Below, one piece after another: positions 1 through 64,000 of a DNA stretch of 64,000 nucleotides. Origin of the DNA: Pelagihabitans pacificus (lineage in GTDB: Bacteria > Bacteroidota > Bacteroidia > Flavobacteriales > Flavobacteriaceae); contig NZ_VIKU02000001.1 in the NCBI RefSeq assembly GCF_009371985.2, positions 744,001-808,000 on the forward strand, read 5' to 3'. Both the position numbers and the translations under genes were made by a program. The notes beneath the pieces are model-generated. The model was not told the DNA's origin. It did not search any database and saw nothing but the letters and a program-made list of their open reading frames with translations. Every line of letters starts with the position of its first letter. Positions within the stretch are counted from its first letter, which is position 1.

Positions 1-425
1 TTGGTCTTTAGAGGGGTGTAGACACTCGTATACAGAAAAATCGAAATCGCTCCGAACATGGCGGTTTTCGGGTTCAGATAATAGAGTGAAACAACTCCCA
101 GAAGCGTAAGCGTAATTGCAATCGCCATCGCCTTGTTTACAGACATTCTACCGGCGGGTATCGGTCTGTTCATAGTACGCTTCATCAGGGCATCGAGGTC
201 TTTCTCTATCACCTGATTATACGCGTTCGAAGCGCCCACCATACAATAGCCACCAAAAGCAAGCAGTATGATGGAAAGCCAACTAATTTGGTCGGCCCCT
301 AAAAAGTAACCTGCGATTGAAGAGAAAACAACACTTACGGCAAGCCTGGCTTTCGTGATCTCCTTGAAATCGGAGAAAGCCAAAGACCAAGAGGTATTTA
401 TCGCCGTACCCACCGCAGTTTTCAT
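1..425 (-). CDS. ctaB: Protoheme IX farnesyltransferase (heme O synthase), N-terminal part
   Basis: The first 141 codons of a gene running off the left edge; the start is the ATG ending at 425. It would transfer a farnesyl group to heme b to give heme O, the precursor of heme A in aa3-type oxidases, in the inner membrane. The readable part has the UbiA prenyltransferase pattern: a soluble N-terminus (KEITKARLAVSVVFSS), a first membrane helix, then NAYNQVIEKDLDALMKRT, which matches the Asp-rich NxxxDxxxDxxMxRT prenyl-diphosphate motif, followed by RPIPAGRM and another membrane segment. The heme A-requiring oxidase operon lies about 30 kb away, so the role fits the genome. The C-terminal half is outside the window. 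Confidence 0.93.
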   Translation of the reverse strand, partial: MKTAVGTAINTSWSLAFSDFKEITKARLAVSVVFSSIAGYFLGADQISWLSIILLAFGGYCMVGASNAYNQVIEKDLDALMKRTMNRPIPAGRMSVNKAMAIAITLTLLGVVSLYYLNPKTAMFGAISIFLYTSVYTPLKT

Positions 426-525
426 CTGTCGTTTTTAACGGCTGCAAAGATAGCCTGCAACCGCTATTTCTGCAACGAAATGGAGAGGTTTATCCTATAT
501 TTGGAAAAATATAACACTTGCAACC

Positions 526-1429
526 ATAAAAAAACGACTGTCGATTTTACTAATGTCTTTGTTTCTGATGGGTCTTACCGAATTTAACGCCCAGGAAAAG
601 GAGGTCATTATTACTATAGACACCCTATCCCAACAACTTTATATGCTCACTGGATAAGGGGGTAACATTGGCATCTATGTCGGACAGGAACATGTTTTTA
701 TGATCGACGACCAGTTTGATCGTCTGAGCGGTAAAATCAAGACGGCCATTGGCACCTTGACAGAACAACCTATTGCCTATTTGTTCAATACCCATATGCA
801 CAGGGACCATTCGGGAGGGAACGCCAAATTCAATTCCAAAAACACGGTATTGATAGCCCAGGACAATGTACGTACCCGAATCATGGGCAACCAAAAAGCA
901 AAATTGGAAGCTCAGGAGATTTCATTGGATGACTACCGTAAAAGTCCGCCCGAAGTTACTTTTTCGGAAGATGCCACCTGTTATGATGGTGAGGAAACCA
1001 TTATGGCCTTTCACGTCCACCAAGCGCATACCGATGGTGATGCAATTGGTCTACTTTATGCAAAACAATGTCTTGCACATGGGTGATACCTATTTTTCGG
1101 GACGATATCCTTTTATTGACCTTAAAAGTGGCTGGAGTGTCCGGGGCTATATCGATGCCCGTAAAAAGGCCCTTCTGGTCATCAATGAAGATACCAAAAT
1201 AATTCCCGGGCATGGTAGACCTTCCAATCGGGCAGGGTTAAAGTTATATATATCGATGTTGGAAGATATCAAAGCCAAGGTACAGGCACAAATCGATGCG
1301 GGAAAATCGCTGGAACAAGTTATTGCGGATACTACCTTAACGGCAGCATATAATGAAAAGCATGGAAATGGCTAGATAAAACCCGAACGTCTCCGAGAGA
1401 CCTTTTACAAAAGTTTAAAACCGTTGTAA
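526..1429 (+). pseudogene. Decayed metallo-beta-lactamase-fold hydrolase
   Basis: Reading one protein through this stretch gives a secreted metallo-beta-lactamase-fold hydrolase: a hydrophobic leader ending in NAQ, a zinc motif HMHRDH near 796-813, a later HTDGD and a final GHG near 1210. At least three lesions break it: TAA at 655-657 where the family has a GxGGN loop (CAA to TAA would explain it), a frame change near 1060-1085 between LLYAKQ and NVLHMGDTYF, and TAG at 1373-1375 just before IKPERL (TGG to TAG would explain it). The natural start may also be lost: an ATA at 526 stands where an ATG would give a normal leader, though ATG 553 is still available. Metal ligands are intact in the fragments, which suggests recent inactivation. 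Sequencing error is unlikely to explain all lesions. Confidence 0.85.
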
Positions 1430-1445
1430 CGAAATACAAACCCAC

Positions 1446-1482
1446 AAAAAAAGTCCGACTCAAATGAATGATCGGACTTTTT
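1446..1482. terminator. Bidirectional intrinsic terminator
   Basis: An 11-bp perfect inverted repeat, AAAAAGTCCGA and TCGGACTTTTT, with a loop of about 13 nt. It has a T-run on both strands, so it can end both the pseudogene transcript and the minus-strand tonB-like gene that stops at 1499. Confidence 0.8.
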
Positions 1483-1498
1483 CAAAATTTCGTTCTTA

Positions 1499-2203
1499 CT
1501 ACTGAAGCTTGAAGGTAATTGGGATACTGAAAGGTACCCGTACCGCTCTTCCCCGTTGCTTGCCCGGTGTCATCTTAGGAAGTTTTCCGATGATTCTGGC
1601 AGCCTCTTTTTCCAAGTTCTTGTCCGGACCACGCATTCTGATATTTCCGATACTACCGTCTTTCTGGATAACGAACATTACGCTTACCCGGCCTTGAACA
1701 CCCATTTCTTGAGCTATTTCAGGATAACGGAAGTTTTTGCTGATGTGCTTTTGCATCATGCTCTGAAAGCAAGCCCTTTTATCGCTTTCCCCCTCACAGC
1801 CGGGAAAAATCGGTACATCCTCGATAACTGCAAAAGGTACGTCTACATCCTCTTCGACTTCTTCTACCTCAACGTCATCTATCTCAACAATTTCTTCTTC
1901 CTGACTCGTCTCGGTAGACTCGATTACGGTTTCCTCTACTTCTTCTTCATCCTCGACAACCTCAATAATCTCCGGGGCAGCCGGAGGTGGTGGTGGTGGA
2001 GGGGTCTTGATCTGTTCGGTCATCGGTACTTCCTCATCCAACATATCGTCCACGTTCATGGAGATATCGTAATTGTTGTCGTCCTCATATGTTTTCCATT
2101 CCAATGCACGCCATACGATCAACATCACCAAGGCCAACCCTATTACAAAATAGAGGCCGCTGTTTCTTCCTACATCCGCCTTCGGATTCTTTTTAACTTC
2201 CAT
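1499..2203 (-). CDS. Energy transducer TonB family protein
   Basis: A 234-residue TonB-like protein that would carry proton-motive energy from an ExbB/ExbD-type complex to outer-membrane receptors. A short cytoplasmic N-terminus is followed by one membrane helix (about 17-35), a Pro-rich stretch with seven consecutive prolines (about 68-74), a long acidic Glu/Val linker, and a C-terminal TonB domain from FRYPEIAQEMGVQGRV to PITFKLQ. The linker is rich in EE/VE repeats rather than the KP/EP repeats of enterobacterial TonB, as is common in Bacteroidota. No exbB/exbD lies nearby. It follows vanZ by about 50 nt and may share the gcvH transcript. Confidence 0.92.
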   Translation of the reverse strand: MEVKKNPKADVGRNSGLYFVIGLALVMLIVWRALEWKTYEDDNNYDISMNVDDMLDEEVPMTEQIKTPPPPPPPAAPEIIEVVEDEEEVEETVIESTETSQEEEIVEIDDVEVEEVEEDVDVPFAVIEDVPIFPGCEGESDKRACFQSMMQKHISKNFRYPEIAQEMGVQGRVSVMFVIQKDGSIGNIRMRGPDKNLEKEAARIIGKLPKMTPGKQRGRAVRVPFSIPITFKLQ

Positions 2204-2256
2204 ATCTATGAGTTTTAGTGATTGCTAATTTAATTAAATAATCCTAAAAAAAACAA

Positions 2257-2658
2257 TTAATACTTCCATTTTAATTGTCTTTTACCTGCAAATAACGACC
2301 ATATGACAAATGTACCGGCCAAAGCCCCAATTGAATTTGCCAGGGCATCATATGTATTTCCGTCTCTTTGGGTGGTCAGTTCCGCTTGTAATACCTCAAT
2401 AATTGTACCATAAACCAAGGCCACGAAGAACATGATAAATAGGGTCTTTTTAAAACCATAATTCCCAGAGGTACGTTCCCTGACAAAGAAACAGCCAAGT
2501 ATCACAGCCCCGAAATAGAAGCCAAAGTGCACCACTTTATCAAAACTTGGAATACGAATATCGGGTAGGTCGGTATTCGAAAAAGAACCAAGGCTCAGAA
2601 AGGTCACCGCAGCCATCCATACAAAAAAGGCGAGCGTGAACCTTGATTTTCTAAGCAC
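2257..2658 (-). CDS. VanZ-like family membrane protein
   Basis: A 133-residue protein with about four membrane helices in the VanZ-like pattern: an N-terminal helix, [16 protein letters not shown] (the conserved D-K-x-x-H-F/A segment), a third helix with YGTIIEVLQ, then [19 protein letters not shown] and a last helix. VanZ itself gives low teicoplanin resistance, but the biochemical role of this family is not settled and resistance should not be assumed. Its start overlaps the end of gcvH by 8 nt, so translation is probably coupled. The gcvH-vanZ pairing next to sprA is, as far as I recall, common in Flavobacteriia. Confidence 0.9.
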
Positions 2659-3031
2659 CGATTAGCTCCTTGTAGCCTTCGTCACTAAGCAAATCGTCTA
2701 CTTCCGACGGCGTGCTCAGCTTAATTTTTACCATCCATCCTTCACCGTAGGGATCCGAATTCACTTTTTCGGGCTCATCTTCCAGGGCAGCATTGAATTC
2801 GATAATTTCCCCACTTAACGGAAGGAACAGATCGGAAACCGTTTTTACCGCCTCTACCGTGCCAAAAACCTCCTCCCTATCCAGGGTTTCATCAACGGTT
2901 TCTACCTCGACGTAGACGATATCACCCAATTCACCTTGCGCAAAATCGGTAATTCCCACTGTAGCGATATCACCTTCCACACGCACCCATTCGTGGTCTT
3001 TGGTATACTTTAATTCTGATGGTATATTCAT
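2651..3031 (-). CDS. gcvH: Glycine cleavage system H protein
   Basis: A 126-residue lipoyl carrier of the glycine cleavage complex, moving the aminomethyl group between the P, T and L proteins. It is full length for the family and carries the lipoylation motif [13 protein letters not shown] with Lys63 as the expected modified residue, the N-terminal YTKDHEWVR signature and the C-terminal GWMVKIKL. None of gcvP, gcvT or lpd is in the window; Bacteroidota often scatter these genes. A well-formed promoter lies 24-55 nt upstream, so this gene begins a transcript separate from sprA and probably reads on into vanZ and the tonB-like gene. Confidence 0.97.
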
Positions 3032-3054
3032 TTTTATGGCATTAATTAGTCGGA

Positions 3055-3086
3055 CAAATGTAACGGATTAGGGGAAGGTATTCAAA
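3055..3086 (-). promoter_or_regulatory. Bacteroidota-type promoter of gcvH
   Basis: On the minus strand, TTTG (3086-3083), 20 nt, then TACATTTG (3062-3055), a match to the Bacteroidota TTTG-N19/21-TAnnTTTG pattern. Predicted initiation is near 3048, leaving a leader of about 17 nt before the gcvH ATG. Confidence 0.65.
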
Positions 3087-3151
3087 AAAAGTTGAGGTTC
3101 GCTACCATTGAAAGTTCAAACTCAAATACAAATTCAGAAATTGCTGAATAT

Positions 3152-3262
3152 TGGATGCTAGGTGAAGGATGCTGGATGCTCAATATCATGTGACGAAGTC
3201 TGGAAGCTGGAAGCTTGATACGAATTCCTATCTACTGCAACTGCCAACTGAATACCGATCAC
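3152..3262. repeat. Degenerate heptamer repeats between gcvH and sprA
   Basis: The 240-nt gap between sprA and gcvH holds no gene. It has GGATGCT at 3153-3159, 3167-3173 and 3174-3180, then GGAAGCT at 3202-3208 and 3209-3215, followed by a degenerate run of CTGC/CTGA words (about 3236-3262). The copies are partly back to back. No hairpin or T-tract of terminator quality was seen after the sprA stop. Confidence 0.5.
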
Positions 3263-3273
3263 TAACTTCCTTA

Positions 3274-6200
3274 CTAGTTCCCGAAGTTGTATCGCAACGT
3301 AAAGCCGGTATTGATCGTTGTCTGTGGGAAAGCGGTCGATACCGCAAATTGGGAGAACGAATGGTCGTAAAAGAAGAGCGCGTTCAGGTTCTTGCTCAAG
3401 GCATAGTCGGCCGTAAACTTGATGGACAAAAGGTTCTGCCCCGCCGTAATCTGGTTGTTGTCGATGTCGAGGTTTCTTATGATGGTAATATTGTCCCGCA
3501 GACTCAAGTCGGCCTTGAGGTTCAAATCCCCCTTGAGACGTGTTTTATTGCCTCCAATATTGGTGACGAACTGTACATCCTTGACGCGATATCCCAAACC
3601 AAGGGTGTATTCCTTGCCATTGATCTCGGTCATCAAGTTATTATCCAAACTCAATGATAGGGCACGATCGGTGCGCACTTCGGCCAATACGCTCACCGAA
3701 TTCTGCATTTCGAAGTCCAGACGGACCAACGGATTGAACTGATCTGTTAGGACCACATTGTTCAAAATCAACTCAGGAAGCAAATCGTTCGTTTCCGGGT
3801 CGACCGCCGGAAGACCGTCCTTTATCAATTGTTGACGTTCCAAGTTCGTCTGAAATGAATTAATGCTATAGGCCGCACGATACCCATGCTGTACCGAAAA
3901 CCGTTTGAATTTCTTTTTGAACCATTTGTTGCGCATTAAACCCGTGTACTTGATGTTCCAGTTCGGAATGGGTATTTCCCTAAAAATATCCAAATTTACC
4001 CTATTGACATCTTGCCCGGTATAGGCAGCAAAAAAAGCCGGGAGCAGCACATCTTGACTGGTTTTTCCGTACAGTTCTGGAAAACCGTCGTCATCCAAGG
4101 TTCCCGGAACTTGCCCACGGTCGTTTACCAAACGATTCGCGATAGTGATCCTATTTTGTTTGAACTCCTCGAAAGTCTCCGAATCAAATTCATCGCTCTT
4201 TCCAAAAGCGGTACCGATCATCATCGTGGAGATACTGAAGTTTCCAAAGTTGTTGGGGGTGAGGCTCTGATACACCTCCGGTGTCGTAAAATCAAGCTCA
4301 TAGTTCTCCTGCAAGCTGTTGGAAAACTGCCTGTCGGCCACCAAATCGATGGTAATATCGGGCGTGGGTTGTGCCGTTGCCGTGATATTCAACTGCTTGT
4401 TGGTACGTCTGATAAACTGTTCGTTGAACCCATCAAAACTGGTCAACCAACCATTACGGGCCGCTTCAAAACGTACGTCGGACTGACTACCGAATACAAA
4501 GCCCAAAGTAGGTCGTGTGGAACCGATAAAACCAACATTTTGCGTATAGCCGGGGAGTACCGTACCATTGGTTTCATTATAATTGACATTCAACCGCTTT
4601 ACCATGGTCACGATATCAACAGCGGTATTCCAAAGCCCACTTGTCTTTTTAGGGGTATTTCCCGTGCCTTCAGCGGGATTACCCGCTTTGTCCCTCCGTA
4701 CCGGAGCTTGGCTGGCTACCGACTTACCATCGTTCTTTTTTAGACCGATTAGGTCGTAGAACTTCTGCAAGGTCATGGAGGCCGTTATGTTATGCGAATT
4801 TGAATTTTGAATGTTGTTGATCGAAACGATATCGAGATTCTCTCTGGGCACATCGGGATTCTGCTGTTCGGCGACCGCCAAATTGAGGGCATCGCCCCCC
4901 CGCTGCCAATCGTAATTGCTGGTGTACGAATACTGGGCATTGATAAAATCCAGCGCGGGAATCTTGGCAAAGGGAATCTCATAGTTCAACTGCATTTGCT
5001 GGGAATGCCGGTTGGGTTCTCCCAAATCCCAAAAACCGTCCCATAGTCCCAGCGCCTTATCAATCTCGGATTCGGGATTGTTTGGGTCTTCCAAATAGTT
5101 GCGGACGATACGGTTGTTGGAGGCCGTGAGGTTCAACCGCAAAGACTTGGTGAGGCTATAGTTCACGGCGTATTGCCAATTGAATAAATAGTTGCGTTGC
5201 TGTAATTCGGGAAGCGATAAAAAGTTCTCGGGGTCTTCACCGGCCGGAATAACATTTCGAAAGGTCTGTCGATTGAATTGCCTATTGATATCCGAATTGA
5301 CCGAGACACTTGTGGGCAATAAACTCAGGTTCAATTCCTTTAGCCACTGCCAGTACCTCCCCGTAAAAAGGGAATCATTTTTGGCAAAGGGCGCCACCTC
5401 CACCGGTTTAAAATTATGGTTATAAACAAATCCGGCAACGACACTCTGGTCGTTCAAGCTTTCAATCTCAAAATCCCTGTGTTGTGTTTCATTGTAGGAA
5501 TAGTTGAAGGTGAAATTCTCGATATCATAGAAATTCGCCTCGGCTTCCTCTCCCCTATTCTTACGTACCCCAATGAGGTTCAAGCTGGTCCTTTTTGTAT
5601 AATCCTCGGCCCGTTCCCGTATATTTTCAGCGTCTTCCTCACTGACTGCGGTATCAATTAAGTCATCCAATCGCAGGTCGTCGAACTCGGGATCGAATTC
5701 CGGGGTGATCAATTGTTCCGATATGCCGTAGTTGAAGGGCAGTTGTATACCCCACTTCGGAGGTAGTAATTGACCAAGGTTGACGTTGGTAACTATATCG
5801 TAGGAGATAGCATCTTCCCTGGCCCTTTCGTTCGGCATTTGGTCGATAGCCCCAAAACCGGAAGTGCTGGTACTACCCGTCGCGGTTACGTTGGCAAAAT
5901 CGGCAATGTTGGCGTCCATTGCCACAACCGAGGCCCAGCCCCCTTGATTATCAAGGCCTGCGAGCCGTAACTCATTGAACCAAACCTCTCCCGCCTGTAC
6001 TTGATCACTGACATTTTTAACACCCACCATCATGCTGCGAATGTTTCCCAATGAGGGGTTTCCCTTGATTCCGATGCGTAAACGCCCCGGCGTTCGCGGA
6101 TCGAACTCCCCGACCGGTACGACCTCCCCGTTTACAATCTCATAATAGCGGAGTTCACTCAACGGAACGTTATCGCTTCTGAGGTTGATACGCAACGATT

Positions 6201-9200
6201 TGATTCTCTTCAAATCATCCAATGGAATATCCATACGATTGGCAGTGGGCCAAATCGCTTCTTCCGAACGAGACCCCCACGGAGTAAATTCCAAGGGTAA
6301 CTCTATTTGATAGAAATTCTCGGAGAAATCGGTTCCAATCCGGAGGAAACCGGCTAAAGGGGCTACCGAAGGTCGTAACTCGATTCCGACCTCCTCGGCG
6401 TGTATGAACATCTTCAAATTTTCATACTGCCGCAGGTCGATGTTCAGGTTTTTGAACACCCCGCGAGAATCCTGTGGGCCCAAATTGTTGACCACCAAGG
6501 AAAGGGATTGTTCGTTCTGTTGTACGATGGTGTTGTTATTATTCAGCTGTTCCCTGCGCACCCCGGGTGGCAGTACATAGGGGACGGGACTTCGCTGCTC
6601 ATTCTCCTGGATGTTCACCGCGTTGACGTCCAGGGTACTTCCCGTCTCATCGGGAGGAAGTTCGGCACCCAAGCTAGCCGTTCGAAGCGATTTCGTATAG
6701 GTACGCCAATCGCCTCGTACCAAATCCAAGGTAGCGAAACGCAGCACCACATCATCGGTGAATCCGGTCAAGTACATACGCATGCTACTGATCGAACGAA
6801 AGTCGCTAATGCCCCCTACTCGATCGGTAAAATCGCTCAATGGAATTTTGTACTGTATCCAACGGCTCCTTCGCGTACTTCCATCCGGGATTCTAGGAGC
6901 GGCATACACCGTATCACGCACATCGGTTACGTACCGATCTCCGATATCGGTACCGGGTTCTATGTCGATTTCATAACTGTAGTAGCTATCGACCGTATTC
7001 ATGGTTAGGTCGCGATCAATATCCTCTACATCGGGCAAAGTGGTATTTCCCCTGTTGTCGTTGGTTACTTCGATGGGGGAATTCCCCTGGGTGTTGTTAA
7101 AGTGTAGATAGCGATTGAGGATGCTTCCTTCCCGTTGTAAAAAATATTCGTAGTTATCATTGGCGGGATCCTCCGGATTATCGTTCCCATAGATTGCCGC
7201 TTCCTCACTATCGAGCAAGCCGTCAAAACCGACATCCTGTGCCTGTCGGCTCGCCTCATCGACATCGAAAGCATACACCAATGCCTGCGTCTGGGGCACC
7301 TGACCCCATTCGGTATCCCTTGCCGGGGTATCCGCAGGGGTGACCGGGAGTCCGTTTTCGTACTGTTTTCTCCCATCGGGCAATACGTCCTCGGTGATGT
7401 TTCCCAAGTCAATAACCAACTTTCCAGGGCTGGTACCGATATTATCGGCATAGGGATCCATCACCCAAAATTGTATGAACTCTACATTCGCCTGCTCAAA
7501 ATTGGTGCTGCTCAACGAACGCATGATACCTCCCCAGTTCTGCTCGCTCCCTTCAGTAAAGCTTGGATTGGCGTTATAGGGGCCCTTTAAACGGGGATAG
7601 TACGCCAAATCCAGAGTAGTTTGCTGTCGGGTCTGCCCTTGGGCTACTTCTACTTGGGGAAAAACCTCATCGATGAAGACCCTTCGAGCCGTATTATCCG
7701 AAATATCGCTATCACTAATACTGGACGGTCGCTGGTTGGTGTAAAATATCGGGTCAATGGTGTACCAAGCCAATCTTGCCCGATTATACCCTTTTTCGAG
7801 ATTATTGGCCGCCGCATCCGCGAAAACCTTTGGCGGACTGGCCAAAACCCACCCTAAGGAGGAACGAATATCGATAAGGGCTTGGGCCCCTTCGAAATCA
7901 TCGAGATAAGAGGTTGTTTCGCCTTCAAAATCGGCATTTTTGGGAGAACTGGGCTGCAAGACGGCAACCTCACCCCTAAAGGAGAAATTCGAAGGTACAT
8001 CGGTGTCGATGTTGGGCAATTTATTGACCAAACGGGTCAAGAAGGGCACTTCGGTCGAAAAGTTTCCATTAAGACCAAAAATAGTATTATTCACCGGCTC
8101 AATCCCAAAATTCGCTTTTTGGGTCAGGGGCCGCTCATTGAGATTGAGCAAGGTTCCGCCCAATACAAAGTTTTCGTTGAACTGGTGCTCCACATTTACC
8201 CCTGTAAAACGTCTCGTCTGTTGACCAAAAACCGCGTTGTTTTCTACGGATATATTGATGGGCGTGTTGGAAGCTTCCAAACTGGGGTCCAATATCTGTA
8301 CGGTACCGGCCTGATAGTTCACCACATAATCGATTCCTTCCTGCAATTGTCTTCCACCGGCAGTCACCCGAACCGATCCCCTGGGAACGTTAAAGGCTCC
8401 AATGGGGATCCCGTTGCTTCCTTCCGATTTGTAGCGACCCTTTAAAATGAACTTATTCTGTTCGGGATTCTGTAACGCTGCGGCCTTGGTAAGGGCATAC
8501 ATATCCCTGAATACATAACGTTCCTGATTCACATTATATGCTGCGGGTGTAGCATATTGGTCTTCATTGCCATTGGCCAAGGTCTCGAACAGGTATTCCC
8601 CAAATGGCTCTACCTTCGTAAAAATGATCCGTCCCCCCCGGGTATCGACCGTGAGTCCAGGCACAAAATCAAAAAATCCGTCCCCACCAGGCTGAAGATC
8701 ATTGTAGATGTTCAATCGGTCTAGATTGAACACATCCAACAAAATACGTTCTTCCAGTCCTTCTGGCCATCCACTACCCGGCCCATCTACGACAGGCGTA
8801 ATATAGTTTCGCGGAGTCGGGTCGGAAAACAGGATGTTCAATTTGAAATCTTCCTGACTCAGCTGAAAGGCCCCGGTGGCGTAAATGTTCTTCATCATCA
8901 AGTCCCAAATTGGATCACTGATGTTGGTAATATTACTTTTCAAAAGCTTTAATATCAGGGTATTGTTATTGATAATCGGTTCGACCCCCGAACCGACCGA
9001 TGTAGCGTCCAATCCTCCATTGGCAAATTCACCAACCTGGTACACATTTCCATTGAAGGTATACTGAAATGCCACACCCAAGACCTCATCATTGCTCAAA
9101 CGTTGGTTGAGTGATATGTACCCCAGTTGTGAGTTGAAATCATAGTCCCTCCCTTGCTCTAATTTTCGGGCATTCTCCAAAATGGCGTAGTCGGTACCTT

Positions 9201-10530
9201 GACTTATGGGATAGCCGGCATTAAAGGCGACCAGATTAAACCCGTTATCCACGGTAGCGATATCCCGTATACTGTTATTCAATGCTCCGGAACCGGCAAG
9301 AATCAACGCTGGGTCAAAGTCATTCGCGCTGTTCCTTGGTAGGTTCCCGATGGTCGCATCGGTATTGAAAAAGGAAAGCCCCACCCCGTTCTGCCGCCCC
9401 ACCCGCGTTTGCTCCGGAGCTGCTTCTCCCAAGTCTTGCAAGGCGACCACATTTCTTACATTCAAGGTCTGCTGACTGCGGTTGGTGACCCACACCTCCA
9501 ATCGGGTAATCTGAATCTGGCTTTTTATATAGGGGTAGTTCTCCAAGGCCTCGTCATAGTTGTCCCTAAAATATTGTGATAGGAAAAAATGCTTGTCCTC
9601 ATCATAATCCAGGGCCGAAAGTGAAAAGTCGTTCAAGGTACCACCGCCTTGGGCCACCACGGTGTTGTTTTGGGAACGTTGTTCGGAAAATACGGCAGTG
9701 ACCGTAGTTTTTCCGAACTGTAGTTGGGTCTTTACCCCAAATAAACTCTGCGCGCCCTGAATCAATGAACTGTTCAGCGGCATATTCACATTACCAACCT
9801 CTATTTTTCGGATAATGTCGTCTTCGGTGGGGGTATAATCGAGCTTTACGATATTCTGAAAATCGAAGGTAGCCTCGGTATCATAATTGGCGGTTACCTG
9901 TAACCGTTCACCAATTTTCCCCAACATGCTCAGACTGATCCGCTGATCGAAATCGAATGAAAGATTGGTACGGTTTCTTGGGGAAAGCGCGGGATTATCG
10001 TTCTTTTGCCAGATAACGCCCAGATCCATCGCCACGGAACCCTGCGGAATAACTTCGATAGTATTGCCTCCAAAAACGGATTGAAAAAAGTTATTGTTGA
10101 CGTAGAAGTTGGGCAAAAGGTTTCTTCTTGCCTCTTCGCTACCCTCCTTCTTACCGGAATAGGCATCCGCTTTTTCCTTAAAGTAATCTTTAATTCCTTC
10201 TTTTCGAACCAGTTCCAAATACTGCTCCGGAGTCAACATTATGGGATATCCAATGTTGAAATCGCCCACTTTCTCGGAATAGATATAAGCATCGAGATTC
10301 GGGTCGTAGACATATTTGGAAACTATACTTTCCGGGTTTTCCATCACCAATTTACCCAAATCGAATCCTGTCTTTACCGAATCGACTTGTTGTAAAAGTG
10401 AATCTGTTTCTTGTTCGTCTTTGGGGGGATCGTCTTGGGCAAAGGCCTCATTCGCAACTAAAAAAAATAGCGCGAATAGAAAGAAACCCTTAAATGAAGA
10501 TTTAAGTATTGTTTTTGCCCCTGTTTTCAA
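3274..10530 (-). CDS. sprA: SprA/Sov, T9SS outer-membrane translocon and gliding protein
   Basis: A 2418-residue giant outer-membrane protein, the size expected of SprA/Sov. SprA forms the very large beta-barrel through which T9SS substrates, including gliding adhesins, cross the outer membrane. A signal peptide (about 1-32, ending NEAFAQ) is followed by acidic sequence, a long series of beta-rich segments, and aromatic-ended strands to the C-terminal GFTLRYNFGN. The region LEGKFKYKSEGS-type strands near FILKGRYKSEGSNG and FSTEVPFLTRLVNKLPN read as family-typical; assignment rests on overall recognition, length and context. It starts 5 nt after ruvA, so it is cotranscribed with it. The small T9SS sorting-domain protein at 59882 would be a potential client. 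Long opposite-strand frames here are shadows. Confidence 0.96.
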   Translation of the reverse strand: MKTGAKTILKSSFKGFFLFALFFLVANEAFAQDDPPKDEQETDSLLQQVDSVKTGFDLGKLVMENPESIVSKYVYDPNLDAYIYSEKVGDFNIGYPIMLTPEQYLELVRKEGIKDYFKEKADAYSGKKEGSEEARRNLLPNFYVNNNFFQSVFGGNTIEVIPQGSVAMDLGVIWQKNDNPALSPRNRTNLSFDFDQRISLSMLGKIGERLQVTANYDTEATFDFQNIVKLDYTPTEDDIIRKIEVGNVNMPLNSSLIQGAQSLFGVKTQLQFGKTTVTAVFSEQRSQNNTVVAQGGGTLNDFSLSALDYDEDKHFFLSQYFRDNYDEALENYPYIKSQIQITRLEVWVTNRSQQTLNVRNVVALQDLGEAAPEQTRVGRQNGVGLSFFNTDATIGNLPRNSANDFDPALILAGSGALNNSIRDIATVDNGFNLVAFNAGYPISQGTDYAILENARKLEQGRDYDFNSQLGYISLNQRLSNDEVLGVAFQYTFNGNVYQVGEFANGGLDATSVGSGVEPIINNNTLILKLLKSNITNISDPIWDLMMKNIYATGAFQLSQEDFKLNILFSDPTPRNYITPVVDGPGSGWPEGLEERILLDVFNLDRLNIYNDLQPGGDGFFDFVPGLTVDTRGGRIIFTKVEPFGEYLFETLANGNEDQYATPAAYNVNQERYVFRDMYALTKAAALQNPEQNKFILKGRYKSEGSNGIPIGAFNVPRGSVRVTAGGRQLQEGIDYVVNYQAGTVQILDPSLEASNTPINISVENNAVFGQQTRRFTGVNVEHQFNENFVLGGTLLNLNERPLTQKANFGIEPVNNTIFGLNGNFSTEVPFLTRLVNKLPNIDTDVPSNFSFRGEVAVLQPSSPKNADFEGETTSYLDDFEGAQALIDIRSSLGWVLASPPKVFADAAANNLEKGYNRARLAWYTIDPIFYTNQRPSSISDSDISDNTARRVFIDEVFPQVEVAQGQTRQQTTLDLAYYPRLKGPYNANPSFTEGSEQNWGGIMRSLSSTNFEQANVEFIQFWVMDPYADNIGTSPGKLVIDLGNITEDVLPDGRKQYENGLPVTPADTPARDTEWGQVPQTQALVYAFDVDEASRQAQDVGFDGLLDSEEAAIYGNDNPEDPANDNYEYFLQREGSILNRYLHFNNTQGNSPIEVTNDNRGNTTLPDVEDIDRDLTMNTVDSYYSYEIDIEPGTDIGDRYVTDVRDTVYAAPRIPDGSTRRSRWIQYKIPLSDFTDRVGGISDFRSISSMRMYLTGFTDDVVLRFATLDLVRGDWRTYTKSLRTASLGAELPPDETGSTLDVNAVNIQENEQRSPVPYVLPPGVRREQLNNNNTIVQQNEQSLSLVVNNLGPQDSRGVFKNLNIDLRQYENLKMFIHAEEVGIELRPSVAPLAGFLRIGTDFSENFYQIELPLEFTPWGSRSEEAIWPTANRMDIPLDDLKRIKSLRINLRSDNVPLSELRYYEIVNGEVVPVGEFDPRTPGRLRIGIKGNPSLGNIRSMMVGVKNVSDQVQAGEVWFNELRLAGLDNQGGWASVVAMDANIADFANVTATGSTSTSGFGAIDQMPNERAREDAISYDIVTNVNLGQLLPPKWGIQLPFNYGISEQLITPEFDPEFDDLRLDDLIDTAVSEEDAENIRERAEDYTKRTSLNLIGVRKNRGEEAEANFYDIENFTFNYSYNETQHRDFEIESLNDQSVVAGFVYNHNFKPVEVAPFAKNDSLFTGRYWQWLKELNLSLLPTSVSVNSDINRQFNRQTFRNVIPAGEDPENFLSLPELQQRNYLFNWQYAVNYSLTKSLRLNLTASNNRIVRNYLEDPNNPESEIDKALGLWDGFWDLGEPNRHSQQMQLNYEIPFAKIPALDFINAQYSYTSNYDWQRGGDALNLAVAEQQNPDVPRENLDIVSINNIQNSNSHNITASMTLQKFYDLIGLKKNDGKSVASQAPVRRDKAGNPAEGTGNTPKKTSGLWNTAVDIVTMVKRLNVNYNETNGTVLPGYTQNVGFIGSTRPTLGFVFGSQSDVRFEAARNGWLTSFDGFNEQFIRRTNKQLNITATAQPTPDITIDLVADRQFSNSLQENYELDFTTPEVYQSLTPNNFGNFSISTMMIGTAFGKSDEFDSETFEEFKQNRITIANRLVNDRGQVPGTLDDDGFPELYGKTSQDVLLPAFFAAYTGQDVNRVNLDIFREIPIPNWNIKYTGLMRNKWFKKKFKRFSVQHGYRAAYSINSFQTNLERQQLIKDGLPAVDPETNDLLPELILNNVVLTDQFNPLVRLDFEMQNSVSVLAEVRTDRALSLSLDNNLMTEINGKEYTLGLGYRVKDVQFVTNIGGNKTRLKGDLNLKADLSLRDNITIIRNLDIDNNQITAGQNLLSIKFTADYALSKNLNALFFYDHSFSQFAVSTAFPQTTINTGFTLRYNFGN

Positions 10531-10535
10531 ACTTT

Positions 10536-11117
10536 TTACAAATTTTTAAGCGTACGTTTTATGATGTCCTCAACGCTTAGAGTGGCATCTTGGGCTAGCA
10601 CTTTGTCAACAACCCTTTCGGCTTGTTTTCGGACAAATCCAAGTACCTCTAAAGCAGATAACGCTTCATCTTTATTTGTATTGTTTGAAGGAAGGGAAAC
10701 TTCACCTACATCGTAGATTTTTAAAATTTTGTCCTTGAGGTCCAGAATCACTCTCTGGGCGGTCTTCGCACCTATTCCCTTGATACCTTGTATGGTAGCC
10801 ACATCACTGCCCGCAATTGCATCCCGGACCTGTATGGGCGTCAATGAGGAAAGCATGGTTCTCGCGGTGCTCGATCCGATTCCGGAAACCGAAAGTAGCA
10901 GGCGGAAAATCTCCCTCTCGGACTTTTCGTAAAACCCAAATAAGGTGTGTGAGTCTTCCTTAATCTGCAAATGGGTAAAAAGTTGAATGTTTTCCGTATC
11001 ACCGATCTTGGAGTATGTATTCAAGGAAATATTCACAAAGTAGCCTACACCGGCACATTCGATTACCACATGGGTGGGGTTCTTTTCTATTAGTCTTCCT
11101 TTAAGGTGGTCGATCAT
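10536..11117 (-). CDS. ruvA: Holliday junction branch migration protein RuvA
   Basis: A 193-residue RuvA, which binds four-way DNA junctions as a tetramer and loads the RuvB motor. The N-terminal OB fold (MIDHLKGRLIEKNPTHVVIE) is followed by two helix-hairpin-helix segments (LLSVSGIGSSTARTML and IQGIKGIGAKTAQRVILDL) and a C-terminal domain that contacts RuvB (EALSALEVLGFVRKQAERVV). Length is normal. It lies between maeB (80 nt upstream) and sprA (5 nt downstream). ruvB is about 14 kb away, so the pair is split, as is usual in this phylum. Confidence 0.97.
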   Translation of the reverse strand: MIDHLKGRLIEKNPTHVVIECAGVGYFVNISLNTYSKIGDTENIQLFTHLQIKEDSHTLFGFYEKSEREIFRLLLSVSGIGSSTARTMLSSLTPIQVRDAIAGSDVATIQGIKGIGAKTAQRVILDLKDKILKIYDVGEVSLPSNNTNKDEALSALEVLGFVRKQAERVVDKVLAQDATLSVEDIIKRTLKNL

Positions 11118-11196
11118 AAACGAGGCTTCTTGGTTGGTGTTGTCTGTTTGATAGTTGGCATCCTAGGAGTAAGATGGGCTATAAACCATATATTGG

Positions 11197-13500
11197 CTAT
11201 GCTTCACTGTTTGCCATTTTTGCCTTTTTCCTTTTTTCACGTTCTTGGGCGTCGATAACGGCCACGGCGGTCATATTGACCATTTCGTCTACACTGGCAC
11301 CTAGCTGTAAAATATGCACCGATTTGCTCAGCCCCACCATAATGGGCCCTATTGAGTCGGCGCCATTAAATTCCTTTAGCAACTTATAAGTGATATTGGC
11401 CGATTCTAGATTTGGAAAAATTAGGGTATTTACTTTTTTTCTGGCCAGCTTTGAAAAAGGAAACTGGCTTTGATGTAGCTCTCGGTTCAGCGCAAAATCG
11501 ATTTGAATCTCACCATCTGCCACGAGATCGGGATTATTCTCGTGGAGAATCCGAAGTGCTTCCCGAACCTTTCGTGCATGGGGGTGGGAAGACGACCCAA
11601 AATTAGCATAGGATAACAGCGCCAACACTGGATCAAACCCAAAAGTCGATGCTACATTCGCGGTCATCTGCGCTATTTCGGCAATTTCTTCGGCATTTGG
11701 ATCGATATTGATAGAAGTATCGGCCAAGAATAAAGGCCCTCTGGAGGTATTCATGATATTCACTGTGGAAACCCGTTTCACATTTGCCGCTCTTCCAATC
11801 ACCTGAAAAATTGGTTTCACTACGGTAGGATACGCTCTGGAATAGCCCGATATCATTCCATCGGCATCTCCTTCACGAACCATCATGGCGCCGTAATAGT
11901 TGCGTTCCTTCATTCGTATTTTTGCGCTGTAAAGGGTAGTGCCACTTCGGTGACGCCTTTCCCAGAATTTGGTCGCATACCTCGTGCGGCTCTCTTTGGA
12001 AGAAGGATGCTTGGGGTCAATGATCTCGACGTCGGCATCGAACTCCAACTCGTTTTTCAGCTCGGCGATGATTTCTTGGTTACCGAGTAAGATCGGGATG
12101 GCAATACTCTCATCATATACTATTTGGGCCGCTTTCAGTACATCAATCTGATCTGCCTCCGCAAAAACGATTCGTTTGGGTTTTACTCGGGCCCTACTGT
12201 GTAATAAACGTACTAGCTTGTTGTCGCTACCGGAACGTTGCAATAGTTCTTCCCGATAGCGGTCCCAGTCCTCGATCGGAGATTTGGCAACACCGCTGTC
12301 CATTGCGGCTTTGGCCACCGCAGGGGGGATTTCGGCGATCAATCGTTGATCAAAGGGTTTGGGAATGATATAATCCGTACCAAAAGTAAGTCTGGTTTCA
12401 CCATAGGCGATATTCACTTGTTCGGGAACCGGTTCCCGGGTAAGTTCGGCCAAGGCCTTTACCGCCGCCATTTTCATTTCTTCATTTATGGTTGTTGCCC
12501 GAACGTCTAGGGCACCTCTGAATATAAAAGGGAACCCGAGCACGTTATTCACTTGGTTTGGATGGTCGGATCGGCCCGTAGCCATAATAATGTCTTTGCG
12601 TGTTTTTACCGCCAGATTGTATTTGATTTCCGGATCGGGGTTGGCCATGGCGAATACGATGGGATTCTTGGCCATACTCTTCAACATTTCAGGACTCACG
12701 ATGTCTGCAATGGAAAGGCCTATGAACACATCGGCGCCTTTCATGGCTTCCTCCAAGGTATCGATTTTTCGATCCGTTGCGAATTCAAGCTTGGAAGCGG
12801 AAAGGTTCTTCGCATCTTTACGAATAACTCCTTTGCTATCCAACATTACTATATTTTCCGCTTTGGCCCCAAATGCCTTATACAATTTGGTACAGGAAAC
12901 CGCAGCAGCACCGGCGCCACTGATAACGATTTGTACCTCTTCTATTTTTTTCTGTGCGAGTTCCAATGCATTCAATAGCGCCGCTGCCGATATAATGGCC
13001 GTACCGTGCTGATCGTCATGCATCACGGGAATGTCCAATTCTTCCTTTAGTCTCCGCTCAATCTCAAAAGCCTCGGGAGCTTTGATATCTTCCAAGTTGA
13101 TGCCCCCGAATGTGGGTGCGATTCTCTTTACGGTATCCACAAAATTATCGACATCCTTCGTATCGACCTCGATATCCATACTGTCTATATCGGCAAAAAT
13201 CTTGAACAACAGGCTCTTTCCCTCCATCACAGGCTTGGAAGCCTCCGGGCCTATATCGCCCAAACCCAATACCGCGGTACCATTGCTAATAACAGCTACC
13301 AAATTTCCCTTGGCCGTGTATCGATAAACGTTGTCTTTATTCTTTGCAATTTCCAAGCAAGGTTCGGCAACCCCCGGAGAATAGGCCAACGCGAGATCGC
13401 GTTGTGTGGCGTAGGGTTTGGTGGGTACGATCTTAATCTTACCCGGCTGTGGTTTCGCATGATAGATCAAGGCTTCACGGCGTTGCTTCCTTTTGCTCAT
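11197..13500 (-). CDS. maeB: NADP-dependent malic enzyme with phosphotransacetylase-like domain
   Basis: A 767-residue MaeB-type enzyme oxidatively decarboxylating malate to pyruvate. Three parts are visible: a malic N-terminal domain ([34 protein letters not shown]), an NAD(P)-binding domain ([21 protein letters not shown]), and from about residue 430 a phosphotransacetylase-like domain ([16 protein letters not shown] ... [15 protein letters not shown]) thought to be regulatory in the family. The chosen start is the ATG at 13500; a TTG nine bases upstream would add three residues. A possible minus-strand TAAATTTG element lies 20-27 nt upstream. With pckA at 25.9 kb the window encodes two C4-to-C3 decarboxylating enzymes. 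Confidence 0.96.
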
Positions 13501-13519
13501 GTAGTTCAATTTTGGTAAG

Positions 13520-13527
13520 CAAATTTA
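13520..13527 (-). promoter_or_regulatory. Possible -7 element upstream of maeB
   Basis: TAAATTTG on the minus strand matches TAnnTTTG and would place initiation about 13 nt before the maeB ATG. No clear TTTG is present at the expected -33 distance (a TTTC lies too close), so support is weak. Confidence 0.35.
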
Positions 13528-13703
13528 GGGGTATTGTTTGGAAAAAAAGAGGTTCTAGGTTCAAAGTTCGGTGACCATTGACGACTGCATACCAATTCAA
13601 TACCTTTCTTTAAAACTAATAATACATTTTAGAGCGTCGTGTAGGGATGCCAAAACAAAGAAGCCTGGCTGCCTTAAAGCCCCTCAGAAGTAACGTTGGC
13701 TTC

Positions 13704-15020
13704 CTATTCCTCCTTTGCCTTTTGAACATTCAAACGTAGTGCCAATACCGCGGCGATAAGAAAGAAGACCCCTGCGAACAACATGGCATTGACAGCATTG
13801 GCTCCCAATAGGTTTTTAAAGATGGGCCCAAAGGTCAAGGTTTCGATTCCCATTGGGATTACAATCATCATATTTAAAATACCCATGTATACTCCCCGTC
13901 GTTCCTGGGGTACGATTTTGGATACCATGGTATAGGGAATTCCCATCATGGCGGCCCAACCGATTCCAAAGAAGACCATGGGAAACAATACGTACACGGG
14001 ATCATTTATATAGGGAATCGATAGCAAAGCCAATCCGGTGGCGAACAAACTGGCCGCATATATTTTCTTTCCCCCAAATTTCAGGGTCAGGGGCACAAGC
14101 ATCAGGGCCACTACCACCGTGGCAATATTGTATGTAGTACTCATTTTCGCTGCTTGAGCCGCTGCCTGTGAGAGGTCATATCCCATCGTGGTTCTGAATA
14201 AGGGGGTTATGAATTGCCAATAAACGAACAAGGCATACCACTGAAACAAATACACGGCCGATAGTTTCCACATAAACTTTGGCATCTCCTTCACGGCACT
14301 TGAAATTTCTTTAAAAGGCATTTTAAAACGTTCCGAAAAAGGCAAAGCCTTGTGCGAATTGATTTCGGCCAGCTCTTCATCGGAAGGAGGAATTTCCGGC
14401 GTTTTTAGTACGGACCACAAAATGGTGGTCACCGACAAAACAGCCCCGATGAAAAATGAGTAATACAACCACTTGGGAATAGATCCGGCAACTTCGACCT
14501 CACCCCCACCGAACCAATCTTGAAATAAAAAAATAGATGCATTGGCCAATACGATACCCGCCCCTACGAAAAGACTCTGCATCTGATAGCCCAGACTCAA
14601 CTGCTTTTCAGGCAATTTATCCCCAACAAACGCCCGGTAAGGCTCCATCGCCATATTATTGCCTACATCCAAAATCCATAACAACCCTACCGCGAACCAC
14701 AATACGGGACTTAAAGGAAATGCGAACAAACACAGACTGCCAATGATGGCCCCGATCAAGAAAAAGGGCTTTCGCCGACCCCAGCGTGGCGACCAGGTCT
14801 TATCGGAAATCGCGCCGATGAGCGGTTGCACTATTAAGCCTGTAACCGGCCCTGCAATGTTCAAAATGGGCAACATATCCTCTGGAGCACCCAAGAATAA
14901 AAAAACCGGATTGATTGCCGTTTGCTGCAATCCGAAACTGAACTGGATTCCCAAGAATCCCACATTCATGTTGAAAATCTGCCAAAAGGTCAAGCTTGGT
15001 TTTTTGATCATTTGCGTCAT
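13704..15020 (-). CDS. MFS transporter, SLC45/sugar-cation symporter type
   Basis: A 438-residue major facilitator with about 12 membrane helices. It has the features of SLC45-like bacterial sugar transporters: [17 protein letters not shown] in helix 1, [30 protein letters not shown] (the loop 2-3 signature with RWGRRKPF), and a second-half counterpart at [19 protein letters not shown]. The family is linked to alpha-glucoside or sucrose uptake with H+ or Na+, but no sugar hydrolase or regulator lies next to it, so the substrate is unknown. The start ATG at 15020 fits a short cytoplasmic N-terminus. It is followed by 194 nt of non-coding sequence before maeB, without a clear terminator. Confidence 0.9.
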
Positions 15021-15186
15021 AATGAAAGGTATGGTCGATTTAATCTGTCGAACAATATAAGATTTTAAATGTTTAGGTAACTTAAACTTAACAGTAAAAA
15101 CCAGCAGTGCAGTAGCGAAAACGTTGTAGTAGGGCTAAGCTGTGTTCTCGATAGAAGGCTTGGGCGCTTTTTCAATTTCTTTTCTG

Positions 15187-16104
15187 TTATTTTAGAAATC
15201 GGATGTTTCTTTTAAGGCCTGAAAACTTCGTGCGTTTGACTGCGGACTTTTTGAATATTTTTCTGAAAACGTCCTCCGTGATCTCTTCCCAATCCTTTTT
15301 ATTCATCGAGAGTAAGTCGGGGTGCGGGTTGAACAGGGGTTCGTTATGCGACTTGGAAAAACGGTTCCAGGGACAAACGTCTTGGCATACATCGCAACCA
15401 AAGACCCAATCATCAAATTTTCCCTTGAAATCGTTGGGAATTTCATTTTTCAACTCAATCGTGAAGTAGGAGATACATTTGCTTCCGTCAACCACATAGG
15501 GTGCTACGATGGCCTCGGTAGGACAGGCATCTATACAGGCCGTGCAGGTACCGCAATGGTCTGTAACGGGGGCGTCATAGTCCAGTTCCAAATCAATGAT
15601 CAGCTCTGCAATAAAATAATAGGACCCCACTTGTTGGGTAAGCAGATTACTGTGTTTCCCTATCCATCCAAGTCCGGCTTTCGCGGCCCAGGTCTTGTCC
15701 AACACCGGGGCCGAATCTACAAAAGCCCGACCGTTGACCTCTCCTATTTGTTCTGAAATGAACTCCTGAAGTTGCCTTAATTTCGATTTGATGACATGGT
15801 GATAATCCTGACCATAGGCATACTTGGAAATTTTATAGGTGTTTTCCGATTGCTTCTCCTGTGGGTAATAGTTGAGCAGTAAGGAAATCACCGATTTTGC
15901 GCCAGCCACCAATAACCTGGGATCAAGGCGTTTATCGAAATGGTTTTCCATATAGCCCATTTCCCCGTGCATGTTTTGATTGAGCCATTGTTCCAGTCGG
16001 GGTGCCTCTTCCTCCAAAAAATCTGCTTTCGAAATACCACATGACAAAAAACCGAGGCGCTTGGCTTCGGTTTTTATCATTTTGGTATACTGCGCTCGAC
16101 CCAT
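15187..16104 (-). CDS. queG: Epoxyqueuosine reductase QueG
   Basis: A 305-residue cobalamin- and Fe-S-dependent reductase for the last step of queuosine synthesis in tRNA anticodons, converting epoxyqueuosine to queuosine. The N-terminal DUF1730 region contains [24 protein letters not shown], including the conserved acid of the active site. Two [4Fe-4S] motifs follow: [12 protein letters not shown] (Cys184, 187, 190, 194) and [11 protein letters not shown] (Cys237, 240, 244). It is slightly short because it lacks the C-terminal HEAT-like repeats found in some homologues. It lies 21 nt after the upstream cytochrome gene stop, so the two may be cotranscribed, with no obvious functional tie. Confidence 0.95.
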
Positions 16105-16125
16105 AGATCGAAATTACACATTTAA

Positions 16126-16716
16126 TCAGGATTTTGGTGGCGTAGACGGAGGTTGATAGCCCGGCACTACATTTTCTAGTGGTTTGATCGATTTTAAATA
16201 CGAGAAAATGGCTGCAATATCCTCGTCGGTCAAATAGGCATAATGTCTGGGCATTGGGGGCATCATAGGGCGGGAATCCTCCAGCCCCTTGTACTTGGCT
16301 TCCCGTAACGCCTTCGTAAACTGTTCCAGCGTCCAAGTACCAATCCCTGTTTCATGGGGGGTCAGATTTCCCGCATAAGAGGTCCCCCACGGACCCACGG
16401 CGGCCGTTAAATCTCCCTTGAACAAAACCCAGGGACCCATGGGTACATTTTCAGGCACGGGTGGAAGTCCCTCAGCACTATCAAACCCCATTAAATATCG
16501 CGACATGTCATTTTCAGGTCCGTGAGCGGTCATTTTCTTTGGAGTGTGGCAGTCGGCACAGCCCAAAACATCGACCATGTATTTGCCACGGTCGATCAGA
16601 TTCTCCGGCTCCATGGTGTCGTTGGCCATGGCGACGGTCTCTGTGGGTTTTTGGTCTTTACAGGCCAACAACACCAGGAACAAGGCGGTCAATAAAGCGT
16701 TTATTTTTAATCGCAT
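16126..16716 (-). CDS. Monoheme cytochrome c lipoprotein
   Basis: A 196-residue protein with a lipoprotein signal (LVLLAC, Cys19) and one heme c site CADCH (residues 53-57). The downstream PMMPPMPRHYAYLTDEDIAAIFSYLKSI supplies Met residues for the sixth ligand and the C-terminal helix of class I cytochrome c. It resembles the cytochrome c subunits that accept electrons from periplasmic dehydrogenases, but no partner dehydrogenase lies nearby. It would be anchored at a membrane facing the periplasm. It is followed by queG; the 169-nt gap upstream to the duplicated-domain lipoprotein holds no clear promoter. Specific function unknown. Confidence 0.88.
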   Translation of the reverse strand: MRLKINALLTALFLVLLACKDQKPTETVAMANDTMEPENLIDRGKYMVDVLGCADCHTPKKMTAHGPENDMSRYLMGFDSAEGLPPVPENVPMGPWVLFKGDLTAAVGPWGTSYAGNLTPHETGIGTWTLEQFTKALREAKYKGLEDSRPMMPPMPRHYAYLTDEDIAAIFSYLKSIKPLENVVPGYQPPSTPPKS

Positions 16717-16885
16717 AATTTATTGTTTTGATGGTTTACTTAAAAATAATCAAAAAGGGGCTTTTGGTAAGCAGTATTGTACAGCCTGCACTTTAAACCT
16801 TATGAAAAGCTTTCTTTCATGTATAGGCCGTCTAAAGCTAGTAGGGCCACAAAGACCGATTCATGGTACTTCAGCAGCAATATCC

Positions 16886-17899
16886 TCAATCCGCTGAAGG
16901 GTCACTGGCCGGAACCATAGAGTTCATCGGAGCGAATACCCCATCCGGATTCTCCAGAACCACCCACACGTGCAGCGTCCATGCCCCTCCCGCTACATTC
17001 GGGTTCAACTCCCATTCGTCAGCGTCTCCGATAAATCCTTCAGGAGGATTTGGCGACAATGCCTCCGGGACCGCATACTCAACCCCTACTAGCTCGAGGT
17101 TTCCCGCTTCATCGGGCACATAAAGGAGAATCTCGGGCTTTTCCAGTTCAAATACCCCATCGAGCAGATTACCATTCGTGTAGTGATACCCCATGTAGGG
17201 CACATAAGGCGACGGATTGAACTCCGACAACACGGCGTAGCCGTCCTCCTCGGCTTTGGAGAAATCCTGATAGGGCAAGGCTACCTCGGTCACCGTTTCC
17301 AGCTGTTTTTTCAAAGCTTCTTCCTGAGCTTTAATGTAAGGATCACTTGACGGCACATTCGGATTCGAGGGCGCAAATACACCATTTGGATTGTCCATAA
17401 CGACCCACACGTGCAAGGTCCACGCCCCGCCTGCCACATTCGGATTGAGTTCCCAGACATCCTCATCTCCTAAAAATCCTTCGGGGGGTGTGGCCGAAAG
17501 GGCTTCGGGAACTGCATACTCGACCCCGACCAACTCGAGGACACCCATTTCATTCGGGACATACAGCAGTATTTCTGGTTTGTCCATTTCAAATGTCGCA
17601 TCCAATAACGCTCGGTTGGTATAATGATAACCCATTTGGGGAACGTAGGGAGACGGATTGAATTCCGACAACACGGCATACCCATCCTCCTCGGCCTTTG
17701 CAAAACTTTGGTACGACAAGGCCATTAGTTCAACGGCCTCTATTTGTGTATCCAACGTTTCCGTTGGTAAACTGGGACCATCGTCATCTTTGGAGCAGGA
17801 TGCGGCCCATAGCACGAGGAGTAGCATTCCGATTAAGGTCAAGGTTGATTTCAGTAGTATGCATGATCCGCCTACTACGGCTTTAACGTTCGCTTTCAT
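16886..17899 (-). CDS. Lipoprotein with two near-identical copies of an unnamed domain
   Basis: The chosen ATG at 17899 gives 337 residues with a lipoprotein signal (LVLWAASCSKDDD); longer frames only add 37 residues ahead of a good signal peptide. The mature part is two copies of a domain of about 125 residues, offset by 147 residues. Each runs KAEEDGYAVLSEFNPSPYVP, MGYHYTN, KPEILLYVP, LELVGVEYAVPEALS, WELNPNVAGGAWTLHVWVV, NPxGVFAP. Copies differ at few positions, which implies recent duplication or active gene conversion. The conserved GYHYTN and LHVW histidines could bind a ligand or metal, which is inference. I recall uncharacterised proteins in other phyla with a similar GYHY...LHVW...NPxGxF pattern, but cannot name a family. 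It lies just downstream of the hybrid sensor gene, which may control it. Confidence 0.8.
   Translation of the reverse strand: MKANVKAVVGGSCILLKSTLTLIGMLLLVLWAASCSKDDDGPSLPTETLDTQIEAVELMALSYQSFAKAEEDGYAVLSEFNPSPYVPQMGYHYTNRALLDATFEMDKPEILLYVPNEMGVLELVGVEYAVPEALSATPPEGFLGDEDVWELNPNVAGGAWTLHVWVVMDNPNGVFAPSNPNVPSSDPYIKAQEEALKKQLETVTEVALPYQDFSKAEEDGYAVLSEFNPSPYVPYMGYHYTNGNLLDGVFELEKPEILLYVPDEAGNLELVGVEYAVPEALSPNPPEGFIGDADEWELNPNVAGGAWTLHVWVVLENPDGVFAPMNSMVPASDPSAD
16900..17716 (-). repeat. Tandem intragenic duplication, period about 441 nt
   Basis: Copy A (about 17340-17716) and copy B (about 16900-17275) of the lipoprotein domain are highly similar at DNA level as well as protein level, with long shared stretches around the EEDGYAVLSEFNPSPYVP and NPNVAGGAWTLHVWVV codons. 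Boundaries are approximate. Confidence 0.85.
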
Positions 17900-18033
17900 A
17901 ATCAAATTTTTTTTTAGTGAAACATTCAGTATAACTTCCAGGGGAATGGCATGGCTAAATTCCAAAGAAGCCACCGATTGGTTTACCACTATTATCGCAT
18001 CGACTAACACTTTTGTGTCAATCGATTTATTTA

Positions 18034-18046
18034 GTTGATTATCAAC
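18034..18046. promoter_or_regulatory. Inverted repeat upstream of the duplicated-domain lipoprotein
   Basis: GTTGAT-T-ATCAAC, a perfect 6+1+6 inverted repeat in the 180-nt gap between the sensor gene and the lipoprotein gene, about 135 nt upstream of the lipoprotein ATG. A 4-4-4 repeat ACAC-TTTT-GTGT lies next to it. It could be an operator; chance is not excluded. Confidence 0.3.
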
Positions 18047-18079
18047 GAATTAAATATTTAAAAAGTTCTAGAGGAAGTG

Positions 18080-20947
18080 TTATTTTTTGAAACTTGCCAC
18101 TTTACTAGGAGGTATTCCAAACTTTTCTTTGAAGCTTTTGGTAAAATAGGACAAATTGCCATATCCTACCGAATAGGCCGCTTCCGAAACTGAACAAGCC
18201 CTATTTTTTAGTAGCTCGTTGGCCTTGTTCAATCGCATTTCGGTAATCAACTGATTCGGTGTTTTGTCCAGAAGTGCCTTTAGTTTTCGATGCAATTGGG
18301 AACGGCTAAATCCGACGGACTTCGATAAAATCTCCACCGAAAAACGATCATCATCCAAATGCGCATCAATAGCAGCCGTCACTTTTTGAAAGAATACATC
18401 ATCGATTGAAGTAAGCTCCAAATCCTCGACCAGAATACCCTGGGTATCCTTCAGTTTTTCCCAAAGACGTTTTCTAGCGTTCAACAGATTTTGCATCCGT
18501 ACCAACAATTCTTCAGCCTCGAATGGTTTGGTCACGTAGGCGTCGGCTCCTTGCTGCAAGCCTTGCATCTTATTTTCCTGGCCGGCCTTGGCAGTGAGCA
18601 TGATAATGGGGATATGGCTTGTCCTGGCGTCATTTTTCAGGATATTGCACAATTCGAACCCATCTTTTTTAGGCATCATGACGTCGGTAAGGATGATGTC
18701 AGGAATGTGTTCAACAGCCAGTTTCACACCTTTGTCCCCATCCTCGGCCGTCAACAACTGATAACTATTGGCCAGAATGTTACTGATAAAGGATTGCAGA
18801 TCGGGATTGTCTTCCACGATCAAGGCCATGGGCAAGGAGGTATCCTCTTGTTTCTGAAGTTTTTCCTGAGGAGCTTTCAGCGAATTGTTTTTGTCGGGTA
18901 TGACGGTTCGCTTATTGTCATCTGAGACTACTTTTGCCGTTTTTGGAAGCCTATCCAAAGTGAGGGGAAGGTTCATACGAAAAATGGTTCCCTTACCCGA
19001 TTCGCTTTCCACCGAAATAGTACCGTTATGCAATACGACCAATTCCCTGGTCAACGCCAGCCCAATACCCGACCCTTTTTCTTCAGACCCTTCGACCCGA
19101 TAAAAGCGATCAAAAACATGGGGTATATCTGCTTTTGGTATTCCCTTTCCCGTATCGGTGACGGTGAATTTGAATCCTTCTTCCCCCGTCTCGGTATCGA
19201 TTTTCACCGTTCCCCCGGAAGAGGTATACTTAAAGGCGTTCGAAAGGAGGTTGTAGATAACCTTTTCAAGTTTTGCTTTGTCAAAATAGCCCTTGATCTC
19301 CCCTTCCGGAAATGTAGCCTCCATGTCGATGTTTTCCCTTTCCGCCATGCTCTCAAACGAATATACGATTGCCTTGATGGTAGGCAGGATATCTTGAAAG
19401 GTAAGAGCGAGCCTTGTTTGTCCGCCTTCGAGTTTGGATAATTCCAACAGTTCATCGACCAACGACTGTAGCCGGTCGGTATTTCTCAGGACCATCTCGA
19501 AATCACTCTTGGCCAAAGCAACCCCTGCTCCATCCCCGTTGCTCGAATACCTTCGTTTGGCCTGTTGGATAGGGCCTTGAATTAGTGATAAAGGGGTCCT
19601 GAACTCATGGCTGATATTGGTGAAAAATCTAGTCTTCATCGTATCGAGGTCCCTGATGCGCAACATTTCGGATTTGGAACGTTCCGCTTCCAATCTGCCC
19701 TTTTCGGCCTGTTTGGCGAGCGTTTGTCTTCGGTAGGCCATTCCGAAAGAGTAAATGACCATTTGAAGAAACATGCCGGCCGCGAATGGATCTACAAAGT
19801 ATTTAGACTGGGGCCGGATGATCTGCATGGCCCATAAAGTCCCTATTAAAAGGCAGGTTGATCCAATAATAGACCCCCAGCCAAAATAACGGGCAAAAAG
19901 ATCTTTTTTGAATACGAGGAGAATGGATAGTACCAAACTGGCAATCGTATAGATTTGAAGCACATTAAAATGTATACCGACGCCCGAATAGAACGTCTGC
20001 GGTTTAAAAACAAAGGAATAGGCCGCAACCAGTATAATTTCAAACAAAATTAAAAGCGCCAGGCCGAGGATAAACTTATCCAGTTTCGGAAACTTCCTTT
20101 TCGAATCGATAAACGCCCGACCGAAAAACCAATAGGAATAAAAGACACCGTTGGCAATCAGTAGCCATACCTCAAAGCGGTTCTTTGTAAAATCCCCGAT
20201 GAAAAGTCCGACGGTCATGGCGAAGGTACCCATACAGAAACCAAGCCAAATGGTAAACCACATCATTACCGGGTCTTTGAGATAAAAGAATTGCAGCAAA
20301 TGATAAATAAAAATGATGAAGGCCACCCCAAACATAAATATGTTAAAGCTATTGTGAAACTGATAGATCTGATGATAGTAGGGCTGTTCGGAATTCCTTG
20401 CCGTAAGATTGAAGTAGGCCGGGTGACCCAGTGCATTTCCGGTTACCTTAATTACCAATGTCACTGGAGTATTCAAAGGTATTCCGTTCAGGTCGACCTG
20501 GTTCAACACCCAGTTGGCTTGTACGTTTCGCGCGTCTTTGTCATACTCTACCCCGGTCTTCCTATGAAATAACAACTTATCATCGACATAAAAATACACG
20601 TCGCCCTTACCGTTGCTCTTTCCCCATGCCGGAATTCCGATTTTCTTATCTTGAAAATGCAGTCGCCAGTCCTTTAAAGGTTGTCGGGCAATTAGGGTTA
20701 GTTTACCCCAATACACGGTACCAACCTTGAGGTTACGGGGTAGTTCATCACCTTTGAGGTATGCTGAGGAAGTGTCATTTAAAATCTGTTCACGGGATAA
20801 TAGGCCTTCTTTATCCGGATATACCCGAAGTACGTGATCTAGGGAATGTACCGGGAATAAGGTATCCAACTCATATACCTCCTGGGCCATCGTGCTATGA
20901 TGCACCCAAGTGAGCAATACGAGAAAACCAAGATAGTGATACCTCAT
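18080..20947 (-). CDS. Hybrid sensor histidine kinase / response regulator with AraC output
   Basis: A 955-residue single-chain signalling protein. A signal peptide (1-21) precedes a periplasmic beta-rich sensor domain (about 22-190), then seven membrane helices (about 200-405) of the 7TMR-DISM type, a phosphoacceptor helix (FFTNISHEFRTPLS, His447), an ATPase domain (NLLSNAFKYT, DTGKGIP, GSGIGLALT), a receiver (LIVEDN, ILTDVMMPKKDG, Asp755, LTAKAG) and a C-terminal AraC helix-turn-helix (about 850-955). This differs from the usual Bacteroidota hybrid systems with Reg_prop beta-propeller sensors. The same chain can sense, phosphorylate itself and bind DNA from the membrane. The likely ligand is a small periplasmic compound, unidentified. 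Neighbours suggest control of the duplicated-domain lipoprotein or the divergent natAB exporter. Confidence 0.94.
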   Translation of the reverse strand: MRYHYLGFLVLLTWVHHSTMAQEVYELDTLFPVHSLDHVLRVYPDKEGLLSREQILNDTSSAYLKGDELPRNLKVGTVYWGKLTLIARQPLKDWRLHFQDKKIGIPAWGKSNGKGDVYFYVDDKLLFHRKTGVEYDKDARNVQANWVLNQVDLNGIPLNTPVTLVIKVTGNALGHPAYFNLTARNSEQPYYHQIYQFHNSFNIFMFGVAFIIFIYHLLQFFYLKDPVMMWFTIWLGFCMGTFAMTVGLFIGDFTKNRFEVWLLIANGVFYSYWFFGRAFIDSKRKFPKLDKFILGLALLILFEIILVAAYSFVFKPQTFYSGVGIHFNVLQIYTIASLVLSILLVFKKDLFARYFGWGSIIGSTCLLIGTLWAMQIIRPQSKYFVDPFAAGMFLQMVIYSFGMAYRRQTLAKQAEKGRLEAERSKSEMLRIRDLDTMKTRFFTNISHEFRTPLSLIQGPIQQAKRRYSSNGDGAGVALAKSDFEMVLRNTDRLQSLVDELLELSKLEGGQTRLALTFQDILPTIKAIVYSFESMAERENIDMEATFPEGEIKGYFDKAKLEKVIYNLLSNAFKYTSSGGTVKIDTETGEEGFKFTVTDTGKGIPKADIPHVFDRFYRVEGSEEKGSGIGLALTRELVVLHNGTISVESESGKGTIFRMNLPLTLDRLPKTAKVVSDDNKRTVIPDKNNSLKAPQEKLQKQEDTSLPMALIVEDNPDLQSFISNILANSYQLLTAEDGDKGVKLAVEHIPDIILTDVMMPKKDGFELCNILKNDARTSHIPIIMLTAKAGQENKMQGLQQGADAYVTKPFEAEELLVRMQNLLNARKRLWEKLKDTQGILVEDLELTSIDDVFFQKVTAAIDAHLDDDRFSVEILSKSVGFSRSQLHRKLKALLDKTPNQLITEMRLNKANELLKNRACSVSEAAYSVGYGNLSYFTKSFKEKFGIPPSKVASFKK

Positions 20948-21128
20948 GAGCTTAAAATGCGGTCAAAATGCAATCGAGGGAGTGATTACAAGATATTAAT
21001 TTTTGGGGTTATTTTGGAAAGTGCTTGCAACAAACCGTATTTTCCGTAGCACGGGATAACAGTTCACACCAAAAAAAAAAGAACTTGCGCGGTGCATCAT
21101 GCCGACCCAAAGATATTTTGGACAAAGT

Positions 21129-21152
21129 GTAACATTTTAGGATTTTTGTTAC
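21129..21152. promoter_or_regulatory. Inverted repeat between the sensor kinase and natA
   Basis: GTAACA and TGTTAC separated by 12 nt in the 234-nt divergent gap between the sensor gene (starts 20947) and natA (starts 21182). The rest of the gap holds an A-run near 21071 and no coding sequence. A dimeric regulator site is possible. Confidence 0.3.
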
Positions 21153-21181
21153 TAAAGGTATGTAGCTAATTCAACCACACT

Positions 21182-21937
21182 ATGATAGAACTAAAGAACC
21201 TCACCAAATCGTTTACCACCAAAACCTCAAAAGGGTTCAAAAGCGAAATGACCACCGTAAATGCAGTAAACCAAGTCTCCCTAGAGTGCCGGCCTGGACG
21301 AATTTTTTCCCTTTTAGGGCCCAATGGAGCGGGGAAGACCACCACGCTTCGGATTATAGCGGGTATCATCAACCCCAGCTCGGGTACCGCCATCGTCGAC
21401 GGAATCGATATTTCAAACGGCAACCACGAAGTCAAAAAACGAATTGGGTTTCTAACAGGATCTACCGGACTGTACGAACGCCTGAATCCTGATGAGACGA
21501 TCGATTTTTTTGGAAAGCTCTATCGGCTTCCCGAGCATCAACTCACGGAACAAAAGGAATACCTCTTTGAAAAGTTGGGCATCAACGAGTTTCGGAAAAA
21601 ACGCGTGGGACAAATGAGTACCGGTATGAAACAGAAAGTCTCCATCGCCAGAACCTTAATTCACGATCCCGAGGTACTCATCTTCGATGAGCCAACCTCA
21701 GGACTGGACGTTATAACCGCAGACAGCATTATCGACCTCATCAGGGAGTCAAAAGAGAATAATAAGACAGTTATTTTTTCGTCACATATCATGAGCGAAG
21801 TCGATCTTCTCTGCGATGATCTGGCCATCATTAGCAAGGGGTCGATTATTTACAACGATACTTTTGAAAATTTTAAAAAGGAAATGAAAGCCGACAACCT
21901 GACCCAAGAATTTATTAACCGCGTTAAAGAAGCCTAA
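21182..21937 (+). CDS. ABC transporter ATP-binding protein, NatA-like
   Basis: A 251-residue ATPase of an ABC exporter. Walker A GPNGAGKT is at residues 46-53, the signature is MSTGMKQKVSIARTL, Walker B is VLIFDEPTSGLD, and the switch His is in IFSSHIMSEV. The N-terminal MIELKNLTKSF start is standard. It pairs with the permease three nucleotides downstream; together they resemble NatAB, described as a Na+ exporter in Bacillus. In Bacteroidota such pairs are widespread and the substrate here is not shown by the sequence. It is transcribed away from the sensor kinase gene. Confidence 0.93.
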   Translation: MIELKNLTKSFTTKTSKGFKSEMTTVNAVNQVSLECRPGRIFSLLGPNGAGKTTTLRIIAGIINPSSGTAIVDGIDISNGNHEVKKRIGFLTGSTGLYERLNPDETIDFFGKLYRLPEHQLTEQKEYLFEKLGINEFRKKRVGQMSTGMKQKVSIARTLIHDPEVLIFDEPTSGLDVITADSIIDLIRESKENNKTVIFSSHIMSEVDLLCDDLAIISKGSIIYNDTFENFKKEMKADNLTQEFINRVKEA

Positions 21938-21940
21938 ACT

Positions 21941-23119
21941 ATGAGGGATTTACTGATAATCATCAAGAAAGAGCTTTCGGAGCTTCTAAGGGACAAGAAA
22001 ACCATAATCAATTCCATCGTACTGCCCACCTTGTTGGGCCCTGTTTTACTATTCGGATTTATCAAGGTAAGCAAAATAATCGACCAGAACGCCAAGGAAA
22101 AAACCATTCAAATCGGATTGGTAAATGCGCCCCAAAATTTTATGGATATTGTGGAAAGCGACACCTTAAACCAAGTAACCATATATGACGAATCAATCGA
22201 TTTTAAAACCCTTATCGATGAGGAAACGATTCAAACGGCGGTAGTGTTCCCCGGCGATTGGAAAGCGCAGATGGACAGCCTTCGAACCGGTGCGGTACAA
22301 ATTTATCGCAACGGGACGAAAGATAACGTGAATGAACGGGTATCCGGAATAATGGATACCTATGCTGCAAACCTAAAGGAAGCGCGCATGTCGCAATTGG
22401 ACATCTCTGCAGAAAAACTGAATCCGATACGACAGGATTATGTCGAGGTTGGGGAACAAAAGGAACTGATCGGCAAGCGTATCGGAGGGTTTATCCCCTA
22501 TCTTTTTATCCTGACCATGTGGGGCGGATGCCTATTGGCCGCCATTGATTTGGTCACAGGGGAAAAAGAGCGCAAAACCATTGAAACCACACTCTCATTG
22601 CCCGTATCCAAGTTTACGGTACTAATGGGAAAGTCGATCGTAGCGTCCCTTCTAGGGTTCATTCCCGCCGTATTGAACCTACTGGGTATTATTGCCGGCC
22701 TAAAACTAATCGATGGTATACCCGACACGTTTAAAGCAGCTATCAACGAAATGTTGAATTTTCAATCGGTGGCCCTTATTTTACTACTGTTAGTTCCGTT
22801 CGCTTTGTTCTTGGCAGGCTTTATCATCGCCTTGGTGGCCGGTGCGACCACTTTCAAGGAGGCCCAAAGCAAGGCCACTCCCATTATTATGGTAATCATT
22901 ATCCCATTGGTATTGGCAATGATGCCCGGAATCGAACTAAGTTGGGCGACCGTTTTGGTGCCGGTATTGAATATCGGTTTGGGCGTCAAGGAAATTATGG
23001 CAGGTACCATCGATATGTTGCAGTATTTTACCATACTGGCGTCATTGATTGCATTCGCCGTTTTGGCCGTCTATTTTAGCTATAAGAGATTTTCGGATGA
23101 AAACGCCATTTTGAAGTAA
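21941..23119 (+). CDS. ABC transporter permease, NatB/ABC-2 type
   Basis: A 392-residue ABC-2 permease: an N-terminal membrane helix after RDLLIIIKKELSELLRDKKT, a large extracytoplasmic domain (about 45-175), then about five more helices. The segment DLVTGEKERKTIETTLSLPVSKFTVLMGK is the conserved cytoplasmic motif of the family. It forms the membrane part of the exporter with the preceding ATPase. After its stop, 193 nt of non-coding sequence separate it from the convergent P450 gene; no strong terminator was seen there. Confidence 0.92.
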   Translation: MRDLLIIIKKELSELLRDKKTIINSIVLPTLLGPVLLFGFIKVSKIIDQNAKEKTIQIGLVNAPQNFMDIVESDTLNQVTIYDESIDFKTLIDEETIQTAVVFPGDWKAQMDSLRTGAVQIYRNGTKDNVNERVSGIMDTYAANLKEARMSQLDISAEKLNPIRQDYVEVGEQKELIGKRIGGFIPYLFILTMWGGCLLAAIDLVTGEKERKTIETTLSLPVSKFTVLMGKSIVASLLGFIPAVLNLLGIIAGLKLIDGIPDTFKAAINEMLNFQSVALILLLLVPFALFLAGFIIALVAGATTFKEAQSKATPIIMVIIIPLVLAMMPGIELSWATVLVPVLNIGLGVKEIMAGTIDMLQYFTILASLIAFAVLAVYFSYKRFSDENAILK

Positions 23120-23312
23120 TCGATATATGCAACTATTTGCTGTAATAAGAAACCAGACTGCCTACAAAACAATTTGCTTTGTCATAGAAACAGGATTGAC
23201 AAGTTAGTGAGAATTTGGCGTGGGAATAAATGAAATAAATTTTACTGTATGTGCATATGAGCCCTCAGCCGCAAGAGCTAAACCTAATCTTGATATGACG
23301 ACCATCATGGAT

Positions 23313-24698
23313 TTACAGGTCCCTTGGTGTAAAGTGTATCGGCACCTTTTTGGGTTTTAACGAAATCAACGGATTTAGGGTTATCTCGTCCAAGGAAGAA
23401 GACAAACGAAATTTCTTGATCAAAGTCGCGACCACCATCATCATTTCGTACATCGCAAAATTATTACCGATACACATGCGGGGACCTGCCCCAAATGGAA
23501 AATAATAGTCTGAAAAGTCCTTTTTGTTTTTGGGGTCGAAACGTTCGGGAATAAATTCCGTCGGGTTTTCCCAGAACTTGGTATGTCGGTGCAGCTCGAA
23601 CATACTCATCAACCAAACGGTACGCCTTTTAAAGGTATGGCCATTGATCGTATCCTCGGCCAGGCTTACTCGATCGATTACATACACAGGCGGATACAAT
23701 CGCATGGCTTCCTCGATACATTGTTTTGTATAAGGTAGTTGACCCATTAATCGCATTAAATCGTCGTCTTTAAAATCGACCCCCCCGACCTCCTGAAACA
23801 GCCTCTCCTGAGTATTCGGATGTTTCGCCAATAAAAACAGTGCAAAGCTCAGGGCATTCGCAGTGGTTTCGTGCCCTGCGGTGAAGAGAATCAGCACCTC
23901 ATCGATCAATTGCTTTCTAGACATAGGAGACCCATCCTCATAACGTGCCTTAAGCAACATGTCGAGTAAATCGTCTTTATCAACTTTGGAATCTACCCTT
24001 TCTTGAATAATCCTATCCAGTAAGTTTCTCGCATCTTTTGCATAATCCAAATGCCTATTGATATCACCCGATAGCTGAAACCACCATTTCAAATAAGGCT
24101 GTCGCATCTCCTTAATCAACATTTTTTGGTTGATGGTGGTAATCCCCTGTAATTTTCGCATTCGCTCGCGAATGTCCCCTGCACTAAAAAGCGATTTGGC
24201 CACGACCTGAAAAGCGAGGTCCCCCATTAACGGAAATATGTCGAACTCCTTACCGCGTTCCAATGGTTCCAACTCGGTGGTAATCGCCTCATACATGATG
24301 GCCAGCAAGCCTTCCAGTTTTTTTTTATGGAAAGCGGGCTGTATCATTCTACGATGAACACGCCAGAATTCCCCGTTGGAAGTGAGTAGCCCCTGACCAA
24401 TGTATTTTCCCAAATCCTTGGTCTGTAGTGTCGATTTGTGATAGTTCTTGTGATTCTTTTGAAGAATGTATTTGATGGTTTCGGCATTCCGGGTGAATAC
24501 CACTTTATTACCAAGCCCAATCTTTACCATGAAAGTATCACCATGCTTGTCAAAATTTTCGCGATGAAACGGAAGTGGATTGGCAAGAATTCGGGAACGG
24601 TTCTTGAAAACGGTAAGTTGGGAAACTGTGACCATGGGTTTTTGCATGGGTACTGTTTTTTTGGTCGGAGCCGTTTTTATGGAGGGTGAGGTTTTCAT
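23313..24698 (-). CDS. Cytochrome P450
   Basis: A 461-residue P450 monooxygenase. The I-helix oxygen motif is AGHETTANALS, the K-helix ExxR is EEAMRLYPPVYVIDR, and the heme loop is FPFGAGPRMCIGNNFAM with the ligand Cys. There is no N-terminal membrane anchor, so it should be soluble. The ATG at 24698 was chosen because the longer frame would overlap ruvB; a later Met within the first 25 residues cannot be excluded. It lies 37 nt after the ruvB stop on the same strand and is probably cotranscribed. No ferredoxin or reductase is nearby, so the redox partner and substrate are unknown; the overall look is of the fatty-acid or terpenoid hydroxylase type. Confidence 0.93.
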   Translation of the reverse strand: MKTSPSIKTAPTKKTVPMQKPMVTVSQLTVFKNRSRILANPLPFHRENFDKHGDTFMVKIGLGNKVVFTRNAETIKYILQKNHKNYHKSTLQTKDLGKYIGQGLLTSNGEFWRVHRRMIQPAFHKKKLEGLLAIMYEAITTELEPLERGKEFDIFPLMGDLAFQVVAKSLFSAGDIRERMRKLQGITTINQKMLIKEMRQPYLKWWFQLSGDINRHLDYAKDARNLLDRIIQERVDSKVDKDDLLDMLLKARYEDGSPMSRKQLIDEVLILFTAGHETTANALSFALFLLAKHPNTQERLFQEVGGVDFKDDDLMRLMGQLPYTKQCIEEAMRLYPPVYVIDRVSLAEDTINGHTFKRRTVWLMSMFELHRHTKFWENPTEFIPERFDPKNKKDFSDYYFPFGAGPRMCIGNNFAMYEMMMVVATLIKKFRLSSSLDEITLNPLISLKPKKVPIHFTPRDL

Positions 24699-24735
24699 TG
24701 AATATACGGTTATCTCCCCAAGTGAGTTTAAAGAC

Positions 24736-25758
24736 TTAAAACAACCCCGGTTGTTGACCTCCTTTAATTCTTCCAAGATGTCGATAGGCCAACTCTGTTA
24801 CCTCGCGCCCGCGGGGCGTACGCATAATAAATCCCTGTTGGATCAAAAAAGGTTCATAGACTTCTTCGATGGTTTCCGCACTTTCAGAGACTGCCGTCGC
24901 CAAGGTTGTAATGCCTACCGGACCTCCTTTAAACTTGTCGATTATAGTGGTCAGTATCTTGTTATCCATTTCGTCCAAGCCATGGGCATCGACATTTAGA
25001 GCTTTCAAACCGAACCTGGAGATTTCGATATCAATGTTGCCATCGCCCTTAATCTGTGCAAAATCCCGTACTCTTCGAAGCAAGGCATTACAGATTCGGG
25101 GAGTACCACGGCTACGACCCGCAATCTCGATTGCAGCTTCATTGCTAATAGGCACCCGTAGAATATCGGCACTGCGTTCAACAATGGTGGAAAGCAGTTC
25201 GGTAGAATAGTATTGTAAACGGCTCTGTATACCGAATCGCGCCCTCATGGGCGAGGTTAAGAGTCCTGATCGGGTGGTAGCACCTATCAGGGTAAACGGG
25301 TTCAAATTAATCTGCACCGAACGAGCATTCGGGCCCGTCTCGATCATGATGTCGATCTTATAATCCTCCATGGCCGAATAGAGGTATTCCTCGACCACCG
25401 GACTCAATCGATGTATCTCGTCGATAAACAGCACATCGCGCTCTTCCAAATTGGTAAGCAGGCCTGCCAGGTCACCTGGCTTATCCAGCACAGGACCGGA
25501 GGTAATCTTGATGCCTACGCCCAATTCATTGGCCAAAATATGGGCCAAAGTGGTTTTTCCCAATCCCGGAGGACCGTGAAACAAGGTATGGTCCAAGGCC
25601 TCTCCTCGCTGATTCGCCGCCTCAACGAACACCTTCAAATTTTCCAAGACCTGCTCTTGCCCGGTAAAATCATCAAAGGTAATGGGGCGCAAGGCTCTTT
25701 CAATATCAAGCTCCTCGCTTGAAAAACCGTCAGTAGTGGGGTCTAGGTGTTCATTCAT
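24736..25758 (-). CDS. ruvB: Holliday junction branch migration helicase RuvB
   Basis: A 340-residue AAA+ motor that drives branch migration with RuvA. Walker A GPPGLGKT is at residues 62-69, Walker B is [10 protein letters not shown], sensor 1 lies in [11 protein letters not shown], the arginine finger in SPMRARFG, and a C-terminal winged helix includes [19 protein letters not shown]. The length is normal, and [25 protein letters not shown] is the usual start for Flavobacteriia. A TATCTTTG element sits only 8-15 nt before the ATG, which would leave almost no 5' leader. Confidence 0.97.
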
Positions 25759-25765
25759 ATCCGCA

Positions 25766-25773
25766 CAAAGATA
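25766..25773 (-). promoter_or_regulatory. -7 element of ruvB, near-leaderless
   Basis: TATCTTTG on the minus strand matches TAnnTTTG. Initiation about 7 nt downstream would fall essentially at the ruvB ATG (25758). No good -33 TTTG was found at the right distance. Confidence 0.4.
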
Positions 25774-25823
25774 CTAAAATCATGTGCCGAAAATTAAGGC
25801 ATTTAAGGCATAATAGTGCTAAC

Positions 25824-25837
25824 ATGACAATTGTCAT
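25824..25837. promoter_or_regulatory. Perfect 14-bp palindrome upstream of pckA
   Basis: ATGACAATTGTCAT is a perfect palindrome in the 160-nt gap between divergent ruvB and pckA. A pckA -7-like AAACTTTG lies at 25860-25867 (one mismatch to TAnnTTTG), so the palindrome would sit at roughly -37 to -50, where an activator or repressor dimer commonly binds. The regulator is not identified. Confidence 0.5.
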
Positions 25838-25918
25838 CTTTTTTACAATTCGTATTTTTAAACTTTGCGGAGAAGTTCAGAACTCATTCCAATAACACCC
25901 AACATAAAACATTAAAAA

Positions 25919-27505
25919 ATGGCAGAAGCATTCAATCTTAAACAATACGGCATAGAGACCGAAAAAATATATCGAAACAGCAGTGTCCCCGTTTTGTACG
26001 AACTAGGTCTTCGTTTGGAAAAGGGTACCGCGATTTCAGACGTGGGGGCCTTGATGACCTACTCAGGGGAAAAAACAGGGCGAAGTCCAAAAGATAAACG
26101 AATCGTTAGACACCCCGATTCAGAAAAAAATATCGACTGGGGTGACATCAACATCGGTCTTGACGAACACACCTATATGGTCAACCACGAACGCGCACTG
26201 GATTATCTAAACACACGCGATTATCTATTTGTGGTCGATGCCTACGCCGGATGGGACCCTAAATACCGAATCAAGACAAGGATTATATGTACCCGCGCCT
26301 ACCACGCGCTCTTCATGCAAAACATGTTGATCATGCCGACCAAAGAGGAATTGGCCAATTTCGGCGAACCCGACTATGTTGTTTTGAACGCAGGTGGGTT
26401 CCCTGCAAACCGCTATACCTCCGAAATGACCTCTAAAACCAGTATCGATGTAAACTTGGAGCGCAAGGAAATCGTGATACTGGGCACCCAGTACGCAGGT
26501 GAGATGAAGAAAGGTCTTTTTGGTGTCATGAATTATCTTATGCCACTTGAGGGGGTAATGCCCATGCACTGTTCGGCCAACGTAGGGGAAAAAGGCGATG
26601 TGAGTATTTTATTCGGCCTCTCCGGAACAGGAAAGACTACCCTGAGTGCCGATCCAAAACGCAAACTAATCGGTGATGACGAACACTGTTGGACCGATGA
26701 TGGAACCTTCAATATTGAGGGAGGTTGTTATGCCAAGGCCATCGACCTCAGTGCCGAGAATGAACCGGATATCTACAATGCCATTCGTTTTGGAACCGTT
26801 CTAGAGAACGTGGTTTACGACCCGGAAACCCGAAAAGTGGACTATAGCGATACCTCAATTACACAAAACACCAGGGCCTCATATCCTATTGAATTTATTG
26901 ATAATGTACAGATACCTTGTATCGCAGGGCATCCTGAAAATATCATTTTCCTAACCTGTGATGCCTTTGGGGTACTGCCACCGGTGAGTAAACTAACGCC
27001 CGAGCAGGCAAGCTACCACTTCATTTCAGGTTATACCGCAAAGGTCGCAGGTACCGAAATGGGTGTAACCGAGCCTCAAGCGACCTTTAGTGCCTGTTTT
27101 GGAGCTGCTTTCATGATGTGGCATCCGAACCGATATGCCGAATTGCTGGCCGAAAAAATAAAAACGCACAAAGCGACGGCCTGGTTGGTCAACACCGGTT
27201 GGAACGGCACAGGCAACCGTATGAAATTAAAATATACGAGGGCAATGATCGATGCCATCCATAATCACGATTTTGACAATGTCGATTACATTACCGACGA
27301 AGAATTTGGTTTCCAGATACCAACAAGTTGTCCTAACGTACCCGAGGAGGTATTGGTGCCAAAGAATACATGGGAGGACAAGGCCAAGTACACCGAAGTC
27401 AAAAACAAGTTGATAAACCTTTTCAACAAAAACTTTGAAAAATTCAAGGCTAACGTGAATCCTGAAATAGTAGCGGCTGGTCCGAAAATTACCGAAACCG
27501 CCTAA
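25919..27505 (+). CDS. pckA: Phosphoenolpyruvate carboxykinase (ATP)
   Basis: A 528-residue ATP-type PEP carboxykinase interconverting oxaloacetate and PEP, the entry step of gluconeogenesis. The kinase-1a motif GLSGTGKT is at residues 233-240, followed by kinase-2 LIGDDEHCW; the substrate region [10 protein letters not shown] and the PEPCK-specific [15 protein letters not shown] are present. Length matches the family. A palindrome and -7-like element precede it and an intrinsic terminator follows, so it is a single-gene transcript. Carbon-source control is the natural expectation. Confidence 0.98.
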
Positions 27506-27530
27506 CTAAGCACGCTCTTTTTGTGAAAAG

Positions 27531-27566
27531 ATCCTCGTTGTATAAATTATAACGAGGATTTTTTTG
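27531..27566 (+). terminator. Intrinsic terminator after pckA
   Basis: ATCCTCGTT and AACGAGGAT form a 9-bp perfect stem around an 11-nt loop, followed by a run of Ts, starting 26 nt after the pckA stop. Confidence 0.88.
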
Positions 27567-27613
27567 ATTCGTACCTTGTTTACGATTTCCTTTTTAAGTC
27601 GTATTTTCAGGTT

Positions 27614-29878
27614 ATGGAAAAGAAAACGTACTCCCCTGGCATTCTTCAATATATTCCCTTTTTTTACGTCATTTGGTCCGATGACCTCGTATCGGCTTCC
27701 GAAATCAATGTGGTACAAAAAGCCATCAATGAAGATACGTCCCTAAGTAATCAAGATAGGATACAATTGCATGCTTGGCTAGATGTAAAACAACCGCCTC
27801 CAAATGGTGAATTAAAGCAATGGAAGCATACCATTAGCAACTCCAAAGTAAAACTGGTGGAAAGCGACACCTATCCTTTATCCACTTTTAGTCAGAATGT
27901 CGTTTGCCATTATAAGGAAGTATGTCCGTTTAACGACCAATTAAAACATATCGAGGTCAACCTGGGTATTCAACCCAATCATTACAACCACTTGTTCGAT
28001 GTGGAAGTCGAACATGAAACAACCTCGCATTACTACGATGCCAAGGAAATCGATACTATCCTAAAAGGAAGGCATGCCATGGTCATCGATGGGTTTAGGG
28101 AGGTGGTCAAGAATCCTCTTTTTAAGTGGGATATACATCGTACCAAAGAGGAATTTCGCGAAGTGGTATTGAAACAAGTACAGTTTTTGGCGGATAAAGG
28201 ATACGGTTCGATAGCCTATCCGAAAGGCTATGGTGGCACAGGTGATATGGAGGGCTATGCGGCCATTTTTGAAAATATGATGTATGTAGATGGAAGCCTC
28301 ACCATCAAATTCGGGGTACAGTTCGGACTCTTCGGGGGAAGCATTCAAAAATTAGGCACCAAAAAACACCATGACCACTATCTAAAGCGTGCGGGGGAGG
28401 CGAAACTTCTAGGTTGTTTTGCCATGACGGAGACCGGACATGGCTCCAATGTACGGGGCATCAAGACCACGGCAACCTACCATCAGGAAACGGATTGCAT
28501 CATCATTCATACCCCGGGTAAAAATGACAATAAGGAATATATCGGCAATGCACTTCATTCCAAAATGGCCTCCGTCTTTGCACAGCTGATCGTCGACGGA
28601 AAAAATGAAGGTGTACATGCTGTTTTGGTGCCATTGAGAAACGATAAACACGAACTGCTTCCGGGCATTGTTGTCGAGGACAACGGGTATAAACTGGGAT
28701 TGAACGGAGTTGATAATGGGAAAATATGGTTCAACCAAGTATCGGTTCCACGGGAAAATCTGCTTAATAAATATGGGGACATCACCGATGAAGGAACCTA
28801 TTATTCGGATATCAAAAACCCGAACAAACGCTTTTTTACTATGCTCGGAACACTGGTCGGAGGTCGCATCTGTGTGGCCCGGGCGGGATTGGGTGGAGCC
28901 AAAATGGCCCTGGCTGTCGCCATCAGGCATTCGCTTAAAAGAAGACAGTTCAACGATAGCATTAAAATACAGGAAGACTTGTTGATGGATTATCCATCCC
29001 ATCAATTGCGATTGACACCCTTAGTCGCCAGTGCCTATGTGTACCACGCCGCCTTGGATAACATGATGGCCGTCTATTGCGATGATTCACTACCCGACAA
29101 GCGCAAAGTCGAGACGCAAGTAGCCGGACTTAAATCGATTATTACCTGGTATGCCAATGATGCCATTCAGGAATGCCGGGAAGCTTGCGGGGGAAAAGGG
29201 TATCTTATTGAAAACAGGATTGCCGACCTGAAGGGCGATGTAGATATCTTTACCACTTTCGAAGGAGACAACAACGTGCTACTGCAACTGGCCGCCAAAG
29301 GGGTACTCTCTGATTTTAAGGCAGAATTCAACAGTGCCGGATTTTCTTCGGTGCTAAAGCTATTGGGCACACAATTGACCGATAAATTGGCCACTATCAA
29401 TCCCGTTTATTCCAACAAAGTGGATAAAGAGCACCTTTACAATCCGAAATTTCATCGGCATGCCTTTGATTATCGTACCCGTCGATTGACCTATACCGCA
29501 GCTATGCGAATCCGTGATTACATTAAAAAGGGAATTCCATCGTATCAGGCGTTTCTGAAAGTACAGACCCATTTATTGGCCTTGGGCAAAGCCTATAGTG
29601 TTGAGTTGGCCTATAACACCTTTGTCGACTTTGTAGCGGATATTCCAGCGGAGAAACACCGACTCTTATTTCAAAAACTGGGTACCCTCTACGCCCTCTA
29701 TGAAATCCGAAAAGATGCGGATTGGTTCTTGGAACAGGGGTATCTTGGCAGTACCAAATCAAAAGCGATTCGACAACGGGTAGAACGTCTCTGCACGGAA
29801 TTGAGACCCCACATAGGGGTATTGGTCGATGGGTTTGGAATTCCGGAACATTGTATGACCGCCCCTATCGCAAGGTAG
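27614..29878 (+). CDS. Acyl-CoA oxidase/dehydrogenase family enzyme
   Basis: A 754-residue flavoenzyme resembling peroxisomal acyl-CoA oxidases more than ordinary acyl-CoA dehydrogenases. An N-terminal extension (1-130) precedes the dehydrogenase core: LGCFAMTETGHGSNVRG is the FAD/substrate loop, RRQFNDSIKIQEDLL a helical motif, ECREACGGKGYL the flavin-contact segment and TFEGDNNVLLQL holds the likely catalytic Glu. A C-terminal ACOX-type helical domain follows to the end. It would oxidise acyl-CoA to enoyl-CoA, with oxygen or an electron-transfer flavoprotein as acceptor; sequence alone does not decide. It is 108 nt from pckA, beyond a terminator, and convergent with the DUF2807 gene. Confidence 0.9.
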   Translation: MEKKTYSPGILQYIPFFYVIWSDDLVSASEINVVQKAINEDTSLSNQDRIQLHAWLDVKQPPPNGELKQWKHTISNSKVKLVESDTYPLSTFSQNVVCHYKEVCPFNDQLKHIEVNLGIQPNHYNHLFDVEVEHETTSHYYDAKEIDTILKGRHAMVIDGFREVVKNPLFKWDIHRTKEEFREVVLKQVQFLADKGYGSIAYPKGYGGTGDMEGYAAIFENMMYVDGSLTIKFGVQFGLFGGSIQKLGTKKHHDHYLKRAGEAKLLGCFAMTETGHGSNVRGIKTTATYHQETDCIIIHTPGKNDNKEYIGNALHSKMASVFAQLIVDGKNEGVHAVLVPLRNDKHELLPGIVVEDNGYKLGLNGVDNGKIWFNQVSVPRENLLNKYGDITDEGTYYSDIKNPNKRFFTMLGTLVGGRICVARAGLGGAKMALAVAIRHSLKRRQFNDSIKIQEDLLMDYPSHQLRLTPLVASAYVYHAALDNMMAVYCDDSLPDKRKVETQVAGLKSIITWYANDAIQECREACGGKGYLIENRIADLKGDVDIFTTFEGDNNVLLQLAAKGVLSDFKAEFNSAGFSSVLKLLGTQLTDKLATINPVYSNKVDKEHLYNPKFHRHAFDYRTRRLTYTAAMRIRDYIKKGIPSYQAFLKVQTHLLALGKAYSVELAYNTFVDFVADIPAEKHRLLFQKLGTLYALYEIRKDADWFLEQGYLGSTKSKAIRQRVERLCTELRPHIGVLVDGFGIPEHCMTAPIAR

Positions 29879-29885
29879 AAAGCGC

Positions 29886-30707
29886 TTACTTTTCCTTATG
29901 TAACTGGGAAGTATCCAGAAAGTCTGTCAAGGTAATTTTCGGATTTCCATAAAGATGGGTCTTTGAAGATCCCTTGGACGAAAGATCAAACTCCTCTTTG
30001 GCATAAACGTTGGCGTAGGGAGAATCCTGTAGATTGGCCAAAACACGGGTTGCCTCAAGCTTTTCAGCCTTTAAATTGGCATCCTCATATAAATCTACCC
30101 TCAAGTCATCCACGGTGCCCTCCAATTTGGCGGAAGCATTGTTATACATGGAAATGTAGCTACTCTCACCTACCGAATAGATTCTTGCATCTACCCTATT
30201 CTTCAATACGATATTCAAAGAGTCACTGGCGATGTTGAAATCCCCGGAACTCATTCCCTCCATGCTGATTTCCATGATATCGGCCGTCGCATTGAGTATC
30301 AATCTGGAAGACCCAAAAGCATTCACTTCCAACTCGTCTGCGAACACGACATCCGAATTTTCTATTTCACCTTGGTTGGCCGTGATTGCAACTAATTCGG
30401 TGTAGTTAACGGTAATTTTCAATTTCTTCTTCCCGATAATCTTATAAAAAGAACTAATAAAGAGCGTGCTGTCCTCTACCTTGAACTTCAGCACATCGAT
30501 TAAATTATCGTCCGCCTCGATCTCATATCCTTCCCGGGAAGATTTTTTTAACATAATTTCCAAATCATCATTGAGCTCAATTGCATTGAAAGCCGGTAAA
30601 TCTTCCTGTACCTCTACTACACTTCGATTCCCTTTGATTTTGGGTTTGCGCTGGGAATAGGCCTGAAAACAGAATATCACGGCAATTAAAAAAAGTCCTT
30701 TTTTCAT
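29886..30707 (-). CDS. DUF2807 (putative auto-transporter adhesin head GIN) protein
   Basis: A 273-residue exported protein with a signal peptide (1-18, ending QAYSQ) and the DUF2807 fold. The signature is the opening LPAFNAIELNDDLEIMLKKS followed by repeated beta-rungs with GxxxSxxxL patterns that suggest a beta-helix. The family is common in Bacteroidota, often several copies per genome, but its function is not established; the adhesin label is only a domain name. The gene stops 7 nt from the convergent acyl-CoA oxidase stop. An imperfect -7 (TATCTTTA) lies about 30 nt upstream. Confidence 0.87.
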   Translation of the reverse strand: MKKGLFLIAVIFCFQAYSQRKPKIKGNRSVVEVQEDLPAFNAIELNDDLEIMLKKSSREGYEIEADDNLIDVLKFKVEDSTLFISSFYKIIGKKKLKITVNYTELVAITANQGEIENSDVVFADELEVNAFGSSRLILNATADIMEISMEGMSSGDFNIASDSLNIVLKNRVDARIYSVGESSYISMYNNASAKLEGTVDDLRVDLYEDANLKAEKLEATRVLANLQDSPYANVYAKEEFDLSSKGSSKTHLYGNPKITLTDFLDTSQLHKEK

Positions 30708-30773
30708 TTCGTATGTTCTATGATTTAAAGATATTATAAAAAAGTTATACCTTCTTCCCTACTCCCCATCAAT

Positions 30774-30806
30774 AAAAATGCCCAACTTGTTCAGTTGGGC
30801 ATTTTT
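30774..30806 (-). terminator. Terminator of the act-cox operon
   Basis: An inverted repeat of about 14 bp, AAAAATGCCCAACT and AGTTGGGCATTTTT, with a 5-nt loop, 18 nt after the coxA stop on the minus strand. It is symmetric, so it also shields the upstream region of the DUF2807 gene. Confidence 0.9.
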
Positions 30807-30824
30807 TATTTTTTGACATCAATT

Positions 30825-32654
30825 TTAGTGATTCAATTCCTCCTCGTCCTTTTGGAGCGGTACCGTCTGTGGCACGAAATCCTGACCCGGTATGATGTAT
30901 TCACCGTTTTCGTCTACTTTACTATAATCGTACGCCCAACGATGTACTTCCGGAATGGGACCATCCCAGTTTCCGTGAATGTGCTTGACCTCGGCTGTCC
31001 ATTCCAAGGTATTTGACTTCCAAGGATTTTTAGGTCCTTTTTTTCCATAGAAAATACTGCTGATAAAGTTGTAGAGGAAGACGAGTTGGGCAAGCCCGGC
31101 TATCAACGCGAAAACAGTCATCAATACCTGTACATCGGTCAACTCATCGAACATTGGGAATGCCGTATTCTGATAATATCGTCTAGGTACCCCGGCCATT
31201 CCTACAAAATGCATCGGAAAGAATACGCCATAGGCACAGACCGCCGTGACCCAAAAATGCACATATCCAAGATTCTTGTTCATCATCTTTCCCTCGAACA
31301 TTTTCGGGAACCAATGATATACACCGGCGAACAATCCATATAAGGCGGAGATACCCATTACCAAATGGAAGTGTGCCACTACGAAATAAGTATCATGTAC
31401 ATTGATGTCCAACGTACTATCTCCAAGAATGATACCGGTAAGCCCCCCGGTAATGAAGGTCGACACCAGACCTATGGAGAACAACATCGCCGGATTCAGT
31501 TGCAGATTACCCTTCCAGAGGGTCGTGATATAGTTGAAGGCCTTTACCGCTGACGGAATGGCGATCAATAATGTTGTGAACGTAAATACCGAGCCCAAGA
31601 AAGGATTCATCCCGGAAATGAACATATGGTGCCCCCAAACGATGGTCGATAGGAAGGCGATTGCCATAATGGAGGCAACCATTGCCCTATATCCAAATAT
31701 CGGCTTACGCGCATTAGTCGACATAACCTCGGAGGTAATCCCCAAAGCAGGCAACAATACGATATATACCTCAGGATGTCCCAAGAACCAGAACAAGTGT
31801 TCATATAGTACAGGAGAGCCCCCTTGGTAGTGCAGCACTTCCCCTTGAATAAAGATATCGGATAGGAAGAAGGAAGTCCCAAAGCTCCGATCCATAATCA
31901 ATAATAAAGCGGCCGATAACAATACAGGGAATGAAATGACACCGATAATAGCGGTAATAAAGAAAGCCCAAATGGTCAAAGGCAGTCGCGTCATCGACAT
32001 CCCTTTAGTTCTTAGATTCAAAACGGTGACAATGTAGTTCAATGAACCTAATAGGGAAGAAGCAATAAAGATTGCCATAGAGACCAACCAGAGGGTCATT
32101 CCCATCCCAGAGCCGGGCTGTGCCATCGGCAAGGCACTAAGCGGTGGGTAAATCGTCCACCCTGCGGCGGCCGGACCGGCTTCCACAAAAAGGGAAATTA
32201 CCATGATGACCGAGGAGGTGAAGAACATCCAATACGACAACATATTCAGAAATCCAGAGGCCATATCCCGTGCCCCGATCTGTAACGGAATCAATAAGTT
32301 ACTAAAGGTACCGCTGAGTCCTGCAGTCAATACAAAGAACACCATAATGGTACCATGAATGGTGACCAAGGCAAGATACATATCGGCATCCATTACTCCA
32401 TCGGGTGCCCATTTACCAAGTACCGCCTCGAATATGGGGAAAGACTCCCCGGGCCAAGCCAATTGCATTCTAAACAGTAACGACATGGCGATACCGATAA
32501 AGCCCATGATCAAACCAGTAATCAGATACTGTTTTGCGATCATCTTATGATCTTGACTGAAAATATATTTTGTTACAAAGGTCTCTTTATGATGATGATG
32601 TGCATGATCGTCGTGTGCGTGATCTTCTACATGTGCATGTGCTGTAACCGACAT
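30825..32654 (-). CDS. coxA: Cytochrome c oxidase subunit I (caa3/aa3 type)
   Basis: A 609-residue catalytic subunit of a heme-copper oxidase with 12 main membrane helices. The CuB/active-site motifs are visible: GHPEVYIVLLPA (with the D-channel Glu and the crosslinked Tyr), WGHHMFISGMNP (two CuB His), and HDTYFVVAHFHLVMG with the heme a and a3 ligands; the K-channel region is also present, so it is an A1-type oxidase. The first 24 residues are unusual, with eleven His among Ala, Asp and Glu. It is the last gene of the act-cox operon, 63 nt after coxB, and is followed by a strong terminator. It would reduce oxygen and pump protons. Confidence 0.97.
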   Translation of the reverse strand: MSVTAHAHVEDHAHDDHAHHHHKETFVTKYIFSQDHKMIAKQYLITGLIMGFIGIAMSLLFRMQLAWPGESFPIFEAVLGKWAPDGVMDADMYLALVTIHGTIMVFFVLTAGLSGTFSNLLIPLQIGARDMASGFLNMLSYWMFFTSSVIMVISLFVEAGPAAAGWTIYPPLSALPMAQPGSGMGMTLWLVSMAIFIASSLLGSLNYIVTVLNLRTKGMSMTRLPLTIWAFFITAIIGVISFPVLLSAALLLIMDRSFGTSFFLSDIFIQGEVLHYQGGSPVLYEHLFWFLGHPEVYIVLLPALGITSEVMSTNARKPIFGYRAMVASIMAIAFLSTIVWGHHMFISGMNPFLGSVFTFTTLLIAIPSAVKAFNYITTLWKGNLQLNPAMLFSIGLVSTFITGGLTGIILGDSTLDINVHDTYFVVAHFHLVMGISALYGLFAGVYHWFPKMFEGKMMNKNLGYVHFWVTAVCAYGVFFPMHFVGMAGVPRRYYQNTAFPMFDELTDVQVLMTVFALIAGLAQLVFLYNFISSIFYGKKGPKNPWKSNTLEWTAEVKHIHGNWDGPIPEVHRWAYDYSKVDENGEYIIPGQDFVPQTVPLQKDEEELNH

Positions 32655-32717
32655 AACTTCAATTTTTTGTTTATTAATTTTCTTTTTCTAGCTTTTTCAA
32701 AAATAATGCTTTTCAGA

Positions 32718-33818
32718 TTAATTCCTATCTGCCCCGAGCGGGGTGTTAAACGCAGGCCCAGGTTCATTGGTTGCCATCAACTGGCCAAAGGTTTGTTGTG
32801 ACTTCATCCATTCCTCATACTCCTCCTGGGTTTCCACAATGATTTTCATCTGCATATTGTAATGGGATTTCCCGCATATTTTGTTACACAATAAAATATA
32901 GTCGAATTCCCAAGGATCCGAATTATCCTCGCCGTTGGCCGCCCGCTCTGCACGAATTGCATTTGTGCGCCTTACCTTATCGGCCACATCGGCGTTTTGT
33001 CGCATTTCCGCGGTAGTTTTAATCGGTGTAAACGAAAATTCGGTCGTCATTCCGGGAACACAGTTCATCTGGGCCCTAAAATGGGGCATATAGGCGGAAT
33101 GCAACACATCTTGTGAGCGCATTTTAAAGTTCACCTTTCTACCGACGGGAAGATGCAACTCCTTCACAATCACATCATCGGCGGCATAGGTATCGGCTTC
33201 GTCCAACCCTAACACGTTTGCCCGGTCGATATCGATCATTCTCACATTCGCTTTTCCCAGCACATTATCTTCTCCCCCATACCTTGCGGTCCAGTTAAAC
33301 TGCTGTGCGTATAACTCCACTATCAGTGGGTCATCCTCATCGTTTACGTCCATAATGTTCGTCCAAGTGTACAATCCCCATAAAATCAATCCTGCCAACA
33401 CAATGACGGGAATGATGGTCCAGATGAACTCCAACCGGTCATTATCTGCATAGAATAGCGCTTTTTTGTTCTTTTCTCCACGATACTTGTATCCAAAGTA
33501 ATGCAACAGCGCTTGGGTTATCGTCTGTACAAAGAAGATAATTGCAAAGGAGACGAGCATTAGATAATCGTAATCCGCACCATGTGCCGATGCAGCTTCG
33601 GGCAACAAAAACTTAGAGTATTTCCAGAAGCTAAAAATCGTTATGGCGTAGATGAATATCAAAAAGGCGAACAACATATACCCGTTGTTCTTGTTATCGT
33701 CATCATTCGCTATTTGGGAGCTTTCGGTCTTCAGTTGGGACAATTCGAATATTTTGGTCATTTGCCAAATCGCAATCGCCACCAGCGCTAGAACTATTAA
33801 TATCAGTAATGTAGTCAT
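32718..33818 (-). CDS. coxB: Cytochrome c oxidase subunit II
   Basis: A 366-residue subunit that takes electrons through a binuclear CuA centre. The C-terminal cupredoxin domain has the first His in DVLHSAYMPHFR and the CuA loop LCNKICGKSHYNMQ, which keeps both Cys, His and Met; the position that is Glu in CxExCG of model oxidases is Lys. Four hydrophobic helices precede it (about 1-22, 46-66, 84-108, 133-155) rather than the common two. There is no fused heme c domain, so electrons must arrive from the ActE or ActA hemes or a soluble carrier. It lies 33 nt after actF. Confidence 0.96.
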   Translation of the reverse strand: MTTLLILIVLALVAIAIWQMTKIFELSQLKTESSQIANDDDNKNNGYMLFAFLIFIYAITIFSFWKYSKFLLPEAASAHGADYDYLMLVSFAIIFFVQTITQALLHYFGYKYRGEKNKKALFYADNDRLEFIWTIIPVIVLAGLILWGLYTWTNIMDVNDEDDPLIVELYAQQFNWTARYGGEDNVLGKANVRMIDIDRANVLGLDEADTYAADDVIVKELHLPVGRKVNFKMRSQDVLHSAYMPHFRAQMNCVPGMTTEFSFTPIKTTAEMRQNADVADKVRRTNAIRAERAANGEDNSDPWEFDYILLCNKICGKSHYNMQMKIIVETQEEYEEWMKSQQTFGQLMATNEPGPAFNTPLGADRN

Positions 33819-33850
33819 CGTATGTTTTACTGTTATACGTTAAGTCTTGT

Positions 33851-35197
33851 TTAGTAATGAAAATGTTTACTCTCCTCAATAAACGGATTTCGTTTGGGCT
33901 GCAAAGGTTGGGTCGCCAACGCCCTGAATACCCAAAAAATAAACAATCCCGCAAAAAATAATATCGCACCGATTTCGGGAATTCCTATGAACCACTGATC
34001 TCCCACTGTTGCAGGCATAATGGCGTTGAATATATCCAAATAATGACCCGCCAAAATAACAATGCCCGCCATGATTACAAACCAATTTATCCTTTTGTAA
34101 TCGCTATTCATCAAAAGTAGCAACGGAAACACGAAATTCATCGCCACCATGCCGAAGAAGGGAAGGTTATAATCGGCAATTCTGGTTACGTAATAGGTAA
34201 CCTCCTCGGGTATGTTGGAATACCAGATCAACATGAACTGTGAGAACCAAAGGTAGGTCCAGAAGATACTAATACCGAACATAAACTTGGCCAAATCGTG
34301 GATATGGCTATCGTTCACCTGTTCCAAATATCCTTTTGACTTTAAATAAATGGTCACCATGGCTATGACGGTAATACCCGACACGAACATACTGGCAAAA
34401 ATATACCATCCGAACAGGGTACTGAACCAGTGTGGATCCACACTCATAATCCAATCCCAGGACATCATCGATTCCGAAATGAGATAGAATACCAAAAAGG
34501 CCGCCGAGATCCTGAAGTTCATTTTGAAACTGGAGTTGTCATCGGATTCGTCTTGCTTCAAGGAAAGCTTTCTGGAGTATTCACGGTATAAAATCCATCC
34601 CCCCAAGAAAATGGCAGCTCGAATCAAGAAAAAGACCGGATTCAAATATCCTGCTTTTCCCTGTAATAGTTTGTCGTGTGCCACCACCTCGGCATCCATC
34701 CAAACAAAAAGATGATTCATGTGCAGTACGGATAAGACCAGAATCACGAAAACGATGATTCCGCCCGGTACCATGTAGGCCGTAATGCCCTCCATCACTC
34801 GAAACAGCAAGGGGGACCAACCTGCCTGCGCCGCACGTTGCACGGCATAGAATGCCAAGACACCAAGAGCGATCATGAAGAAAAAGAAAGCGGCTACATA
34901 CAATGCTGCCCATGGCTTATTTTGTAGTTGGTGTAACAGATGCTCATCGTGATCCATTGCATGACTTTCTTCCCCATGGCCCTCTGCACTAGGAGTGACC
35001 TTCTCCCGTGTATCGGTTGTCATATGGGTAGCCTCCTCTCCATGGGCACCACCATGTCCGTCATCATGGGCTTCGACCATGGCTTTCGCCTCTTCCACCG
35101 TACTTGGCGCGGAGACAAAACCAATTCCTATTCCCAAAAGCCCCACAGCCATTAAAATAAAGGAAGCTATTTTTAATCTGTTTGAAATCGTGTACAT
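33851..35197 (-). CDS. actF: Alternative complex III quinol-binding membrane subunit ActF
   Basis: A 448-residue integral membrane protein with about ten helices, homologous in role to ActC and one of the two NrfD-like quinone-side subunits. An N-terminal helix is followed by a His/Glu-rich loop (about 42-85), then helices with the MSWDWIMSVDPHWFSTLFGWY segment typical of ActF. The C-terminus ends KRNPFIEESKHFHY. It is placed between actE and coxB, the order known for act operons in Bacteroidota. The His-rich loop could bind metal, but this is inference. Confidence 0.93.
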   Translation of the reverse strand: MYTISNRLKIASFILMAVGLLGIGIGFVSAPSTVEEAKAMVEAHDDGHGGAHGEEATHMTTDTREKVTPSAEGHGEESHAMDHDEHLLHQLQNKPWAALYVAAFFFFMIALGVLAFYAVQRAAQAGWSPLLFRVMEGITAYMVPGGIIVFVILVLSVLHMNHLFVWMDAEVVAHDKLLQGKAGYLNPVFFLIRAAIFLGGWILYREYSRKLSLKQDESDDNSSFKMNFRISAAFLVFYLISESMMSWDWIMSVDPHWFSTLFGWYIFASMFVSGITVIAMVTIYLKSKGYLEQVNDSHIHDLAKFMFGISIFWTYLWFSQFMLIWYSNIPEEVTYYVTRIADYNLPFFGMVAMNFVFPLLLLMNSDYKRINWFVIMAGIVILAGHYLDIFNAIMPATVGDQWFIGIPEIGAILFFAGLFIFWVFRALATQPLQPKRNPFIEESKHFHY

Positions 35198-35213
35198 ATC
35201 GTTGTTCTATGTA

Positions 35214-35780
35214 TTATTTTGTTAGGTCTTGTTTCAACTTCATAACGTATTCCGAGACTTGCCACATTTCATGATTGTTCATCTGGGAGGCGTAGGAACC
35301 CATGGAGTTCAAACCATACTGGAGGGTATGGTAGGTAGTACCAACCGTGATGTTTCGTGCCGCATCGGCATAACTGGGTACCCCAAGGATTTTTTCCCTT
35401 TGTACCAACCATCCTTTTCCGTCCCCTTTATTACCGTGGCAAATGGCACAATAATAGCCGTAAAGCTCTTGACCGACCGCAAGATTTTTTTCCTGCTGCA
35501 TTGAGTCCAAGGGGCTCGTATTCAAACGGGCCAACTCCTTCCCTTCCGGAGTATTTTCGAATCCATAGGGCATCCATCCACGAGAAATACTTCCTTCGGC
35601 CGGAAGCAGTGCCTCTTGCCCGTCTGGTAGAAAATCGACCTCTTCATATGTTTCATAGCCTACCGGTTCGTACATATTGGGCATGTATTGGTAATTTGGT
35701 CTACTTTTATCGGCGCAGGAGGCAACTAAAACCAACAATACCCCAACTGCCCCTATTTTTGCAAAACTGTTCATATTCAA
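35214..35780 (-). CDS. actE: Alternative complex III monoheme cytochrome c subunit ActE
   Basis: A 188-residue lipoprotein with a signal peptide ending LLVLVASC and one heme c site CAICHGNKGDGKG in the second half, followed by a Met-containing segment (GLNSMGSYASQM) for the axial ligand. ActE is thought to pass electrons from the complex to the oxidase or a soluble cytochrome. Its ATG overlaps the end of actD by 4 nt, so translation is coupled. Confidence 0.94.
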   Translation of the reverse strand: MNMNSFAKIGAVGVLLVLVASCADKSRPNYQYMPNMYEPVGYETYEEVDFLPDGQEALLPAEGSISRGWMPYGFENTPEGKELARLNTSPLDSMQQEKNLAVGQELYGYYCAICHGNKGDGKGWLVQREKILGVPSYADAARNITVGTTYHTLQYGLNSMGSYASQMNNHEMWQVSEYVMKLKQDLTK

Positions 35781-36310
35781 TGACTGTTTTTTTCTGATAT
35801 ATTGATTTCCACCGCTCCCGTATCGGCCAGCAATTCTTTCAATTCGTTTTCATTTCCATGTACCTCGATTTCCATCACAAAATGATCGTCGGTGGTACGC
35901 ACATCGGGATTCTCCGCCTTTTTAAAAGGCCACAATCTACTTCTTAAGTAAAATGTTATTACCATTAAGTGGGCCGCAAAGAAAACCGTAAGCTCGAACA
36001 TGATCGGTACAAAGGCAGGCATGTTCTCGATGTAACTAAAACTGGGCTTACCGCCAATATCCTGGGGCCAATCCTCGATCATGATGTAATTCATCATTAC
36101 TATGGCAACGGTAAGACCTACGCAACCATACAGAAATGAAGTAATCGCGATTCGGGTCGGGGCCAGTCCCATGGCCTTATCCAGACCATGCACCGGAAAC
36201 GGACAGTATACCTCTTCGATATGGTGCTTTCCCGCCTTTACTTTTTTAACGGCGTGCATCAACACGTCATCGTCATTGTAATAAGCCTGTATAACTTTAC
36301 TTGCTGACAT
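35777..36310 (-). CDS. actD: Alternative complex III subunit ActD (DUF3341)
   Basis: A 177-residue membrane subunit of the DUF3341 family. It has a soluble N-terminus with VYCPFPVHGLDKAMGL, two membrane helices (about 57-80 and 98-120), and a C-terminal soluble part with RTTDDHFVMEIEV. It has no cofactor motif; in known complexes it packs against ActC and ActF. It starts 2 nt after actC and overlaps actE by 4 nt. Confidence 0.94.
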   Translation of the reverse strand: MSASKVIQAYYNDDDVLMHAVKKVKAGKHHIEEVYCPFPVHGLDKAMGLAPTRIAITSFLYGCVGLTVAIVMMNYIMIEDWPQDIGGKPSFSYIENMPAFVPIMFELTVFFAAHLMVITFYLRSRLWPFKKAENPDVRTTDDHFVMEIEVHGNENELKELLADTGAVEINISEKNSH

Positions 36311-36312
36311 AC

Positions 36313-38061
36313 TTACTTTTTAGCGTTTAACTGTTTTGCCTGACCGGCCCAATCATCTCTTTGCGCCCTTCCTGGGAAGGCCTCCGTCAACGAATCCAAC
36401 AAATCGTATTCCCTTTCGGTCATTCGACCTACTTGAGCGTAGGTAAAAATACCGATCTCATTCAAGGTCTCTTCCATTTTTGGCCCAACCCCTTTAATCT
36501 TTTTCAAGTCATCGGCGGTTTCTTTTGCAGGATCAAATGTTCCTATAGTACTCAGGAGTTCGCTCACGCCAACCTTGTCTCCCACCGTCGGCACCACTTC
36601 GCCCATGAGTACGTCATCGGTTATCGGCTCTGCCTTCTTGGTGTCAACCTTTAGCTTTTCGATTGTATAAAGAGGTTTCCCTGCCTCCCTGAGCTTCTTA
36701 TACCGTTCTCCCGAAGATTTCAATATCGATTTGACCTCTGCCTGGGCGATAACCGGGAAAGTTCTCGCATACAAAAGGAACAATACAAAGAAAAACCCAA
36801 TGGTTCCGATAAAAATCCCGATATCGACAAAGGTTGGTGAAAACATCGTCCAAGAAGAAGGGAGGTAATCCCGATGAAGGGAAGTCACGATGATTACAAA
36901 ACGCTCAAACCACATCCCGATGTTCACTACGATCGAAATAAAGAACGAGAACATGATACTGGTACGTAATTTCTTGAACCACATGAACTGTGGCGAGAAT
37001 ACATTACAGGTCATCATTGCCCAATAAGCCCACCAGTAGGGACCGGTAGCCCTGTTAAGAAATGCGTACTGCTCATATTCCACTCCGGAATACCAAGCCA
37101 TAAACAACTCGGTAATGTATGCACAGCCTACGATCGAACCCGTAATCATGATTACGATATTCATCAATTCGATGTGCTGTACGGTGATATAGGCCTCCAG
37201 ATGACAGACCTTTCGCATGATAATCAATAACGTGTTCACCATGGCAAAACCGGAAAAGATCGCTCCGGCCACAAAGTAAGGCGGAAAAATCGTAGTATGC
37301 CATCCAGGGATTACCGAGGTGGCAAAGTCAAAGGATACAATGGTGTGTACGGACAGTACCAGTGGTGTGGCCAAACCAGCCAATACCAACGACACTTCTT
37401 CAAAACGCTGCCAATCCTTGGCGCGTCCGCTCCATCCAAAACTCAATAAACTGTATATTTTCTTTTGGAACGGCAATACCGCACGATCCCGGATCATGGC
37501 GAAATCGGGCAACAAACCTGTCCACCAAAACACTAGGGATACGGACAGATAGGTAGATATCGCAAACACGTCCCAAAGCAAGGGCGAGTTAAAGTTTACC
37601 CATAAAGACCCAAATTGGTTAGGAATCGGCAATACCCAGTATGCCAACCAAGGGCGACCCATGTGGATGATGGGAAACAAGCCCGCTTGTATCACCGAGA
37701 AGATGGTCATAGCTTCGGCAGAGCGGTTGATTGCCATTCTCCATTTCTGACGGAACAACAAGAGTACGGCAGAGATAAGGGTTCCCGCGTGACCGATACC
37801 TACCCACCAGACAAAGTTGGTGATATCCCAGGCCCAGTTTACGGTTTTATTCAACCCCCAAGTACCGATACCTGTAGAAATAGTATAAATAATTGAGCCC
37901 ACACCCCATAGAAACGCCACCAAGGCAATGGAAAAAACAATCCACCAGTGTTTATTGGCCTTTCCCTCCACTGGAGCGGCAATATCCACGGTTACGTCGT
38001 GGTAGCCTTTGTCCCCAACTACTAAGGGTTTTCTAATTGGTGCTTCGTAATGCGACGCCAT
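36313..38061 (-). CDS. actC: Alternative complex III NrfD-like subunit ActC with C-terminal helix-hairpin-helix domain
   Basis: A 582-residue protein. Residues to about 460 form the ten-helix NrfD/PsrC-like quinone-binding subunit (VNWAWDITNFVWWVGIGHAG, GRPWLAYWVLPIPNQ, ASLHRDYLPSSW). After a Lys/Glu-rich linker, residues 516-582 carry a helix-hairpin-helix-type module, LKKIKGVGPKMEETLNEIGI followed by a Thr-Tyr segment and FPGRAQRDDWAGQAKQL, similar to modules found at the end of other Bacteroidota proteins. The gene is continuous with no frameshift, so this is a true fusion. Such modules bind DNA elsewhere, but a DNA role at the membrane is doubtful. It lies 43 nt after actB. Confidence 0.95.
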   Translation of the reverse strand: MASHYEAPIRKPLVVGDKGYHDVTVDIAAPVEGKANKHWWIVFSIALVAFLWGVGSIIYTISTGIGTWGLNKTVNWAWDITNFVWWVGIGHAGTLISAVLLLFRQKWRMAINRSAEAMTIFSVIQAGLFPIIHMGRPWLAYWVLPIPNQFGSLWVNFNSPLLWDVFAISTYLSVSLVFWWTGLLPDFAMIRDRAVLPFQKKIYSLLSFGWSGRAKDWQRFEEVSLVLAGLATPLVLSVHTIVSFDFATSVIPGWHTTIFPPYFVAGAIFSGFAMVNTLLIIMRKVCHLEAYITVQHIELMNIVIMITGSIVGCAYITELFMAWYSGVEYEQYAFLNRATGPYWWAYWAMMTCNVFSPQFMWFKKLRTSIMFSFFISIVVNIGMWFERFVIIVTSLHRDYLPSSWTMFSPTFVDIGIFIGTIGFFFVLFLLYARTFPVIAQAEVKSILKSSGERYKKLREAGKPLYTIEKLKVDTKKAEPITDDVLMGEVVPTVGDKVGVSELLSTIGTFDPAKETADDLKKIKGVGPKMEETLNEIGIFTYAQVGRMTEREYDLLDSLTEAFPGRAQRDDWAGQAKQLNAKK

Positions 38062-38104
38062 AGATGTAGATTATAGTTACTTAACTTATTGTATTGGTTG
38101 TTTT

Positions 38105-41100
38105 TTATGCTTCGTTGGTATTCCTCACCTTTACATGGTAGAATACATTTGGCTTCGTCCCAACATGCTCCAGTAAGTGGTACATTCTGTCACTTTTCGC
38201 CAACTCGGCCACCTTGCTTTCGGTATCGTTCACATCACCAAAAACAATGGCCCCATTACTACATGCGGAAGAACAAGCGGTCTGGAACTCACCATCCTTG
38301 ATCAAACGGCCCTCCCGTTTTGCCTCTAAAATGGTCAGCTGGGTCTTTTGAATACACATCGAACATTTCTCGATGACCCCACGTGAACGAACGTTCACAT
38401 CGGGATTCACGACCATCTTACCCAAATCGTTGTTCATATAATAATCGAACTCGTCGTTGTTGTTGTATAGGAACCAGTTGAAACGACGTACTTTGTACGG
38501 ACAGTTATTGGCGCAATACCTTGTACCAACACACCTGTTATAGGCCATATGGTTTTGCCCTTGTCGACTGTGCGAAGTGGCTGCAACGGGACACACCGTT
38601 TCGCAAGGCGCATGGTTACAGTGCTGGCACATGACCGGTTGGAACGCCACTTGTGGATTGGTAGACGGGTCTTCCATTTCACCGAAACCACTTAAGGAAC
38701 CTTTCTCGCCCCATAAGCCGTCCAATTCCTCTTTTTTCACATTGTCCGCTTCAAAACTATCTTCCGAAGAGTAGTATCGGTCGATACGTAACCAATGCAT
38801 GTCCCTGGACATTCGCACTTCTTTCTTTCCTACTACAGGGACATTGTTTTCGGCATGACAGGCAATAACGCAAGCTCCACATCCTGTACAGGCGTTCAAA
38901 TCGATCGACATATTGAAATGATGCCCAATGGAACGGTCGAAACTGTCCCAAAGATCTACCGATGTCGCGGGAACTTCTTGATGATTCAATGATACCTGTG
39001 GTACGTGGTTCCATTCCGAATGGTCCTTGGTGTTGAAAATCTGCAAGGTAGTTTCTTTGATGATATCACCACGACCCATTAATGTTTTATGCAGCTGCAC
39101 ACAAGCAAACTCGTGCATGCCCGCAGCCTTTTCAACGGTAACGGATTGAATACTCTTAAAGTTTTGATACAACGGATAGGCGTTCACCCCTGTCTGCATT
39201 TCAGATTTCATCCCGGCTTTTTTACCATATCCCATGGATAGGCCTATAGAACCTTTTGCCTGCCCGGGCTGAATAATGACGGGTACATTGTTTACTGCAA
39301 CCCCATTCACGCTTACATTGGCATAACTGCCGTCCAAACCTCCGTTTGCGACATGTTCGTTTACAAATCCCATTTCTTCCGCGTCTGCTTTGGAAATGGT
39401 AATATAATTGTCCCAAGTGACCCGGGTAATCGGATCAGGGAATTCCTGTAGCCAAGGGTTGTTGGCCTGTCGACCGTCGCCCATGCCTACTTTCGAATAC
39501 AGTGTAAGCTCCATTCCTGCGGTATTGGCATTCGCCAAGCTGCGTACTGCGGAGTCTATTGAAATGGAAGTTGCAGGCTCCATTTCCGTTTCCTCGGATT
39601 GATCAGCCTCCTCTTTATCGGTATCGGTCATGACCATCATGGGGTCTGCCACTGATGCCGCATCTTCTACATTCGTTGTCGCCTCGGAAGAAGCTGCAAA
39701 GACACCGTCATGCAATGCCTTGTTCCAATCATTGCCGCTTAATATAAACGTATTCCAAGTTTCCTTGATGTAATCATAATAACTACTATCGCTTCCCATC
39801 CAATTCAAAAGGGAAGACTGAAACTGTCTCGTATCGAAAAGCTCCCTGATGGTAGGTTGCATAAGGCTGTAATGCCCTTTTTTGATTTGGGCATCGCCCC
39901 AAGATTCCAGATAATGATTCGCTGCAGCGGTGTATTGGGTAACTTCGGCGGTTTCGTTATAATTGGTGGAGAATAGCACGGACAGGTCTACATTCTGAAT
40001 GCCCTCCGCAAAATCAGCGGTATTTGGAAGTGTGTACATAGGATTGACACCATCCATGATCAAGGCACCTACCTTACCAGCCTTCATGTCGGCGACCAAA
40101 GCGTTTACCGCTTTGTCGCTTCCTTGACGTACGTAGCGAGGTGCTTTTGTATCAAAGGCCTTACTTCCCAACATTTCATTAATGGCCAGTACCACCGCTT
40201 GGGCATTTATATCATCGATTCCAGTGACTACGACGGCCCCACCTTTATTTTTTCTTATTTGGGCCACTACATTCTCGATGGCCATTTCTACATTTTGCGG
40301 AAGCTCCCCACCCGCACTGGTTCCGTTCAGTTTGGCATAGAGCTTCGCCAAAGCGATCATCTGCATCGACGGTGTCAAGGGCACGCGTTTATCGGCATTG
40401 GCCCCGGTCAACGACATATTCGCCTCAAACTGTACGTGGCGAGACATTTTTCCGTTCTTGGGCACACGCCCTTTGGAGTAACCACTGTCATAGCCACCCC
40501 CTTGCCAGTCGGCCAGAAAATCGGCTCCAAAAGAGACAATGATCTCTGCCTTTTCAAAATCATAATCCGCCAAGGCCCGCTCACCATATCGCGCCTCAAA
40601 AGCGGTCAATGCCGCATCTTCCGAAATAGCATCATACGTTACGTGGTTTACATTGCCGTACTTGGCCTTGAATTCGGCTACCAATCGTGAAGTTGACGGA
40701 CTCGCATAGGTCTGGGTCAATAAAGCCACCTGCTTTCCGGAACCTTGCAAAGAACCCAATTTAGACTTTACCGCAGCATCCAACGCTTGCCACTCAATAG
40801 GCTCTCCGTTGGCTATAGGGCCTTGCAGCCTGGTACTATCATATAAGCCCAACACGGAAGCTTGGACCCTGGCATTGGCACCCCCGGCAACCTTGGCTTC
40901 GGTATTGTTCTCTACTTTTATTGGTCGCCCTTCGCGGGTTTTGATTAGAATACTGGCAAAATCGAAACCATTTGCAATCGTGGTGGCATAAAAATTTGGA
41001 ACCCCCGGCACAATTCTGTCGGGTTGCACCACATAGGGAATGGATTTGATAACAGGACCCTCACAAGCGGCCAAAGTGGCCGCAGCGGTACTGAAACCGA

Positions 41101-41275
41101 CATATTTCAGGAAGTCTCTACGATTCGTATTGGAAGTAGACAAATTTTGTTTGTCTCCCAAAAAATCATCCACTGGGATTTCCTCAACAAATTCGTTTTG
41201 CCTCAGCGCCTCAACAATGGAATCGTTCGGATTTAATTCCGCTTCATTCTTCCAATATTTTTTGTTTGATGCCAT
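38105..41275 (-). CDS. actB: Alternative complex III iron-sulfur subunit ActB
   Basis: A 1056-residue fusion of an inactive molybdopterin-oxidoreductase-like domain and a four-cluster ferredoxin domain. A twin-arginine signal (NRRDFLKYVGFSTAAATLAAC, around 52-72) ends in a lipobox, so the protein is Tat-exported and probably lipid-anchored. The C-terminal part has CTGCGACVIACHAEN, MCQHCNHAPCETVCP, CVGTRYCANNCPY and CSMCIQKT with CSSACSNGA, which fits three [4Fe-4S] clusters and one [3Fe-4S]. No molybdenum cofactor is expected, by comparison with known ActB. It starts 33 nt after actA. Confidence 0.96.
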   Translation of the reverse strand: MASNKKYWKNEAELNPNDSIVEALRQNEFVEEIPVDDFLGDKQNLSTSNTNRRDFLKYVGFSTAAATLAACEGPVIKSIPYVVQPDRIVPGVPNFYATTIANGFDFASILIKTREGRPIKVENNTEAKVAGGANARVQASVLGLYDSTRLQGPIANGEPIEWQALDAAVKSKLGSLQGSGKQVALLTQTYASPSTSRLVAEFKAKYGNVNHVTYDAISEDAALTAFEARYGERALADYDFEKAEIIVSFGADFLADWQGGGYDSGYSKGRVPKNGKMSRHVQFEANMSLTGANADKRVPLTPSMQMIALAKLYAKLNGTSAGGELPQNVEMAIENVVAQIRKNKGGAVVVTGIDDINAQAVVLAINEMLGSKAFDTKAPRYVRQGSDKAVNALVADMKAGKVGALIMDGVNPMYTLPNTADFAEGIQNVDLSVLFSTNYNETAEVTQYTAAANHYLESWGDAQIKKGHYSLMQPTIRELFDTRQFQSSLLNWMGSDSSYYDYIKETWNTFILSGNDWNKALHDGVFAASSEATTNVEDAASVADPMMVMTDTDKEEADQSEETEMEPATSISIDSAVRSLANANTAGMELTLYSKVGMGDGRQANNPWLQEFPDPITRVTWDNYITISKADAEEMGFVNEHVANGGLDGSYANVSVNGVAVNNVPVIIQPGQAKGSIGLSMGYGKKAGMKSEMQTGVNAYPLYQNFKSIQSVTVEKAAGMHEFACVQLHKTLMGRGDIIKETTLQIFNTKDHSEWNHVPQVSLNHQEVPATSVDLWDSFDRSIGHHFNMSIDLNACTGCGACVIACHAENNVPVVGKKEVRMSRDMHWLRIDRYYSSEDSFEADNVKKEELDGLWGEKGSLSGFGEMEDPSTNPQVAFQPVMCQHCNHAPCETVCPVAATSHSRQGQNHMAYNRCVGTRYCANNCPYKVRRFNWFLYNNNDEFDYYMNNDLGKMVVNPDVNVRSRGVIEKCSMCIQKTQLTILEAKREGRLIKDGEFQTACSSACSNGAIVFGDVNDTESKVAELAKSDRMYHLLEHVGTKPNVFYHVKVRNTNEA

Positions 41276-41308
41276 ACGTTTATTTCTGTATTTAGCTGCT
41301 TGTTGTGA

Positions 41309-42700
41309 TTAATAATGACACTTTCCACATTCCAAACCACCCATCTGCGCGGCAGTTAGATTCTCAACCCCATATTTCTTGGAAAGCTCCGCGTGTATTT
41401 TTTCGTAGTATTCGTTGCCTTCGACCTTCACATTGGTCTCTCGGTGGCAATTAATGCACCAACCCATGGTCAATGATGAGTACTGATACATGATTTCCAT
41501 CTCTTCTACCGGTCCGTGACAGGTTTGACATTCGATACCGGCAACGGAAACATGCTGCGAATGGTTGAAATAGGCAAAATCGGGAAGATTATGGATTCTT
41601 ACCCACTCGACTGGCTGACTTTCTCCTGTATATTTTTGGTTCTCTTCGTCCCAACCAACGGCCTTGTAAAGCTTCTTTATCTCGTTAGTGTAGAATTCAT
41701 TGGTGTACCCATTCGCCAAATCCTCTTGGCTTGGACCGTCGGGACCTCCCGTGTATTCGTAAATCGACTTATGGCAATTCATACAAACATTCAAGGAAGG
41801 TATTCCGGAATGCTTTGAAACCCGTGCGGAAGAGTGACAATACTTACATTCAATTTTATTTGCCCCTGCATGAATCTTGTGGGAATAATGGATGGGCTGA
41901 ATGGGCGCATATCCCTGATCTACCCCCACCTGCATCATCCATCCGTAGGCAAAATAGGCACTGCCGAGCAGTAAAAAGATGACCGTAACCAATACCAAAA
42001 ACTGATTTTGGGCGAAGGCTTTCCAAATTGGCGTACGTTTTTGTGCAGCCTCCTGTTCCACTTCCAAGTCATTGGCCGCCATGACCCTCCTCAGGGTTTT
42101 GTTGACGGAGTAGAGCATAAAAATCAGCAAGGCGAACACCAAGGCCAATGCCCCTAAAATAATCTCATTGGATATGCCACTGGGCTGGGCTCCCCCACCA
42201 CCAGGAACTTCTGTTGGAGCGGCGGCAGTAGCGGCTGCCGGAGGAGGCGCCGCCGTGTAGGCCAAGATATCATCGATATCGGCATTCGAAAGGGTCGGAA
42301 AAGCGGTCATGGCCGCCTGATTGTATTCGTTGTATATACGAACAGCGTAGTCGTCACCGGACTTTATCATTCCCGGGCTGTTCTTGATCCACGCATAGAG
42401 CCACTCCTTATCCAAACCTTCTTCCTCGGCCAATCTGGTTTCGACATTCGCCAAAGCGGGTCCGGTCATCTTTCGATTAAGGGCATGACACGCGGCACAG
42501 TTTTGCTGGAAAAGGGATTTACCTTTAACGGGATCCCCGCCGGCCGATGCTTCCGCTGTTTCGGCGACAGGCGTTTCCGCTACCTCAGCGGTATCATCCT
42601 GTGCAGAAACGGAAACGGTAAAAATGAAGGAGACTAAAAAACTTAAACCAAGGAACTTGGTAATTTGATTGCGGTACTGAACCTTTCTCATAAGTAGCAT
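41309..42700 (-). CDS. actA: Alternative complex III multiheme cytochrome c subunit ActA
   Basis: A 463-residue protein with six CxxCH sites. After a signal peptide (ending SVSAQ) comes a monoheme cytochrome c domain (CAACH, residues 68-72), an Ala/Pro linker, two membrane helices (about 178-197 and 233-255), and the pentaheme domain (CKYCH, CMNCH, CQTCH, CINCH and CGKCH at the very C-terminus). The pentaheme ActA of Rhodothermus is, as I recall, much shorter and lacks the N-terminal domain. First gene of the operon, with a promoter and a 25-nt inverted repeat in its leader. Another ATG three codons in (42691) is equally good. Confidence 0.94.
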   Translation of the reverse strand: MLLMRKVQYRNQITKFLGLSFLVSFIFTVSVSAQDDTAEVAETPVAETAEASAGGDPVKGKSLFQQNCAACHALNRKMTGPALANVETRLAEEEGLDKEWLYAWIKNSPGMIKSGDDYAVRIYNEYNQAAMTAFPTLSNADIDDILAYTAAPPPAAATAAAPTEVPGGGGAQPSGISNEIILGALALVFALLIFMLYSVNKTLRRVMAANDLEVEQEAAQKRTPIWKAFAQNQFLVLVTVIFLLLGSAYFAYGWMMQVGVDQGYAPIQPIHYSHKIHAGANKIECKYCHSSARVSKHSGIPSLNVCMNCHKSIYEYTGGPDGPSQEDLANGYTNEFYTNEIKKLYKAVGWDEENQKYTGESQPVEWVRIHNLPDFAYFNHSQHVSVAGIECQTCHGPVEEMEIMYQYSSLTMGWCINCHRETNVKVEGNEYYEKIHAELSKKYGVENLTAAQMGGLECGKCHY

Positions 42701-42729
42701 ATTTCAATCCTAATCCTGGCATGATTTTT

Positions 42730-42754
42730 CCTATAATTACGTAATGATTATAGG
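42730..42754 (-). promoter_or_regulatory. Inverted repeat in the leader of the act-cox operon
   Basis: CCTATAAT and ATTATAGG, an 8-bp perfect repeat around TACGTAATG. It lies between the predicted start of transcription (about 42776) and the actA ATG (42700), so it could be an RNA hairpin in the leader or an operator; there is no T-tract, so it is not a terminator. Confidence 0.5.
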
Positions 42755-42782
42755 TTGGCTTTATCACTACCCAAATTGCTTG

Positions 42783-42813
42783 CAAAAATAAGACATAGAC
42801 TTTATTTGGGAAA
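42783..42813 (-). promoter_or_regulatory. Promoter of the act-cox operon
   Basis: Minus strand: TTTC (42813-42810), 19 nt, then TATTTTTG (42790-42783). The -7 matches TAnnTTTG; the -33 has one mismatch. The leader would be about 75 nt. Confidence 0.5.
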
Positions 42814-42890
42814 TCTTAAAGGTTTGATAATTTCTAATTTATAATTGTTCTAAATAAGTCAAATTTATTTCTGTTTGATCTTTAAAAATT

Positions 42891-42898
42891 TACATTTG
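42891..42898 (+). promoter_or_regulatory. -7 element of the SPOR-domain gene
   Basis: TACATTTG matches TAnnTTTG. Initiation near 42905 would lie 27 nt before the ATG at 42932 and downstream of the earlier in-frame TTG at 42875, which supports the shorter protein. The nearest TTTG upstream (42874-42877) is only 13 nt away, so the -33 is not convincing. Confidence 0.45.
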
Positions 42899-42931
42899 TT
42901 AGCCATACTTTTTCCTAAGTTAGCAGTTTCT

Positions 42932-43303
42932 ATGAAAACACTTGTATACAGTATCATTATTGCAGTTGGAACCTTGTCCGTCAATGCCCAAAAAGGTAAA
43001 ATAAACATTCAACAAGACGATAAAATTACCGAGCTCCTGGAAGTATATAAATCAGTCATTTCAGATGCTGACTATTATCGAATTCAGGTCGGTTTTGGCT
43101 CCTACGATAAAGCGCAACGCATTAAGTCGGAAGTAGAGCAGGATTTCCCCTTGATGCCCTCAAAAATCGATTTTGATTCCCCTACCTACAGGGTCCGTTT
43201 GGGCCGCTTCAAAACACGGATAGAAGCGGAACGCAAGTTTATCGAAGTGCGTCAAAAATATCCGGATGCGATGTTATTGAAACCAAAAAAATCGACCCGT
43301 TAA
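42932..43303 (+). CDS. Exported SPOR-domain protein
   Basis: A 123-residue protein: a signal peptide (about 1-18, ending VNAQ) and a SPOR domain in the second half, DYYRIQVGFGSYDKAQRIKS and YRVRLGRFKTRIEAERKFIEVR. SPOR domains bind denuded septal peptidoglycan, so a role at the cell wall or division site is likely. The ATG at 42932 is used because of the signal peptide and the predicted promoter. It is divergent from actA and ends in its own terminator. Confidence 0.88.
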   Translation: MKTLVYSIIIAVGTLSVNAQKGKINIQQDDKITELLEVYKSVISDADYYRIQVGFGSYDKAQRIKSEVEQDFPLMPSKIDFDSPTYRVRLGRFKTRIEAERKFIEVRQKYPDAMLLKPKKSTR

Positions 43304-43315
43304 GGTCGATTTTGT
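43285..43315 (+). terminator. Terminator of the SPOR-domain gene
   Basis: AAAATCGACC and GGTCGATTTT with a 6-nt loop; the stop codon TAA lies in the loop, so the hairpin begins inside the coding sequence. It is symmetric and may also work on the minus strand after infB. Confidence 0.75.
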
Positions 43316-43382
43316 TCTTTATTCCCTTTGTAATAAGTCTGTTACGAGAAACGCATGAGTACCATTGGGTTTTGCTTTCCGG

Positions 43383-46052
43383 CTATTTCAGCGTCTTCTT
43401 GACCGCAACTTCCTGGAAGGCCTCCACGATATCTCCTTCATGGATGTCATTGTAATTTTTGATCTGCAATCCACAATCATAACCCTTTGAGACTTCTTTG
43501 ACATCATCCTTAAAACGTTTCAAGGATGCCAGTTCGCCAGTGTAGACCACTACCCCATCACGAATCAAACGGATTCCCGCGTTACGGAATATTTTTCCGC
43601 TGGTCACCATACATCCGGCAATCGTACCCACTTTAGAGATTTTGAAAGTCTCCCTGATTTCGGCGGTCCCGGTAATCTCTTCCTTGATTTCCGGGGACAA
43701 CATGCCTTCCATCGCATCTTTCAAATCGTTGATGGCATCGTAAATAATGGAGTACATTCGAATATCGATTTCCTCCTTATCGGCAATATCCCTGGCATTC
43801 CCCATCGGACGGACATTAAATCCTATAATAATCGCATCGGAGGCGGAAGCCAATAACACGTCGGATTCTGTAATTGCCCCTACCCCTTTATGGATGATAT
43901 TTACCTGTATCTCCTCGGTCGAGAGTTTCTGGAACGAATCGGTCAAAGCCTCTACAGATCCGTCCACGTCGCCCTTGAGGATAATGTTCAACTCCTTGAA
44001 GTCGCCCAGGGCGATACGTCTTCCAATTTCATCGAGGGTAATATGGCGTTGCGTACGTACTGATTGCTCCCTGAACAATTGCGCTCTTTTAGAGGCGATT
44101 TGCTTCGCTTCCCGTTCATCGGCAAGCACGTTGAACTTATCCCCTGCTTGAGGAGCGCCATCCAAGCCTAGAATAGACACTGGAGCGGCCGGTCCTACTT
44201 TCTGTATTTCTTTGCCGCGTTCATCGTACATCGCCTTCACTTTTCCACTATGGGTACCTGCAAGCACATAGTCCCCGATTTGGAGCGTACCGGCCTGTAC
44301 CAGTATGGTCGAAACATAACCACGTCCCTTATCCAGAAAGGCTTCCACTACGGTTCCTGAGGCCAATTTATCGGGATTGGCCTTCAACTCGAGCAATTCT
44401 GCTTCAAGCAATACTTTTTCCAGCAATTCCTTGACCCCGTCACCGGTTTTTGCAGAGATATCATGTGATTGTATCTTACCGCCCCAATCCTCTACCAGAA
44501 GATTCATATTGGCAAGACCTTCCTTTATCTTATCGGGATTTGCGGTAGGCCTATCTATTTTATTGATTGCAAATACCATGGGTACGCCCGCTGCCTGCGC
44601 GTGGCTAATTGCTTCCTTGGTCTGTGGCATGATATCGTCATCTGCAGCGATAACGATTACCGCGATATCGGTCACCTGCGCCCCTCTAGCCCGCATAGCC
44701 GTAAAAGCCTCGTGACCCGGCGTATCGAGGAAGGTGATTTTCTGCCCGTCTCCGAGGGTCACCCCATAAGCGCCGATGTGTTGTGTGATTCCACCGCTTT
44801 CCCCGGCGATTACGTTTGCTTCCCTTACATAGTCCAATAGCGAGGTCTTTCCGTGATCTACGTGACCCATCACCGTTACTATAGGAGCCCTAGGCTTCAA
44901 ATCTTCCGGAGCGTCTTCGACTTCCTCGATGGCCTCCTCAATTTCAGCGGTAACAAACTCCACTTCATATCCAAATTCCTCGGCAACGATCGATAAGGTC
45001 TCTGCGTCCAAACGTTGGTTCATTGTTACCATCATACCCAACGACATACAGGCCGATATAATCTCTGTGGTGGAAACATTCATCATAGTCGCCACTTCAC
45101 TTGCCGTAACAAACTCGGTTACCTTAAGAATCTTATTTTCAAGTTCTTGCTGTTCAAGGTCTTTCTCGGTCTGCTGGCGGTGTTGGTCTCTTTTATCCCT
45201 ACGGTATTTGGCTCCTTTCCCTTTTTTGGATTTTCCCTGTAGTTTTTCGAGGGTTTCCCGTACCTGCTTTTGCACGTCTTCTTCGGAAGGTTCAACTTTT
45301 GGTGTTCCAAAACGTTGGACCGCTCCTTTTCTTTGCCCTGGTCTTCCGCGGTCGCTACCGGCACCTCCGGTGCTGCTGATAATCCGTTTTCTTCTCTTCT
45401 TCCGATCTTTACCCGGACCATCCGATGACTTGGCGTCTTCCTTCTTTTTTTTGGGTTTTTCGAACTTCGCCAAATCTATCTTGTCGCCCATGATCTTGGG
45501 TCCGGAAAGCTTCTGGTATTGGGTGGTGAGCTTTTCAGGTTCGGCTTGTACTTCCCCAGCATCCTTGACAGTATCGGTCTTTGCCTTTATTGTCTCGGTA
45601 GACTTTTCTATCGCAGGTTTTTCCGATGGGGATACGGCCTTTTCTTCTTCCGTAGGTTTTGTTGCAGTCTTTTTAGGTGCATCCAAATCAATTTTACCGA
45701 CCGTTTTGGGTCCGGTTAGCTCGGCGGCCTTTGCCTTAATTACTCTTTCCGAGGTAGCAGCGGCCCTTTTCTCCCTTTGTAACCGTTTGTCTTCCTGTTC
45801 CTGTTCCAATTGTACCCGTATGGCTTCTTTCTCCTTCCGCTTCTCTTCGCCTACCTCTTTCGATGCAACTTTTTTGCTCATGTCGGTCTGGAACTCATCT
45901 TGAAGCACTTGATACACCTCATTGGAAATTTTGGTGGTCGGCCTGGCCTCAACAGTATGACCTTGTGAGGCAAGGTAATCGACAGCCCTGTCCAACGAAA
46001 TATTAAGCTCCCTCAGGACCTTGTTAAGCCTTATTTTTGCATTTTCTGCCAT
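43383..46052 (-). CDS. infB: Translation initiation factor IF-2
   Basis: An 889-residue GTPase that brings initiator tRNA to the small subunit. The first ~390 residues are a Lys/Glu-rich, low-complexity N-domain with an IF2_N-like start ([21 protein letters not shown]). The G domain has [29 protein letters not shown] and INKIDRP, followed by domains II-IV through [18 protein letters not shown]. Length is within the family range. It is the last gene of rimP-nusA-infB, 42 nt after nusA. Confidence 0.98.
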
Positions 46053-46094
46053 AAATCTTTATTCCCTAAATTCTTTTATTCGTCGCTAATATAG

Positions 46095-47327
46095 CTATTC
46101 TTCCAATTCTTCTTTTAGTATCCGCACCACTTCGGTGATGGTTTCCACCTCAAGATCGGTTCGTCTCACCAACTCATCAACATCTTGCTCCAGGATACTT
46201 CTTGCAGTATCCATCCCTATTTTTTTGAATTCCTCGATGATCCAGCTATCGATTTCATCCGAAAACTCCGTAAGTTCCACATCTTCTTCAACCCCTTCAC
46301 GGAACACATCGATTTCGTACCCTGTCAATTGCCCGGCCAATCGTATGTTGTGTCCGCCCCGACCAATCGCTTTGGAAACCTCCTCCGGTTTCAGGTATAC
46401 TTGTGCAGTCATCTTTTCATCATTCAATTTTACCGAGGAAACCCTGGCCGGACTAAGCGACCTTGTCACCATTAACTGAGGGTTCCCGGTCCAGTTGATG
46501 ACATCGATGTTTTCATTGCCCAGTTCCCTGACGATTCCGTGTATCCTAGACCCCTTCATCCCGACACAGGCACCCACTGGGTCAATACGGTCGTCGTAGG
46601 AATCAACGGCAACCTTTGCCTTTTCTCCAGGTATTCGCACCACTTTCTTTACAGTGATCAGTCCGTCAAATACTTCCGGAATCTCCTGGAAGAAAAGTTG
46701 CTCCAAAAACTTGGGGGAGCTTCGTGACATAATGATGGTGGGTTTACTTCCCTTTAATTCCACACTTTCGATGATCCCACGCACATTGTCGCCCTTTCTA
46801 AAAAAGTCCGAAGGTATCTGCCGATCTTTTGGCAGAATTATCTCGTTACCTTCATCATCCAATAAAATAATGGCCTTATGACGTATGTGGTGTACTTCGG
46901 CGGTATATATCTCACCTTCCAAATCTTTAAACTGCTTGTAAATGGTGGTATTGTCGTGCTCGTGGATTTTTGAAATCAGATTTTGACGCAACGCGAGAAT
47001 CGCCCTTCTTCCCAAATCGATCAGCTTCACTTCTTCGGAAACGTCTTCCCCTACTTCAAAATCGGGTTCAATTTTACGGGCCTCGCTGAGCGATATTTCC
47101 TCATTGGGGTCTTCTACTTCCCCATCCTCCACAACGACCCGATTGCGCCAAATTTCCAAGTCGCCCTTATCGGGGTTGATGATAATGTCGAAATTGTCGT
47201 CGGACCCGAACTTCTTTTTCAAAGCACTTCTAAAAACATCCTCCAGAATGGCCATGAGCGTCACCCTATCTATGAATTTGTCGTCTTTAAACTCCGAGAA
47301 AGACTCGATTAACGCAATATTTTCCAT
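46095..47327 (-). CDS. nusA: Transcription termination/antitermination factor NusA
   Basis: A 410-residue RNA polymerase-binding factor. An N-terminal domain (LIESFSEFKDDKFIDRVTL) is followed by an S1 domain (GEIYTAEVHHIRHKAIIL), KH1 (DPVGACVGMKGSRIHGIVREL) and KH2 (VSKAIGRGGHNIRLAGQLTGYEIDV), then a short acidic C-terminus. It lacks the two C-terminal acidic repeats of the E. coli protein, as is usual outside Gammaproteobacteria. It starts 10 nt after the rimP stop. NusA might act on the terminator in the leader of its own operon. Confidence 0.98.
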   Translation of the reverse strand: MENIALIESFSEFKDDKFIDRVTLMAILEDVFRSALKKKFGSDDNFDIIINPDKGDLEIWRNRVVVEDGEVEDPNEEISLSEARKIEPDFEVGEDVSEEVKLIDLGRRAILALRQNLISKIHEHDNTTIYKQFKDLEGEIYTAEVHHIRHKAIILLDDEGNEIILPKDRQIPSDFFRKGDNVRGIIESVELKGSKPTIIMSRSSPKFLEQLFFQEIPEVFDGLITVKKVVRIPGEKAKVAVDSYDDRIDPVGACVGMKGSRIHGIVRELGNENIDVINWTGNPQLMVTRSLSPARVSSVKLNDEKMTAQVYLKPEEVSKAIGRGGHNIRLAGQLTGYEIDVFREGVEEDVELTEFSDEIDSWIIEEFKKIGMDTARSILEQDVDELVRRTDLEVETITEVVRILKEELEE

Positions 47328-47337
47328 TGTACTACAA

Positions 47338-47799
47338 TTAAAATTTCAATATAACTTTTGCTTCTTTGATATCGGAAAAAACAATTTCCTTTTTTTTCTG
47401 CACGGTCACTTTCCCTTTCCCAATAGGTTTGGGTTCCCTTGCTTTCCATTCCAACACAATTCCGTCCTCCGTAACAGAGGCGAGCTTGCCCTCGAAACTA
47501 TCTTCGGCGGTTACGACGGTCAACTTTCGGCCAACATTCTTGGCATACTGCCTTGGCATGGTCATAGGCGTAGTAGCCCCTGCGGAGGTCACCTCCAGTG
47601 AAAAATCCTCTTCTTCGCGATCTAGATTGTGCTCAATGGCCCTGCTGATTTTCATACAGTCCTGCAATGTTACCCCTTGATCACCGTCCAGTACCACTTT
47701 TATCCTGTTGTCGGCTCCCATCGAAAAGTCGACCAAAAACAACGATGCTTCCTCAGCGAGCGCTTCGTTTAAAAGAGTAGTTACCTTGTCTTTTAACAT
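47338..47799 (-). CDS. rimP: Ribosome maturation factor RimP
   Basis: A 153-residue factor for 30S subunit maturation. The family parts are LFLVDFSMGADNRIKVVLDGDQGVTLQDCMKISRAIE and FSLEVTSAGATTPMTMPRQYAKNVGR. The ATG at 47799 (MLKDKVTTLLNEAL) is the usual flavobacterial start; a GTG at 47850 would add 17 atypical residues. First gene of the rimP-nusA-infB operon. Confidence 0.94.
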   Translation of the reverse strand: MLKDKVTTLLNEALAEEASLFLVDFSMGADNRIKVVLDGDQGVTLQDCMKISRAIEHNLDREEEDFSLEVTSAGATTPMTMPRQYAKNVGRKLTVVTAEDSFEGKLASVTEDGIVLEWKAREPKPIGKGKVTVQKKKEIVFSDIKEAKVILKF

Positions 47800-47931
47800 C
47801 TGCCTTAAAATTTGACCCTCTTTCGTTCCCCTTTGGATATTCGTTTTCACCCGGTTTCACTTTCAAAGTAAGTTGTTCGATTGGTCTCTTTTACTTCGTA
47901 CTTGACGCAGATAAAAGAAATTCCAGCAAAC

Positions 47932-47956
47932 AAAAAAGAGGACTTAATGTCCCCTC
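47932..47956 (-). terminator. Intrinsic terminator in the rimP-nusA-infB leader
   Basis: On the minus strand GAGGGGAC, loop ATTAA, GTCCTC plus two Ts: an 8-bp stem with a G-T pair, directly followed by a run of Ts. It lies about 25 nt after the predicted transcription start and 130 nt before the rimP ATG. ATG AGG GGA CAT TAA (47958-47944) runs through the 5' arm and stops in the loop. Confidence 0.65.
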
Positions 47957-47985
47957 ATGAATACTTAAATATCCTTTCAGTGGTG

Positions 47986-48018
47986 CAAATATACATATTT
48001 TTTATTGATTTCTACAAT
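47986..48018 (-). promoter_or_regulatory. Promoter of the rimP-nusA-infB operon
   Basis: Minus strand: ATTG (48018-48015), 21 nt, then TATATTTG (47993-47986), an ideal -7 of the Bacteroidota type. Predicted initiation is near 47979, giving a leader of about 180 nt that contains the terminator. Confidence 0.6.
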
Positions 48019-48176
48019 AGATGGTTCAGATCTCGGACCGTAAAAACCAACGATTGGGAAACAACTGTATCCAAAGGATAGAAACGTCCATGCGATTCCT
48101 TCCCAGTGACAATAATATCACCGTGATTGCTGTTAATGTAGTACATTTATTCTTAATTCATCTAAACCGACCAAGC

Positions 48177-49580
48177 ATGGACATCCTATCTTCCTACAAT
48201 GTCATAATAGAGGCATCGATTATCGTCATCCTGTCGTTTTGGTTCAACGGCATTTCTAAAAAAACCAACATTCCCTCGGTGTTAATGCTTATCGTACTAG
48301 GTGTCATTTTACAATATGTACTGAAATACTTTGTACAAAGACTTCCTGATTTTGAAGCTTCCTTGGAGATTTTGGGTACCGTAGGGCTTATCATGATCGT
48401 CTTGGAAGCCGCCTTGGAGCTCGAATTAAAACGGGAGAAACTTGTACCCATTCTTAAATCGATGGCCATCGCCCTTATCGGTCTCGTAGCGTCGGCCTGG
48501 GTGGCCGCACTAATTATTTATCAATTTATTCCCGATATGACCATGGCATCGGCCTGGCTGTACGCTACTCCGTTATCGATTCTCTCCAGTGCCATTATCA
48601 TTCCAAGTGTAGGCGGACTTTCGGAATCGAAGAAAGAATTTCATATTTACGAGAGCACCTTCTCGGATATCATGGGAATCATGATGTTCTATTTTTTAGC
48701 GGCCGAATTCGACCCTGCCCAAGATGCCGGACTGGGAAGTTTTGCGGGCAACATCGTACTCACGATTGTCATTGCCATCGTAGCCAGTTATGCCATCATC
48801 CTCATTTTTCAAAGAATCAAAAGCCAGGCGAAGCTGTTCCTGTTGATTTCCGTACTGCTATTGCTGTACGCCATTGGAAAGAAATTGCACCTCTCGTCGC
48901 TTATCATCATTTTGATTTTTGGCCTGATCGTCAAGAACATTAAACTCTTCTTTCCGGGAAAGACGGCCATATTTTTGGATAAGGAAAGGATGGATCAAAT
49001 CTACCATGAGCTTCATATCATTACCTTGGAAACAGCTTTTATCGTACGCACCTTTTTCTTTGTCATATTTGGTATCACTATTGCCATTGCCTCCTTGTAC
49101 AGCTTAAACGTCGTCTTGATCAGCGTATTAATCATCGCTTCGATTTATGCCATTCGCTTTGTGATTCTCCGCGTCTTTATTGGAAGCGACATTCTTCCCC
49201 AACTATTTATTGCCCCAAGGGGGTTGATAACCGTGTTGTTATTCTATGCGATTCCCAAACAAGCCCAGATCGCAACCTTCGAATCAGGGGTATTGCTGTT
49301 CGTAATTATCGCCACCAGTTTGGTGATGACCTGGGCGATGATCAAAGATAAACGCAAAATGGGTACGCTACTGGATGAGATCGACGAGGAAATAAGGGAA
49401 CGAAACCAAGCGGAAGATATATTACACGAGAAAAACCCGGTGGCCCTTATCAACGATATTGGCGATGTTCCGGATACTATCCAATCGGGTAACGCAGGTA
49501 TCGCTCCGGGGGGCCTAACCGGTGATGAGGGTAGCGATTCGGAAGAAGCGGAAAGAAGACCACCGGAAAAGGATTCATAG
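48177..49580 (+). CDS. Cation/proton antiporter, CPA family
   Basis: A 467-residue membrane protein with about 12 helices of the Na+/H+ (or K+/H+) antiporter type: NGISKKTNIPSVLMLIVLGV in the first helices, GLIMIVLEAALELELKREKL, TPLSILSSAIIIPSVGGLSE and GLITVLLFYAIPK. The ATG at 48177 was chosen because MDILSSYNVIIEASIIVILSF is a normal first helix. After the membrane part there is a 60-residue charged cytoplasmic tail, rich in Glu and Asp, possibly regulatory. The ion is not decided by sequence. A terminator follows. Confidence 0.9.
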   Translation: MDILSSYNVIIEASIIVILSFWFNGISKKTNIPSVLMLIVLGVILQYVLKYFVQRLPDFEASLEILGTVGLIMIVLEAALELELKREKLVPILKSMAIALIGLVASAWVAALIIYQFIPDMTMASAWLYATPLSILSSAIIIPSVGGLSESKKEFHIYESTFSDIMGIMMFYFLAAEFDPAQDAGLGSFAGNIVLTIVIAIVASYAIILIFQRIKSQAKLFLLISVLLLLYAIGKKLHLSSLIIILIFGLIVKNIKLFFPGKTAIFLDKERMDQIYHELHIITLETAFIVRTFFFVIFGITIAIASLYSLNVVLISVLIIASIYAIRFVILRVFIGSDILPQLFIAPRGLITVLLFYAIPKQAQIATFESGVLLFVIIATSLVMTWAMIKDKRKMGTLLDEIDEEIRERNQAEDILHEKNPVALINDIGDVPDTIQSGNAGIAPGGLTGDEGSDSEEAERRPPEKDS

Positions 49581-49594
49581 GGTACAAATAAAAA

Positions 49595-49623
49595 TCCCGA
49601 TGCCAATCGGCATCGGGACTTAT
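49595..49623 (+). terminator. Terminator between the antiporter and tRNA-Gln
   Basis: CCCGATGCC and GGCATCGGG form a 9-bp stem with a 4-nt loop, flanked by A-rich sequence on one side and ACTTATTT on the other. It can serve the antiporter on the plus strand and, with the A-run, the tRNA transcript on the minus strand. Confidence 0.85.
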
Positions 49624-49636
49624 TTCAATTTTAAGT

Positions 49637-49707
49637 TGGCCCACTAGGACTCGAACCTAGAACGACTGGACCAAAACCAGCTGTGTTGCCAATTACACCA
49701 TGGGCCA
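49637..49707 (-). tRNA. tRNA-Gln (anticodon TTG)
   Basis: A 71-nt cloverleaf on the minus strand: acceptor TGGCCCA pairs with TGGGCCA, the anticodon stem CTGG/CCAG encloses TTTTGGT with anticodon TTG, and the T arm is CTAGGTTCGAGTCCTAG. CCA is not encoded. A consensus promoter lies upstream. Confidence 0.95.
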
Positions 49708-49743
49708 TTACCAAAACGAAAACAAGTTCCGTATTAGAGCGTG

Positions 49744-49774
49744 CAAATTTAGAACAAAGTTTGGTTTGCACAAA
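49744..49774 (-). promoter_or_regulatory. Promoter of tRNA-Gln
   Basis: Minus strand: TTTG (49774-49771), 19 nt, TAAATTTG (49751-49744). Both boxes match. The same DNA holds a GTGCAAA/TTTGCAC inverted repeat (49741-49747 and 49765-49771) overlapping both boxes. Confidence 0.65.
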
Positions 49775-49894
49775 CATTTTGATATAGATTCCAATAAAAA
49801 ATACGCTTTGAGCGTTGTTAAAGCTTTATCAAAATTCCAGCCCCATATTTATTTTAATTAGTAAATTCGCCCCATTGGTAAAACCATAGACTTC

Positions 49895-52800
49895 ATGTTT
49901 GCAACGAACTTTGAAAAATGGGACCGTATCCTTGGATGGTCCGTCTTTTTTATTGCCCTTATCGTTTACGCTATTACCGTTGAGCCGACCAATAGTTTTT
50001 GGGATGCAGGGGAATACATTGCCACTTCGGCCAAATTGCAGGTAGGACATCCACCGGGAGCTCCTTTGCTTCAAATGATCGGGGCCTTTTTCGCAATGTT
50101 CGCCTTTGAACCCGAACAGGTAGCCCGAATGGTCAACTATGTTTCGGGAGTGTCCAGTGCCTTTACCATTCTTTTTATGTTTTGGACCATCACCAATCTC
50201 ACCCGAAAATTGATTGCAAAGTCGGAACCGATAACCAATAGCAAGGCTATTGCGATTTTAGGAAGCGGACTCATAGGAAGTTTGGCATTTACTTTTTCGG
50301 ATAGTTTTTGGTTCAACGCGGTGGAAACCGAAGTCTATTCAATGGCCAGTTTTATTATGGCGCTCCTACTTTGGTTGGGTCTCAAATGGACCGATACTTT
50401 GGATGACCCCCGTGGAAATCGCTGGATCGTACTCATCTCTTTCGTTGTGGGACTCACCTTTGGAATACAGTTTATGGGCTTTTTAGCCATTCCCTCCATA
50501 GGATTGCTGTACTTTTTTAAAAGATACAAGACCACGACCGTCCCCAACTTCCTTATCGCCAATATTGCCGTGGTGGGCATTTTGATGCTCGTTTATAAGT
50601 TTTCGCTCACCTACGTATTGAAGCTGTTCGGTTGGAGCGAGGTTTTCTTTATCAACAGTATTGGACTCCCGTTTAATTCAGGAACGATCATCATGGGGCT
50701 CCTCTTTATCGCTACCTTTTATTTCGGTCTGCGGTATACTAAAAAGAATGATTTCAGAACCGCCAATACCATTATCCTGTGCCTTATGTTCCTGATTCTA
50801 GGATTTTCCTCTTGGTTGATGTTGCCCATACGTGCCAATGCCAAAGTGGTGATCAACGAGAACAATCCGGAAGATGCACGATCCCTGTTGGCCTACTACA
50901 ATAGGGAACAGTATCCGAGTACCGATAGTCCCGTATACGGCGCCTATTATTCCGATATGTTTGCTCCCCAAGGAGAGAAAAGGGATGGAAAACCCAAATA
51001 CGAAAAAGATGAAAAAGCAGGGAAATATGTAATCGTAAACTATTACAAGGATGCCGATTTCGGTCCTAACGAAAAACATACGGGACTGCTGCCCCGAATG
51101 TGGAGTGGCCAACACGCAGAAAATTATATGAGGTACTTCGGGCGGCTCGATTTTAGGATGACCCAAAATAACGATGAGCTTCGAAAGGCGGTCGAGCAGG
51201 TGAAGACCGGTTTTGACAATGGGGAAATCGATGCGGACCAGTATATTAGTTTTATCCGTCGCTTTGGCGATTATCTAGAGGTAGAACCACCTTCATTGTG
51301 GCAGAATATTCAATACATGTTCGAGTTCCAGTTCGGCTACATGTATTGGCGCTACTTCATGTGGAATTTTTCGGGTAAACAAAACGATGTGCAGGGCCGA
51401 TATAATGGAGAGGGCAACTGGCTGAGCGGCATCGGTTTTATCGACGGCATTCGTTTGGGAAGCCAAGATAATCTCCCGACCGAGGTACTCGAAAATAAGG
51501 CTCGAAACACCTACTATTTTTTACCACTTATTTTGGGGATTATCGGACTGGTGTTCCAAATATCAAAGAATCCGAAACAATTTTGGGTACTCTTCGTGTT
51601 CTTTATGTTCACAGGAATTGCCATACAATTCTACACCAATCCCTACATTTTTCAGCCACGGGAACGTGACTATTCGTTAGTAGGGTCCTTCTACATCTTT
51701 GCTATATGGATCGGCATAGGGGTCTACGGCCTGTTCGACGGTCTGAAACAATACTTGACCCCTAAAATATTGGCTCCGGCCGTAACCTTCGTTTGCCTGT
51801 TGGCAGTTCCTACGGTGATGGCTTATGAAAATTGGGACGATCATGATCGCTCCAATCGCTTTACAGCGAATGCCTCCGCCAAAGCCTATTTGGACTCCTG
51901 TCAAAAAGATGCAGGCGCCATTCTGTTCACTATAGGGGACAACGATACCTTTCCTCTTTGGTATGCCCAGGAAATAGAGGGTTATCGAACCGATGTGCGC
52001 ATCGTTTGTACCAGCCTTTTCGAAACCGACTGGTATATCGATCAAATGAAAAAGAAGGCATATGAGAGCGATCCGATTCCTTCCCAGATTGGCCACGACA
52101 AATACCGATGGGGCTCAAGGGATGTACTGTATTATCAAAATGTAGACCCGCTGTTCAACAGGGAGCTATCAAAAAACCGGTGGATGATCAAGGACTTTAT
52201 CAATTGGATCGATAGTGACAAATCGCAGACCAAGCTCAAGCACATCATACAAAAGCAAAATGCCGATTTGGAGGCCTATTCCGAAAACAGTCTTAACATC
52301 GTGTACTATCCCACCAACAAAATTCGCATTCCCGTTAATAAACGAAACGTGTTGGAGAGCGGTTTAGTAAAGCAAAAGGATGCCGATTTAATTGTCGATT
52401 TCATAGATATCGACTTGCCAACTAGCGCCATAACCAAAAAGAGTATGATGATGCTTGATATCATCGCCAATAACGATTGGAGACGCCCCATTTATTTCTC
52501 TGGCGGAAGCTTCGACGATTCAGAGTATATCTGGATGAAAGACTATTTGCAGTTGGATGGTATGGCGTACAAACTTGTTCCTATACGAACCGAACGGAAG
52601 AGTAGTTTTGAAATGGGACGAATCGATTCGGACCTAATGTACGATATCGTAAAAAAATGGGATTGGGGAAATTCGGGAAGCCCGGATATATATCACGACC
52701 CGCAGACCAGGATTCAGGGACTTTCCTATCGCGGAAACCTAGCGAGGTTGGTGGAACAACTATTGGACGAAAACAAAACCGATAGGGCCAAGGAGATCAT

Positions 52801-53275
52801 CGATTTGGCCATGGAAAAAATGCCCGTGGAATACTTCGGGTACTATACGTTTGTGGAACCGTTTATAGATGGATATTATAAGGTAGGCGAAACCTCCAAG
52901 GCACGTGCCCTCTTTGAAAAATTAAAAACCATTTACCAAGAACGACTCATCTACTACGCAGGTACTACCCTTGATGAGCAATATGGTAAAATCGATGAGG
53001 TCATAGCCGACATGGAAGCCTACCGTAGAAATATCGATATCCTAATTGCCAATGATGACCGTGAACTTGCCGAAAAAGAGACTTTGGTATTTAATGAGTA
53101 CATCGACAAATTTAGTCACTTCTATCAAAACGAATTGCTGGAGGAAGAACCTCCGGTATTGGATAGCGACCCTGACTTGATCGACACCGTTCCCGTATCC
53201 GACACCAACACAGTGGATAATACCAAGGTAGAAACGAGCGTACAGGATTCGGTCTTGGTCCCGGAAGAAAATTGA
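49895..53275 (+). CDS. DUF2723 family membrane protein (TMEM260-like)
   Basis: A 1126-residue protein with an N-terminal glycosyltransferase-like membrane part of about 12 helices and a large C-terminal soluble part. The start WSVFFIALIVYAITVEPTNS, then FWDAGEYIATSAKLQVGHPPGAPL, is the DUF2723 signature, with the Asp-Glu in the first loop that is typical of GT-C transferases. Human TMEM260 has been reported as a protein O-mannosyltransferase; whether bacterial members do the same is inference. The C-terminus has helical repeat-like segments (TDRAKEIIDLAMEKMP) and an acidic tail. No neighbouring gene indicates a substrate. Confidence 0.92.
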   Translation: MFATNFEKWDRILGWSVFFIALIVYAITVEPTNSFWDAGEYIATSAKLQVGHPPGAPLLQMIGAFFAMFAFEPEQVARMVNYVSGVSSAFTILFMFWTITNLTRKLIAKSEPITNSKAIAILGSGLIGSLAFTFSDSFWFNAVETEVYSMASFIMALLLWLGLKWTDTLDDPRGNRWIVLISFVVGLTFGIQFMGFLAIPSIGLLYFFKRYKTTTVPNFLIANIAVVGILMLVYKFSLTYVLKLFGWSEVFFINSIGLPFNSGTIIMGLLFIATFYFGLRYTKKNDFRTANTIILCLMFLILGFSSWLMLPIRANAKVVINENNPEDARSLLAYYNREQYPSTDSPVYGAYYSDMFAPQGEKRDGKPKYEKDEKAGKYVIVNYYKDADFGPNEKHTGLLPRMWSGQHAENYMRYFGRLDFRMTQNNDELRKAVEQVKTGFDNGEIDADQYISFIRRFGDYLEVEPPSLWQNIQYMFEFQFGYMYWRYFMWNFSGKQNDVQGRYNGEGNWLSGIGFIDGIRLGSQDNLPTEVLENKARNTYYFLPLILGIIGLVFQISKNPKQFWVLFVFFMFTGIAIQFYTNPYIFQPRERDYSLVGSFYIFAIWIGIGVYGLFDGLKQYLTPKILAPAVTFVCLLAVPTVMAYENWDDHDRSNRFTANASAKAYLDSCQKDAGAILFTIGDNDTFPLWYAQEIEGYRTDVRIVCTSLFETDWYIDQMKKKAYESDPIPSQIGHDKYRWGSRDVLYYQNVDPLFNRELSKNRWMIKDFINWIDSDKSQTKLKHIIQKQNADLEAYSENSLNIVYYPTNKIRIPVNKRNVLESGLVKQKDADLIVDFIDIDLPTSAITKKSMMMLDIIANNDWRRPIYFSGGSFDDSEYIWMKDYLQLDGMAYKLVPIRTERKSSFEMGRIDSDLMYDIVKKWDWGNSGSPDIYHDPQTRIQGLSYRGNLARLVEQLLDENKTDRAKEIIDLAMEKMPVEYFGYYTFVEPFIDGYYKVGETSKARALFEKLKTIYQERLIYYAGTTLDEQYGKIDEVIADMEAYRRNIDILIANDDRELAEKETLVFNEYIDKFSHFYQNELLEEEPPVLDSDPDLIDTVPVSDTNTVDNTKVETSVQDSVLVPEEN

Positions 53276-53336
53276 GGATTACTGTTTTTTGATTTTACCC
53301 CGCCAAATCGAAGGATATGGATGCCGCTTAAAACGA

Positions 53337-53417
53337 TAGCGGACACGGTTCGTAAATTACATAAGTAAATAAGCTTAGATAGCAGCTAAGATGACCGCGT
53401 CAATTTCTAGCGGACAC
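53337..53417. repeat. 10-bp direct repeats in a convergent gap
   Basis: TAGCGGACAC occurs at 53337-53346 and 53408-53417, in the 204-nt gap between the DUF2723 gene and the convergent thioredoxin-like gene. A CCGCT/AGCGG hairpin overlaps the first copy. No gene is seen in the gap. Confidence 0.4.
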
Positions 53418-53479
53418 TAATGATATTGTGCCTTCATTCTAGAGGAAAATAGCGAATCGGTATGGTAAGTTGTTATGGC

Positions 53480-53776
53480 TTACACGTATTCGTTCAAGAT
53501 TCCGATCAAAGTATTCGCATCTTGTTCTCCGCTTTGTCGCCAGACCATCTCCCCTTTTTTGTATATCATTAGGGTTGGCAAACCTTTTACCCGCAAAGCT
53601 TGGGATAGCTCCTTGTTCTTGTCGACATCGATTTTTATAATTTTTCCCTTATCGCCCAAAGCGGCCGCAACATCGCGTAAGACCGGATGCATCGAGGTAG
53701 ATTGTTCGTTCCATTCTGCGTAGAAATCCAACAGTACGGGAACTTTAGTATCTATCAGTTCACCAAATTTTGACAT
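53480..53776 (-). CDS. Thioredoxin-fold protein lacking both active-site cysteines
   Basis: A 98-residue thioredoxin-like protein, full length for the fold (VPVLLDFYAEW..., KIIKIDVDKNKELSQALRVKGLPTLMIYKKGEMV). The active site that should be WCGPC is WNEQS (Trp22 to Ser26): both Cys are replaced, by Asn23 and Ser26, while the cis-Pro of GLPTL is kept. There is no other Cys in the protein. It therefore cannot act as a disulfide reductase and may be a binding or chaperone-like protein. TACATTTG (53807-53800) is a possible -7 element 24 nt upstream. Confidence 0.9.
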   Translation of the reverse strand: MSKFGELIDTKVPVLLDFYAEWNEQSTSMHPVLRDVAAALGDKGKIIKIDVDKNKELSQALRVKGLPTLMIYKKGEMVWRQSGEQDANTLIGILNEYV

Positions 53777-53868
53777 AGGTATATCATTGGGTTATAGGCC
53801 AAATGTAGTAAAAAATGTGAAATTGCTGTACCAACGGGAGGTTTTGTGCTACGCAGAACGAGTTAAAA

Positions 53869-55098
53869 TCATGTTAAGGATTTCTTTTTTAAGGTAATCA
53901 CCGTAATCTCGGGCCAAATACCTACCCGGCCCGGATACCCAAGAAAACCAAAACCACGATTCACGTTAATAAACTGTCCTCCTTGTTCATAGATACCTGC
54001 CCATTGCTTGTATCGCCATTTTACCGGACTCCATTTAATCCATCCGGGAATCTCTATGCCAAACTGCATCCCATGTGTGTGGCCACTTAAAGTAATATGA
54101 TAGTGGTAGTCGTGCGGAATTACCTGTTCCTCCCAATGTGAGGGGTCATGGCTCATCAAGATTTTGAAATCATCTTTGGAAATTGCCGCTGTTGCCTTAT
54201 CTAGGTCCCCGGCCTTTTTGAATCCGCCCTTACCCCAGTTTTCGACCCCGATCAACGCAATACGGTCCGTACCCCTTTGTAAATAGCGGCTCTCGTTGAG
54301 CAGTAAATCGAAACCCATTTCCCTTTGCAAATCTTTAAGCTCCTCTAGGTTCTTTGCCTTGGCCTCGGGTGTTTCCCAAGGAACATAATCGCCATAATCA
54401 TGGTTTCCCAGTACAGAATACACACCGTCTTTGGCAGCAAGCGTTCCGAAAAGATTTTTCCATGGATACATTTCCTCGGTTTTGTTGTTTACCAGATCCC
54501 CGGTAAAAAGTATAGCATCGCTTTGCTGTTGGTTCACCAAATCCACCGCATATTCGATTTCCTCCCTATTGTCAAAACTACCGCTATGCACATCGGAAAT
54601 TTGGGTGATTTTGTACCCATGAAATGCTTCGGGCAAATCATCGAATTCCATTTCGTAGCGTAAGACTTTATAATTATACTTACCCTTGTACATACCCATC
54701 AACAGCGCTCCGAAAGGAACCGCCGCAATACCCAGCGCCATAAGGCTTAAAAAACGTCTGCGCTGGGGGAGGTTGAATTCCTTGGCACTCCCGAATATTT
54801 TTGCATAGGCACCTGCCAACAACCTAAAGATATCCTCTGAAAATAAAAATAGAACGGTAATCAATTTAAAGGTAAGCATCGTGAGCAACAGCCCAAATGC
54901 ATAGCTTTTTGGTCTGCTTAAAACCCTTCCAGGTTCTTCCCCAACGGTGAACTGGTACACAAAATTACCCAATACCAAAAGTGACAAGGCAATAAAGGCA
55001 TAATACACCCAAGGATAGCGGGTGGTAGTCTTAATCGCCTGCAAGGCATAAAATCCTAGGATAAGATAGATAGCGATAAAGATAATCCAACGGAGCAT
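53869..55098 (-). CDS. Membrane-anchored metallophosphoesterase
   Basis: A 409-residue protein with about four N-terminal membrane helices (1-130) and a calcineurin-like phosphoesterase domain. The metal motifs are in order: ITQISDVHSGSF (D-x-H), LFTGDLVNN (GD), VLGNHDYGDY (GNHD), ILMSHDPSHW (H) and HITLSGHTHGMQFG (GHTH). The substrate is unknown; the arrangement resembles YkuE/LpxG-like enzymes, which act on lipid-linked phosphates, but this is inference. It lies 92 nt upstream of the thioredoxin-like gene on the same strand. Confidence 0.93.
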   Translation of the reverse strand: MLRWIIFIAIYLILGFYALQAIKTTTRYPWVYYAFIALSLLVLGNFVYQFTVGEEPGRVLSRPKSYAFGLLLTMLTFKLITVLFLFSEDIFRLLAGAYAKIFGSAKEFNLPQRRRFLSLMALGIAAVPFGALLMGMYKGKYNYKVLRYEMEFDDLPEAFHGYKITQISDVHSGSFDNREEIEYAVDLVNQQQSDAILFTGDLVNNKTEEMYPWKNLFGTLAAKDGVYSVLGNHDYGDYVPWETPEAKAKNLEELKDLQREMGFDLLLNESRYLQRGTDRIALIGVENWGKGGFKKAGDLDKATAAISKDDFKILMSHDPSHWEEQVIPHDYHYHITLSGHTHGMQFGIEIPGWIKWSPVKWRYKQWAGIYEQGGQFINVNRGFGFLGYPGRVGIWPEITVITLKKKSLT

Positions 55099-55152
55099 TC
55101 TTTTTTTGGCAAATATATCACTACATCTTTTGGCCAGTAGCCGTTTTTCGTT

Positions 55153-55875
55153 TTATTTAACGCTCGATACTACTGCTTGTATCAGTTCTGTGTCGGTCAA
55201 TTGCACCGAACCGTCCGCTACATACCGACCAGCACTCATCGGGATTTTAGGCGTACCTTGTATGTTTTGCCGAACCCTTGTGCCCGATAAGTGAATCGCC
55301 TTGAATCCCCTTTCCCGAAACAGCCCCACATTATCCAAACTAATTCCCGAACCCGGCAAGATCGTACTAGTCGTGGCTTCTCGATGCAGATCATGCAGTA
55401 GGTCTATCCCTTCCAAGGCACTCTTTTGCTGCCCGGAACTCAAAATATTTGCAACACCCATAGCTTCCAACCGTCGTAAGGTCACATAGGGGTCGTTCAC
55501 CCAATCGAAGGCCCGGTGAAAAGTAAACGAAAGGTTTTCGGCTGCCGTTACGAGGGCTTCGGTGCGCTTTTCATCCAACGAAAAATCGTCTAGTAGTACG
55601 CCGCATACGATTCCTTCAAAACCTAGATCAACACAAATTGCTATGTCTTTTTTCATTATCTCGAATTCCATTTTGGAATAGGAGAAGTCTCCACCCCTAG
55701 GGCGGATCAACACGTGAACCGGAATCGACACTTGTTCCCTTACCAGCGTTAGGAGTCCGTAGGAGGGAGTGATTCCCCCTACCCCCAATTCGGAACAGAG
55801 CTCGATTCTATCGGCCCCGCCTTTTTCGGCATTCAGTGCTGACTCCAAGGAATTGGCACAAACTTCTACGAGCAT
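55153..55875 (-). CDS. cutC: CutC family protein
   Basis: A 240-residue TIM-barrel protein: MLVEVCANSLESALNAEKGGADRIELCSELGVGGITPS is cut here by position but contains the family N-terminus, and RPRGGDFSYS, GIVCGVLLDDF, TFHRAFDWV and ILSSGQQKSALEGI follow. CutC was first tied to copper tolerance; the molecular role is unproven. It is divergent from the asparaginase-like gene with a 39-nt gap. Confidence 0.94.
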   Translation of the reverse strand: MLVEVCANSLESALNAEKGGADRIELCSELGVGGITPSYGLLTLVREQVSIPVHVLIRPRGGDFSYSKMEFEIMKKDIAICVDLGFEGIVCGVLLDDFSLDEKRTEALVTAAENLSFTFHRAFDWVNDPYVTLRRLEAMGVANILSSGQQKSALEGIDLLHDLHREATTSTILPGSGISLDNVGLFRERGFKAIHLSGTRVRQNIQGTPKIPMSAGRYVADGSVQLTDTELIQAVVSSVK

Positions 55876-55914
55876 TTACCTATATTTAAGGCACTAAAAA
55901 TAACCATCCTATCC

Positions 55915-56904
55915 ATGAAAAGAAGAAACTTTCTAAAAAATTCCAGCGCAGCCACCGCGGGGCTACTCTCGACCCCCTTGCTAGGTTCTTGCCAAGAGAA
56001 AAAAACGACGGCGATTTCCCAAACCGGCAATCCGTTGCGGCCCATCGTTATCTGCACTTGGGATTTCATGAATGCCTCTGCAAAAGCTTGGGAGGTTCTG
56101 TCTAGAGGTGGCAGTGCGCTAGATGCCGTAGAGCAGGGTGTGATGGTCGAAGAAGCCGACGTGGACAATCAGACAGTGGGGGTAGGTGGAAGACCCGATC
56201 GCGACGGCAACGTGACCTTGGATGCCTGTATCATGGACAAGGATGGGAATTGCGGGGCCGTGCTCTATCTGCAAAACATAGCCCACCCGGTTTCGGTCGC
56301 CCGAAAAGTAATGGAAGAAACCCCCCATGTAATGCTGGCCGGAAAGGGAGCTGAACAGTTCGCCTATGAAAAGGGGTTTAAAAAGGTACGTTTGCTAACG
56401 GAAAAATCGAGCCAGGAATGGCAGGAATGGAAAAAAACCTCCGAGTACAGGCCGATTATCAATATTGAAAACCACGATACTATCGGGATGCTCGCCATTG
56501 ATCAAGACGGGAATATCGCAGGAGCCTGCACTACGAGTGGCATGGCCTATAAAATGGCGGGGCGGGTAGGAGACTCCCCCATTATAGGGGCCGGACTTTT
56601 CGTCGACAACGAAGTAGGCGGGGCCACGGCAACCGGTGTCGGGGAAGAGGTCGTACGAACGGTAGGGAGTTTTCTGATCGTAGAATTGATGCGCCAGGGA
56701 AAATCGCCCCAAGAGGCCTGTGAAGAGGGCGTAAGACGCATCATAGCCAAAAATAAGGACCATACCGACTTTCAAATAGGGTTTATTGCCATCAACAAAC
56801 AGGGCGAAACAGGGGGCTACTGCATTCAACCTGGGTTTACCTACAGGACCTATTCCGAGGTCGGGCATAGGAACAATCCCGCAAGTTCCTATATCACCAT
56901 CTAA
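55915..56904 (+). CDS. N(4)-(beta-N-acetylglucosaminyl)-L-asparaginase-like Ntn hydrolase
   Basis: A 329-residue self-processing hydrolase. A twin-arginine start (KRRNFLKNSSAATAG) ends in LLGSC (Cys26), so it is a Tat-exported, probably lipid-anchored protein. The core has GGSALDAVEQG, VGVGGRPDRDGN and the autoproteolysis site NHDTIGML, with Thr189 as the expected nucleophile after cleavage, then AGACTTSGMAYKMAGRVGDSPIIGAG across the substrate loop. The family cleaves the GlcNAc-Asn link of N-glycans. Here it could process glycoasparagine scavenged from outside. It stands alone, between cutC and polA. Confidence 0.93.
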   Translation: MKRRNFLKNSSAATAGLLSTPLLGSCQEKKTTAISQTGNPLRPIVICTWDFMNASAKAWEVLSRGGSALDAVEQGVMVEEADVDNQTVGVGGRPDRDGNVTLDACIMDKDGNCGAVLYLQNIAHPVSVARKVMEETPHVMLAGKGAEQFAYEKGFKKVRLLTEKSSQEWQEWKKTSEYRPIINIENHDTIGMLAIDQDGNIAGACTTSGMAYKMAGRVGDSPIIGAGLFVDNEVGGATATGVGEEVVRTVGSFLIVELMRQGKSPQEACEEGVRRIIAKNKDHTDFQIGFIAINKQGETGGYCIQPGFTYRTYSEVGHRNNPASSYITI

Positions 56905-56960
56905 ATTTTCCGTAAAGTAGATAATCTTCGTAGCTTTGATATCCTTCAAGAACACTTCCA

Positions 56961-59795
56961 ATGGCTGAACAAAAACGACTTTTTTTACTCGATGCATACG
57001 CCCTGATTTTTAGGGGCTATTACGCCCTTATAAAAAATCCGAGAATCAATTCAAAGGGTATGGACACCTCTGCGATCATGGGTTTCATGAATTCGCTCTT
57101 TGACGTCATTAAACGGGAAAAGCCCGACCATTTGGCGGTATGCTTCGACAAGGGAGGAAGCGTGGAACGCACCGAACTTTTTGCCGAATACAAGGCCAAT
57201 CGCGACGAGACCCCCGATGCCATTCAAATCGCCATACCCTACATCCAAAAAATCCTAGAGGCCATGCATATTCCCTCCGTAGTGCTGGAGGGTTGGGAAG
57301 CCGATGACATCATCGGTACTTTGGCCAAACAGGCCGAAAAGGAAGATTACAAAGTTTTCATGGTAACTCCCGACAAGGATTTTGGACAACTGGTCTCGGA
57401 AAATATATTCATGTATCGCCCTGCCCGTATGGGCAATGGCATCGAGATTTGGGGCATTCCCGAAGTACAAAAGCGTTTCGGTGTCGAAAAGCCCGAACAG
57501 GTCATCGATTATTTGGGAATGATGGGCGACGCGAGTGATAACATCCCGGGCTTACCCGGAGTCGGCGACAAGACGGCCAAGAAATTCCTTGCTGAATTCG
57601 GGTCGATGGAAAATCTATTTGCAAACACGGATAAGCTCAAAGGAGCCATGAAGGCGAAGGTAGAGCAAAACAAGGAACTGGGACTGCTCTCCAAAAAATT
57701 GGCAACCATTTGCACCGATTGTGACGTGAAGTTCAACGCTGAGGATTATGAACTTTCGGTTCCTGATGCCGAAAAGGTGCAGGAGATTTTTGAGGAACTT
57801 GAATTCAGGAGGCTCAAAGACCAGTTTCTAAAGATATTCTCTGGGGAAGTAGATACCCCGCAGACCCAAGTTACCAGCACCGAAACGGCCAAAAAACAGG
57901 CACAGCCAGCTGGCAGCGGACAGTTTTCGCTTTTTGGCAACGATGGCAACGCCGCCGCCACCATCAAGGAAAGCTCTAGCAGGAAGACCATTAAAGATGT
58001 TCCCCATGTCTACCAAACTGTCAACCCGGGCATGGCAATGAAACTCTTTATACAGAATCTATTGCAGCAATCTTCTGTGTGTTTCGATACGGAAACAACG
58101 GGAATCAATCCCTTGACAGCCGAATTGGTAGGAATCGCGTTTGCTTGGGAGTCGGGAAAAGGTTTCTACATTCCGTTTCCGGAAGACAGGCAGGAGGCTC
58201 AGGAAATCATCGAGCAATTACGCCCCTTCTTCGAGTCGCAAGACATCGAAAAAATTGGCCAAAACCTCAAATACGACATCAAGGTATTGCACAAGTACGA
58301 CCTATCGGTCAAAGGAAAGCTATTCGACACTATGTTGGCCCACTACCTTATCAATCCTGATATGCGCCATAACATGGATGTACTGGCAGAAACCTACCTC
58401 AACTACACACCTGTTTCGATCACCGAGCTGATCGGCAAAAAAGGAAAGAACCAACTGAGCATGCGCGATGTGCCTTTGGAGCAGCAAACCGAATATGCGG
58501 TAGAGGATGCCGACATCACCTTTCAGTTGGCACAACACTTTCGACCTGAGTTGGCCGAGGCGAAGATAGAAGAGCTTTTCAACAGTATCGAAATTCCGTT
58601 ATTAAGGGTGTTGGCGGATATGGAATTAGAAGGCATCAATCTGGATAAAGTATTTTTAGAGTCCCTTTCCGATGAGTTGAACAGTGACATTGCCTCGCTT
58701 GAAAAGAAGATTTATGAAGCTGCCGGGGAGGAATTCAATATCGGTTCGCCAAAACAATTGGGGGAAATCCTCTTCGATAAAATGAAGTTGGTCGACAAAC
58801 CCAAAAAAACCAAAACCGGACAATACTCCACTGCGGAAGACGTACTTTCATATTTGGCAAAAGACCACGAAATCATACAAAATGTTCTGGAGTACCGGGG
58901 ACTCACCAAGTTAAAAAGCACCTATGTCGATGCATTGCCCGAACAGGTGGAACCTTCCACAGGACGGGTACATACGGATTACATGCAAACAGTCGCCGCT
59001 ACCGGGCGTCTGAGTAGCAACAATCCCAATCTACAGAACATCCCCATCCGTACCGAACGGGGTCGCCAGGTACGCAAGGCGTTTGTTCCAAGGGATGAAA
59101 ATCATGTACTGCTAGCTGCTGATTATTCCCAGATAGAACTTCGAATCATCGCTGCGCTAAGTGATGAAACTACGATGATCGAAGCTTTTAGAAATGGAGA
59201 GGACATTCATGCCTCTACCGCTTCCAAAGTTTTCAATGTACCCATTTCGGAAGTCACCCGCGAGCAACGAAGCAACGCAAAAACGGTTAATTTCGGAATC
59301 ATCTACGGGGTTTCGGCCTTTGGACTCAGTAACCAGACCGACCTCTCGCGTTCTGAAGCCAAGGAATTAATCGATACCTATTATAAAACCTATCCCAAGC
59401 TACGTAATTATATCAGTGACCAAATCGATTTTGCCCGTGAGCACGGGTATGTCCAGACCGTTCTGGGAAGGCGTCGGTATTTGAAGAACATCAATGCGGG
59501 AAATCAGGTGGTACGTGGTGCTGCGGAAAGGAATGCCGTAAACGCCCCGATTCAAGGAAGTGCCGCTGATATTATCAAGATTGCGATGATCAACATCCAT
59601 AAGAAACTGGTAGAGGACAGCTTTAAAAGTAAGATGTTACTACAGGTACATGATGAACTGGTGTTCGACGCCTACAAACCTGAACTGGAAAAGTTAAAGT
59701 CCATGGTGAAATCCGAGATGGAGAATGCCTATAAGCTTACCGTTCCCTTGGATGTGGAAATGGGTGTCGGAACCGATTGGCTAGAGGCGCACTGA
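56961..59795 (+). CDS. polA: DNA polymerase I
   Basis: A 944-residue three-domain enzyme. The 5'-3' exonuclease (1-310) has the FLLDAYALIFRGYYAL start and WEADDIIGTLA. The 3'-5' exonuclease is intact: FDTETTGINP (Exo I), GQNLKYDIKVL (Exo II) and YAVEDADITF (Exo III), so proofreading should be active. The polymerase has DYSQIELRIIAALS (motif A), RSNAKTVNFGIIYGVSAFGL (motif B) and VHDELVFDA (motif C). A low-complexity linker of about 60 residues separates the first two domains. It lies 56 nt after the asparaginase gene. Confidence 0.98.
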   Translation: MAEQKRLFLLDAYALIFRGYYALIKNPRINSKGMDTSAIMGFMNSLFDVIKREKPDHLAVCFDKGGSVERTELFAEYKANRDETPDAIQIAIPYIQKILEAMHIPSVVLEGWEADDIIGTLAKQAEKEDYKVFMVTPDKDFGQLVSENIFMYRPARMGNGIEIWGIPEVQKRFGVEKPEQVIDYLGMMGDASDNIPGLPGVGDKTAKKFLAEFGSMENLFANTDKLKGAMKAKVEQNKELGLLSKKLATICTDCDVKFNAEDYELSVPDAEKVQEIFEELEFRRLKDQFLKIFSGEVDTPQTQVTSTETAKKQAQPAGSGQFSLFGNDGNAAATIKESSSRKTIKDVPHVYQTVNPGMAMKLFIQNLLQQSSVCFDTETTGINPLTAELVGIAFAWESGKGFYIPFPEDRQEAQEIIEQLRPFFESQDIEKIGQNLKYDIKVLHKYDLSVKGKLFDTMLAHYLINPDMRHNMDVLAETYLNYTPVSITELIGKKGKNQLSMRDVPLEQQTEYAVEDADITFQLAQHFRPELAEAKIEELFNSIEIPLLRVLADMELEGINLDKVFLESLSDELNSDIASLEKKIYEAAGEEFNIGSPKQLGEILFDKMKLVDKPKKTKTGQYSTAEDVLSYLAKDHEIIQNVLEYRGLTKLKSTYVDALPEQVEPSTGRVHTDYMQTVAATGRLSSNNPNLQNIPIRTERGRQVRKAFVPRDENHVLLAADYSQIELRIIAALSDETTMIEAFRNGEDIHASTASKVFNVPISEVTREQRSNAKTVNFGIIYGVSAFGLSNQTDLSRSEAKELIDTYYKTYPKLRNYISDQIDFAREHGYVQTVLGRRRYLKNINAGNQVVRGAAERNAVNAPIQGSAADIIKIAMINIHKKLVEDSFKSKMLLQVHDELVFDAYKPELEKLKSMVKSEMENAYKLTVPLDVEMGVGTDWLEAH

Positions 59796-59881
59796 CATAC
59801 AAAAAACCCTCTTTCGCAACAATTTTTTTATTTCATGGCTGTTCTACTATAGTTTAGCATACTATTTGAGCAGGTCTCGCC

Positions 59882-60229
59882 ATGAAAACATTAATTCTAT
59901 TACTGCCAATTCTCATTTTTTCTTTCAACGGAATGGCCCAAACGGACCGGGAGCAAGAAAAAAGGCTTGGAACCGAGGTAACGGTACAACCCAAGGTAAA
60001 GGTATTTCCCAATCCTGCTACCAGTGTAGTAAACATACTTGGGCTTTCCAATACGAACCGGGCCGAGATAACCGTGTCGGATGTATACGGAAACATCGTA
60101 CTTCAACATCGATGGGCCGTTAGAAACCATGCAGTGAACATCCCGATTTCAGATTTACATCCAGGAATTTATATTATTGCGATTCGTTCGGAGGAGCAAC
60201 AGGTACAGACCAAGTTCTACAAGCAATAG
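59882..60229 (+). CDS. Small secreted protein made up of a T9SS type A sorting domain
   Basis: A 115-residue protein: a signal peptide (1-19, ending GMAQ), about 18 residues, then a T9SS type A C-terminal domain (VKVFPNPATSVVNILGL, ITVSDVYGNIV, ISDLHPGIYIIAI, TKFYKQ). There is essentially no cargo domain. The standard domain guides proteins through SprA, so this could be a truncated leftover, a regulator of the sorting pathway or a surface peptide. It ends 1 nt before the convergent receptor gene. The upstream 86 nt hold no clear promoter. Confidence 0.85.
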   Translation: MKTLILLLPILIFSFNGMAQTDREQEKRLGTEVTVQPKVKVFPNPATSVVNILGLSNTNRAEITVSDVYGNIVLQHRWAVRNHAVNIPISDLHPGIYIIAIRSEEQQVQTKFYKQ

Positions 60230-60230
60230 T

Positions 60231-62663
60231 TTAGTCGAAGACAAAATTGTAGGTAACGGCGAACAGTGGACTATTGAGAATAGACAGTTCATAGGTCCCT
60301 AACGGACTTCCCAAAAACACATCTGAATCGACGCCATCTTGCCGTTGGGCATAATATACATTGAAGGGGTTTCTCCTGCTATAGACATTATAGACCGTAA
60401 ATGTCCAATCGCCTACCCATTTTCGATTGGGATTTCTTCCATACTTTATTTTCCAAGAGAAGTCTAGTCGATGGTAAGGCCTAAGACGCGCATTGTTTCG
60501 TTCTATGAAAATAGGCACGTTGATATCTTCCAAAACGAATACACTATTTGCTACCGTATAGGGCCGACCGGTCTGGGCTGTAAAATTGAAACTCCAGGTA
60601 TTGTATTTGTTGCCCTCAAAATTAATCGTTCCGTTGAATACATGGGGTCTGTCAAATTCGGAGGGATACCACTCATTGTTATTGATCCTGTCGGCAAGCC
60701 TTTCATTTTGGGAACGCAGGAGACTTCTGGAATAAGTGTAGTTAAACCAGCCGTTGAAGACCCCTTTCGGTTTTTTAAAACTTAGTTCTACCCCATAGGC
60801 TTCGCCCTCTGCCTGAACAACATCCCTTTGTAAAAACTCCTCCAGAAAAAAATCGGCACCCGGTTTGTACGTCAAATTATTCTGGGTAGCTCTATAATAA
60901 CCTTCCAAACCTACTTCAATGCTGTTGTCGGCGATATTCTTGTAGATTCCGAGGCCATAATTGTCCGCCCGCTGTGGTGCGATGTCGGGATCGGAGGTTT
61001 TCCATCTAGAAGTCGGTAAAGGAGTCGTTGTGTTATAAATATTTTGAAGATATTGGTTGGTGCGTGCGTAGCTTGCCTTGATCGACGTATTCTCACCGAT
61101 TTTTAAATTAGCTCCCAGTCTTGGTTCGAGGCTGTTATACGTCTTTACGGCATCGCCTTTTCCAAACACCGTGGAACCTAAAAGATTACCCGTAACATCA
61201 TCAAAAGTAGCTTCGATAAAAGGACCAACAAATACAAAATGGTTGAACCGGAGCCCCCCTGAAAGAGTTAATTGTTCGAACGGCTTCCAATTGAGGTTGG
61301 CAAAGGCGGCCATTTCATAGCTCGTTTCCGTTTCTAGGGAAACAGGAACAATGCTATTGCCGAAACCGGGATCCAGGGATCCCGGCATGATTTGATATTG
61401 ATTAACTTGGATACCTCCATAGTAATCCAGGTTGTCATTGACCGTTTTTGAGTATTCCGAAATAAAGCTTAAATAGTCGATGGTGGCATCATAGGTAATT
61501 TCATTATCGTTATCCACTTCCGGAAAAATGGTTTTGGGGGTATAATGACTGTAGACCAAAATATTTCGAAGATTCGATTCATCCCCAAAGGTATGGGTCC
61601 AGTTCAAGGTGCCATTAAGGGTCTGAAAGTCGTACTGGTTGTTGCGCGCATTGATATTTTCCACTTGGGAAATTAGGTCTAATTGATAAAAATCCTTGGT
61701 GTAAAAACCGGTAAGGGAAATTTGATCCCTTTCGGTAGGCAAATAGAGCAGCTTCATCGTTGTGTCATAGAAATTCGCCTTGGTATCTTTCAGACGCTCT
61801 GAGAATAGGGGCAAAAGAAAGCCCGTAAATCCGCCTCGACCCCCGATGTTTAATAGTAGTTTGTCCTTAATTAAAGGGGTTTCCAAAGTAAAACGGCTTG
61901 AAACAATACCGATTCCACCTGAAATCCTCGTTTTTTCGACATAAGGGTTTTTCACTTTCACATCCAAGACCGAGGTAATTCGGCCGCCATACCTTGCGGG
62001 GATGTTCGCCCGGTACAGATCAACCGTTGAAATCATATCCGGAGTGAATACCGAGAAAAGGCCGAAGAGATGGGTGGGGTTGAAAACGGGTGCATAGTCG
62101 TACAACAATAGGTTTTGATCTAAGGAGCCTCCCCGTACGGAAAGACCGTTGCTTACCTCTCCGGCGTTATTCACCCCGGCTACCAAGGTCATACCACGCA
62201 GTACGTCGAACTCCCCGACCGCTGCGGGTATTTTTTTCAAGTCTTTTGCATCTAATTGTAACGCACCCATTTGGGGAGTCTCTACCAAATCCAATCTTTT
62301 CTTTGCCCGAACGACCACCTCTGACAATTGCTCTTCTGCTTCATCCAGCTGTATTCGCAGAATCGAATTCCTGTAGAGCTCCACCGTTCTTGAATAATCC
62401 CTGAATCCAATAAACGATACCCTAATAGTGTATACTTCCCCGGGAAGACTAATGGAGAACCGACCGGACGAGTTGGTAACCCCGCCACAGGCACAGGGTG
62501 TGATGGAAATAGAGGCATCATCCAACGGCAGACCCGTTTCGGCTGCCAACACTTCGAACGATAAGGTATATTCCTGGGCCTGTACATAAAACAGTCCGGA
62601 CAGAAAACAAAGGACTGTTGTCAATATCAATGTTTTTTTGGTCATGGTTTGAAATGCTTTCAT
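60231..62663 (-). CDS. TonB-dependent receptor with carboxypeptidase-like N-terminal domain
   Basis: An 810-residue outer-membrane receptor. A signal peptide (ending VQAQ) precedes a CarboxypepD_reg-like domain (about 30-105) with an unusual Cys pair CACGG, a plug (IPAAVGEFDVLRGM, GLSVRGGSLDQNLLLYDYAPVFNP), and a 22-strand barrel to AVTYNFVFD. The ATG at 62663 overlaps the stop of the DUF4249 gene (ATGA), which suggests coupled translation; MTKK six residues on is an alternative. The pairing with DUF4249 lipoproteins is common in Bacteroidota; the ligand is unknown. Energy would come from a TonB such as that at 1499. Confidence 0.93.
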   Translation of the reverse strand: MKAFQTMTKKTLILTTVLCFLSGLFYVQAQEYTLSFEVLAAETGLPLDDASISITPCACGGVTNSSGRFSISLPGEVYTIRVSFIGFRDYSRTVELYRNSILRIQLDEAEEQLSEVVVRAKKRLDLVETPQMGALQLDAKDLKKIPAAVGEFDVLRGMTLVAGVNNAGEVSNGLSVRGGSLDQNLLLYDYAPVFNPTHLFGLFSVFTPDMISTVDLYRANIPARYGGRITSVLDVKVKNPYVEKTRISGGIGIVSSRFTLETPLIKDKLLLNIGGRGGFTGFLLPLFSERLKDTKANFYDTTMKLLYLPTERDQISLTGFYTKDFYQLDLISQVENINARNNQYDFQTLNGTLNWTHTFGDESNLRNILVYSHYTPKTIFPEVDNDNEITYDATIDYLSFISEYSKTVNDNLDYYGGIQVNQYQIMPGSLDPGFGNSIVPVSLETETSYEMAAFANLNWKPFEQLTLSGGLRFNHFVFVGPFIEATFDDVTGNLLGSTVFGKGDAVKTYNSLEPRLGANLKIGENTSIKASYARTNQYLQNIYNTTTPLPTSRWKTSDPDIAPQRADNYGLGIYKNIADNSIEVGLEGYYRATQNNLTYKPGADFFLEEFLQRDVVQAEGEAYGVELSFKKPKGVFNGWFNYTYSRSLLRSQNERLADRINNNEWYPSEFDRPHVFNGTINFEGNKYNTWSFNFTAQTGRPYTVANSVFVLEDINVPIFIERNNARLRPYHRLDFSWKIKYGRNPNRKWVGDWTFTVYNVYSRRNPFNVYYAQRQDGVDSDVFLGSPLGTYELSILNSPLFAVTYNFVFD

Positions 62664-63805
62664 TGCGAAATCCATCCCGGGGGAGGTATCGCGGTTCTAT
62701 ATTTTGACTCGTTGCAAGCCGCCGTACCTGTAATCGGCGATGGGACAGGATCCCCGAACTCTTCGTAATTTGTGAGCCCCAAGGATGTGAGGGCCTCCTC
62801 TTCGATTCCCTTGCGATTCACAAAAATTGAACTACTTGTGCTCGCCGCGGCCGTAAATCTTCCGAACACAAATTCCTCACTATCCGCGCTGGTCATATTG
62901 CCGACCAACGCTGCTGGTGGAGGAGCATTTAATCCACTATTGTTATCTATCAAATCTTTGAGCACTTTATAATATTCATGAGCGGAAGGGGTCAATATTA
63001 ATTGCTCCACCTCTATAACCATATTTTCCTTTGTGTTCAATAACACGTTCCCGATGGAAAACTCGGTCGTAGGTTTACCATCGGAAAATCGATCATCGAA
63101 CAGTGCAACGCCTTCTGGATACACAATTTGCCAACAGTCTTGCTCACAAGCGTAGGTAAAAAAAGGATCCCCCACAATATTAGGACCGTACGCCCTGCAC
63201 TCTCCTTCCCGGTAGTAGCCTTGTATGCAAGTCTCACATAAAACAATCTTTTGAAATGCCTTATAACGCCAATAGTAAAAATTCCTTTCACCCGGCGGAT
63301 CTTCAAAAGAAACCAAAATCTCGTGCCCTGGAACGAATGTGCCATTTGAAGATGGCAAAGGCTCGAGTTCGGCATCATAGCGAACATCAAGATCGGATAT
63401 GGGTAGTGGTTGCAGCACTGTTTCAATCCCAGATTCCAACTTTCTACCATCCGGCATTAGAATATGAAGTTTCCATTGCTGCCCAGGAATAACAATAAAA
63501 TTGGAGGGTGGAAAATAAGTGCCTTCAATTTCGGTCAATTGTACAAAATATCCCGAAACAACATTTTCAAAACTGACATCCGCCCCCTCAACGACATTAA
63601 CAACATATTTTCCAAATTCAAAGGCTGAAATCTCAACCTCGACAAAGGACATGCCGGGGACGGTAGTTGCGAAAGCCTCTACAAATACCAAATCCTCTTT
63701 CAGCTCGAATTCAGGCGTTATCGGGTCGGTGCACGCTACAAATAGCAGTAATGCAAAAATGGCACTTACCGGAGGCGAAAATTTTATCCTGTAATGATTC
63801 CTCAT
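62660..63805 (-). CDS. DUF4249 lipoprotein
   Basis: A 381-residue lipoprotein with signal sequence ending LLLFVACTD. The ATG at 63805 gives a normal signal; a TTG at 63838 would add 11 residues. The DUF4249 family is beta-rich, and here the region includes a cluster of Cys (VLCETCIQGYYREGECRAYG ... YACEQDCW) and ends ACNESKYRTAIPPPGWISQ. The lipoprotein is probably a surface partner of the coupled receptor, by analogy with SusD, which is inference. Upstream is the tail of a related gene. Confidence 0.88.
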   Translation of the reverse strand: MRNHYRIKFSPPVSAIFALLLFVACTDPITPEFELKEDLVFVEAFATTVPGMSFVEVEISAFEFGKYVVNVVEGADVSFENVVSGYFVQLTEIEGTYFPPSNFIVIPGQQWKLHILMPDGRKLESGIETVLQPLPISDLDVRYDAELEPLPSSNGTFVPGHEILVSFEDPPGERNFYYWRYKAFQKIVLCETCIQGYYREGECRAYGPNIVGDPFFTYACEQDCWQIVYPEGVALFDDRFSDGKPTTEFSIGNVLLNTKENMVIEVEQLILTPSAHEYYKVLKDLIDNNSGLNAPPPAALVGNMTSADSEEFVFGRFTAAASTSSSIFVNRKGIEEEALTSLGLTNYEEFGDPVPSPITGTAACNESKYRTAIPPPGWISQ

Positions 63806-63851
63806 ATAACTGTTTCTATCATACCGTCTTGCTGCCAAGCTGTCCGAGAAC

Positions 63852-64000
63852 CTACTGATCTATCCACAATTCAGGTCGTATGGCGGTTCTGAACCTTGTT
63901 TCCGAACAGGGGGCCGAGGTGGTCGGCGGCGGTGGCAAGGGCGAATTAAATGTAGGTTCCAAACGAACGGGATCTCTCGTCTCCAAGGGCTGCTCCTCAA
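63852..64000 (-). CDS. C-terminal tail of a second DUF4249-like gene (partial)
   Basis: A minus-strand frame open to the window edge gives 48 residues ending PCSETRFRTAIRPELWIDQ and a TAG at 63852-63854. The end resembles that of the neighbouring DUF4249 protein (ACNESKYRTAIPPPGWISQ), so the upstream gene is probably a tandem paralogue. The preceding part is Pro-rich (LPPPPTTSAP). The rest is outside the window. Confidence 0.6.
   Translation of the reverse strand, partial: EEQPLETRDPVRLEPTFNSPLPPPPTTSAPCSETRFRTAIRPELWIDQ

Follow-up and report, generated by a model that had tools for sequence, protein, structure and literature searches.

A conserved intrinsic terminator ahead of rimP-nusA-infB in Bacteroidota, a probable transcription attenuator of the rimP-leader kind

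The 64,000-nt stretch of Pelagihabitans pacificus DNA analysed here (the window; contig NZ_VIKU02000001.1, positions 744,001 to 808,000) carries, between a promoter and the first gene of the rimP-nusA-infB operon, a hairpin followed by a U run which, judged by comparison of leaders, is a real and old element kept over nearly the whole phylum Bacteroidota. The leader is best read as the form that the ‘rimP-leader’ attenuator (Naville & Gautheret 2010) takes in Bacteroidota, and we consider it probable that it is a transcription attenuator of that kind with NusA as the most likely controlling signal. The preliminary description of this DNA had proposed a promoter box, an intrinsic terminator close behind it and placed to attenuate the operon, and a four-codon leader frame coinciding with the terminator 5' arm; the box, the frame (its stop codon lying within the loop) and the identities of RimP, NusA and IF-2 were all confirmed (Table 1), and the terminator and its placement were upheld by conservation.

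Table 1. Features of the rimP leader and operon in the window.
Feature	Position	Strand	Basis or remark
Candidate -33 element, TTG	48015-48017	minus	21 nt upstream of the -7 box; agreement with the Bacteroidota promoter type is at the level of consensus only
Promoter -7 box, TATATTTG (TAnnTTTG)	47993-47986	minus	sequence; box present in relatives' leaders
Stretch between -7 box and ATG of leader frame, CACCACTGAAAGGATATTTAAGTATTC		minus	
AAAGGA	47977-47972		13 nt from the ATG
Small upstream hairpin, GGATAT-TTAA-GTATTC	47974-47959	minus	about -2.7 kcal/mol, weak, clade-specific
Four-codon frame, ATG-AGG-GGA-CAT-TAA	47958-47944	minus	
Intrinsic terminator (attenuator)	47956-47932	minus	sequence and comparative evidence
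Terminator 5' arm, GAGGGGAC	47956-47949	minus	
Terminator loop, ATTAA	47948-47944	minus	
Terminator 3' arm, GTCCTCTT	47943-47936	minus	
Terminator T run, TTTT	to 47932	minus	
U tract with conserved tail, TTTTTATAC	47932-47926	minus	
Terminator-rimP spacer	47800-47931	minus	
rimP, first gene of the operon	47799-47338	minus	NCBIfam NF002531 RimP, 216 bits against a cut-off of 123; ATG at 47799, in-frame GTG at 47850 also possible
nusA, proposed feedback regulator	47327-46095	minus	TIGR01953, 363 bits against a cut-off of 253
infB (IF-2)	46052-43383	minus	TIGR00487, 828 bits

A scan of the region in the single genome gave 17 terminator-like sites against 12.5 +/- 4.1 in shuffled sequences, close to the shuffle level, so that a terminator seen in one genome is no proof and the evidence has to come from comparison. 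Among 149 family genomes RimP was found in 140; the sequence ahead of it was read in 130 cases, with the hairpins chosen by an anchored pick, the first automatic pick having taken other hairpins in several loci. A hairpin with a U run lay between the promoter region and rimP in all 130 leaders, its 5' arm being exactly GAGGGGAC in 113 and its 3' arm exactly GTCCCCTC in 104; it was likewise found in 80/80 of the nearest named relatives (Maribacter, Zobellia, Allomuricauda, Arenibacter and others). When 110 nt of each leader was scanned, the hairpin exceeded the 99th percentile of dinucleotide shuffles in 92% of the family leaders (130) and in 94% of those from the class Bacteroidia (69); three of the family exceptions, L001 (the leader of the window), L003 and L015, missed this percentile only because their hairpins sit close to the end of the scanned stretch or outside it. 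All 69 class leaders were above the 95th percentile; their core was mostly GGG(G)AC...GTCCC(C), with variants including AAGGGAAC/GTTCCCTT, CAGGGGAC/GTCCCCTG and AGCGGGGAC/GTCCCCGCT. In the other Bacteroidota classes a hairpin with a U run exceeded that 95th percentile in 19 of 20 genomes; there the stems differ in sequence while the hairpin remains, so that structure and position are older than sequence. The pattern GRGGGGACN{3,7}GTCCYCTYTTT matched once in the 4.56 Mb genome, and further copies elsewhere in the genome were rejected on the strength of this single match with a U run. The family profile did not match RimP in class members G179, G219, G252, G281 and G307 (f24), nor in G206, G242 and G271 (f51).

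A TAnnTTTG box preceded the stem in 128/130 of the family leaders (median distance from box end to stem 27 nt; about 30 nt in the window) and in every one of the 80 nearest named relatives. A start about 20 nt before the ATG of the leader frame had been proposed; the box on which this depends was found, and the start itself is an estimate from that box alone, putatively near 47980. The neighbouring gene on the other side of the leader is transcribed divergently, which leaves no minus-strand gene upstream in need of a terminator at this place. That the hairpin is simply the terminator of some gene upstream, or else an RNA-stability or processing hairpin, is accordingly very improbable: the region has many terminator-like sites and a 5' hairpin could protect the mRNA, but no transcripts of the divergent neighbour would end here, a promoter box precedes the hairpin at a short and constant distance, and longer U runs behind weaker stems (see below) would not be expected of a stability hairpin. 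As a side observation, the divergent antiporter-like ORF on the plus strand was listed from 48021, that is, from within the intergenic region (48021-48177 in the window); the ATG at 48177 is the likelier start, to judge by the position at which this gene begins in relatives, L002 and L004 for instance.

The hairpins vary in a way that fits termination. Across the aligned family hairpins 97.6% of cells were paired and four of the eight pairs changed on both sides; seven double-change cells were observed, a number reached by none of 500 shuffles. These counts come from the family hairpins, whose loops were filled out with N so that the arms stayed in register, without the shifted-arm rows L128 and L129; a MAFFT alignment of the class-wide hairpins was not used for them because it misplaced the 5' arm, loop lengths being different. 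Weaker stems were accompanied by longer T runs (Spearman rho 0.81 over 18 distinct stem/tail sequence classes, a figure that ignores phylogeny), as expected of a terminator. The hairpin ended 8–27 nt before the rimP start in most relatives and 52–136 nt before it in six genomes, including the window (136 nt to the ATG, or about 86 nt if the in-frame GTG is used), and retention of the stem despite this shift argues that it acts on transcription and not on the rimP start. Taken together, the compensated pairs, the relation of stem to T run and the retained hairpin make termination a better explanation than a role in translation or stability. Within the genus the spacer between terminator and rimP varied from about 17 to more than 100 nt and its sequence was not conserved; short inverted repeats were seen in this spacer in L015 and L007.

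Downstream of the stem the U tract was interrupted distally, with A at position 6 in 99 of the 130 family leaders. In most of the family a conserved ATAC followed it (TTTTTATAC), position 7 being T in 128/130 and position 8 being A in 111/130. Both stem sequence and tail are conserved beyond the need of a plain terminator, and another factor may read them. It is improbable, in our assessment, that the hairpin is a sequence-specific site through which some other product of the operon or a ribosomal factor (RimP, IF-2 or a ribosomal protein) controls termination or rimP translation. The exact stem and the TTTTTATAC tail are kept over about 130 genera beyond what pairing needs, and the hairpin often ends 8–27 nt before the rimP start; on the other hand, lineages with altered stems retain a hairpin and U run and not the sequence, and in several genomes, the window included, the hairpin persists at 52–136 nt from the start codon. 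A related proposal, which we regard as speculative and rather doubtful, is that the Bacteroidia stem GAGGGGAC/GTCCCCTC and the TTTTTATAC tail form a dedicated, sequence-read element by which NusA or a partner would sense its own level and which would be conserved class-wide in sequence and not merely in shape.

The preliminary description had also assigned a function to the four-codon frame, in that a ribosome translating it would block the hairpin and allow readthrough. This we find hardly credible. The exact frame is present in five of ten congeners (the window and four others) and in one near relative, yet although an ATG stands at the hairpin base in 57/130 family leaders, an in-frame stop inside the hairpin was found in only three of them and the frame often continues into rimP; among the 80 nearest named relatives the corresponding counts were 71 and 13. 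The proposed comparison of leaders across Flavobacteriaceae thus bore out the hairpin and not the frame, and the congener L235 has AAG in place of the ATG with its hairpin intact. Nor was an antiterminator detectable, pairing of the leader with either hairpin arm being at or below the level of shuffles. Leader-peptide control was therefore rejected, the overlapping reading frame not being conserved and no alternative antiterminator fold being found, and the sequence comparison indicates that the frame is incidental and without function.

The AAAGGA said to lie upstream of the ATG is present. As a Shine-Dalgarno sequence it was rejected, both for its distance and because ribosomes of Bacteroidia do not recognise such sequences (PMC9976891, PMC6847099); it therefore gives the frame no support. 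It overlaps the small upstream hairpin, G(G/A)AUAU-N2-5-GUAUUC, which was found with 5–7 pairs in 28/28 clade leaders ending in TATTCAT/A and was absent from other leaders. The sequences are only suggestive of a clade-specific element. This small hairpin, followed by AT and then by the first G of the stem, accounts for the high ATG count, the conserved TATTC and the ATG context in the clade of the window.

With no detectable antiterminator to switch, control through the efficiency of termination remains. We infer that the hairpin terminates transcription in vivo. Transcription would begin near 47980, and about 25 nt later the RNA would fold the GAGGGGAC/GTCCTCTT hairpin, followed by the U run; this would be the default fold, with no antiterminator competing. 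Part of the polymerases would stop there, freeing an RNA of about 50 nt, and the remainder would read into rimP-nusA-infB. At high NusA, more termination at the imperfect U tract would lead to less NusA being made, and at low NusA the polymerase would pass the terminator.

NusA is proposed as the controlling factor by analogy, on account of cases in Bacillus subtilis and Streptococcus agalactiae and of the distal interruption of the U tract. The B. subtilis nusA gene is autoregulated through NusA-stimulated termination in its 5' leader, according to the passage of PMC12288461 that summarises Mondal et al. 2016. In S. agalactiae short RNAs end 31 nt from the start of the rimP operon, and NusA feedback was proposed there (PMC4448216). 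Terminators dependent on NusA and NusG often have distal U-tract interruptions, as stated in PMC8060035 where it cites Mondal 2016, and the A at position 6 counts for the NusA reading because this trait is reported for NusA-dependent terminators. The presence of nusA within the operon, after rimP in 58/58 loci with enough sequence, was also counted in favour of feedback. Of the two marks of a suboptimal terminator, a weak hairpin and/or a distally interrupted U tract, the leader thus has the interruption, and the window stem contains two G-U pairs (mean of its class -10.1 kcal/mol). Against the NusA reading counts the strong stem of most relatives (about -15 kcal/mol), NusA-dependent terminators often being weak. 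If NusA does act here, changing the U tract from TTTTTATA to TTTTTTTT would lessen NusA dependence.

An attenuator of the simplest sort, in which the terminator sets a fixed share of readthrough and responds to no feedback signal, seems unlikely. It would agree with the finding of neither an antiterminator nor a sensor domain and with a short and variable leader between promoter and stem; however, the phylum-wide position before nusA and the B. subtilis precedent favour feedback, and a 5' arm kept exactly in so many family leaders suggests more than tuning.

Attenuators of this layout, which the preliminary description had taken to be unfamiliar, are already known as ‘rimP-leader’ (PMC2965389), as is, from PMC9723704, a structured element in front of rimP in members of the Flavobacteriaceae. 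Added here are the Bacteroidota-wide survey, the compensation between stem and U run, the grounds for discarding the leader frame, and a link between these reports. Promoter-proximal termination before the nusA operon is thereby extended to nearly all sampled Bacteroidota, which supports the idea that termination-based NusA feedback is ancient and general, and the leader offers a simple means of testing what NusA does in a phylum whose transcription termination is little studied.

Like the general form of the rimP-leader (PMC2965389, Figure 2b), the leader described here consists of an intrinsic terminator alone, without an antiterminator structure, between the promoter and rimP of a rimP-nusA-infB operon, directly before these genes and, in most relatives, near the gene start. 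The arms are G-rich on the 5' side and C-rich on the 3' side in both, GGGc...gCCC in the published form and GGGGac...gtCCCC here; the GGGGAC...GTCC(C/T)C core has its one genome-wide match with a U run at this leader, and the c/g beside the G run is usually a-c/g-t. Unlike the published form, the conserved stem is longer (eight pairs, with the largely invariant 5' arm) and differs in sequence outside Bacteroidia; the published distance from terminator to gene is 4–130 nt, a range that the window would slightly exceed with the ATG as rimP start and would fall within with the GTG. The main text of PMC2965389 describes Firmicutes and Gammaproteobacteria and does not mention Bacteroidetes. The B. 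subtilis nusA operon also has an intrinsic terminator without an antiterminator in the 5' leader of the NusA-encoding operon, as summarised in PMC12288461, where the effect of NusA was shown, whereas here we infer it; the leader reported for B. subtilis is 180 nt (PMC2965389) as against about 50 nt here.

The Rfam family RF01770 (rimP), a curated model of 102 positions, shares the name and the genomic setting. It gave no match to the window leader even at E 10, its curated cut-off was passed in 0/21 relatives' genomes, and it gave none in 15 loci; an Rfam identity was rejected for RF01770 and for all families at E 10, and the leader hairpin is a candidate Rfam family. A transcribed and structured 5' element has been reported ahead of rimP in Flavobacterium psychrophilum, with conservation in further genera of Flavobacteriaceae and absence from Rfam (PMC9723704, Guerin et al. 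2021). The main text of that paper gives no mechanism; the element occupies the same place in the same family, and it is very likely identical with the leader hairpin described here.
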